Positions 1 through 30,123 of a stretch of DNA of 30,123 nucleotides are shown piece after piece. The DNA is from a virus: positions 1-30,123 of IMG/VR virus record IMGVR_UViG_3300036826_000247; one strand, 5' to 3'. The translations under genes were made by a program, and so were the position numbers. The notes beneath the pieces were generated by a model. That model worked only from the letters and a program-made list of their open reading frames with translations, did no database searches and was not told the origin of the DNA. Positions within the stretch are counted from its first letter, which is position 1, and each line of letters starts with the position of its first letter.

Positions 1-1
1 G

Positions 2-97
2 GCGGGCGACATGTCGATCGACGAGTCAAAGCGCACGCTGGACCTATTCGCCACCGAGGTCATGCCCCAGTTGGGGAGCGCCGCCGTCACCGGCTGA
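2..97 (+). CDS. LLM-class flavin/F420-dependent oxidoreductase, C-terminal end (partial)
   Basis: The plus strand is open from the window edge to a TGA at 95-97. The 31 residues include 'DLFATEVMPQL', which resembles the last helix of luciferase-like monooxygenases (family ends such as '..LFATEVMPAL'). This family uses flavin or F420 as hydride carrier. Only the tail is present, so the exact enzyme cannot be named. It is the only recognisable host-type gene and suggests that chromosome, not phage, lies to the left. Because only 31 residues are seen, the family assignment rests on pattern recognition. Confidence 0.55.
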   Translation, partial: AGDMSIDESKRTLDLFATEVMPQLGSAAVTG

Positions 98-103
98 TCA
101 CGA

Positions 104-129
104 AGAGCAGCGGAATAGATTCTGCGTGT
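104..129 (+). repeat. Degenerate tRNA-like fragment, inverted relative to the intact tRNA
   Basis: Bases 104-116 on the plus strand (AGAGCAGCGGAAT) are identical to the minus strand of the tRNA at 221-209. The match continues imperfectly, with one base missing, to about 129. The copy covers the D-stem 3' side, the anticodon arm and the start of the variable region. Its own anticodon loop would have 6 rather than 7 bases. It may be a tRNA remnant or an old attachment-site scar. Confidence 0.5.
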
Positions 130-168
130 TCTCACCGCAATCCAGAGCGGCAATTTGCAGGGACTTCA

Positions 169-242
169 TGCCGGAGGAGGGACTCGAACCCCCGACACGC
201 GGATTATGATTCCGCTGCTCTAACCGACTGAGCTACTCCGGC
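169..242 (-). tRNA. tRNA with CAU anticodon (Met, or Ile2 if lysidine-modified)
   Basis: Read on the minus strand, all arms can be drawn: a 7-bp acceptor stem GCCGGAG/CTCCGGC, D stem GCTC/GAGC, anticodon stem GCGGA/TCCGC around the 7-base loop ATCATAA, and T arm GGGGG-TTCGAGT-CCCTC. The discriminator base is A and CCA is not encoded. The loop places CAU at 34-36. Elongator Met and the lysidine-modified AUA-reading Ile tRNA share this anticodon, and sequence alone does not separate them here. tRNA genes are common integration sites, and this one lies at the host/prophage edge, but its 5' side faces the prophage, which is unusual for an attachment site. Confidence 0.93.
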
Positions 243-743
243 GGGGCGCACCATCTTACTGTCCTGTGGGTACAGCTCAGGCTCGGTCGGGCGGTCGATC
301 AGCTCCCAGTAGATGCACCGCCATTCGCCGCGCGGGCCCTTCTGCGGAGCGACGTGCAGGACGCCGGCGGCGAGCAGTCGCTGCTCGTGACGCATCATCG
401 AGTTGATCTTCTTGCGGGCGTCGTCACGCGTGCGAATCCCCGGCCAGAGCTGCTTGGCGATCTGGTAGCGACTCGCGAACCCGTGGGCCTGCTTGGTCTG
501 GGCGGCCCACTTCGCGCACACGCGGTAGTACGCGGAGGAATGCTCGAGCACCCGCTTGTCGAGCCTCTCGCGTCCCGAGGCGGCCAGCAGCCGCTCCGCT
601 ACCTCCTCGTCGGAGAGCAGGTGGAGATCGCCACGGTCGGGCAGCCCGGGCATTTCCAGGTGGTTCCAGCGCCGCCTGGCCCACTCGCGCCTGCGGCGGC
701 GAGCCTCAGTCGCGCGCTCGCTGCGAGCACCCGCGGCGGTCAC
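204..743 (-). CDS. Winged-helix-like DNA-binding protein (unknown) running into the tRNA
   Basis: 179 residues from a GTG start. The N-terminus is very basic (residues 8-26, Arg-rich). The C-terminal half ('SRYQIAKQLWPGIRTRDDARKKINSMM' region, then a hairpin-like 'EWRCIYWEL') looks like a winged helix-turn-helix as in replication or regulatory proteins; no family was recognised. The last 13 codons read through the 5' half of the tRNA on the same strand, giving the low-information tail 'AGVAQSVRAAES'. The authentic 3' end may therefore have been replaced when this DNA was joined to the tRNA. A LexA-like operator lies 47 bases upstream of the start. Candidate roles are an SOS-controlled antirepressor, excision or replication gene; this is inference. 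Confidence 0.6.
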   Translation of the reverse strand: MTAAGARSERATEARRRRREWARRRWNHLEMPGLPDRGDLHLLSDEEVAERLLAASGRERLDKRVLEHSSAYYRVCAKWAAQTKQAHGFASRYQIAKQLWPGIRTRDDARKKINSMMRHEQRLLAAGVLHVAPQKGPRGEWRCIYWELIDRPTEPELYPQDSKMVRPAGVAQSVRAAES

Positions 744-789
744 GCCGCCCGCCTCGATGTTTCGCTCGCTAAGAGCGCGAATGCCGCCG

Positions 790-805
790 CCGAACGTCCG
801 TTCGG
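790..805. promoter_or_regulatory. LexA/SOS-box-like inverted repeat
   Basis: CCGAACGTCCGTTCGG has 7-bp arms around a 2-bp centre and contains CGAAC-N4-GTTCG, the core of the Gram-positive/mycobacterial SOS box. It sits about 47 bases before the GTG of the minus-strand gene ending at 204, where a promoter would be expected. No convincing -35/-10 pair could be fixed. Confidence 0.5.
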
Positions 806-952
806 TGCGCTACAGTCGGTGGCAGCCGCCGAGTTGTGTCCTGGCCGGGACCACATGCTCGGCGGTTTTGTACGTCATGGCGCCGCCGCGGGCAACCGAC
901 AAATTCGGCACTTCCCGCAACGTGAGTGTTTTTCGGTGTGCCGGGGGACGGG

Positions 953-1195
953 CTACGCGGCGGCTTCGTCGTCGACGAGCTCGCGCAGGCAACGGTCCTT
1001 GATCCACCAGATCGTTGCCTGGACGACGCCGTACTCGGCGGCGAGGGCTTTCTGGGTCTCGCCCTTAGCGACGCGAGCGCCTGTCTGAGGGTCATAGCCG
1101 AGGCGTCGCATGATCTCGGGGTACTGGTGTGGGCGAATTTTGCCCGTACCCGGAGGGCGGCCGATTCGCCGCGGCTGATTGGCATCGACGGTCAT
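953..1195 (-). CDS. Small helix-turn-helix protein
   Basis: 80 residues from the ATG at 1195, the start at which the protein-like sequence begins ('MTVDANQPRRIGRPPGTGK'). The N-terminus carries an AT-hook-like 'GRPPGTGK'. Residues about 47-70 ('ETQKALAAEYGVVQATIWWI') form a typical HTH like those of resolvase/transposase-type DNA-binding domains: a helix with 'ALAAEYGV' followed by a recognition helix 'QATIWWIK'. No catalytic domain follows. It is probably a phage regulator or DNA-binding protein. The 744-952 gap downstream shows no convincing gene. Upstream, 153 bases separate it from a divergent small gene, enough room for both promoters. Confidence 0.65.
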   Translation of the reverse strand: MTVDANQPRRIGRPPGTGKIRPHQYPEIMRRLGYDPQTGARVAKGETQKALAAEYGVVQATIWWIKDRCLRELVDDEAAA

Positions 1196-1348
1196 CGAGT
1201 CCCTGAGCGTAGGGCCAGCGGGACTCAGCGCGCCAGGGCCAGATGGCGGAGTTTCCAGGATTTTCTCAATTACGCTCTGAGGCGACAGTGAAGGGCCGGG
1301 CGGCGCTCGTCTCGCCCCCGGCCGCGGCCCACAGGAGCAGAAGATCCC

Positions 1349-1543
1349 ATGAGCACCGACGAGGCTATCGCTCGCGCTCAGCATCACGCCCATAGAGCCG
1401 AGCAGCTGCTCGGCTTCATCGACTTCGACAAGGCGCTGCAACGCGGCGATCTGCGCGACCCGCGCGATGGGCATGCCGGCGCTGCCGCGGGCGCACACGC
1501 CGCGCTGGCCCTCTACTACCAGCAGCAGACGCGGGCGACCTGA
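1349..1543 (+). CDS. Small hypothetical protein
   Basis: 64 residues. The ATG at 1349 follows CAGGAG with an 11-base gap. The sequence is helical and Ala/His/Gln-rich ('AIARAQHHAHRAEQLL' and 'AAGAHAALALYYQQQ'). Short proteins of this kind are common in actinophages, where the function is unknown. It is divergent from the HTH gene and convergent with the collagen-like gene. An overlapping minus-strand frame also looks helical, so orientation is not certain; the ribosome binding site is the main argument for the plus strand. Confidence 0.45.
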   Translation: MSTDEAIARAQHHAHRAEQLLGFIDFDKALQRGDLRDPRDGHAGAAAGAHAALALYYQQQTRAT

Positions 1544-1549
1544 AGCGGC

Positions 1550-1587
1550 GGGGGCCGCCCGGTCCGCTAGACACGACGACGGCCCCC
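1550..1587. terminator. Candidate bidirectional terminator hairpin
   Basis: GGGGGCCG at 1550-1557 can pair with CGGCCCCC at 1580-1587 (8 bp, all G-C, 22-base loop). It lies exactly between two convergent gene ends (1543 and 1594). No T-tract follows, so intrinsic termination is plausible rather than shown. Confidence 0.4.
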
Positions 1588-1593
1588 ACGTTC

Positions 1594-2463
1594 TCAGCGC
1601 GGTTCAGCGACCCGCGTGCACACCACGTACGTCCACAGCCGCCACGGGATGAGCGCTGCTGATACTGCGCGCGCGACCCAGGTGTTGCCCTCGGGGTAGC
1701 TGGCGGTGATCATCGCCGCGTCGTCGGGCAAGGTCCGGGCGCCGCCGCCGACCACCACCCCCGACGCGCACGACACGGACCCGGCCTGCGCGGTCGCGGT
1801 GGTTTCGGCCTGCGGCGCGTCGACGAACGTCTGCGTGTCCGTGACGCCGGACGGTCCCTGTGCGCCAGCGGGGCCCTGGGCGCCCGTCTCGCCCTGCGGG
1901 CCCGTGGGTCCGCGCTCGCCCTGTAGGCCGCGCGGGCCGCGCGCGCCCTGGGCGCCGGTGTCGCCCGCGGGACCCGCCTGACCGGTCGTGCCGGCGGGGC
2001 CGGGTGATCCTGTGCTGCCGGGGCTTCCTGCGGGACCCTGGGCCCCGGTGTCGCCCTTCTGGCCGGCGCTGCCCGCCGGCCCCTGCGCCCCGGCCTCGCC
2101 CGTGGCGCCCGGGAGGCCTGGGGTGCCTTCCTGGCCGTTGGTGCCGGGCACCCCGGGTATCCCTTGTTCGCCGCGCAGGTACTTGACGGTGTCGTCGGCT
2201 GTCGTCTTGGCCTGGTCGGCGGTGTGCTGGGCGAGGTCGGCCTGGTCGTGGGCGAGGTCGTTCTGTTCGCCGGCGGTGTGGATGGCCAGTAGCAGTGCGA
2301 CGCCGGTGAAGAGCGCCAGGCAGGCGACCGCCAGCCATGTCCACAGAAAGCGCTTGCGGGTCTGCTGAGCGGACTGCTCGATCGCTGAGACGCCGCGGTC
2401 GAGCAGGACCGTGGTGTCGTGGCTGTTAGACCCCGGTGTCGTGGGCGAATCGACGGAGCTCAT
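1594..2463 (-). CDS. Membrane-anchored collagen-like protein
   Basis: 289 residues. Residues 1-35 are hydrophilic. Residues about 39-61 form one hydrophobic membrane helix ('WTWLAVACLALFTGVALLLA'). Residues 65-95 are Asp/Gln/Thr-rich and probably coiled. Residues 98-205 are 36 uninterrupted Gly-X-Y triplets with many Pro, Lys-Gly-Asp and Gln. The last ~80 residues form a compact domain with 'SCASGVVVGGGAR', 'SYPEGNTWVARA' and 'YVVC'; the two Cys may bond. I have the impression that such end domains occur in actinobacterial collagen-like proteins. The N-in topology would put the triple helix outside the membrane. It is the last gene of the lysis cassette and overlaps the start region of its neighbour by 38 bases. 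It might trimerise and act in lysis or alter the lysogen surface; function unknown. Confidence 0.8.
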   Translation of the reverse strand: MSSVDSPTTPGSNSHDTTVLLDRGVSAIEQSAQQTRKRFLWTWLAVACLALFTGVALLLAIHTAGEQNDLAHDQADLAQHTADQAKTTADDTVKYLRGEQGIPGVPGTNGQEGTPGLPGATGEAGAQGPAGSAGQKGDTGAQGPAGSPGSTGSPGPAGTTGQAGPAGDTGAQGARGPRGLQGERGPTGPQGETGAQGPAGAQGPSGVTDTQTFVDAPQAETTATAQAGSVSCASGVVVGGGARTLPDDAAMITASYPEGNTWVARAVSAALIPWRLWTYVVCTRVAEPR

Positions 2464-2710
2464 CGGTCAGCCGGCCGACCTGATCGCGCAGCTCGCCGAT
2501 CTGGCCGCGCAGCTCGGCGTTCTCTGTGCGCAGGTCGTCGACACGCTGGCGCAGCTCGTCGTTGAGAGCGGCCATGTCGCGCAGCACCGAGGATTGCGTG
2601 TCGACGACCGTCTTGGTGTCGTTGGATCGCCAGGACAGGGCCGCGAAGATGATCCCCGCGAGGCCGAGGATGCTCGTCACGATCGCGATCAGCGCCCCGG
2701 CGTCCACCAT
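2426..2710 (-). CDS. Small membrane protein with coiled coil (lysis cassette)
   Basis: 94 residues. Residues about 5-26 ('GALIAIVTSILGLAGIIFAALSW') are one membrane helix with little N-terminal tail. Residues about 35-88 are heptad-like charged sequence ('LNDELRQRVDDLRTENAELR'), a clear coiled coil. This shape fits an accessory holin, a holin regulator or a spanin-like tether, and similar proteins sit beside holins in actinophages. Start ATG at 2710; 27 bases after the holin stop. Confidence 0.65.
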   Translation of the reverse strand: MVDAGALIAIVTSILGLAGIIFAALSWRSNDTKTVVDTQSSVLRDMAALNDELRQRVDDLRTENAELRGQIGELRDQVGRLTDELRRFAHDTGV

Positions 2711-2737
2711 CAGCGTCCAACGCAGCCACCGCCGCGA

Positions 2738-3010
2738 TCAGTCGGAGGCCCGAGGACGATCCTCTGATGCGGCGCGCTGAATCTCGCTGCGGTCGAGGAC
2801 CTGTTCCACGGCCACCGGTCGTGGCCCGGCGGCCGGAGAGACGACCTGCCGGATCCCGAGCGCCGACGCGACGGGGGCGACGATCGCGACGATGGTGTCG
2901 GCGGTCAGGTCGGCGCCGGTGGCGAGGGCGAGGATCAGCAGGGCGATGCTGGTCAGCAGGCCGATCGCGGCGGCCGGCTCGGTCCAGAAGCGTTCCGCGA
3001 TGACCTTCAT
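2738..3010 (-). CDS. Holin (two membrane helices)
   Basis: 90 residues. The start 'MKVIAERFWTEPAAAIGLL' leads into a first hydrophobic helix (about 12-33) and a second around 39-57 ('ADTIVAIVAPVASALGI'), followed by a charged tail. Position, size and topology match small phage holins that form pores in the cytoplasmic membrane to release or activate the endolysin. It follows the 54-residue gene with an ATGA overlap and lies one gene from the endolysin. Family membership is inferred from topology and context. Confidence 0.7.
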   Translation of the reverse strand: MKVIAERFWTEPAAAIGLLTSIALLILALATGADLTADTIVAIVAPVASALGIRQVVSPAAGPRPVAVEQVLDRSEIQRAASEDRPRASD

Positions 3011-3171
3011 CCGTCGTCCGCCTCGGGGGCGGCCTCGGTGCGGCGCTCCTCCTCGATCTCGTCGGCGAGCTCGAGGTCGAGCTTGCCCTCTATCTGCGCG
3101 AGGCGCTCGGGGCCAAGCTGCTCGTCGTTGCCGAGCTCGTGCTCGTTTGCTTCTGTCATTCCGTCAGTCAT
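3007..3171 (-). CDS. Small acidic protein between endolysin and holin
   Basis: 54 residues, ATG at 3171 (a second in-frame ATG at 3159). The sequence is strongly acidic and Leu-rich ('LGPERLAQIEGKLDLELADEI') with no membrane segment, probably one long helix. It overlaps the endolysin end by 8 bases and its stop overlaps the holin start as ATGA, so it is translated within the cassette. Function is unknown; an endolysin or holin partner is possible from position alone. Confidence 0.6.
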   Translation of the reverse strand: MTDGMTEANEHELGNDEQLGPERLAQIEGKLDLELADEIEEERRTEAAPEADDG

Positions 3172-4234
3172 CGGGGAACCTCACGAGGCCGAATCCGGCC
3201 GTCCACGCCCCCCAGCCGCGCTTGCGCTTGGCGACGCAGCCGCCGTTGTACTGGCTGCCCTCGGAGCCCGGCGACGTGTTGCCTTCGACGGTCTCGCCTG
3301 TGTCGCGGTCGTAGATGACGCCGGTGTGGTCTGAGCCCAGGAAGGCGTGGTCGCCGGCGTGCACCTTGGACGGGTCTGAGGTCCAGCCCTTGTAGATGCC
3401 CTTGCCCTGCTTGGCCAGCGAGACATTGGAGGCGACGCTGGCGGTGACAGAGCCGTCGGCGCCGTTGTCCCAGCTCGAGCAGCCGGCGAAGCAGGCACAC
3501 CACGGGACCCCGTCGGCGCCGTAGACGCGTTTCTGCCAGCCCGACGGCTGCGGGCTGCCGCGATTCGATCCAGCCGGGCTCTCCGACACGCCCAGATACG
3601 AGTCGAGCCAGTCCTTGCAGCGGGCGCGACTGCTCTTGGTGGTCGAGCCGTCGTGGATGACCTGCCCGTACTTGTTGTGCGTCTCCTCGTAGGAGTCCCA
3701 CGCCGAGCCGTAGTGCGTGGCGATACACAGGTTCTGGTAGCGCGTGGAGCGCTGGTTGTCCTTGTTCTCCTGGTCGCTCGAGGACTTGATCAGCGAGTAG
3801 AGCTTCTGGCGCCGGGCGACGAGCCAGTCGGAGTTGGCGGTCTTGCGTGCCTTCTGGGCGTCGTCGGCGGACTTGCCGTCGCCGCCGATCATCAGATAGC
3901 CCTCGCGCTCCTCGATGTAGGACTTCTCGGTGTCGGTGCCGCCGTTGGCCGGCAGCGTGTACTCGTGCTTGGCGGTGGCGTTGTTGAGGTTGTTGTCGGA
4001 GAGCGTGTCGTAGCGGGCCTTGCGGTTGTTGGTGTTCCAGCCGGGCTTGACGCCGTCGACTTGGCCCTCGGCGCAGCGCTTGATGTAGTTGCGCTGCCCG
4101 GTCAGCCAGTTGCGCGCCGCCATCTTGCGGTTGTCCTGGGCTTGCGTAAATCCGGCCCAGTCGGTGATCGCGCGCAGGGTGCCGTACTCGTCCCAGTAGT
4201 GGCGCTCGGTATCGGTCAGGTCGCTGTAGGCCAT
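3164..4234 (-). CDS. Endolysin with C-terminal CHAP domain
   Basis: 356 residues. The C-terminal ~125 residues are a CHAP (NlpC/P60-like cysteine amidase/endopeptidase) domain: catalytic Cys246 in 'PWCACF', His303 in 'GSDHTGVI', and a polar 'VEGNTS' near 317-320. The enzyme should cut peptidoglycan peptide or amide bonds at lysis. The N-terminal ~215 residues are polar and helical, with three loosely similar stretches ('RNWLTGQRNYIK', 'SDWLVARRQKLY', 'KDWLDSYLG') that may be a repeated wall-binding unit; I do not recognise a family. A strong AAAGGGGG ribosome binding site precedes the ATG. It is the first gene of the lysis group and is divergent from the methyltransferase. Confidence 0.85.
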   Translation of the reverse strand: MAYSDLTDTERHYWDEYGTLRAITDWAGFTQAQDNRKMAARNWLTGQRNYIKRCAEGQVDGVKPGWNTNNRKARYDTLSDNNLNNATAKHEYTLPANGGTDTEKSYIEEREGYLMIGGDGKSADDAQKARKTANSDWLVARRQKLYSLIKSSSDQENKDNQRSTRYQNLCIATHYGSAWDSYEETHNKYGQVIHDGSTTKSSRARCKDWLDSYLGVSESPAGSNRGSPQPSGWQKRVYGADGVPWCACFAGCSSWDNGADGSVTASVASNVSLAKQGKGIYKGWTSDPSKVHAGDHAFLGSDHTGVIYDRDTGETVEGNTSPGSEGSQYNGGCVAKRKRGWGAWTAGFGLVRFPDD

Positions 4235-4269
4235 AGCGCCCCCTTTCGGTGGGTTAGGGTCCGCGGCCG

Positions 4270-5049
4270 ATGTGGCGCCGCCGCAAGCCGCTGCCGATCC
4301 CGCCGGCGCAGTTGCGCGACCTGATCGGCGGCAGCCCCCCAGAGGACTTCGACAACCCCGGCGGCGGGCTCGTCTACCCCTACCTGCCCGAGACCGCCTA
4401 CGAGTCGGTGCTGGACTTCGGGTGCGGCTGCGGGCGTGTCGCCCGTCAGCTCATCCAGCAGGACCCGCGACCCCAGCGTTACCTGGGGGTTGACCTGCAC
4501 GCCGGCATGATCGACTGGTGCAAGCGCGAGCTCGCGCCGCACGCGACCGGGTTCGGGTTTGAGCACCAGGACATCCACAGCCCCGGGCTCAACCCGGATG
4601 GCGCTCACCGGGTGCTGCCGTTCCCTGCCGGTGACGGCGAGTTCTCGCTGGTCAACGCGATCAGCGTGTTCACGCATCTCGCCCAGGACCAAGCCGAGCA
4701 TTACCTGCGCGAAGCCGCCCGGGTGCTGCGCCCGGACGGCTACCTGCACGCCACCTGGTTTCTGTTCGACAAGACGAGCTTCCCGATGATGCAGCCGTTC
4801 CAGAACGCGCTGTTCATCAACGAAGCCGACCCGTCCAACGCGGTGATCTTCGACCGGGCCTGGGTGCTCGATGCCGCGCGCAGCGCCGGACTCATGCTCA
4901 CGCATGCCGTGGCGCCGGAGATCCGCGGGTTTCACTGGCATCTCGTCATGCGTCCCGTGATCGCGGGCGACGTCGAGGTTGAACTCCCGGCTGATGACGC
5001 GCCAGTCGGATCGCATCCTCCTCCCCTCATCCCGTCTAGCCGACCCTGA
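4270..5049 (+). CDS. Class I SAM-dependent methyltransferase (moron)
   Basis: 259 residues. Motif I is 'VLDFGCGCGR' (residues 47-56), followed by the acidic residue after strand 2 in 'GVDLHAGM' (Asp75), 'FPAGDGEFSLVNAISVFTHL' as motif IV-like, and 'AARVLRPDGYLHATWFLFD' as the strand-5 region. This is a small-molecule or glycan type Methyltransf_11/25 fold rather than a DNA methylase, since no DPPY-like motif is seen. The substrate is unknown. It is the only plus-strand gene between 1.6 and 29 kb. It lies 35 bases from the divergent endolysin and overlaps the tail-fibre gene by 14 bases tail to tail, which fits a later insertion that could be expressed in the lysogen. Fibre, sugar or surface methylation are possibilities. 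Confidence 0.8.
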   Translation: MWRRRKPLPIPPAQLRDLIGGSPPEDFDNPGGGLVYPYLPETAYESVLDFGCGCGRVARQLIQQDPRPQRYLGVDLHAGMIDWCKRELAPHATGFGFEHQDIHSPGLNPDGAHRVLPFPAGDGEFSLVNAISVFTHLAQDQAEHYLREAARVLRPDGYLHATWFLFDKTSFPMMQPFQNALFINEADPSNAVIFDRAWVLDAARSAGLMLTHAVAPEIRGFHWHLVMRPVIAGDVEVELPADDAPVGSHPPPLIPSSRP

Positions 5050-5674
5050 TGGGTGTCGCCGACAGCCATCGGTTCTGAAAGTAAGTCTGCCCGGCGCTGA
5101 CCTTGTATTTGGCGGTCAGCGCACCGGCGGCGGTGACCGTCTTTCGCCGTCGGCGGATGATGGGGACCTCTATGCCGGCGGCTGCCGCCATCACGCCGCG
5201 CGCCGCGTCGTTGTCGCTGGCGGCAATTGCGCCGATGTCGTAGCTCATCAGAGCTGCGATGCCGGCGTTGCTGTTGTTCAGGTGCCAGCCGTGGTCGACG
5301 ATGTAGTCGCCGGCCAGCGGCAGGGTGACGATAGGCCCCGCGGTGGTCAGCGCGGTATAGGCCGTCGAGGTGCAGGACTCCACGGCCGTGATCTCGGCGT
5401 ACAGCAGGCCGCCGCCGACCGTCTCCCACTTGTAGGTGCCGGGGGCGGCGGCGCGATACCGCAGGTGCCAGATGACGCCGTTGGTGGCGTCGGCGAGGTA
5501 GTAGACCTCCTGGCCATCGACCGGCGACCCGGGGAGCGATGCGATCAGCGGCGGCTGCAGCGACGAGATGCCGTCGAGCTTGAGCGCCAGCGCCTTCTGC
5601 TGGTCCATCCCGGCCGGCGGGTCCGAGCCGGTGTAGAACGGCAGCCCGAGGTTCGGGGTGAGCGTCAGTGCCAT
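5036..5674 (-). CDS. Tail-fibre-like protein
   Basis: 212 residues from the ATG at 5674. The start 'MALTLTPNLGLPFYTGSDPP' and the following 'GMDQQKALALKLDG' resemble the N-terminal attachment part of actinophage fibre proteins. The middle 'SPVDGQEVYYLADATNGVIWHLRY' is typical of phage receptor-binding proteins. The rest is Gly/Ala/Thr-rich beta sequence suited to a trimeric tip. It follows tail protein I with a TGATG junction, the usual place for the fibre. Host receptor not predictable. Confidence 0.7.
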   Translation of the reverse strand: MALTLTPNLGLPFYTGSDPPAGMDQQKALALKLDGISSLQPPLIASLPGSPVDGQEVYYLADATNGVIWHLRYRAAAPGTYKWETVGGGLLYAEITAVESCTSTAYTALTTAGPIVTLPLAGDYIVDHGWHLNNSNAGIAALMSYDIGAIAASDNDAARGVMAAAAGIEVPIIRRRRKTVTAAGALTAKYKVSAGQTYFQNRWLSATPIRVG

Positions 5675-6342
5675 CAGCCGGGCTCCTTTTCTACGAGGCG
5701 GTCCCAGGTCGAGTAGTCCGCGACGACGTCGGTCCAAGTGGCGTTCTCGGCGACGACTTCCTGCCAGTCCTGGCCTTCGACCTGGCGGAAGGTCAGCACG
5801 ATCCCGGCCGGTTTCTGGGCCATCAGCGCAGCGAGGACGGCGTCGGGGTCGGGGGTCTCGTCGTCGAGGGTGACGACCTCCAGCGTGTATGGGGGGTCGT
5901 CTGCGTCGGGGTCGCGTTCGCGGAAGTAGACGGTCTTGGTGCCGGTGAGGTAGAAGCCGGCGGCGGCGCGAATCGAGGCGGTGGTCCCGCGCTTCTGGGC
6001 GGCGAGGCTGACGATGATGGAACGGGCCTGGTCCTCGGTGGCGGTGGCCGGGATGTTGGCTCCGACAAGCTGGGCCAGCCATGGCAGCGCCCACGCCGGG
6101 CAGCGCGCCGGGTCCAGGAGCGGCGAGAACGGCGGGGAGCCGTCTGCGGGGTCGAAGACCTGCTGCAGCTGGATGAGGCCGCGCGACATGGCTTCGGCGA
6201 GGTGAGCGTGCGCGTAGCCGTGGGCCTCGTCGCCGGGGGCGATCTGGTCGGTGCGGTCCTCGAGCCGCTGCCCCATGGGGGTGTGGTTCGGCGGGCTGCC
6301 GATGCGGGTGGCGGGCGGGTAGACGAGCGGCGGGAAGGTCAT
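5674..6342 (-). CDS. Phage tail protein I (gpI-like baseplate protein)
   Basis: 222 residues from the ATG at 6342, overlapping the baseplate J stop as ATGA. The core 'CPAWALPWLAQLVGANI' followed by 'QARSIIVSLAAQKRGTTASIRAAAGFYLTG' is the hallmark of the P2 gpI/tail protein I family ('..LPWLA..' then 'R..I......KGT..A'), which joins the baseplate wedge to the tail fibres. The conserved order gp25-like, J, I, fibre supports the call. The C-terminus 'DYSTWDRLVEKEPG' looks like a short fibre-docking tail. Confidence 0.82.
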   Translation of the reverse strand: MTFPPLVYPPATRIGSPPNHTPMGQRLEDRTDQIAPGDEAHGYAHAHLAEAMSRGLIQLQQVFDPADGSPPFSPLLDPARCPAWALPWLAQLVGANIPATATEDQARSIIVSLAAQKRGTTASIRAAAGFYLTGTKTVYFRERDPDADDPPYTLEVVTLDDETPDPDAVLAALMAQKPAGIVLTFRQVEGQDWQEVVAENATWTDVVADYSTWDRLVEKEPG

Positions 6343-7571
6343 GTCGTCGCGAGTTCGGCGGTGACGGTGAGGGTCCCGGCCTGCGGTAGCGGTGCGGCGC
6401 CGGGCATGTCGACGTCGGCGGTGGTCCAGGCGCCGGGGCTGCCGCCGACGGGGTAGCCGCGCAGCTGGACGTCGGTGACGTAGAAGACGTTCTGGGCACG
6501 GTTGAGGTAGTCGACGGCTTCGTAGAGGCGGGCCTTGGTGTTCTGCGCCCATTCGCGGGGGCCGCCGGCGCCGGGCATGGTGCCCCAGTTGGCGGGATCA
6601 AGCCACTGCGCGAGCATCGCTTCGGCGGCCGCTTCGACGTCGGCGGGGATTTTCCCGGGGTAGCCGACGACGGTGGCCTGCACGTCGATGACGGTGTAGG
6701 TGGGCCCGATGACGTAGGTCAGGAAGTTGACTTCGCGTTGGGCGTCGATCGTCTCCCACACGCGCTGTTTGAGCGCGGTGTCCGGCGCGCCGCCGTCGGT
6801 GTCAGTGATGGCGATCGTCAGCGCCCTGGGCACGTTGGTGTGCGGGGTGCCGTCGCATTCGGGGGCGTCGGTGTCGCCGACGGGGTTCTCGCTTGCGCCG
6901 GGGATGTAGAGGTCGATGGCCAGCGCGCGGCCGACCCCGGGGATCTGCATCGCCAGCACGGCGAAGTCGTTGGGCAGGATCGGCCGGGGGGCCAGCAGGG
7001 TGAGCAGGTTGGTGAGCCGGTCCAGGTAGGTGTCGTCGTCTTCCTCGTCGACGCCGCCCTGGGCTTGAGTGACGGTGATCGTCTCGACGCCGTCGACGTC
7101 GGTGACCAGCTCGGCGGTCCCGAAGGACCCGTTGGCCTGGGCGCCGGGCTCTTCGGCGGTGACGCCGACCTGCACGTCGCCGCCGCCGGCCGGGGCGGTG
7201 ATGTCGGCGTCGGTGAGGAAGACCTGCGGGTCGCCGGACGGGTTGGGGACGACCAGCTGTGACTGGGCATCGACCATGACGGCGGGAGTGTCGGCGGCGA
7301 AGGTGAAGGTGGCGGTCGCGACGGCGGGGACGGCGACCTGCCGGGTGATGCCGTAGACGGTCTCGCCGATGGTGGCGTAGACGGCGGGCGGGATGGGGGA
7401 CGCCTGGTCGAGCGCTTCGGCGGCCATCTGGCCGTTGCCTTCGAGCAGGACGGTGATGACGTTCGCCGGCCGGGGGGTCCAGCCGGAGATAACGTCGGCC
7501 ATGTAGTCCAAGGCGACGTTGGACAGCTCGGTGGCGTCGACGACGAGATCGAGGTCCACGTAGTCGGCCAC
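6339..7571 (-). CDS. Baseplate J family protein
   Basis: 410 residues, GTG start. Features of baseplate J/gp47-like wedge proteins are visible: the N-terminal 'YGITRQVAVPAVATATFTF' beta region, the central 'GVDEEDDDTYLDRLTNLLTLLAPRPILPNDFAVLAMQIPGVGRAL', and a C-terminal part ending in beta strands. It forms the wedge of contractile-tail baseplates and sits between the gp25-like and tail I genes, 3 bases after the former. Length is typical. This gene is among the clearest marks that the tail is contractile. Confidence 0.88.
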   Translation of the reverse strand: MADYVDLDLVVDATELSNVALDYMADVISGWTPRPANVITVLLEGNGQMAAEALDQASPIPPAVYATIGETVYGITRQVAVPAVATATFTFAADTPAVMVDAQSQLVVPNPSGDPQVFLTDADITAPAGGGDVQVGVTAEEPGAQANGSFGTAELVTDVDGVETITVTQAQGGVDEEDDDTYLDRLTNLLTLLAPRPILPNDFAVLAMQIPGVGRALAIDLYIPGASENPVGDTDAPECDGTPHTNVPRALTIAITDTDGGAPDTALKQRVWETIDAQREVNFLTYVIGPTYTVIDVQATVVGYPGKIPADVEAAAEAMLAQWLDPANWGTMPGAGGPREWAQNTKARLYEAVDYLNRAQNVFYVTDVQLRGYPVGGSPGAWTTADVDMPGAAPLPQAGTLTVTAELATT

Positions 7572-7574
7572 GGG

Positions 7575-7904
7575 TCAGCCTCCCTCGTCGTCGTCGATGT
7601 TGGTGATCGCCACCCGGACGCTGACGGCCGCGGCGCCGCCGGGGGTGATGGTCTGGGTGACGGTGACGGTGGCCTGCGGGACGTAGACGGCGGCCTGCTG
7701 GGCGATCTCGTCGGTGTCGACGGGCTGCTGCTGGAAGGCTGGGTCGGTGATTCCGAAGTCCGGCGCTTCGGCGCGGGTGCCGCGCTCAAAGCAGCACAGC
7801 ACGGCGACGCTGGCGCCGGCGTCGGCGGTGGAGTCCTGTTCGACCTCGGCGTAGTCGATTCCGGCAAGGCGGATCGGCCAGTCGAGCTGCGGGATGTCAG
7901 CCAT
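7575..7904 (-). CDS. Baseplate wedge gp25-like protein
   Basis: 109 residues from the ATG at 7904, overlapping the previous stop by a few bases. The sequence '[19 protein letters not shown]' followed by '[18 protein letters not shown]' and 'VSVRVAIT' matches the T4 gp25/P2 gpW fold, in which a 'GtR..~P.~G' loop is followed by beta strands. The protein clamps sheath and baseplate wedge. Divergence at the N-terminus makes the call partly dependent on its position directly before baseplate J. Confidence 0.72.
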
Positions 7905-8475
7905 GGACCACCTGGTTCCAGGTGGGGTCGGTGGGGAGCAGCCGTCCGATCGGGGTGGCGGGCCATGCGCCCGCGGCCTTGGGTCCCCACAGCCGCATGG
8001 ACGCGGTGTCGAGGTAGATGGCGCCGTCAACTCCGACGCCTGCCGTCGGCGCTCCTGCCCCCGAGACGAACGTCGATGCCCCGGAGGGCCCCTGAGCGCC
8101 GGTGTCGCCCTTGTCGCCCTTTGCTCCCTGGGCGCCGGTGTCGCCCTTGTCCCCCTTGTCGCCCTTTGGTCCTGTGTCGCCCTTCGGGCCCTCCGGCCCT
8201 TCGGGGCCAGCCGGTCCCTCGGGCCCGGGCGGGCCAGGTTCCCCGGTGGCGGTGACGGGGTGCACGACGTAGGGGGTGCCGTCCTGGCTGACGGCGATCG
8301 CGACCCTGGTGCCGTCGGTGAGGGTGTCGGCGCCGATCAGGGGGCCGAGGAGCTGCTGGGAGCCGTCGACGATCGCCCATGGCTGTTCGCGGCGGATGGT
8401 GAGCTCGCCCTCGAGGACGGCCTGGTCGTGGCGCGTGTGGCTGGCGTTGCCGTTGAGCTGGTCGAGCTCGGGCAT
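7897..8475 (-). CDS. Collagen-like baseplate-region protein
   Basis: 192 residues from the ATG at 8475 (a GTG one codon earlier gives a GTGA overlap). Residues about 1-77 form a beta-rich head ('[16 protein letters not shown]', '[13 protein letters not shown]'). About 18 Gly-X-Y triplets follow, rich in Pro-Glu-Gly and Lys-Gly-Asp. A ~55-residue C-terminal domain with '[18 protein letters not shown]', common in actinophage fibre proteins, ends the chain. It lies between the hub and the gp25-like gene, where many contractile phages encode the gpV-type spike. It may be a trimeric spike or tip extension, or a baseplate-mounted fibre. Confidence 0.75.
8096..8167 (-). repeat. 36-bp tandem repeat, two imperfect copies, in the collagen region
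   Basis: Units at 8096-8131 and 8132-8167 are near-identical and encode four Gly-X-Y triplets each (GDT/GAQ/GAK-type). The 36-base period is a multiple of 9, so unit loss or gain keeps the triple-helix frame. Confidence 0.6.
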
Positions 8476-10541
8476 CACATGCCCTTGAAGTGGCGTTGGG
8501 TGAAGCGGGACTGGTCGGTGCGTGGCTTGGAGCGAAGCCGGGGGCCGCGGTCGCCGGAGCCGTGCGGGCTGGTGTCGAAGCGCCAGCCGGCTTTGCCGGG
8601 CAGGTGGAACTCGATCCAGACGTGCGAGCCGTTGGCGTTGATGGTGGCGCCGTCGCCGCGGCCGGCGATTCCCTTGGACGCCATCACCCCGGAGGTGTCG
8701 ACGGGGCCGCCGACGTGGTAGCCCAGCCCGGCGTGGGCGAGCGCGGCGCAGCAGGATCCCGAGCAGTCATAGCCGCCGCCGGTGGGGGTGCCGGCCTTGG
8801 CGTGCCCGCCGCCCCACACATAGAGATAGCCCTTGTCGCTGATCGCCTTGCATGCCTCGTACAGCCGGCCGGCGGCGGACCCGTTGGTGGATTCCGAGGC
8901 GCCGACCCCGCTGCTGCTGGTGGCGGCGTCGGAGCGCGACTGGCGTTCGGGGGCGGGCTCGAGCTTGGCCTTGGAGGGCTGCTTGAGGGTGACCTCGGCG
9001 GTCGGCTGAAACCAGTCGCGGCGGACCGCGGTGACCAGCCAGCGGCCGTCCGGCGGGCCGAAGTTCGACAGCAGCATGACCGCGCCGGGCGGCGCCCCCC
9101 AGTGGTCGAGGCTGACGGTCAGGGTGGCTTCGCTGACCGGCTTGCCCCAGTCGACGTCGTAGGACAGGTCGAGGATCGCCGGGGAGTCGGGGCGCAGCTC
9201 GTAGCGGGGGCGTCGCTGGAAGAGCTGGGGCTCTGACATGTAGTAGACGGCCTGGCCGACCACGAAGCAGCGCCATCCGACCTCGTCGGCGAGGCGTTGG
9301 ATGGCGGTCCAGGAGTCCTCGTCGGCTTCGCGGGCGAACTGGTAGCTGGCGACGTACGAGCTGCCCGAGTCGGAGCCGGCGCCGTCGCCGCCGCCGGAGG
9401 GGCCGCCCCATGCTTTGACCGCGGCGCGCGCCTCTTTCTCCCAGGGCGCGTACCCGCCGATGCTGCCTTGCACGGACTTGATCGCGGCCTCGAACCCGCC
9501 CGGCATCGCTTTCAGCGAGCCGTGCTTCTTCAGCCAGCCGGGCGCCTGGCCGTGGTCCTTGGCCTGCGGCGTGCCGGACAGCAGGAACGCGTTGGTGGCG
9601 AGCCCAGGGTCCGAGGTGTGGGCGGCGGGCAGCCAGTTGCGGCCCTGCTGGAAGATTCCGACGTCATCGTTGCCGGTCTGGCCGGTCTGCTCGCCCATGA
9701 CGGATTCCTGGGTGGCGCAGGCCAGGCAGGCCGCCATCACATCCCCGGATGCGCCGAGGCGGGCGGCCTCCTGCAGGACGCCGTCCATGACGCGGCGCTG
9801 CTTGCTGGAGGCGGGGCGGTTCTTGACGGTGACCTTGGCGCCGGGCGGGAACCCGCCACCGGGATCCTGGGTACCGGAGCCGGTGGGGTTGGAGGTCAGG
9901 CCGCTGTCGCCGGTCGGCTTGTCGACGATCTGCTTGACGGTGAGGTCCGGGCAGACGAACGGCGGCTTGACGAGCTTTACCTCGCGGACCAGCGACAGGA
10001 TGAACTGCGCGCGCGTCACCTTCGCCCGCGACGCGCGGCGTTCGCCGCGCTTGCGGCGCAGCAGGTAGACGATCTGGTCCTCGAAGGTCAGCGTCAGCTC
10101 GAACGCCTGATGCTGGTAGGAGACGCCGACGAGCCGGAACGCGACGCCGTCGAGGCGGACCTCCATCGCCTTGCCGATGAGGTCGGGGCCGAGGATCGGC
10201 TCCCAGCCCTCGTCGATCTCCACGGGGGAGCGTTTCTGACGGGCGGTGGGGCGGATGTCGCGCATCCGCCTGGCCCACACGTTGAAGAGCCGGTGGTCGG
10301 GGTCTCGCAGCGTGAGGGTGAGGGTTGAGGCGCCTTCGATGGTGCGCTCGAGCTCGATGGCGGTGATCGCGCCGCGCGCTTCGAGGTCGCGCGCCTTGCG
10401 GTCCGTCCAGTCGAGCACCAGCGATCGCAGGTCGAGGGTGGGAGCGAGCCCGACGTTCTCCCAGCGCGCCCACTGCCGCGCGGTGCGCCAGCGGCCGGAT
10501 TCGCGCCAGCGGTACGGGTCGCGGGTGACGACGCTGCTCAC
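8475..10541 (-). CDS. Tail hub protein with lytic-transglycosylase-like and NlpC/P60 domains
   Basis: 688 residues, GTG start overlapping the LysM gene stop. Residues about 35-210 look like the first part of a gpD/gp27-type hub ('[24 protein letters not shown]', '[22 protein letters not shown]'). Residues about 245-375 are an inserted lysozyme/transglycosylase-like domain with a candidate catalytic Glu279 in 'CATQES' and 'NDDVGIFQQ'. The hub resumes at about 396-525 ('[20 protein letters not shown]', 'VTLKQP'). Residues about 555-665 are NlpC/P60, with Cys593 in 'YDCSGS' and His640 in 'GSHVWIEF'. It should sit at the tail tip and open peptidoglycan during DNA entry. The glycosidase and peptidase activities are inferred from motifs. 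Confidence 0.82.
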
Positions 10542-11206
10542 CGCTTGGCCGCCTTCTTCTTGGCGGGCTGGCGAAGGACGGGTACCCGGATGCGGCTGCC
10601 GTCCTTGAGGTTCTGGTTGGCGGCGGTGATGACCTTCGGGTTCAGCTGGCGCAGCACCGTCCAGCTGACGCGGCGCTTGCGCGCGATCGACGCCGGGGTG
10701 TCGTGGTGCTTGACGCGGTACAGGGTGGACGGCCCGACGCCCTGCAGCGCCTTGCCGCGCACGAGCGCGTAGTCGGGGGCGACGTACTCCAGGAAGGTGA
10801 GGGTGTAGTTCTGGCGCACCCGGGTGAAGTTGCCGGGCTGGCGCAGCACCATGTCACCGGGCTCGGCGCCGTTGAGCACCCATTCGGTGGCGGGCAGCCA
10901 CGGGATCCCGTCGATCGTCCACGTCGACGGCTCCGACTCCTGGTCGCCACGGCCGGCGACGAGCAGCTCGGCGATGACCGGCTCCTGGTTGACGCGGCCG
11001 GCGAGGCCGTCGAGCACGACGGGCAGCTCGAGGCTGTAGGGCGGGTTGCCACCCCAGATGGTCATGGCGGTCTGGCGGGGCCGGTCGACGGTCGCCCAGC
11101 CGCCGACGCCGTCGGTGAGTTTCGGCGGGTCGGCGCCGAGCAGCATGGTGCGGTCGCACGGCGGCTTGGTGCAGCGCATCCGGACGTAGCCGTTGGGGAC
11201 CGTCAC
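10538..11206 (-). CDS. LysM-containing baseplate/tail protein (gp53/XkdP-like)
   Basis: 222 residues, GTG start with a GTGA overlap with the tape measure stop. Residues about 25-150 are a beta domain ('AMTIWGGNPPYSLELPVVLDGL') typical of the tail protein that precedes the hub. Residues about 162-212 are a LysM module: 'YRVKHHDTPASIARKRRVSWTVLRQLN' and 'LKDGSRIRVP'. LysM binds glycan in other settings, but in contractile phages it marks the protein linking tube and hub. The C-terminus is Lys-rich. Confidence 0.8.
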   Translation of the reverse strand: MTVPNGYVRMRCTKPPCDRTMLLGADPPKLTDGVGGWATVDRPRQTAMTIWGGNPPYSLELPVVLDGLAGRVNQEPVIAELLVAGRGDQESEPSTWTIDGIPWLPATEWVLNGAEPGDMVLRQPGNFTRVRQNYTLTFLEYVAPDYALVRGKALQGVGPSTLYRVKHHDTPASIARKRRVSWTVLRQLNPKVITAANQNLKDGSRIRVPVLRQPAKKKAAKR

Positions 11207-12804
11207 CGGCGGGCCCTGACGTCGGCGTCGCGCTGTGCGACGGCGGTGGCGACGAGCCGGCGGTCGAGGTACAGGTTGGCGACCATCGGGCCGCCGAGCC
11301 CGGCGCCGCCGAGCGCGGGGAGCGGGGTGACGCGGGTGCCGCCGGGGAGCGTGACGAGTTCGGGTCCGGCTTCGCCGACCAGAGCGGTGCCGCCGCGTGA
11401 CACGCCGCCGTGCTGGAACGGGGTGATCTTCCCCAGCAGCCCGCCGACCTTGCCGAGCACCCCGCCGGGTAGCCGCTTGAAGAAGTCGACGAGGTCACGG
11501 AATCGCTTGGCGATCCAGGAGACGGTGGCGTTGGCGGCGTTCTTGATCTTGTCGAAGTTGCGGATGATCGCCAGCGCCGCGATCCCGAAGGGGCCGGCGA
11601 GGATCGCGGCGAGCAGCGGCCAGTGGCTCTTGATCCAGTTGAAGGTGGCGTTGACGGCGTCGTGGAACCAGCCGACCTTCTTGTAGGCGATGACGAGCGC
11701 GGCGACGACGGCGATGATCGCGGTGGGGATCAGGAAGATCGACGCGTTCAGCGCGGTCTGTGACGCCGCGGCGTACAGCGCGGCGACCCGGTAGGCGACC
11801 CACGCGGTGGTCAGCACGGCGACGGCGGCCGCGACCACGTCGAGGTTGTTGGCCAGCAGCTGAAGCACGGGGACGAGCTGCTGTCCGAGGGTGGCGGTGA
11901 TGTTGGCGTACTGCGCCTTGAGGATCCGCTGCTTGTTGGCCAGTGAATCCGAGGTCCGGCCGAAGTCGCCCTGGGCGTCCTTGGTGTCCTTGAGGATCAG
12001 GCTGTAGGTGGCCTGCGCCTTCTGGGCGGCGGTCAGCTGCGGGATGGAACCCTTCGTCGCTTTGCCGAGCGCGACCTGGGCGCGCTCGTTGGCGAGCAGC
12101 GCCTGCTTTGCCTGCTGGGAGTGCGCGCCGTACTTGTTGACCGCGGCGTTGTACTTGCGTTGCGCGAGCTCGGCGGCCAGCTGCGACGCCTTGATCTTCT
12201 GCTGATCCCTACTGGCGTGCACCAGCCCGAGGCCCATCGCCTCGGCCTTCACGCGCGCGTCGTTGAGGAAGACGCCGTACTTGCGCAGCGGCTCGGTCTC
12301 GCCGGCCAGCCCGGAGCGCAGCGCCTCCAGGGTGTCCTCGGGGTTGGCGTTGTTGAACGACGCCATGTCGCCGGCGAGGGTCACCAGCTTGGAGCTCATC
12401 CCGGCCGCCTGGGTGCGGGCGAACCCCATCGGCACGAGCATGTTCCCGAAAGTGCCGGCCGCCTCCAGCGCCTGCTGACGCGACACGCCGATGGCAGTGG
12501 CGGTGGACTTCGACCAGTCCACGACGGCCTTGGCGCCGGGGCCGCGGAACACGACGGCGGTCTTGTTGATCTGCTCGCCGAGGTCGACGGCGTTACCGAT
12601 CGAGTCCTTGAGCACCTTGCTGCCGGCGGCGACGGCGCCGGACGCGGCGACCCATTTCGCGAACGACTTTGTGGTCGCTTTGGCGGTGCTCTCCGACGCC
12701 TTGCCGACCCCTTCGACGGACTTGGCGGAGTCGTCCATGTCGCGCTGGAAGACGCGCTGGCCGACGGCGCGCAGGCGGACGAGGACCTCCTGGGTGACGG
12801 CCAT
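11203..12804 (-). CDS. Tail tape measure protein
   Basis: 533 residues. Typical features are an N-terminal helical part with 'SVEGVGKASESTAKATTKSFAKW', a TMP-like core 'LGEQINKTAVVFRGPGAKAVVDWSKSTA' and 'LGLVHASRDQQKIKASQLAAELAQRKYNAAV', a long hydrophobic stretch around residues 310-385, and a C-terminal 'FQHGGVSRGGTALVGEAGPELV' motif found in many TMPs. The protein sets tail length and leaves the tail during injection. It is short for the family, so a short tail is expected (tens of nanometres, by the general length rule). It follows the tail chaperone pair directly. Confidence 0.9.
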   Translation of the reverse strand: MAVTQEVLVRLRAVGQRVFQRDMDDSAKSVEGVGKASESTAKATTKSFAKWVAASGAVAAGSKVLKDSIGNAVDLGEQINKTAVVFRGPGAKAVVDWSKSTATAIGVSRQQALEAAGTFGNMLVPMGFARTQAAGMSSKLVTLAGDMASFNNANPEDTLEALRSGLAGETEPLRKYGVFLNDARVKAEAMGLGLVHASRDQQKIKASQLAAELAQRKYNAAVNKYGAHSQQAKQALLANERAQVALGKATKGSIPQLTAAQKAQATYSLILKDTKDAQGDFGRTSDSLANKQRILKAQYANITATLGQQLVPVLQLLANNLDVVAAAVAVLTTAWVAYRVAALYAAASQTALNASIFLIPTAIIAVVAALVIAYKKVGWFHDAVNATFNWIKSHWPLLAAILAGPFGIAALAIIRNFDKIKNAANATVSWIAKRFRDLVDFFKRLPGGVLGKVGGLLGKITPFQHGGVSRGGTALVGEAGPELVTLPGGTRVTPLPALGGAGLGGPMVANLYLDRRLVATAVAQRDADVRARR

Positions 12805-12996
12805 TCAGCGTCCGCGCTTCCAGGCCTGCGCGAGCTCGTGGATGATCAGCCGCGCGAGCTGCTGGTCGCGGTCGGCCTGCCATTCGGCGGCGTGGTCGAG
12901 CGCCGCGACCAGCAGCGGCAGTTCGGCCTGGTCGGCGCGCAGCACCGTGGCGGGAGCGATGCCGAGCGCTGCGGCGTGGCCGAGCAGCCGGCTCAA
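12805..12996 (-). CDS. Second tail-assembly chaperone segment (probably made by -1 frameshift)
   Basis: 63 residues if started at the TTG at 12996, which overlaps the previous stop as TTGA. The sequence 'ALGIAPATVLRADQAELPLLVAALDHAAEWQADRDQQLARLII' is helical and resembles lambda gpT/P2 gpE'-type extensions. The frame is -1 relative to the upstream chaperone and is open back past a GGGGGAA run, so a fused product of 243 residues is more likely than independent initiation. It ends 1 base before the tape measure start, the canonical place. The chaperone keeps the tape measure soluble for tube assembly. Confidence 0.65.
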   Translation of the reverse strand: MSRLLGHAAALGIAPATVLRADQAELPLLVAALDHAAEWQADRDQQLARLIIHELAQAWKRGR

Positions 12997-13535
12997 GGCG
13001 CGGCGCTCGCTTCCCCCAGCGCGTCACCTCCGCGCTGCAGCCAGTCCATGACCTTGGCGGCGTGGACGTTGACGGCCAGCCAGTTGTCGGCGAACAGCGC
13101 GCCGATCACCTCGGTGGCGGTGACGTCGTTCGGGTTGTCGACCCCGGCTGGCAGCGGGATGCCGACAAGCTCGAGCAGGCGGCCGGTGAAGCGCACGTGC
13201 AGGTCTTCGGTGCGGCCGTCCTCGTCGACGCCCAGCAAGGTCAGGCAGCAGGTGGCCATGAGGTCCACGGCGGTGTGGCTCATGGACGGGCCCGGCCCTT
13301 CGCCGACGAGGCGGGCGCCGGCGGCCATGAGCCGGTCGGCTTCCTCCATCGGCGGCATCCGGTAGCGGGCGACGAGCACCCCGTCCCAGATGTCGGCGTC
13401 GAGCGTCTGGTCGCGGCGCTGCTGCGCGGCGCGTTGCCGCAGCCGGTTGAGCACCGACCCGGCGGGCGCGTCGGTGACCGGCTGCGCGGACGGTGCGGGT
13501 TCTTGCTGGTCGTCGGTGACGATGTTCAGCGGCAT
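12993..13535 (-). CDS. Tail assembly chaperone (gpG/gpE-like)
   Basis: 180 residues from the ATG at 13535, joined to the tube gene stop as TGATG. The region 'RRDQTLDADIWDGVLVARYRMPPMEEADRLMAAGARL' and the helical C-terminus 'FADNWLAVNVHAAKVMDWLQRGGDALG' fit the tail-assembly chaperones that lie between the tube and tape measure genes. Near the 3' end, after a -1 frame stop, comes the heptamer G-GGG-GAA and then the in-frame TGA. Confidence 0.7.
   Translation of the reverse strand: MPLNIVTDDQQEPAPSAQPVTDAPAGSVLNRLRQRAAQQRRDQTLDADIWDGVLVARYRMPPMEEADRLMAAGARLVGEGPGPSMSHTAVDLMATCCLTLLGVDEDGRTEDLHVRFTGRLLELVGIPLPAGVDNPNDVTATEVIGALFADNWLAVNVHAAKVMDWLQRGGDALGEASAAP
13011..13017 (-). promoter_or_regulatory. 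Candidate -1 ribosomal frameshift site
   Basis: On the minus strand the chaperone codons CTG-GGG-GAA give G GGG GAA. The P-site Gly tRNA can re-pair after slipping back one base, but the A-site pairing is imperfect. The -1 frame is open only from about 7 bases upstream of this heptamer onward and continues to the stop at 12805. Confidence 0.5.
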
Positions 13536-13960
13536 CACTGCGGCCCGGTGAACCCGTCGCAGGTGACCTCCATCGACCAGGTCGCCATGTCGTTGCCAGT
13601 CGAGTCGAGCTCGGGCGGGGTGACGGTCTTCAGGGTGCCTGAGTAGACGATCGGGTCGCCTCTGAGGACGCCTTGCGGGTCGCGGGGGGTGACGCCGATC
13701 GAGACGCGTCCCCAGCCGCGCCGGTTGGCCAGCCACGACATGAGCGGGTGGTCGCGCAGCGCGTCGTAGTAGCGCTCGACGGTGACGTTCCCGATCGTTT
13801 GGCGCCCGCCGATCGAGATCTCGCCGAGCATGCCGCCCGGGTTGTAGAGGTTCTCCTCTGAGTCCAGCTCGCCGCCGGACTTGGTGTCGAAGATGCCGAG
13901 GTCGCGGCCGTCGACGGTGACGGTGACGGTCTGCGTGTCCTCGCGCGTGGCGACTGGCAC
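13535..13960 (-). CDS. Tail tube protein
   Basis: 141 residues, GTG start with an ideal AAGGAGG site 5 bases upstream. The sequence is a beta-rich small protein ('TVTVTVDGRDLGIFDTKSGGELDSEENLYNPGG', 'GNVTVERYYDALRD', 'WSMEVTCDGF') that fits the gp19-like tube fold. It lies directly after the sheath gene, as in other contractile tails. It forms the inner tube that penetrates the envelope. Confidence 0.82.
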   Translation of the reverse strand: MPVATREDTQTVTVTVDGRDLGIFDTKSGGELDSEENLYNPGGMLGEISIGGRQTIGNVTVERYYDALRDHPLMSWLANRRGWGRVSIGVTPRDPQGVLRGDPIVYSGTLKTVTPPELDSTGNDMATWSMEVTCDGFTGPQ

Positions 13961-13972
13961 GGCTGCCTCCTT

Positions 13973-15400
13973 CTATGCGGCCAGCGGCCGGTCGAGGGCG
14001 GTCTTGATGACCACGATGTGCACCCACTCGGCGGTGGGCGACGTCTTCAGCCGGATGACGGCGTGCACCTCTCCGGCGGCGATCGTCGCCGGGGTGTTCA
14101 CCGACGAGCCGGTGTTCACGCTGAACGCCTCTTCGGGGGTGGCGCCGTACAACGCGCCGCGGCCGTAGTGCTCCAGCAGCATCCCCTTCAGCGCGCTGTT
14201 GAGCTGGGCGAAGAGGACGCCCTGCCCGTCGATCTGGCGCAGCACGAAGTTCTCGCCGATGGCGTCTGATTCGTGGGCGACGGCCATGACTTCGCGGGCC
14301 CCGCCGAACCACATCCAGTTCAGCTCGGCCGGGCCGGCCACGCCGCGGGCGCCGTAGGTGCGGATCGTCGAGTACTTGAGGATCGCGACCGTCACGCCGT
14401 GCTCGTTGAGCAGCTGGCGTGCGTCGTCGGTGTAGGCCTGGGTGAGCCCGACGGCGCCGCGGGTGACGCCGTTGACGCCGGCGGCCGCGAGGTTGGGGTT
14501 CTGGGTGGCGGCGTCGGAGCGGGCGATGAGCCCGGCCTGCACCGCCGAGTACGGGACCTGCACGGTGACCCCGGCTGTGGATCCCGGGTAGATCGCCCAC
14601 GGCGCGAACATCGCGGCGTAGCGCGCCTGGGTGCGGCCGAGCAGCGCGGTCGCGGCCGCGCCGACGACCAGCGGGTCGGGGCTGTCGGGCGCGTCGAGCA
14701 GCGCAACGCGCCGGGTGGCGTCGACGTGCTCGAGCAGCGCGTCCTGCACGACGGTGGTCAGCAGCCCAGGGACGGCGACCTGGCCGGGGCCCAGCGCATA
14801 GACGAAGCGATCCAGGGCGGCCTTGACGCTGTCGGCGTCGACGGTGTTGTCGTCGGTGCCGCCGGTCAGGGTGACGGCGGCCACGGGCGCCATCGGGCCG
14901 GTGGTGTAGACAAGATCGATGTAGTCCGAGCTGGCTTCCGCCCAGTCGACGGCGGCCTGCGGGCTGGCGGTGTTGAACGCCGGGGAACGTTCGACGTCGG
15001 TGCCGTCGTAGGCGACGACGATCTGGACCTGCCCGGCGGTGCCGCCGACCGGCTGCTCGGCGCGGACAGCGATGTCGTTGCCCCATGCGCCGGCGCTGTC
15101 GGCGTTGACGGTGAACGGCGCGAGCGTCGCGGTGGCGACGGTGGCGTCCGGGCCGCTGATCGCCGACACGTACAGCACGGAGCCGCCCTCGATGAAGTAC
15201 GCGCTCACCGAGTCGTAGAGCAGCGACGCGTCGCTCCTGTCACCGAACTTGTCGGTGTACTCGGACAGTGAGCGGACCTTGACGGCGCTGCCGGGGGCTC
15301 GTTGCGCGACGCCGGCGAAGAACGCCTGCCCGGAGTCGAGGATCGCGTTCCCGGAGGGGGCGTCCTCGACAAGCTCAACAGTGACACCTGGGCGTGGCAG
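13973..15400 (-). CDS. Tail sheath protein, probable CTG start
   Basis: 475 residues if started at the CTG at 15400. Known sheaths begin like 'M(A)LP.PGVTV.LV', and here the minus strand encodes 'LPRPGVTVELVEDAPSG' right after an in-frame TGA at 15406-15404. No ATG, GTG or TTG occurs in frame before the GTG at 15208, which would remove 64 conserved N-terminal residues. A GAGGAGG site lies 8 bases before the CTG. The C-terminal domain ('TYGARGVAGPAELNWMWFGGAREVM' ... 'GEVHAVIRLKTSPTAEWVHIVVIKT') is the conserved sheath core. Contraction drives the tube through the wall. The alternative is UGA readthrough from the 57-residue gene, which shares the frame. Confidence 0.85.
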   Translation of the reverse strand: MPRPGVTVELVEDAPSGNAILDSGQAFFAGVAQRAPGSAVKVRSLSEYTDKFGDRSDASLLYDSVSAYFIEGGSVLYVSAISGPDATVATATLAPFTVNADSAGAWGNDIAVRAEQPVGGTAGQVQIVVAYDGTDVERSPAFNTASPQAAVDWAEASSDYIDLVYTTGPMAPVAAVTLTGGTDDNTVDADSVKAALDRFVYALGPGQVAVPGLLTTVVQDALLEHVDATRRVALLDAPDSPDPLVVGAAATALLGRTQARYAAMFAPWAIYPGSTAGVTVQVPYSAVQAGLIARSDAATQNPNLAAAGVNGVTRGAVGLTQAYTDDARQLLNEHGVTVAILKYSTIRTYGARGVAGPAELNWMWFGGAREVMAVAHESDAIGENFVLRQIDGQGVLFAQLNSALKGMLLEHYGRGALYGATPEEAFSVNTGSSVNTPATIAAGEVHAVIRLKTSPTAEWVHIVVIKTALDRPLAA

Positions 15401-15403
15401 CGC

Positions 15404-15577
15404 TCAGCCCTCCTCTTGTGCGGCTTTGAGGTCAGCGGCCTTGACGTCGGTGACCTTGCCTTCGTCGGTCAGCCGCTTGACCTGGTCCTTGTCGGCGTCC
15501 GACGGGATCTCGCCGCCGGGTTCGACGACGGTGGTGCCGAGCAGCTCGGCGTGACGGCCGGTGAGGATCTTCGGCAT
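15404..15577 (-). CDS. Small protein upstream of and in frame with the sheath
   Basis: 57 residues, ATG at 15577 directly abutting the stop of the previous gene. The sequence 'MPKILTGRHAELLGTTVVEPGGEIP' followed by 'VKRLTDEGKVTDVKAADLKA' resembles short actinophage proteins found between head-completion and sheath genes; function unknown. Its final codons contain the GAGGAGG that serves as ribosome binding site for the sheath. Confidence 0.7.
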   Translation of the reverse strand: MPKILTGRHAELLGTTVVEPGGEIPSDADKDQVKRLTDEGKVTDVKAADLKAAQEEG

Positions 15578-16210
15578 TCAGGGCTCCTTGTCGACGTCGA
15601 CGAGGACGTCGGTGGCGGTCGGCCACGCCGGCGCGACCGGCGCCGGCGGCTGTGGCGGGATCAGCGGGTCCAGTGGGCCGAGGCCCTGCTGCAGGACTTC
15701 GGCGACGGTGATGGCGACTTCGACACGCCCGACGCAGACGGTGCGGTCGTCGACGGAGTCAAGGACGTCGTAGCGCTCGTCGCGCCAGTCGACGCGTATC
15801 ACCTGGATGGCGGTGTCCATGCCGGGGTCCTGCTGCTGCTGGATGACGCAGGCGCGGACCGCGGCGGCATACCAGCGTGCGAGCTCGAGGGCGCGGCGGT
15901 TGGGGGCGGCCGCGACCTCGACGCCGATCTGCACCTGCCAGGTGGCGGCGAAGTAGCCGCCGCCGTCGGCCTGCGGCGGGTCGGTCAGGCCCGGGGAGCC
16001 GATCATCACGCACGGCAGCTGGTCCTCGGGGAACTTCTCGATCTCCGAGGAGCGCACCACGGACCGCGGCAGCGGCAGCGTCCCCGGTTCCAGGTCGTTG
16101 TTGCGTTCGATCTCGTAGAGGTAGGTGGCGAACCAGCGGGCCAGGATGACCTCCACGTGGTTCTCAAGGTCGGCGGCGGTGACGAGCGGCCCGAAGACGC
16201 TGGCGGTCAT
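15578..16210 (-). CDS. Tail completion/terminator-like protein
   Basis: 210 residues. The ATG at 16210 overlaps the previous stop as ATGA. The pattern 'SVVRSSEIEKFPEDQLPCVMIGSPG', 'YFAATWQVQIGVEVAAAPNRRALELARWYAAAVRACVIQ' is typical of the minor tail/neck protein that caps the tail before head joining ('..P...V..pG....', strand, 'A..la..y..air..l'). It lies between the gp10-like connector and the sheath. The C-terminus is Pro-rich. Confidence 0.65.
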   Translation of the reverse strand: MTASVFGPLVTAADLENHVEVILARWFATYLYEIERNNDLEPGTLPLPRSVVRSSEIEKFPEDQLPCVMIGSPGLTDPPQADGGGYFAATWQVQIGVEVAAAPNRRALELARWYAAAVRACVIQQQQDPGMDTAIQVIRVDWRDERYDVLDSVDDRTVCVGRVEVAITVAEVLQQGLGPLDPLIPPQPPAPVAPAWPTATDVLVDVDKEP

Positions 16211-16563
16211 GTCTGCTCGAGCTCCTCTCGGACCCGCTGTGCCCCGTTGCGCGCGATCGCCGAGGTGTTGATCCGCGGCGGCCTGGCGCGCATGTTCTTG
16301 GTGCCACCGAAGACGAACCGGCCGTAGAAGAGGGTGGTGCCGAGGTTGAACCCGGTGTCGTAGATGTCGCGCAGCTGGTCGCCGCCGCCGTAGAGCGACC
16401 TGGTCAGGTGGCCGGTGCGGTTGTGGTGGGTGGGGCGGATCTGGCGTTCGGCGAAGTCGGCGATGTCCTCCATCGCCGGCTTGAGCTTGACGCTGCGGTC
16501 GGCCTTGGCTTTCAGGGCACGGACGACCTGCTCGTCGCCGTCGATCGTCACGGTGGTCGCCAC
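16207..16563 (-). CDS. HK97 gp10-like head-tail connector protein
   Basis: 118 residues from the GTG at 16563. It starts with 'TVTIDGDEQVVRALKAKADRSVKLKPAMEDIADFAERQIRPTHHNRTGHLTRSL', which matches the gp10-like family pattern (helix, then 'TG.L..S'). The rest 'GTTLFYGRFVFGGTKNMRARPPRIN' matches the family's '..Y..fve.GT..~~ArPf'. The protein completes the head-tail joint. A longer reading upstream is low-complexity and overlaps the previous gene, so it was not used. Confidence 0.75.
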   Translation of the reverse strand: MATTVTIDGDEQVVRALKAKADRSVKLKPAMEDIADFAERQIRPTHHNRTGHLTRSLYGGGDQLRDIYDTGFNLGTTLFYGRFVFGGTKNMRARPPRINTSAIARNGAQRVREELEQT

Positions 16564-16565
16564 GG

Positions 16566-17045
16566 CTAGGGCACCTGGTCGAGGTCGCGCTGCCACCAGT
16601 CGTACGGCCAGCAGCCGACGCTGCACGGCTGGGCGGGAGTGCAGACGTCGTAGACCCGCCAGGACGCCTCGCTGCCGTCGCCGTCGGGGAGGTTGCCCTG
16701 CTGGCAGTCCTTAACGCCCTGGATGAGCGCGTCGGTTTCTGCGCGCAGCTGCTCGTACTGCGACCGGCCGGACTCGACCTGCTCGGGCCAGTAGCCCTTC
16801 TCGATGATGCACGCCGCCTCGAAGCAGACGGCGATCGCGAACATGTCCTGGCAGGCGGCGACCGGGTGGCCGACGTGGGCGGCCATCACCGTCTCGGCGA
16901 TGGCGATGGTCTCCTGCACCTGCTCGAGTGTCGGCCGAGTCTCGTCGGTCCATTCGCCGACCTCGCTGCCGGCCGAGTCCTTGGTGCGGGCGCGCAGAAT
17001 CGCCGCCACCGTCTGCGGCGTGGCGAGTGTGGGTTCCGTGGCCAC
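16566..17045 (-). CDS. Head-tail connector/adaptor-like protein
   Basis: 159 residues, GTG start. The N-terminal half ('LATPQTVAAILRARTKDSAGSEVGEWTDETRPTLEQVQETI', then a helical 'FAIAVCFEAACIIEKGYWPEQV') resembles the gp6/gp15-type helical adaptor that follows the capsid gene. The C-terminal part has four Cys in 'VCTPAQPCSVGC' and nearby 'DCQQG', unusual for the family and possibly metal- or disulphide-linked. Position between capsid and gp10-like gene supports the role. Confidence 0.6.
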   Translation of the reverse strand: MATEPTLATPQTVAAILRARTKDSAGSEVGEWTDETRPTLEQVQETIAIAETVMAAHVGHPVAACQDMFAIAVCFEAACIIEKGYWPEQVESGRSQYEQLRAETDALIQGVKDCQQGNLPDGDGSEASWRVYDVCTPAQPCSVGCWPYDWWQRDLDQVP

Positions 17046-17064
17046 GCGCCCGCACCCCTCCCGT

Positions 17065-17940
17065 CTACGCGGTCCAGTCGGCGAACTCGAACGGCGCGAC
17101 TGGTGCGTCGGACTCGGGCGAGATCGGCTGGCCGATCGCGACGCCCAGCCGGATGTAGCAGCGCATCGCGGTCAGGTCGTCCTGGAAGGCGTTGGCGATG
17201 ATCGCACCGGTGCCGTCCTGGATGACCGCCTCCTCGGACATGTCGAAGGTGATGTCCTCGCGGACCCCGACGAGCAGGTAGTTCCAGTCGCCAACGAGCG
17301 CGTCGCCCTTGCTGGAGTCCCAATCCGGGGTGCGGATGACCGGCCAGCCATAGATCTGGTTGGCGGGAGCCTGGTCGGGTAGGGCCTGCGCGGCCCGGTA
17401 TGCCTGCCGTAGCGCGGTGCCGATCAGCGACGAGGCCGCGATCCCGTTCGGCGTTGCGCCACCGGCTTCGACCGAGGCGGCGGCGTTGTCGATGGCTTCG
17501 ATCGCGTCGGCGCCGGTCGCGGCGGCCCCCGCGAGTCCGGCGATCCCGCCGGCCGGGAACGCGGCGGGCGCGGCGGTCCCGAACAGGACGGCGGCGTCGA
17601 TCGCCTCGGCGATCGCGCCGGCGACCAACGGCCGAACCTGCTCCCAGACTGGGTAGCCGGCGTCGTTGAGGAACGCGTTGGGCAGCGCGAGCACGCAGGC
17701 GCATTCCTCGGCCTGCACGTTCTGGGCGGTCCACTCGACCTTGGTGGCGGGCTTGCGGCCGCCGTAGCGCGGGTTGACCCACCCTGCCACCGGGAGGAAG
17801 GACACGATGGGGATGGACACCAGACCCGACGGCATGGTCAGGTTGCGACCGAGGGCCAGGACAGCGGATTGACGTTCGGTGACTTGCAGGATCTCCCGAG
17901 CCATCGCGCGGGGGATCAGGTTTTCGTAGACGTTCGCCAC
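17065..17940 (-). CDS. Major capsid protein (HK97-fold)
   Basis: 291 residues, GTG start after a GAGGGAGGGAG site. The N-terminus 'MANVYENLIPRAMAREILQVTERQSAVLALGRNLTMPSG' and the segments 'GWVNPRYGGRKPATKVEWTAQNVQAEECACVLALPNAFLNDAG' and 'DDLTAMRCYIRLGVAIGQP' are typical HK97-fold capsid sequence (N-arm, E-loop, P-domain, C-terminal A-domain strand). There is no N-terminal delta domain; a separate scaffold gene lies upstream. A short hairpin (17952-17964) overlaps the ribosome binding site. Confidence 0.85.
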   Translation of the reverse strand: MANVYENLIPRAMAREILQVTERQSAVLALGRNLTMPSGLVSIPIVSFLPVAGWVNPRYGGRKPATKVEWTAQNVQAEECACVLALPNAFLNDAGYPVWEQVRPLVAGAIAEAIDAAVLFGTAAPAAFPAGGIAGLAGAAATGADAIEAIDNAAASVEAGGATPNGIAASSLIGTALRQAYRAAQALPDQAPANQIYGWPVIRTPDWDSSKGDALVGDWNYLLVGVREDITFDMSEEAVIQDGTGAIIANAFQDDLTAMRCYIRLGVAIGQPISPESDAPVAPFEFADWTA

Positions 17941-18059
17941 GGGAGCTCCCTCCCTCTGTGAGGGGGAAGTGGGTGTCCCGGGCGTTCCCGACGTCTCCGG
18001 CTTATGGGCGCGCCGCGTGCGGCTCCCGGCCGCCAGGCGTCACGCAACTGCGCAATGTA

Positions 18060-18617
18060 CTACCGGCGACGGATCTGCGAGCGGATCCAGTCGTCGGGGG
18101 TCTGCTCACGCCGCCCGGACGGTGGCTGCGACCGTCCGCCCTGCGTGACGAGCCCGCCTTCTGTGGCGCCGTTGCCGGCGGGCGCGGCGAGGTAGTCGCG
18201 GTCCTTGATCAGCTGCTCGAGCGCATCGTCGACGGTCTTGTCGTCGGCGTCGGGTTTGAGCGTGGCGCCGAGGTGCAGCACCGCGTCCTCGGGGTCGCGC
18301 AGCTTGCCGGCGGCCCGGACTCGCAGCCGGTTCTGCAGCCGCTCGGTTGCGAACTCCGACGTCAGTCGCGCGCGTTCGGCCTCGACGGCCTCGCGGATCG
18401 CCTTCTCCTGGTCGGACTCGTGCGCGACCCGCAGCCGTTCGATCTCGGCGCGGAGCTCGTCGTTGGCCTGCTGGGCGGCGCGGGCGTCGCGGCGGTGCTT
18501 GACGGCTTCGCGGCGCAGCTCGTCGGCGCGTTCGGGGGTCAGTTCGGCCGACCCGTCCGGGTCCGCATCGTTGGGCGGCGGCGTCTCGGGCGGCTGGCCG
18601 GTGTCGTCAGCTGCCAC
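18060..18617 (-). CDS. Capsid scaffolding protein
   Basis: 185 residues from the GTG at 18617. Residues 1-28 are acidic and Pro-rich. Residues about 30-95 are a long charged coiled coil ('ELRREAVKHRRDARAAQQANDELRAEIERL'). The C-terminus has 'LRVRAAGKLRDPEDAVLHLG' and a basic end 'DDWIRSQIRRR'. This architecture and its place just before the capsid gene are those of phage scaffolds, which guide procapsid assembly and then leave. The start is not fully certain because the frame is open further upstream in low-complexity sequence. Confidence 0.75.
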   Translation of the reverse strand: MAADDTGQPPETPPPNDADPDGSAELTPERADELRREAVKHRRDARAAQQANDELRAEIERLRVAHESDQEKAIREAVEAERARLTSEFATERLQNRLRVRAAGKLRDPEDAVLHLGATLKPDADDKTVDDALEQLIKDRDYLAAPAGNGATEGGLVTQGGRSQPPSGRREQTPDDWIRSQIRRR

Positions 18618-18807
18618 TGCTCGCGCTCTTGCTCGTGGCCTTCGCCGACGCCGCGGCAGGTGCCGCCTGCGCCTCTTCGGCGCCGCCGGCGTATGGCTGA
18701 TCTGACCCGAGGTGCTCGGCGGTGCCGGGCTGACGCTCTGGCGGCCGGTCGTCCTTGGCGGGCTCGCCCTGTACGGGGGCCAGCTCGACGCGCTGTGCTG
18801 CAGGCAT
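18607..18807 (-). CDS. Small Ala/Pro-rich protein between MuF-like gene and scaffold
   Basis: 66 residues, ATG at 18807 with a clear AGGAGGAG site upstream and 3 bases after the previous stop. The sequence is disordered-looking (Pro, Ala, Ser, Gln), ends 'SASSGS', and overlaps the scaffold start by 11 bases. No family recognised. The good ribosome binding site is the main argument that it is real. Confidence 0.55.
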   Translation of the reverse strand: MPAAQRVELAPVQGEPAKDDRPPERQPGTAEHLGSDQPYAGGAEEAQAAPAAASAKATSKSASSGS

Positions 18808-18810
18808 GAC

Positions 18811-19416
18811 TCACTCCTCCTGATCGGCGAACACTGGGGCCACGCCGCAGTGGTCGCGTTGATGAAACGGAACTGTGTCGGGGTGCCGGTAACGGCCGCC
18901 ACCAGACGCGATGTTGATGCACCACTCGCACGGGTCGGCGGACAGCTCCTTGCGCCACCCGCGCACCTTGCGTCCACCGACCCGGGCGCCCTCCGCCAGG
19001 CCGCCGCGCTGGGCGGCCTGCATGTCCCCGGTCGCCAGGGCACCGGCGTAGGACCCGGCGGCCTGCCGGGCGACGAGCTCCTCGTCACCATCGGCGAGGC
19101 GGGCCAGCAAGCGCAGCAGCGGCGAGGTGGCGACCGGCGAGTCGAGACCTACGAGGGTGCCGTGAAGGGCCCGGTCGACCGAGGCAGGCTGCGCGCCGGC
19201 GGGCGGTGGCGACAGCACGTTGAGGTAGCCGATGGCCAACTGGGCGGAGCGGCGCTGCCCGCCGCCGACGTACCGTGCCGCGGCGGTCGCGTACGCCGTT
19301 GCGGCCTCGTCGGTCCCGGGGTCCTGGAGGCCGAGGAGCATCCCGGTCAGCGCCGTCTGTACGGCGGTCGCCAGCCGCTGCTGGGCCAGCCTATGGCGTT
19401 GGTCCGCCAGTGCCAC
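18811..19416 (-). CDS. MuF-like minor head protein
   Basis: 201 residues, GTG start, overlapping the portal end by 26 bases. The helical N-terminal part is followed by 'LSADPCEWCINIASGGGRYRHPDTVPFHQRDHCGVAPVF'. This Cys-x2-Cys ... His ... His-Cys block is the typical end of MuF/VG15-type head proteins, which are packaged in the head and gate DNA exit. Portal-adjacent position is standard. No toxin-like extension is present. Confidence 0.75.
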   Translation of the reverse strand: MALADQRHRLAQQRLATAVQTALTGMLLGLQDPGTDEAATAYATAAARYVGGGQRRSAQLAIGYLNVLSPPPAGAQPASVDRALHGTLVGLDSPVATSPLLRLLARLADGDEELVARQAAGSYAGALATGDMQAAQRGGLAEGARVGGRKVRGWRKELSADPCEWCINIASGGGRYRHPDTVPFHQRDHCGVAPVFADQEE

Positions 19417-20788
19417 CGTTCGCCAGCGCCGCGAGGTCCGCCGCGGCGGCCTCGAGCGTCCATTCGTTGAGCTGCTGCGGGGTCGCTCCCAGGTATTCCC
19501 ACACCGCGCGTTGCGGGACCCCGACCGTCTGCAGCTTGACCGCCGCGTCGGCGACCTGGGCGGGGTTGCGCATTTCGGCGTCCTGCCAGACGACCTCCAT
19601 CGTGGCGGGGTCCTGACCGCTGGCAGCGAGGGCGAGCGCCAGCGTCCTCTCCCAAGCCTCGCCGAACCGCCGCTGACGCTCGCGGACCTTCGCCACGAGC
19701 CCGGACTCCGCGGCGACGAGACTCTCGGCGGACGGCGGGTTCGCGAGGTTCTGCTGCAGCAGGTAGTGCGCCGGCACGCGCGAGATCGCTGCCAAGGCCG
19801 CGATCTGCGCGTCGATCGCGTTGAGGTACTGGCCGACGTCGGATGCCTCGAACGTCCCGAACCGGCTGTCGGGATTCTCTGAGATCCACAGCCGGTCGAC
19901 AGCCGCCTTGAATGGCTCGACGGGCTTGCCGGTGTCGGGGTCCTTGGGGACCTCCAACCCGGTCGCCCACTTCTGCCGGAAGCTGGCGACGTCCGAGGTG
20001 AGCATGGCGTCGAGGGTCAGCTTGTCGATGCGCCTGAGCAGCGGGATGCAGTCCTCGAGCTCCGATACGCCGCCGCCCAGGATCGTCGCGCGGTTCTCGA
20101 ACGGCACGAACGGCACCGTCCCCAGCGGGTTGCCCGACGCGAATGGGTCTGTGGGCTCCCACTCCAGGCGCTCCTGCTCGGAGGCAGGCAGGTCGAGCGG
20201 GAAGACGATGTCCGCGGCCGCGCGGTCGGACAGAGTCGCCGCCCACCGATACGTGGCGTCGGGCCGGCACAGCTCGAGACCCCAGTCCCGGTAGTCGGGG
20301 CTGGTCGGGTACACCTTTATCGCGGCGGCGACCTGCCGGCGGTTGCCGGGCACCGGCTCATGGGTGACCTCGAAGGTCGACTCCGGGGCGATAACGCCGT
20401 CCTCGCTGACGGACACGTAGCCGACGCCGGTGATCAGCGACTCGGCGTACACGAGCCGCTCGTCAGCGTTCATCTGCGAGGCCTGGAACAGCCCCCAGGC
20501 CTCCCGGTCCTGGCCGGCCTGCACCGACCTGAAGCCCATGACGTGCAGCCGCTCGGCGATCGTGTCGACCACCAGCCGCGCCCAGGGGGTGCGTGCCATC
20601 CCGATGAGCAGCTGGTAGGCGTCGCGGTAGCGGCCGGGGACGACGGGATAGTCCTGCTCGCCGTGATACCAGCCCCACAGGATCGCGGCGTGGTCGCGCT
20701 GGTAGCCGAGCTTGACCAGCAGCCGGTCGCGCTGTTCGACGACGAGATCCTCGGCATTCAGGTCGTCAATGACGACGGTGGCGGCCAT
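19391..20788 (-). CDS. Portal protein (SPP1 gp6-like)
   Basis: 465 residues from the ATG at 20788 (a TTG three codons earlier is possible). Typical portal parts are visible: 'YYHGEQDYP'-like start ('GWYHGEQDYPVVPGRYRDAYQLLIGMARTPWARLVVDTIAERL'), 'VPFVPFENRATILGGGVSELEDCIPLLRRIDKLTLD', and the clip/crown helix 'DVGQYLNAIDAQIAALAAISRVPAHYLLQQ'. It forms the dodecameric DNA gate at one vertex and binds terminase. It lies 45 bases after the large terminase. Length fits the family. Confidence 0.88.
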   Translation of the reverse strand: MAATVVIDDLNAEDLVVEQRDRLLVKLGYQRDHAAILWGWYHGEQDYPVVPGRYRDAYQLLIGMARTPWARLVVDTIAERLHVMGFRSVQAGQDREAWGLFQASQMNADERLVYAESLITGVGYVSVSEDGVIAPESTFEVTHEPVPGNRRQVAAAIKVYPTSPDYRDWGLELCRPDATYRWAATLSDRAAADIVFPLDLPASEQERLEWEPTDPFASGNPLGTVPFVPFENRATILGGGVSELEDCIPLLRRIDKLTLDAMLTSDVASFRQKWATGLEVPKDPDTGKPVEPFKAAVDRLWISENPDSRFGTFEASDVGQYLNAIDAQIAALAAISRVPAHYLLQQNLANPPSAESLVAAESGLVAKVRERQRRFGEAWERTLALALAASGQDPATMEVVWQDAEMRNPAQVADAAVKLQTVGVPQRAVWEYLGATPQQLNEWTLEAAAADLAALANGGTGGPTP

Positions 20789-20832
20789 CCGCCGCAACGA
20801 TACGCCTGCGAGCGCCTCGATTCACCATGCGT

Positions 20833-22437
20833 TCAAAAGGTCACGAACCGTCCGCCGCGGCGGCGGTTGAGCGCGCCGGCGCGGATGGCCAGGCCGCGCG
20901 CGTCCCAGGACAGCGTGGCGCAGACGGCCAGGTCGACGCGCCGCGGCGAGTTCTGCCCGTCCTTGCCGATGAGCCACAGCAGTGTCCCGTCATCCTCGTC
21001 GCGCATCTGCGTCGGGCGCTTGACGGCGTTCCCGATGTGGCGCTCGAGCTGGTCGGCGAGCGCGCCGCCGTAGGACATGACGCCTGGCCGCATGTCCGTC
21101 GCGAACTGCTTGAGCGCGTAGGCCATCCGGCGGCGGCTGTTGGTCCAGAACAGGACGACGCGATCCTCTCCATGACGACCGGCCCAGCGGTTGATGTCCG
21201 CCAGCCAGTGCGGCGGGTCGAAGTGTCCGCGCCAGATGTCCCACGTCGCGAACGCATGTTCGACCGTTGCGTCGACCTCGTCGACGGGGACGGTCCATGG
21301 CTCTTCGGGGGGGAGGTCGCGTGGCCGCTCCCAGTAGCCGAGCACGATCTGGTGGCCGGATTCGACATCGGTGAGCACCAGGCCGGTGCCGTCGCGCGTC
21401 AGCGCGCCGTCGAAGCCGAGGGTGGCAAGTCGGCCCGGCTCTATGACGAGGTCGTTGTTGCGTAGCAGCGTGTAGGCCTCCAAGTCGAAGGCCTTGGCGG
21501 CCCCGGCGACGATGCGGTTGCCGAAGAATCGCTCGGCCTGGCCTGGGTCCTTCTTGGCGTCCAGCCGGTTGCACTCGGACATGATGCGGTCGATGTCGAC
21601 CCATGGCGCGCCGCGGTAGGCGTGGTTGAGGATCCGGCGGCGCTCGCGCTTGTTCGCCCACGATCCGGGCAGCGGCTCGGGGTAGTTGACGTAGACGTCC
21701 TGCACGAGCTCGCCGCGCACGCCCTCGACATCGAGCTGCACCTGAGATTGCTGCGTCGGGTCCCAGGCGTTCGCCGATGCGGACCAGCGGCCGCCGATCC
21801 CGGCGACGTTGCGGCGCTGGTTGTCGGCGAGCGCGTGGCCGTTGTTGCGTGCCAGCCATGACTCCAGCTGGTCTTGGCAGACATAGGTGACGCGCTGGCC
21901 CAGCCGGGACACCGCGCTGGAGGTCACGCGTTCGATCAGGCCTCCATCGGGGAGGTAGATCTGCTGCTGGCCGGTGTCCTGGATCCAGTCGGCGATCGCG
22001 CCGAGCTCGATCATCGGCAACAGCGCCTGCCACACGTTCTTGGCCTGGTCTTCCGAGATGGCGGTGACCTGGATGTGCGGCGTCGGCCAGGGCATCCCGA
22101 CGGGCTCGCCCTGTGCGTTCCAGCCGGCGAACAGGACCGGGCCGGCGCCCTGTGCGCACACTCGCGCGGCGTCGAATGGCGACTTGCCCCATTTCTGCGA
22201 GCGGACGAGGACACTGCCGACATAGACGAACGGTGCGGACGGGCGGTCGAGGTCGACGGTCGCATCGGGATGCAACCGGTACTCCCAGAGGAGATGCTCG
22301 AGCTGCTCGTCGGAGAGCACGAACCGCGTGCCGCGGACATGACGGTCAGGGACCGCGCAGCGATCCTCGATCCAGTCGGCGATGACGTAGCCGAGCGTGG
22401 GGAACTCACCCGGGACCTCGGGGCCTCGCCACGGCAT
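20833..22437 (-). CDS. Terminase large subunit
   Basis: 534 residues. A deviant Walker A is at about residues 79-87 ('RSQKWGKSPF'). 'RLGQRVTYVCQDQLESW' is the Walker B region, with an unusual polar residue before the acidic pair. The nuclease half starts at about residue 345 with 'LGFDGALTRDGTGLV' (first catalytic Asp), and a later acidic 'RVDLAVCATLSWDARG' supplies another. This is the actinophage type in which the N-terminal motifs are divergent. It pumps and cuts DNA. Start at ATG 22437, joined to the small subunit as TGATG. Confidence 0.9.
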   Translation of the reverse strand: MPWRGPEVPGEFPTLGYVIADWIEDRCAVPDRHVRGTRFVLSDEQLEHLLWEYRLHPDATVDLDRPSAPFVYVGSVLVRSQKWGKSPFDAARVCAQGAGPVLFAGWNAQGEPVGMPWPTPHIQVTAISEDQAKNVWQALLPMIELGAIADWIQDTGQQQIYLPDGGLIERVTSSAVSRLGQRVTYVCQDQLESWLARNNGHALADNQRRNVAGIGGRWSASANAWDPTQQSQVQLDVEGVRGELVQDVYVNYPEPLPGSWANKRERRRILNHAYRGAPWVDIDRIMSECNRLDAKKDPGQAERFFGNRIVAGAAKAFDLEAYTLLRNNDLVIEPGRLATLGFDGALTRDGTGLVLTDVESGHQIVLGYWERPRDLPPEEPWTVPVDEVDATVEHAFATWDIWRGHFDPPHWLADINRWAGRHGEDRVVLFWTNSRRRMAYALKQFATDMRPGVMSYGGALADQLERHIGNAVKRPTQMRDEDDGTLLWLIGKDGQNSPRRVDLAVCATLSWDARGLAIRAGALNRRRGGRFVTF

Positions 22438-22889
22438 CAGCCGGATGGGTCGATCGCCCGCAGACGCTGCTTTGTCGAGTGGCGGTCCCCCGCGCGGTGG
22501 TCATCGAGCTCGACGAGCTCGGCCTCCATCAGCCGCCACCGACGGTCCTGGCGGCCCTTCGGCGACAGCCCGAGGTTGTCGCGCAGCTGGCGCACCTCGG
22601 CGGCGATGCTCGCGCTCGGCTGGCGCGCCCAGTGCTCGTAGACGTCAGCCAGATGCAGCACCAGGTCGCGGTCCGCGGCGCTCCAGCGCGTGGACACCGG
22701 ATCCGACCACCAGGCGCGCCACGCGCGCGTGGTACGCGGCGACCAGCGTCCCTGGCCACGCCCGCGCGCCGGCAGGCGGGGGACGCGGGGCCGTTTCGGC
22801 GCCGGGATCTCGATCCAGTCGCCTCGTTGAGGCGCGTGATGGTTGCGACGCTGGCTGGGTGCCTTTGGTGGACGTCCACGCCCTGCCAC
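22437..22889 (-). CDS. Terminase small subunit-like protein
   Basis: 150 residues, GTG start. The basic N-terminus 'GRGRPPKAPSQRRNH' (AT-hook-like) leads into 'WSPRTTRAWRAWWSDPVSTRWSAADRDLVLHLADVYEHWAR' and 'EVRQLRDNLGLSPKGRQDRRW', a pattern common in actinophage small terminases ('..W...W..SP.a..w...D...l..la.l'). It recognises the packaging site and regulates the large subunit next to it. Confidence 0.8.
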   Translation of the reverse strand: MAGRGRPPKAPSQRRNHHAPQRGDWIEIPAPKRPRVPRLPARGRGQGRWSPRTTRAWRAWWSDPVSTRWSAADRDLVLHLADVYEHWARQPSASIAAEVRQLRDNLGLSPKGRQDRRWRLMEAELVELDDHRAGDRHSTKQRLRAIDPSG

Positions 22890-22894
22890 AGCGC

Positions 22895-23161
22895 TTACCC
22901 GCGATCCTGAGAGTCACCGAGAATTCGAGGTGCAGTCCCAGGCCTCGGCGCGCCGGGGGCGAGGGGGTCCCTCCCCACCTCGATACGGGCGAGTGCGTTG
23001 CTGAGCGCATCGAGGTCGTCGGTGCCGACGAGCGACGTGCCGGTCGGCTGGTCCTCCGGCTCGCGGGTGGCGCGCACGACGAGCGCGCCTGCCGCACGTG
23101 CGAGCTCGAGCACGAGCGGCACCTCGGTCGCTCGGACGACGATCTCAGTGCGGCGTGGCAA
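22895..23161 (-). CDS. Hypothetical protein between HNH and small terminase
   Basis: 88 residues, TTG start overlapping the HNH gene end by 17 bases. The first 50 residues ('TEIVVRATEVPLVLELARAAGALVVRATREPEDQPTG') look like a compact beta-alpha-beta unit; the C-terminus is Pro/Gly-rich. No family recognised. The overlap on one side and the 5-base gap to the terminase on the other support translation. Confidence 0.55.
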   Translation of the reverse strand: MPRRTEIVVRATEVPLVLELARAAGALVVRATREPEDQPTGTSLVGTDDLDALSNALARIEVGRDPLAPGAPRPGTAPRILGDSQDRG

Positions 23162-23462
23162 GGTGGCCGCCGCGGTCGTGGTGGGTGCCGGCGCACTGCA
23201 GCTCGAGGTTGGCCAGGTGGTTGTTGGCCGGGTCGCCGTCGCGGTGATGGATCTCGAGTGGGCCGCGGCACGTCAGCATCGAGGCGTCGGCGTGTTGGCA
23301 GCCGGGCCCGTCGCGCATCTGCAACAGGCGTCGCGTGCGAGCGATGGTCCTGCCGTCCATACGTCGGGGGTCGCGCTTGCGCTGGTGCTCGGCGCAGCGC
23401 CCGCGACGGATCGCCGGACGCCAGCAGCCGGGCTGCGCGCATGCGCTGGCCGCTCGAGTCAT
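23145..23462 (-). CDS. HNH endonuclease (packaging-associated)
   Basis: 105 residues. The HNH core is 'PLEIHHRDGDPANNHLANLELQCAGTHH': His-His, central Asn and final His. The N-terminal Cys/His residues ('CAQPGCWRPAIRRGRCAEH') probably bind zinc. Small HNH proteins beside terminase genes help cut DNA during packaging in HK97-type phages. Start ATG at 23462. Confidence 0.85.
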   Translation of the reverse strand: MTRAASACAQPGCWRPAIRRGRCAEHQRKRDPRRMDGRTIARTRRLLQMRDGPGCQHADASMLTCRGPLEIHHRDGDPANNHLANLELQCAGTHHDRGGHLATPH

Positions 23463-23770
23463 CGCGCACGCGCGCGGCTGGCGTTGCGGCCGCGCGGGCC
23501 AGGGCTGGAGATGTTGCCGCGCTTACCGCCGACGGTGGCGACCTTCGCGCCGGCGCGCGCCTTGACCTTGCGTGCGATCGTCGGGTAGCTACCGGCGGTG
23601 CGCTTGCTGGTCGAGCGCGCGAGCGCGTTGCGGTGCAGCCCGATCCGCTGCGTCTCGGAGATGCCGGCCTTGCGCGCCTGCGCCTTGGTCGGCACCGGGT
23701 ACTTGCGCCGAGACGGAAGCGCGAACGCGGAGTCGGGAAGAGCTCGGCGCTGCGCGGCGGTCAGAGCCAT
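23459..23770 (-). CDS. Small basic hypothetical protein
   Basis: 103 residues. The N-terminal half 'ALPDSAFALPSRRKYPVPTKAQARKAGI' follows a pattern seen in actinophage proteins near packaging genes (a 'LP.SAFA.P..RKYP' motif, DUF6582-like). The C-terminal half is Arg/Lys-rich and probably binds nucleic acid. The ATG overlaps nothing upstream and the stop overlaps the HNH start as ATGA. Confidence 0.65.
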   Translation of the reverse strand: MALTAAQRRALPDSAFALPSRRKYPVPTKAQARKAGISETQRIGLHRNALARSTSKRTAGSYPTIARKVKARAGAKVATVGGKRGNISSPGPRGRNASRARAR

Positions 23771-23774
23771 GGAC

Positions 23775-24359
23775 TCAGGCGGCGCGCCGCTGGCGGATCT
23801 TGCGGTGCAACGCGGGCTGGTGGATGTGCGTGTAGATCGTCGTCGTGCGCACGTCGGCGTGGCGCAGCAGCTCCTTGACCTCGACCAGGTTGAAGTCGTC
23901 TGCCAGGAGGTCAGTGGCGTAGGTGTGGCGCAGCATGTGCGGGGAGACGTGGCCGATGCCCGCGCGGCGCGAGTAGCGGTTGACCATGTCCCACACGTAG
24001 CGGCGGTCCAGCGGGCCGCCCTGCAGTGTGGTGAAGAGGTGCGGCTTGCCGGCGGCGTACTCGCGTCGCACCGGGATCCAACGCCTGATCCAGTCCTCGA
24101 CGGACGGCGGCAGCGTCAGCCACGCCTCGACGTTGAACTTGGTGATCTCCGGGCGCAGGTGGAGCTTGCTCTCGGACCAGTGGACGTCGCGCACATGCAG
24201 GCCGCAGGTCTCGCTCACGCGCAGGCCGAGCCCGTACATGGTCTCGAGCAGGACGCGATTGCGCAGCCCCGTCGGCCTGTCGAGGTTCGGCACGCGCATG
24301 AGCGCCTTGCGATCGTCCTTCGAGAGCGTCTTGGGCAGGGTGCTCGGGCGCGAGGGCAC
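23775..24359 (-). CDS. Minimal tyrosine recombinase (catalytic domain only)
   Basis: 194 residues from the GTG at 24359, which has an AAGGAG site 7 bases upstream; an earlier ATG at 24503 gives 48 low-quality extra residues. The full catalytic set is present: Arg47 ('LRVSE'), Lys74, His141-x-x-Arg144 ('HMLRH'), His167 and Tyr176 ('YTHIH'). The N-terminal core-binding (SAM-like) domain of normal phage integrases and XerC/D is missing, so DNA grip must come from elsewhere or the enzyme is specialised. It lies in the middle of the prophage beside packaging genes. It could be the integrase, a dimer resolvase, or a recombinase of the accessory segment. Confidence 0.85.
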   Translation of the reverse strand: MPSRPSTLPKTLSKDDRKALMRVPNLDRPTGLRNRVLLETMYGLGLRVSETCGLHVRDVHWSESKLHLRPEITKFNVEAWLTLPPSVEDWIRRWIPVRREYAAGKPHLFTTLQGGPLDRRYVWDMVNRYSRRAGIGHVSPHMLRHTYATDLLADDFNLVEVKELLRHADVRTTTIYTHIHQPALHRKIRQRRAA

Positions 24360-24409
24360 GTCAGTTCTCCTTGGCTGGAACGCGATGGCTGGGCCAACAG
24401 GCGTATGGC

Positions 24410-24475
24410 CGACATCTCGGGCCAAATGTCGTCTGAATATCGGCACGAAGTCCGATCCCCGCTGAAGTGTCGTCT
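24410..24475. promoter_or_regulatory. Repeats in the AT-richer leader of the recombinase gene
   Basis: CGACAT (24410-24415) and ATGTCG (24426-24431) form an inverted repeat with a 10-base spacer. TGTCGTCT occurs twice (24427-24434 and 24468-24475), 41 bases apart in the same direction. The stretch 24360-24499 has no convincing gene and is less GC-rich than its surroundings. Operator or arm-type recombinase sites are possible. Confidence 0.35.
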
Positions 24476-24499
24476 CTATGCAACGGGTGCATAGTCCAG

Positions 24500-24886
24500 T
24501 CACGCAGCGAGCTTGACGACGGTGTCCGCGAGGGCTTCGGCCGGCCGCAGCCGCCAGGTGTAGGTGTCCTTGGCGGGCGTGATGAACGGACGCAGGCGGG
24601 CGGGCAATTCGTGGCCGGCCTTCCTGGCGGCGGCGAGGCTGAAGCGGTCGCCGGTGCTGCCGCGGGTGATGCGCACGATGACACCGTGCACCTCGACGTC
24701 CTCGTCGACGGGGAAGTAGGGGGCGTAGAGCTCGCGCACGCGACGGCGCTCGGCCTCGGCGTCCTCCTGCGCGAGACGAGCTCGCCGGCAGGCCGCCTCG
24801 ACGCGCACGATCTCGGCGACCTGGGCGGCGGTCAGGTCGCTCGGCCGCGGCGCGGCGCGCTTGCGTTTGGCCTTGCTCTTCGCCAT
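24500..24886 (-). CDS. Hypothetical protein with coiled coil
   Basis: 128 residues. The basic start 'MAKSKAKRKRAAPRPSDL' is followed by a charged helix (about 22-55, 'EIVRVEAACRRARLAQEDAEAERRRVREL'), then a small beta/alpha domain with 'VEVHGVIVRITRGSTGDRFSLAAARKAGH' and 'FITPAKDTYTWRL'. Not recognised; such proteins occur in actinophage early regions. 126 bases separate it from the TcmP stop upstream. Confidence 0.65.
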   Translation of the reverse strand: MAKSKAKRKRAAPRPSDLTAAQVAEIVRVEAACRRARLAQEDAEAERRRVRELYAPYFPVDEDVEVHGVIVRITRGSTGDRFSLAAARKAGHELPARLRPFITPAKDTYTWRLRPAEALADTVVKLAA

Positions 24887-24951
24887 CTCGATTCAGAGCA
24901 GGAGAGGCGTCGCGCCCGTGCGCGGCCCGTAGCCGGCGCCGCCTTCAGGGC

Positions 24952-24971
24952 TACGCTAGTTGCGCAGCGTA
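24952..24971. promoter_or_regulatory. Inverted repeat downstream of TcmP
   Basis: TACGCT and AGCGTA form 6-bp arms around an 8-base loop that contains the palindrome TGCGCA. It lies 41 bases past the TcmP stop and 66 bases before the next start, so it may be a weak terminator or an operator. Confidence 0.3.
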
Positions 24972-25012
24972 CGACTCGGTCGGGTCCACGGCAAGCTGGG
25001 CCCTCGATCGCC

Positions 25013-26149
25013 TCACGGTACGAACAATCCTTGCGACCCGAAAGCGACCTCGTCTTCGTACGTCAAGCCTCGCGGCGTGCGGCCGGTCGGGGTGAGCCGG
25101 TCGTAGTGGATGGTTGCCCCGGCATCTCGTGCAGCGAGATCCTTGATCGCGTCCCGATACTCCGGCTCGACCCAGGTGCCGTCGGGGTAGTCGTCGTTGA
25201 GCAGCGTCTCGAACGTCATCCGCTGGCTGCCGTACTTCGTGATCAGATGGGACTGCAGCGACGGATACGGTGCTGTTTCGTCGACCTCGAGCACGAGCTG
25301 GTCGCGCGGACGTACCGTGACGGGCCAGAACGTCATGTCCGACGACGTCTCGACCATCGCTTCCTTCATCTCGCGCATGCCCCGAGCGTTGTCTGTGAGG
25401 TGCACGAGGTAGTAGAGCGTCTGGCGACGCTCGTCCTCGTAGACCTGGAAGGGCGTGGCCCAGCGCGCGATTCCGCGATCACGGATCTCATGGCCGTAGC
25501 GCCGGACCAGGCAGCGGTCGGCGTCGGGCGAGCCGAGACAGTCTCTCCAGGCCGGGCCGCCGAACAGCTCGGTCAGGGGCGCCTCGACATTCTCCATGCC
25601 CAGGAACCGGCGCTGATCGCGGACCATGAACGTAACAAGCACTTCCATGCGAGGGATGCCCATCAGACGCGCGATGGTGGCCAGTGGGACCCCACGGAAG
25701 CCGAAGGGGTCTGCGGTGAAGAAGATCGGCGGAGCCACAATGCCAGGCATCGCCGCACGGTCAGCGACGCCGTTCGCGACAACGTCGAACGTGTCGTTGC
25801 GTGCCCTGATCGTGACGCGCGGGTGGCGCAACTCGGCCAGCACGGTTTCCAGATGTCGGTAGTTGGCTGGGTGCGCCTCGACGCAGACGATCGAGACGCT
25901 CTGGGCCCGCCCGGCCTCGACGGCCTCGACGGCCCGCTTGAAGATGATGACCGGCGAGCCGTCCTCGCCGTCGACGTATCGGCCGCGCCCGGCGAAGCCG
26001 TCGTAGATCACTAGCTTGTCGTGGTACCGGCCGAGGATCGGCAGCCACGCTCCGAGGTATCGCCGCAGGACCACGTGCTTTGCGGCGGCGTGCTCGGTGT
26101 AGCGCCATTTCTCCTCGGCGTCGTCGGGGATGTCACGCGACCGCTGCAT
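25013..26149 (-). CDS. tcmP: Three-Cys-motif partner protein TcmP
   Basis: 378 residues from the ATG at 26149, which has GAGGGG just upstream; it overlaps the three-Cys gene by 17 bases. The beginning 'AEEKWRYTEHAAAKHVVLRRYLGAWLPIL' and the motifs 'IYDGFAGRGRY' (Asp50-Gly-Phe-Ala-Gly), 'VCVEAHP' (Glu91), 'FTADPFGFRGVPL' (Asp147-Pro-Phe-Gly) and 'YYLVHLTDNARGMREMKEAM' (about 246-265) are those of the TcmP family. The first three resemble motifs I, II and IV of Rossmann-fold methyltransferases. A winged-helix-like C-terminus follows. The biochemical role is not known. It occurs next to its namesake partner, as the family name implies, so the two probably act together. Confidence 0.85.
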   Translation of the reverse strand: MQRSRDIPDDAEEKWRYTEHAAAKHVVLRRYLGAWLPILGRYHDKLVIYDGFAGRGRYVDGEDGSPVIIFKRAVEAVEAGRAQSVSIVCVEAHPANYRHLETVLAELRHPRVTIRARNDTFDVVANGVADRAAMPGIVAPPIFFTADPFGFRGVPLATIARLMGIPRMEVLVTFMVRDQRRFLGMENVEAPLTELFGGPAWRDCLGSPDADRCLVRRYGHEIRDRGIARWATPFQVYEDERRQTLYYLVHLTDNARGMREMKEAMVETSSDMTFWPVTVRPRDQLVLEVDETAPYPSLQSHLITKYGSQRMTFETLLNDDYPDGTWVEPEYRDAIKDLAARDAGATIHYDRLTPTGRTPRGLTYEDEVAFGSQGLFVP

Positions 26150-26897
26150 CGACCCCTCGCGCACGCGCGCGCGGCATCTGCGACCACTCTTGTCCCTCCA
26201 GCAGGCGTCCACCCGATGTCGGCTGTCGGCCGCCCCACTGCTTGAAGAAGAACGCAACGTCCTCCGCCACACACTGATCTCGCAGGGCGGTCAGCCACGC
26301 TTCGCTGACGGGACGGTGCGCCGAGCCCGACTCGCCACCAGCAATCAGCCAGTCGATCCCGTCGAGCTCCAATCCCTCGAGCGGCCCGAGAAGTGGCTCT
26401 GCCGAAATGAAGCGGACAGCCGCAGGCACGCTGCGCAAACTGTCGGCGCGGTGCACGAAGCGCCTGTTCTCGATGCTGACACCCATCCATACGTTGTCCG
26501 GCCAGGGCAAGTCCCTCGCGAGCTCCGTCAGCCGGTCGTCGCGCTTGGTGAGGATCTGGAACGTGTGGCGGGGCGCCTGCACCATGACCTCGAAGACCTG
26601 TGCGATGTAGTCGAAAGGGATCTCCTCGTGGAATAGGTCGCTCATCGAGTTCACGAACACGGTCCGAGGCTTCCGCCACTGCAGCGGCGCCATGAGCGTC
26701 TGGGGATGTAGCGTGACGGCGAACCCCGGGCCCGACGACTTGCGGACTCCGTCGTTCTGGTACTTGGGCTGGCCGAAGCGCTTGAGTCGTGCGGCCATGT
26801 CCAGCGCGTAGCAGTGCGCGCAGCCGGGGGAGACGCGGTCACAGCCGGTCGTCGGATTCCAGACGTGTGTCGCCCACTCAATCGAGGTCTCCGCCAT
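26133..26897 (-). CDS. Three-Cys-motif protein, DUF5131/phage Gp37-Gp68 family
   Basis: 254 residues from the ATG at 26897, where the conserved 'SIEWATHVWNPTTGC' begins; an upstream extension is low-complexity. Cys19, Cys26 and Cys29 ('TTGCDRVSPGCAHCYA') form the three-Cys motif, a likely iron-sulphur site as in radical-SAM-like enzymes, although the spacing differs from CxxxCxxC. Other family blocks are 'VNSMSDLFHE' (82-91), 'LTKR' (116-119), 'WMGVSIEN' (137-144), 'FISAEPLLGP' (163-172), 'WLIAGGESG' (183-191) and 'FFFKQWGG' (216-223). Function is unestablished. It is translationally coupled to TcmP. The pair looks less GC-rich than the structural genes, suggesting separate acquisition. Confidence 0.87.
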   Translation of the reverse strand: MAETSIEWATHVWNPTTGCDRVSPGCAHCYALDMAARLKRFGQPKYQNDGVRKSSGPGFAVTLHPQTLMAPLQWRKPRTVFVNSMSDLFHEEIPFDYIAQVFEVMVQAPRHTFQILTKRDDRLTELARDLPWPDNVWMGVSIENRRFVHRADSLRSVPAAVRFISAEPLLGPLEGLELDGIDWLIAGGESGSAHRPVSEAWLTALRDQCVAEDVAFFFKQWGGRQPTSGGRLLEGQEWSQMPRARARGVDAAVA

Positions 26898-26964
26898 CAC
26901 ACCAGTCTCACGGAGCCGGGCTCTGTCGCGAAACGTCGCAAGGCGCTTGTCACATCCCGTCGAG

Positions 26965-26974
26965 GATGCGCATC
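26965..26974. promoter_or_regulatory. 10-bp palindrome upstream of the three-Cys gene
   Basis: GATGCGCATC is perfectly self-complementary and lies 68 bases before the start at 26897, in the 115-base gap that would hold the promoter of the two-gene cassette. Confidence 0.3.
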
Positions 26975-27012
26975 GCGAAGCGCGGCAGCCTCCTGGCGGT
27001 CGGCGCCGGCGG

Positions 27013-27333
27013 TCACGGAAGGCGAGCCTGGTTGTCGCTCTTAGCGGCGTCGGGTTCGATGCCGGTTCCGTTGCACCTCTTGCACGTCGGCGCGGTCGGC
27101 CAGCCTGTCCCCGACCAGCCCTGCCCGCCGCACTCTGTGCATGGCGTTGGCTTGGCGTTGCCTTCTTGCTCACTCAGGGCTGCGTCGATCATGTCCAGGC
27201 ACGCGCCGCCATCACCCTGCTCGCGAGGAACGCGGACGTTGTAGTCCCGCGCTGCGCTGACGACCACCATCCACTCGCGGCGCTTGAGCGTAACCGTGAT
27301 CGGCTCGTTCAGGTGCGCTTCGCGGTCATCCAC
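27013..27333 (-). CDS. Small protein with DnaJ-type zinc knuckle
   Basis: 106 residues from the GTG at 27333, with GAGGG upstream. Residues about 7-55 are an alpha/beta part ('EPITVTLKRREWMVVVSAARDYNV'). Residues about 70-93 hold 'CTECGGQGWSG' and 'CKRCNGTG', two CxxCxGxG-like knuckles as in the DnaJ cysteine-rich domain, likely binding one zinc. It overlaps the preceding zinc-ribbon gene by 8 bases. It is the last gene of the small-gene operon before the three-Cys cassette. Function unknown. Confidence 0.65.
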   Translation of the reverse strand: MDDREAHLNEPITVTLKRREWMVVVSAARDYNVRVPREQGDGGACLDMIDAALSEQEGNAKPTPCTECGGQGWSGTGWPTAPTCKRCNGTGIEPDAAKSDNQARLP

Positions 27334-27550
27334 GGGGCTGCCCTCGCCCGTCGCGCGGCGCGTCTCTCCATGCCTCGCCTGCCTGCTTCCCGGCCGCGTC
27401 GGGCGCGGTTCCATCACGGCGTGCGCCGCATTGGCCGCAGCGGTAGTGGTCGATCATCCACCACCAGCGATGGCCGGTGGCGACGCAAGCGAGCTTGCCG
27501 AGCGCGCGGTCGATGAGGCTTTGGCGGCGGTATTCGTCGGAGGGGGTCAT
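27326..27550 (-). CDS. Small zinc-ribbon-like protein
   Basis: 74 residues from the ATG at 27550 (ATGA overlap with the preceding gene). 'CVATGHRWWWMIDHYRCGQCG' supplies Cys, His, His and a CxxC, a plausible zinc site. The tail after residue 50 is encoded by a copy of the junction repeat ('DAAGKQAGEAW') and is probably not functional as protein. No family recognised. Confidence 0.6.
   Translation of the reverse strand: MTPSDEYRRQSLIDRALGKLACVATGHRWWWMIDHYRCGQCGARRDGTAPDAAGKQAGEAWRDAPRDGRGQPRG
27381..27400 (-). repeat. Junction repeat, copy 1
   Basis: Plus-strand GCCTGCTTCCCGGCCGCGTC. On the coding (minus) strand it reads GACGCGGCCGGGAAGCAGGC and lies near the end of the zinc-ribbon gene, upstream of the zinc-knuckle gene. 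Confidence 0.7.
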
Positions 27551-28017
27551 GCTCGCTTGCCGGCCGCGTCGAGCGCGTTGAGGATCAGGACGACGTGCGA
27601 TCCGTCCGCGCCGCAGTACCCGTCGTAGAACTCGGGGACGTTGATGTCCCACGTCCTGATCGTTTCCCAGATCGCGCGGAACTCTGGCGACGCCATCTGC
27701 TCATTCGTCGGGTTAGGCATCGGCTGGTCGGTGGGTCCGGTGATGCTCATGTGTGCTCGCTTTCCCGCCGTTGGGCCAGGGATGCCGACCGGCCCTGGTC
27801 CGCATCCCTCGCTGCCACGGGGACCGGGTTTCGTCAGGTCGGGTGCCTGCTTCCCGGCCGCCGCTGCGGCTTCGAGCACGCGTAGGAGGCGACGGCGCTT
27901 GATCCATCGCCAGCGGGGCGTGCATTTCCATTCCACGTAGGCCCGCACACCCACAGCGATGTGCTCTCTGTCGGCGGCCGATGCCAGCGCCTCGATGAGC
28001 GCCTGCTGCCCACTCAT
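27547..28017 (-). CDS. Hypothetical small-gene-operon protein (possibly two or three fused cistrons)
   Basis: 156 residues from the ATG at 28017 ('MSGQQALIEALASAADREHIAVGVRAYVEWKC'). The first ~55 residues look protein-like and basic. The middle is Pro/Gly-rich and spans two junction repeats. From the internal ATG at 27750 a second protein-like unit starts ('MASPEFRAIWETIRTWDINVPEFYDGYCGADGSHVVLILNALDAAGKRA' region) and may be translated separately as 67 residues. A 23-residue frame (GTG at about 27820, ending ACATGA at the 27750 start) could couple the two. No family recognised. Confidence 0.5.
   Translation of the reverse strand: MSGQQALIEALASAADREHIAVGVRAYVEWKCTPRWRWIKRRRLLRVLEAAAAAGKQAPDLTKPGPRGSEGCGPGPVGIPGPTAGKRAHMSITGPTDQPMPNPTNEQMASPEFRAIWETIRTWDINVPEFYDGYCGADGSHVVLILNALDAAGKRA
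27551..27570 (-). repeat. Junction repeat, copy 2
   Basis: Plus-strand GCTCGCTTGCCGGCCGCGTC. On the coding strand it ends directly before the ATG at 27550, overlapping the last codons of the previous gene. Confidence 0.7.
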
Positions 28018-28342
28018 CGCCTGCCCGCTTCCCGGCCGGGTCGGCGTCGTCAACGTCAACGTGCCAGTGCGCTGAGCCCTCGCCGCTGAAGGTCAGCGTG
28101 ACCTCGATACCGGCGGTCAGCCGCCAGATCGCGCCGCCGTTATCCAGCGCCTCGCATGCGGGCGCCTCACCGTCCTTGACCTCGCGCAGGTTGAGCATGC
28201 CGACCAGTCGCGCGATGGCGCGCGGCGTCGCGGTCGCTCGGATCATGTGGGCCGGGGTGACCTTCTCGGACACGTAGATCTCGCTCATGTCTTTGCCTCG
28301 CTTCTCAGCCTCGGTGGGGATCAGGCGCTCGTGCTCCGTCAT
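27713..28342 (-). CDS. Hypothetical protein, C-terminal part overlaps next gene
   Basis: 209 residues from the ATG at 28342 (ATGA overlap with the preceding gene); an alternative ATG at 28288 follows a degenerate junction repeat. The first ~110 residues look real ('RAIARLVGMLNLREVKDG', 'IEVTLTFSGEGSAHWHVDVDD'). After the junction repeat at 28020-28043 ('PAGKRAGDEW') the composition turns Arg/Pro/His-rich and the frame overlaps the gene starting at 28017 for about 300 bases. The original stop was probably lost and the tail is likely non-functional read-on. Confidence 0.5.
   Translation of the reverse strand: MTEHERLIPTEAEKRGKDMSEIYVSEKVTPAHMIRATATPRAIARLVGMLNLREVKDGEAPACEALDNGGAIWRLTAGIEVTLTFSGEGSAHWHVDVDDADPAGKRAGDEWAAGAHRGAGIGRRQRAHRCGCAGLRGMEMHAPLAMDQAPSPPTRARSRSGGREAGTRPDETRSPWQRGMRTRAGRHPWPNGGKASTHEHHRTHRPADA
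27755..27773 (-). repeat. Junction repeat, copy 3
   Basis: Plus-strand GCTCGCTTTCCCGCCGTTG, a diverged copy. On the coding strand it ends 4 bases before the ATG at 27750. Confidence 0.55.
27845..27863 (-). repeat. Junction repeat, copy 4
   Basis: Plus-strand GCCTGCTTCCCGGCCGCCG. It marks the end of the first protein-like unit of the gene starting at 28017; a small GTG-started frame follows about 25 bases later. Confidence 0.65.
28020..28043 (-). repeat. Junction repeat, copy 5
   Basis: The plus strand holds CCGCTTCCCGGCCGGGTCGG. On the coding strand the element ends 2 bases before the ATG at 28017. A degenerate sixth copy (GCCTCGCTTCTCAGCC, about 28295-28310) lies before the ATG at 28288. 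Confidence 0.65.
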
Positions 28343-28593
28343 GGCTGCTGGGGATTGAGCAAGTAGGCGGCGGTCGCGATGTGCAGTCCGGCGATGTGGT
28401 GGGGGCCGTTGCGCTCGAGCGAGTTGTAGTTCCCGTGCCAGACCTGGACGCCGTCATCGTCGAGGGTCTTGACCTCGAAGACGAGGCTGGCGGCTTCGAG
28501 GGTGGCGTCGTCGCCGTAGTCGGCGACGATGGTGTCGAGGGCGCGCATCGCGAGGTCGGCGAGCTCCTGGCGGTCGGCGTCGGTGATGGTCAT
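28339..28593 (-). CDS. Hypothetical protein
   Basis: 84 residues, with ATGA overlaps at both ends. 'TDADRQELADLAMRALDTIVADYGDDATLEAASLVFEVKTLDDDG' is an N-terminal helix followed by strands; 'WHGNYNSLERNGPHHIAGLHIATAAYLL' ends it. No membrane segment and no recognised family. Strong coupling to neighbours supports expression. Confidence 0.65.
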   Translation of the reverse strand: MTITDADRQELADLAMRALDTIVADYGDDATLEAASLVFEVKTLDDDGVQVWHGNYNSLERNGPHHIAGLHIATAAYLLNPQQP

Positions 28594-29057
28594 GGCTGGC
28601 GTTCCATGCGCTCGTCGAGCAGCGCGCGGAACTCGTCGGCGAAGCGCGCGCCGTGGCCGCCGGCGCCGGCGGCGCGCGCGGCGAGGCCGACGAGCTCGGA
28701 GACCAGGCCGGCGGCGCCGTCGGGGCCGAATAGGTAGGCGTGCTCGACGCGGGCGGTGCTGTAGTTCAGGCGGCCAGCGAGGGCCAGCATCATCGCGACG
28801 GGGTCGTCGCGCTTGGTGTCCACGAGCACGACGTCGACGCTGTCCAGCAGGACAGCCGCGCGCGCGTCGAGCAGCGCGCCTCCGCGGGCGTATGGGTCGC
28901 CGGCGATGTCGATGATCGAGTCGCGCGTCGATGCCTCGCGCGGGTCGTCGCCGCGGCGCTCGGCGTGCTCGCGGAGGATGGCTCGCAGTCGGCCGACCTC
29001 TTTGGCTAGCTCCTTCTTTGGCCACGCCATCAGGTCTTCGGGGGGTGGCTGGCTCAC
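28590..29057 (-). CDS. Hypothetical protein with N-terminal coiled coil
   Basis: 155 residues from the GTG at 29057, which overlaps the preceding stop as GTGA; an ATG at 29030 is the alternative. 'WPKKELAKEVGRLRAILREHAERRGD' is a charged helix. 'ARAAVLLDSVDVVLVDTKRDDPVAMMLALAGRLN' and 'YLFGPDGAAGLVSELVGLAARA' form alternating strands and helices. Not recognised. Confidence 0.65.
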   Translation of the reverse strand: MSQPPPEDLMAWPKKELAKEVGRLRAILREHAERRGDDPREASTRDSIIDIAGDPYARGGALLDARAAVLLDSVDVVLVDTKRDDPVAMMLALAGRLNYSTARVEHAYLFGPDGAAGLVSELVGLAARAAGAGGHGARFADEFRALLDERMERQP

Positions 29058-29341
29058 GGCTGTCGGATGCCTTCGTGTCCGAGGGGCGCGATGAGCAGCT
29101 GCTTGCCGTTGGCCTGGAAGATCGCTCGTAGGTGCATGAGCAGGTCGGCGATCGCCTCGGTGTCGTCGTGGTAGCCGTGCAGCTGCAGGCCGCCGCGCTG
29201 GTCGTGTTCGCTCTGCAGGAAGACGATGCACTTCTCGTCGCCGCGTTCGGGGTGGGCGTCGAGCGCGTCGGTCATGGCGGCGCACAGGCGGGTCAGCCGA
29301 TCATGCGGGTGGCCCTCGGTGCGGGTCGGCCGCCCGGTCAT
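29054..29341 (-). CDS. Hypothetical protein, first gene of the small-gene operon
   Basis: 95 residues from the ATG at 29341. The sequence 'EKCIVFLQSEHDQRGGLQLHGYHDDTEAIADLLMHLRAIFQANGKQLLIAPLG' has the regular strand-helix alternation of a small soluble domain and is similar in style to phage proteins of unknown function. A 116-base divergent region with palindromes precedes it, so its promoter probably drives genes down to 27.0 kb. Confidence 0.65.
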   Translation of the reverse strand: MTGRPTRTEGHPHDRLTRLCAAMTDALDAHPERGDEKCIVFLQSEHDQRGGLQLHGYHDDTEAIADLLMHLRAIFQANGKQLLIAPLGHEGIRQP

Positions 29342-29360
29342 CGCCACCCGCTCGAGGTCG

Positions 29361-29370
29361 CGCGATCGCG
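29361..29370. promoter_or_regulatory. 10-bp palindrome in divergent promoter region
   Basis: CGCGATCGCG is perfectly self-complementary and lies 20 bases upstream of the minus-strand start at 29341, so it could be an operator for the small-gene operon. In GC-rich DNA such a palindrome can also occur by chance. Confidence 0.35.
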
Positions 29371-29412
29371 ATGCTTTCGCCGGATCGTTGCCCGGATGCG
29401 CGATATGCCGGT

Positions 29413-29428
29413 GCTTTTCGCCAAAAGC
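29413..29428. promoter_or_regulatory. Inverted repeat operator candidate
   Basis: GCTTTT and AAAAGC flank CGCC, giving a 16-base dyad that is AT-rich against a GC-rich background. It lies 30 bases before the plus-strand start at 29458 and 72 bases before the minus-strand start, as expected for a repressor acting on both. Confidence 0.45.
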
Positions 29429-29457
29429 GCTGCTATCCGCGGCGGCTGGCAATCTTC

Positions 29458-29796
29458 ATGCTCGTGACCTTCCGCTTCCAGGCCACAGGCGACGACGAGG
29501 GCTACCTCGTCACGCGCACCTTTGATGACGAGCGCCGCGACGACGAGCTGCTTGGCAAGGTTGTGCCGCACCAGACCTTGGGTCGGGGATACGGGACGAA
29601 GAGCCGGATGTCTCTCCGCCACGTCACACAGTGGGAAGCGACAGTCGCAGGCATCGGGCTCGACAATCACGACGAGCGAGCTCTGCGCCGAGAGCTGAAG
29701 CGCTGGAAGGTCACGCGGAACGCGGCGGCGCAGGTCCTGGTCGACGCCTATGCTGCCACCGGCGTCGCGCCGATCCCAGCGCCCATCGCGACGTAG
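29458..29796 (+). CDS. Hypothetical protein, divergent from the small-gene operon
   Basis: 112 residues from the ATG at 29458 ('MLVTFRFQATGDDEGYLVTRTF'); an in-frame earlier ATG at 29371 adds low-quality residues. The N-terminal half is beta-rich. The C-terminal part 'DERALRRELKRWKVTRNAAAQVLVDAYAATG' is helical and basic, and might be an HTH or tRNA/DNA-contacting helix pair, but no family was recognised. Divergent position beside dyad sequences would suit a regulator. Confidence 0.55.
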   Translation: MLVTFRFQATGDDEGYLVTRTFDDERRDDELLGKVVPHQTLGRGYGTKSRMSLRHVTQWEATVAGIGLDNHDERALRRELKRWKVTRNAAAQVLVDAYAATGVAPIPAPIAT

Positions 29797-29798
29797 TC

Positions 29799-30014
29799 TC
29801 ACTGCGAGGCCTCCACCGGCACGCCGGGGGCGGGTGGGTGACATATGCCGCACGTGAGCGGACCGCCGCCTTGACGGCGCCAGTCGCTACCGCGGTGGCC
29901 CGGATGAGGGCACGGCGGCAGCTCGCGGCCGCCGAGCGCGCGCGGCGCGCCACTGCTCGAGCGCGCGACGCCCTTCGCCACACGCTCGCTGTCGAAGCTC
30001 GGCGATGGGCTCAT
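29799..30014 (-). CDS. Small Cys/His-rich protein (zinc-finger-like)
   Basis: 71 residues from the ATG at 30014; its stop is 2 bases from the convergent gene end. 'CPHPGHRG' and 'LTCGICHPPAPG' provide a C-x2-H-x2-H-like and a C-x2-C-H group, a plausible zinc site; small proteins ending in 'CxxCHPPAPG' are frequent in actinobacterial phages. A plus-strand frame from about 29871 to the window edge is an alternative reading of the same DNA, rich in Arg and Ala and less convincing. Confidence 0.45.
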   Translation of the reverse strand: MSPSPSFDSERVAKGVARSSSGAPRALGGRELPPCPHPGHRGSDWRRQGGGPLTCGICHPPAPGVPVEASQ

Positions 30015-30123
30015 CGCTTGCGGGTCGCCTGCGTCGCGGCGCGGCAGCCGTTGGTGGTCGAGTCATCGCTCCCGGGCGACGCGGCGGCCGCCGCCCGAGA
30101 GTCCTGCTCGTCGTCGTGGAGCC

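What the first reader, a model, noticed from the sequence alone, without database searches (positions are those of the whole stretch)
25013..26897. Phage-borne three-Cys-motif protein and TcmP pair: a two-gene system of unknown function
The two genes overlap by 17 bases and carry all visible family blocks, so both look intact. The first has Cys19-x6-Cys26-x2-Cys29, a likely Fe-S site. The second has Rossmann methyltransferase-like motifs (DGFAG, acidic residue after strand 2, DPFG). The pair sits between a lone recombinase and a small-gene operon, has its own upstream gap, and looks less GC-rich than the structural genes. Working hypothesis: a nucleic-acid or nucleotide modification system (radical-type chemistry plus methyl transfer or cofactor binding), used for phage counter-defence or for excluding other phages.
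Basis: partly seen in the sequence, partly recalled or inferred. Interest (0 to 1): 0.75.

Follow-up and report, generated by a model that had tools for sequence, protein, structure and literature searches.

The report
Phage-borne radical-SAM plus methyltransferase gene pair
This phage carries two adjoining genes that almost always travel together on mobile DNA; one looks like a radical enzyme related to a DNA-repair lyase and the other like an RNA/DNA base methyltransferase, so they probably modify nucleic acid together, most likely in the conflict between phages and bacteria, but what they do has not been tested.

Summary
Window 26133-26897(-) is DUF5131 (PF07505) and 25013-26149(-) is TcmP (TIGR04474); they overlap by 17 bases. 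The pair is not new as an entity: both genes are named families, and PADLOC lists it as the untested phage-defence candidate PDC-M30. New here is the anatomy. (1) Linkage is nearly obligate: DUF5131 lies beside TcmP in 80/80 genome loci and 17/18 virus loci found through TcmP alone, in four gene orders. (2) A Thermoleophilia relative encodes both as one 632-residue protein. (3) The DUF5131 model is a radical-SAM-type barrel, closest to spore photoproduct lyase (Z 13.7); its three Cys are invariant (48/48) but spaced CX6CX2C. (4) TcmP is a Rossmann methyltransferase closest to RlmJ (Z 17.2); the residues aligned with RlmJ's catalytic Lys18 and Asp164 are invariant (58/58), but motif IV is D[P/Q]xG, not DPPY. 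(5) Where TcmP lacks DUF5131, its neighbour is a spore-lyase-like radical SAM protein. (6) TcmP diverges much faster than DUF5131. Best reading: a two-SAM-enzyme nucleic-acid modification complex carried by mobile elements, probably for phage exclusion. Chemistry, substrate and defence activity are inferred.

The parts
26133..26897 (-). Gene 1: DUF5131 (PF07505) protein, 254 aa, radical-SAM-like barrel related to spore photoproduct lyase
   Evidence: PF07505 E=1e-95; PADLOC PDC-M30B 5e-100 and PDC-M41B 3e-105; radical SAM mobile pair A 2e-18, below its cut-off; model pLDDT 91.6, spore photoproduct lyase Z 13.7, rmsd 2.9, 195 aligned
26811..26843 (-). Cys19-x6-Cys26-x2-Cys29, predicted ligands of a [4Fe-4S] cluster
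   Evidence: three Cys invariant in 48/48 DUF5131 sequences; aligns with the Cys motif of TcmP-linked radical SAM proteins
25013..26149 (-). Gene 2: TcmP (TIGR04474), 378 aa, RlmJ-like Rossmann methyltransferase domain with C-terminal wHTH-like region
   Evidence: TIGR04474 E=1.4e-45; PADLOC PDC-M30A 1e-29; model pLDDT 87.9; RlmJ Z 17.2 and Foldseek 2e-7
26133..26149 (-). 17-base overlap of the two genes
   Evidence: 11-base overlap in the closest relative L025 and a fused gene in L026
26078..26080 (-). TcmP Lys24, aligned with catalytic Lys18 of RlmJ
   Evidence: 58/58 invariant; hhalign with RlmJ family; Lys18 needed in RlmJ (PMC3814359)
25976..26002 (-). TcmP motif I, DGFAGRGRY (D50-Y58), predicted SAM loop
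   Evidence: D50 and G54 58/58; same motif DTHAGxGxY in RlmJ
25700..25711 (-). TcmP motif IV, DPFG (D147-G150), in the place of DPPY
   Evidence: D147 and G150 58/58, second position P or Q; aligned with catalytic Asp164 of RlmJ
25133..25303 (-). C-terminal wHTH-like region of TcmP (aa 283-339)
   Evidence: PF22560 GMT-wHTH: E=0.097 here, but found in 8/12 relatives, best 1.9e-7
26898..27012 (-). 115-bp gap upstream of the pair, possible own leader
   Evidence: gene calls; no sigma-70-like promoter found in the region

Best explanation
The pair encodes one two-subunit (in one relative, one-polypeptide) nucleic-acid modification enzyme in which both subunits use SAM. TcmP, an RlmJ-like amino-methyltransferase with a C-terminal winged-helix region, is the recognition and base-handling subunit: it binds the target and either methylates an exocyclic amine or holds the base (inferred from fold and invariant Lys24/Asp147). 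DUF5131, a radical-SAM-like barrel of the spore-photoproduct-lyase type with a CX6CX2C cluster site, then does radical chemistry on that base or on the added methyl group (inferred). Mobile elements carry the cassette mainly to act against rival phages, as a stand-alone modification-based exclusion system without a dedicated nuclease (inferred). Shown by computation: families, folds, invariant residues, near-obligate linkage, fusion, partner exchange. Inferred: cluster and SAM use, substrate, order of reactions, purpose.
For: Linkage: DUF5131 beside TcmP in 80/80 genome and 17/18 virus loci found through TcmP alone, in four gene orders; in 149 genomes of the L025 host's phylum TcmP is in 24, DUF5131 in 20, both in 15 and always adjacent there (Fisher p 1e-10). 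Fusion of both domains in one frame in L026. Partner exchange: seven TcmP genomes of that sample without DUF5131 have an adjacent spore-lyase/PA0069/Rv2578c-like radical SAM gene, and haloarchaeal L017 a CX3CX2C one; partner type changed at least twice on the TcmP tree. DUF5131 matches these partners at 96% probability, E 2e-9, across the Cys motif, and they match the spore-lyase family at 90%, E 1e-6. Folds. TcmP keeps RlmJ's catalytic Lys and Asp; the TcmP model itself picks up RlmJ below cut-off. TcmP diverges faster: DUF5131 pairs at 50-60% identity have TcmP at a median 19%, as for a target-recognition subunit; some loci have two full TcmP copies for one DUF5131. Conflict context: PADLOC PDC-M30, TcmP directly behind the immunity repressor in Gordonia phages, CBASS next door in L021, R-M, Wadjet, AbiE and type IV genes among near neighbours; PDC-M30 in 32 of 100 P. 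aeruginosa strains, 68.8% of them phage-resistant (PMC10855318).
Against: No activity, cluster, substrate or phage phenotype was tested. Cys spacing is not the canonical CX3CX2C. Motif IV is D[PQ]xG, so the amine-methylation pocket of RlmJ is altered. DUF5131 also occurs without TcmP in many phages (156 phage records against 13 with TcmP; no TcmP in the fetched stretches of L161, L162, L164). The two predicted proteins have a slight net negative charge (-7, -2). The neighbour list has no control for enrichment. In this window the pair lies among early phage genes, so lysogen expression is not shown here.
Confidence: 0.5

Rival explanations
1. Self-protection: the pair modifies the element's own DNA so that host restriction or other defences do not cut it (anti-restriction by base modification).
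For: Sits in phages and plasmids with no dedicated nuclease partner; no third family recurs in more than 2 of 82 neighbour proteins. In this window it is co-directional with early and structural genes. Stand-alone DUF5131 genes of TChen and Zirinka lie in replication modules a few genes from a DNA methyltransferase. An ArdC-like anti-restriction gene lies near L078.
Against: In Gordonia phages TcmP follows the repressor, which suggests expression in the lysogen rather than during DNA replication. Many pairs lie on chromosomal contigs.
Confidence: 0.2
2. DNA repair: a spore-photoproduct-lyase-like direct reversal enzyme with a methyltransferase-fold damage-recognition subunit.
For: Spore photoproduct lyase is the best structural match of DUF5131 by a margin of 2.4 in Z; TcmP's alternative partners match the spore-lyase family.
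Against: The position that I believe (from memory) matches the lyase's H-donor Cys140 is Ser84 in 47/48 DUF5131; fast divergence of TcmP and patchy spread on mobile elements do not fit a housekeeping repair role; DUF5131 does not match PF20903 or TIGR04070.
Confidence: 0.12
3. RNA modification: the pair modifies tRNA or rRNA, for example to escape tRNA-cutting defences or ribosome-directed agents.
For: TcmP's best folds are RlmJ (23S rRNA) and Trm1 (tRNA), and RlmN is among the DUF5131 matches.
Against: A winged-helix region is more usual on DNA (general knowledge); RlmJ's own active site resembles DNA m6A enzymes (PMC3814359).
Confidence: 0.12
4. Small-molecule defence: DUF5131 makes a modified nucleotide, as viperin does, and TcmP methylates or senses it.
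For: Viperin-like enzymes are among the next structural matches (Z 11.3).
Against: Spore photoproduct lyase scores clearly higher; DUF5131 has no viperin family match; TcmP's relatives act on polymers.
Confidence: 0.04

Closest known systems
PADLOC candidate PDC-M30 (TcmP + DUF5131), also PDC-M41
   Same: Both proteins match the A and B models of PDC-M30 (1e-29 and 5e-100) and are adjacent. The first-reader pair is this candidate.
   Different: The A match is weak and in two pieces; the phage copy belongs to a small Thermoleophilia clade. PDC-M30 has no published mechanism that I could find.
Spore photoproduct lyase (radical SAM DNA-repair enzyme)
   Same: Best fold match of DUF5131 (Z 13.7, 195 aligned, rmsd 2.9); linked through TcmP's other partners by profile comparison.
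   Different: CX6CX2C instead of CX3CX2C, 254 aa instead of about 340, no spore-lyase family match, here beside a methyltransferase.
RlmJ, 23S rRNA m6A2030 methyltransferase
   Same: Best fold match of TcmP (Z 17.2); shared KH, D..AG.G.Y, GSP and catalytic Lys/Asp positions.
   Different: Motif IV D[PQ]xG instead of DPPY; extra C-terminal wHTH-like region; near-obligate radical SAM partner; fast-evolving and mobile.
Trm1, tRNA m2,2G26 methyltransferase
   Same: Second fold match of TcmP (Z 14.6); DPFG-type motif IV as I recall it from memory.
   Different: Different C-terminal domain and no partner.
Radical SAM mobile pair A/B, PA0069 and Rv2578c families
   Same: Sequence relatives of DUF5131 (pair A, 2e-18) and of TcmP's alternative partners.
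   Different: All matches are below the curated cut-offs.

Membership tests
DUF5131 / PF07505 | profile score above curated cut-off | tested here: met
   320 bits against 28.9, full profile 1-243
TcmP / TIGR04474 | profile score above curated cut-off | tested here: met
   156 bits against 53
PADLOC PDC-M30 two-gene candidate | A (TcmP) and B (DUF5131) components adjacent | tested here: met
   A 1.1e-29, B 5.3e-100, overlapping genes; PADLOC's own coverage rules were not run and the best A stretch is short
PADLOC PDC-M30 two-gene candidate | anti-phage activity | not testable with these tools
   no experiment; only a correlation in P. aeruginosa strains (PMC10855318)
Radical SAM superfamily | partial TIM barrel with three cluster Cys in the loop after the first strands | tested here: met
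   model pLDDT 91.6 with radical SAM enzymes as the leading matches; Cys19/26/29 invariant 48/48
Radical SAM superfamily | canonical CX3CX2C spacing | tested here: not met
   CX6CX2C in the window protein; Cys invariant in 48/48. Other spacings are known in the superfamily (general knowledge), so I call it radical-SAM-like
Radical SAM superfamily | [4Fe-4S] cluster and reductive SAM cleavage | not testable with these tools
   needs anaerobic biochemistry
Spore photoproduct lyase | match to PF20903 / TIGR04070 | tested here: not met
   no match at E<=1; direct hhalign with the SPL family is weak, 9%. The works-like claim rests on fold and the intermediate families
RlmJ | motif IV DPP(Y/F) and PF04378 match | tested here: not met
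   DPFG here, D[PQ]xG in relatives; no PF04378 match
RlmJ | catalytic Lys18 and Asp164 | tested here: met
   aligned K24 and D147 are 58/58; roles from PMC3814359
Restriction-modification system | linked restriction endonuclease | tested here: not met
   no nuclease recurs beside the pair in the 24-locus neighbour set; the HNH gene of the window is separated from the pair by three genes and lies at the terminase

The most novel reading that the evidence does not exclude
A class of mobile-element immune or exclusion systems in which a fast-evolving, RlmJ-related methyltransferase subunit picks the nucleic-acid target and an exchangeable spore-lyase-like radical SAM subunit hypermodifies or damages it. 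The radical subunit can be DUF5131, a PA0069/Rv2578c-like protein or a haloarchaeal radical SAM protein. It would be a modification-based defence that needs no nuclease.
Probability: 0.3. Interest if true: 0.8.

Novelty: new member of a known kind. Interest (0 to 1): 0.5.

Why it matters
DUF5131 and TcmP are widespread (bacteria, haloarchaea, phages, plasmids) yet functionally blank; PADLOC lists the pair as a defence candidate with no mechanism. The fold assignments, the natural fusion, the partner exchange and the named catalytic residues turn it into a directly testable enzyme: which residues to substitute, which fused protein to purify, which laboratory phages to use. If it modifies nucleic acid, it would join radical chemistry and methyl transfer in one phage-conflict system.

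Tried and rejected
Toxin-antitoxin reading: rejected as unlikely, both proteins look like full enzymes with conserved active-site residues. Restriction-modification: no recurring nuclease beside the pair. Finding solved relatives by sequence: none for DUF5131, only chance-level matches for TcmP. TcmP-alone scan of virus contigs found nothing; a 4-sequence alignment was needed. A fusion-plus-separate-subunits alignment for a complex model failed because the TcmP rows were placed on the wrong half, so the two structure jobs went to the single proteins and no interface was modelled. Direct profile comparison of DUF5131 with the spore-lyase family was weak (9%); the link goes through TcmP's other partners. 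Literature: no paper on the function of either family was found in the held library. What 'GMT' means in PF22560 could not be found. No sigma-70-like promoter near the pair. A controlled test for defence-island enrichment was not done: the family tool returns family counts, not neighbour counts.

Full report
WHAT IS THERE. On the minus strand, gene 1 (26133-26897, 254 aa) is followed by gene 2 (25013-26149, 378 aa) with a 17-base overlap. Gene 1 is DUF5131/PF07505 (1e-95), gene 2 is three-Cys-motif partner protein TcmP/TIGR04474 (1.4e-45). The window is a 30,123-base IMG/VR virus record with terminase, portal, major head, tape-measure and endolysin genes and a tyrosine integrase; the pair lies between small early genes and a 128-aa gene followed by the integrase, with a 115-bp upstream gap and a GC of 66%.

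ALREADY CATALOGUED. PADLOC-DB lists both genes as components of phage-defence candidate PDC-M30 (A 1e-29, B 5e-100). A survey found PDC-M30 in 32 of 100 Pseudomonas aeruginosa strains, 68.8% of them phage-resistant; the authors call these candidates unvalidated and found by 'guilt by embedding' (PMC10855318). In the held library I found no paper on the function of either family.

NEAR-OBLIGATE PAIR. A scan of genomes and virus contigs anchored on TcmP alone gave 80 genome loci, all with DUF5131 close by, and 18 virus loci, 17 with it; the one exception (L107) begins 72 bases before TcmP, so its upstream side is not held. The gene order varies: DUF5131 first (most), TcmP first, convergent, divergent. 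The order can change but the pair stays together. The scan favours members with the DGFAG motif and is rich in Alphaproteobacteria. In an independent sample of 149 genomes from the phylum of the L025 host, TcmP is in 24, DUF5131 in 20, both in 15 (Fisher p 1e-10), and in all 15 the two are adjacent. The closest relatives are in Solirubrobacteraceae (L025: DUF5131 76%, TcmP 62% identity, 11-base overlap) and Thermoleophilia (L026), and the three form a well-supported clade. L026 encodes both domains in one 632-residue open frame: a natural fusion, which points to a physical complex.

GENE 1. The AlphaFold model (pLDDT 91.6) matches spore photoproduct lyase best (Foldseek 7.6e-4; Z 13.7, 195 residues, rmsd 2.9), ahead of other radical SAM enzymes (SuiB and viperin-like 11.3, RlmN 10.9). 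The Cys triad is invariant in 48/48, with CX6CX2C spacing rather than CX3CX2C. Sequence support comes through intermediates: TIGR04471 'radical SAM mobile pair A' (1.8e-18, below cut-off), and the proteins found beside TcmP where DUF5131 is missing.

PARTNER EXCHANGE. Seven TcmP genomes of the phylum sample without DUF5131 (two further ones have only weak TcmP fragments) have next to TcmP a protein with a GCxHGCxxPCYA motif (CX3CX3C) that matches PA0069, Rv2578c, mobile pair B and in two cases spore photoproduct lyase models. A haloarchaeal plasmid has TcmP beside a CX3CX2C radical SAM gene. Profile comparison links DUF5131 to these partners (96%, E 2e-9, across the Cys motif) and the partners to the spore-lyase family (90%, E 1.4e-6). 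Starred branches of the TcmP tree force at least two changes of partner type (several long branches make placements uncertain). So TcmP appears to need a radical-SAM-type partner, and the kind of partner is exchangeable.

GENE 2. The model (pLDDT 87.9) matches RlmJ best (Foldseek 2e-7, Z 17.2), then Trm1 (Z 14.6). The TcmP profile finds RlmJ genes below cut-off (3e-5 in one genome), and hhalign aligns the families over KH, D..AG.G.Y, GSP and motif IV (46%, E 2e-4). In RlmJ, Lys18 and Asp164 are needed for catalysis (PMC3814359); the aligned Lys24 and Asp147 are invariant in 58/58 TcmP. Motif IV is D[P/Q]xG instead of DPPY, so the base pocket differs. A C-terminal winged-helix-like region is recognised in 8/12 members, weakly here (E 0.097).

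EVOLUTION. For locus pairs whose DUF5131 proteins are 50-60% identical, TcmP is a median 19% identical; TcmP is the more diverged in 92% of 4,095 pairs. At least four loci (L027, L032, L038, L046) carry two TcmP genes for one DUF5131 (one copy in L032 is split). Both fit TcmP as an exchangeable target-recognition subunit (inference).

CONTEXT. In Gordonia phages Easley and Bosnia TcmP starts within 4 bases of the end of the immunity repressor gene on the same strand, with DUF5131 convergent, next to the integrase region. Other copies lie beside CBASS (L021), ImmA/IrrE genes (L019), and restriction, Wadjet, AbiE and type IV genes. No third family recurs. DUF5131 also occurs alone in phages (156 records against 13 with TcmP), in two cases in replication modules a few genes from a DNA methyltransferase; one apparent solo case, Synechococcus phage Ssp-JY39, has an unannotated convergent TcmP.

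INTERPRETATION. The most economical model is a two-subunit, two-SAM nucleic-acid modification enzyme: TcmP recognises the target and handles or methylates the base, the spore-lyase-like partner does radical chemistry on it. Shown by computation: families, folds, invariant residues, linkage, fusion, partner exchange, rate asymmetry. Inferred: cluster and SAM use, substrate, reaction order, anti-phage purpose. Rivals are self-protection of the element's DNA, DNA repair, RNA modification, and a viperin-like nucleotide product.

VERDICT. A real, intact member of an already catalogued but functionally blank pair; new member of a known kind, with mechanistic leads that make it testable.

Noticed in passing
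window 4270-5049 (+): The only long plus-strand gene among the structural genes is a class I SAM methyltransferase (phrog_4752, tRNA methyltransferase, 2e-7), possibly a second independent modification gene.
   Followed up: no
window 27013-27333 (-): Small protein with DnaJ-like zinc-finger repeats (CTECGGQGWSGTG, CKRCNGTG) directly upstream of the pair.
   Followed up: no
window 22437-22889 (-): Matches phrog_226 'minor tail protein' although it overlaps the large terminase gene by one base and sits where a small terminase subunit is expected.
   Followed up: no
L027, L032, L038, L046: One DUF5131 gene flanked by two TcmP genes, a possible three-gene form of the system.
   Followed up: partly
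L151-L157: TcmP paired with a CX3CX3C spore-lyase-like radical SAM protein instead of DUF5131, with TcmP shorter in some.
   Followed up: partly
L017:2350-6140: Haloarchaeal plasmid with TcmP and two CX3CX2C radical SAM genes, a ThiF-family gene downstream.
   Followed up: partly
L163:5702-6619 (-): Synechococcus phage Ssp-JY39 gene annotated hypothetical is a TcmP (3.8e-25) overlapping its DUF5131 convergently by 46 bases.
   Followed up: yes
L026:6161-6994 (-): A second TcmP-like match lies divergently beside the DUF5131-TcmP fusion gene.
   Followed up: no
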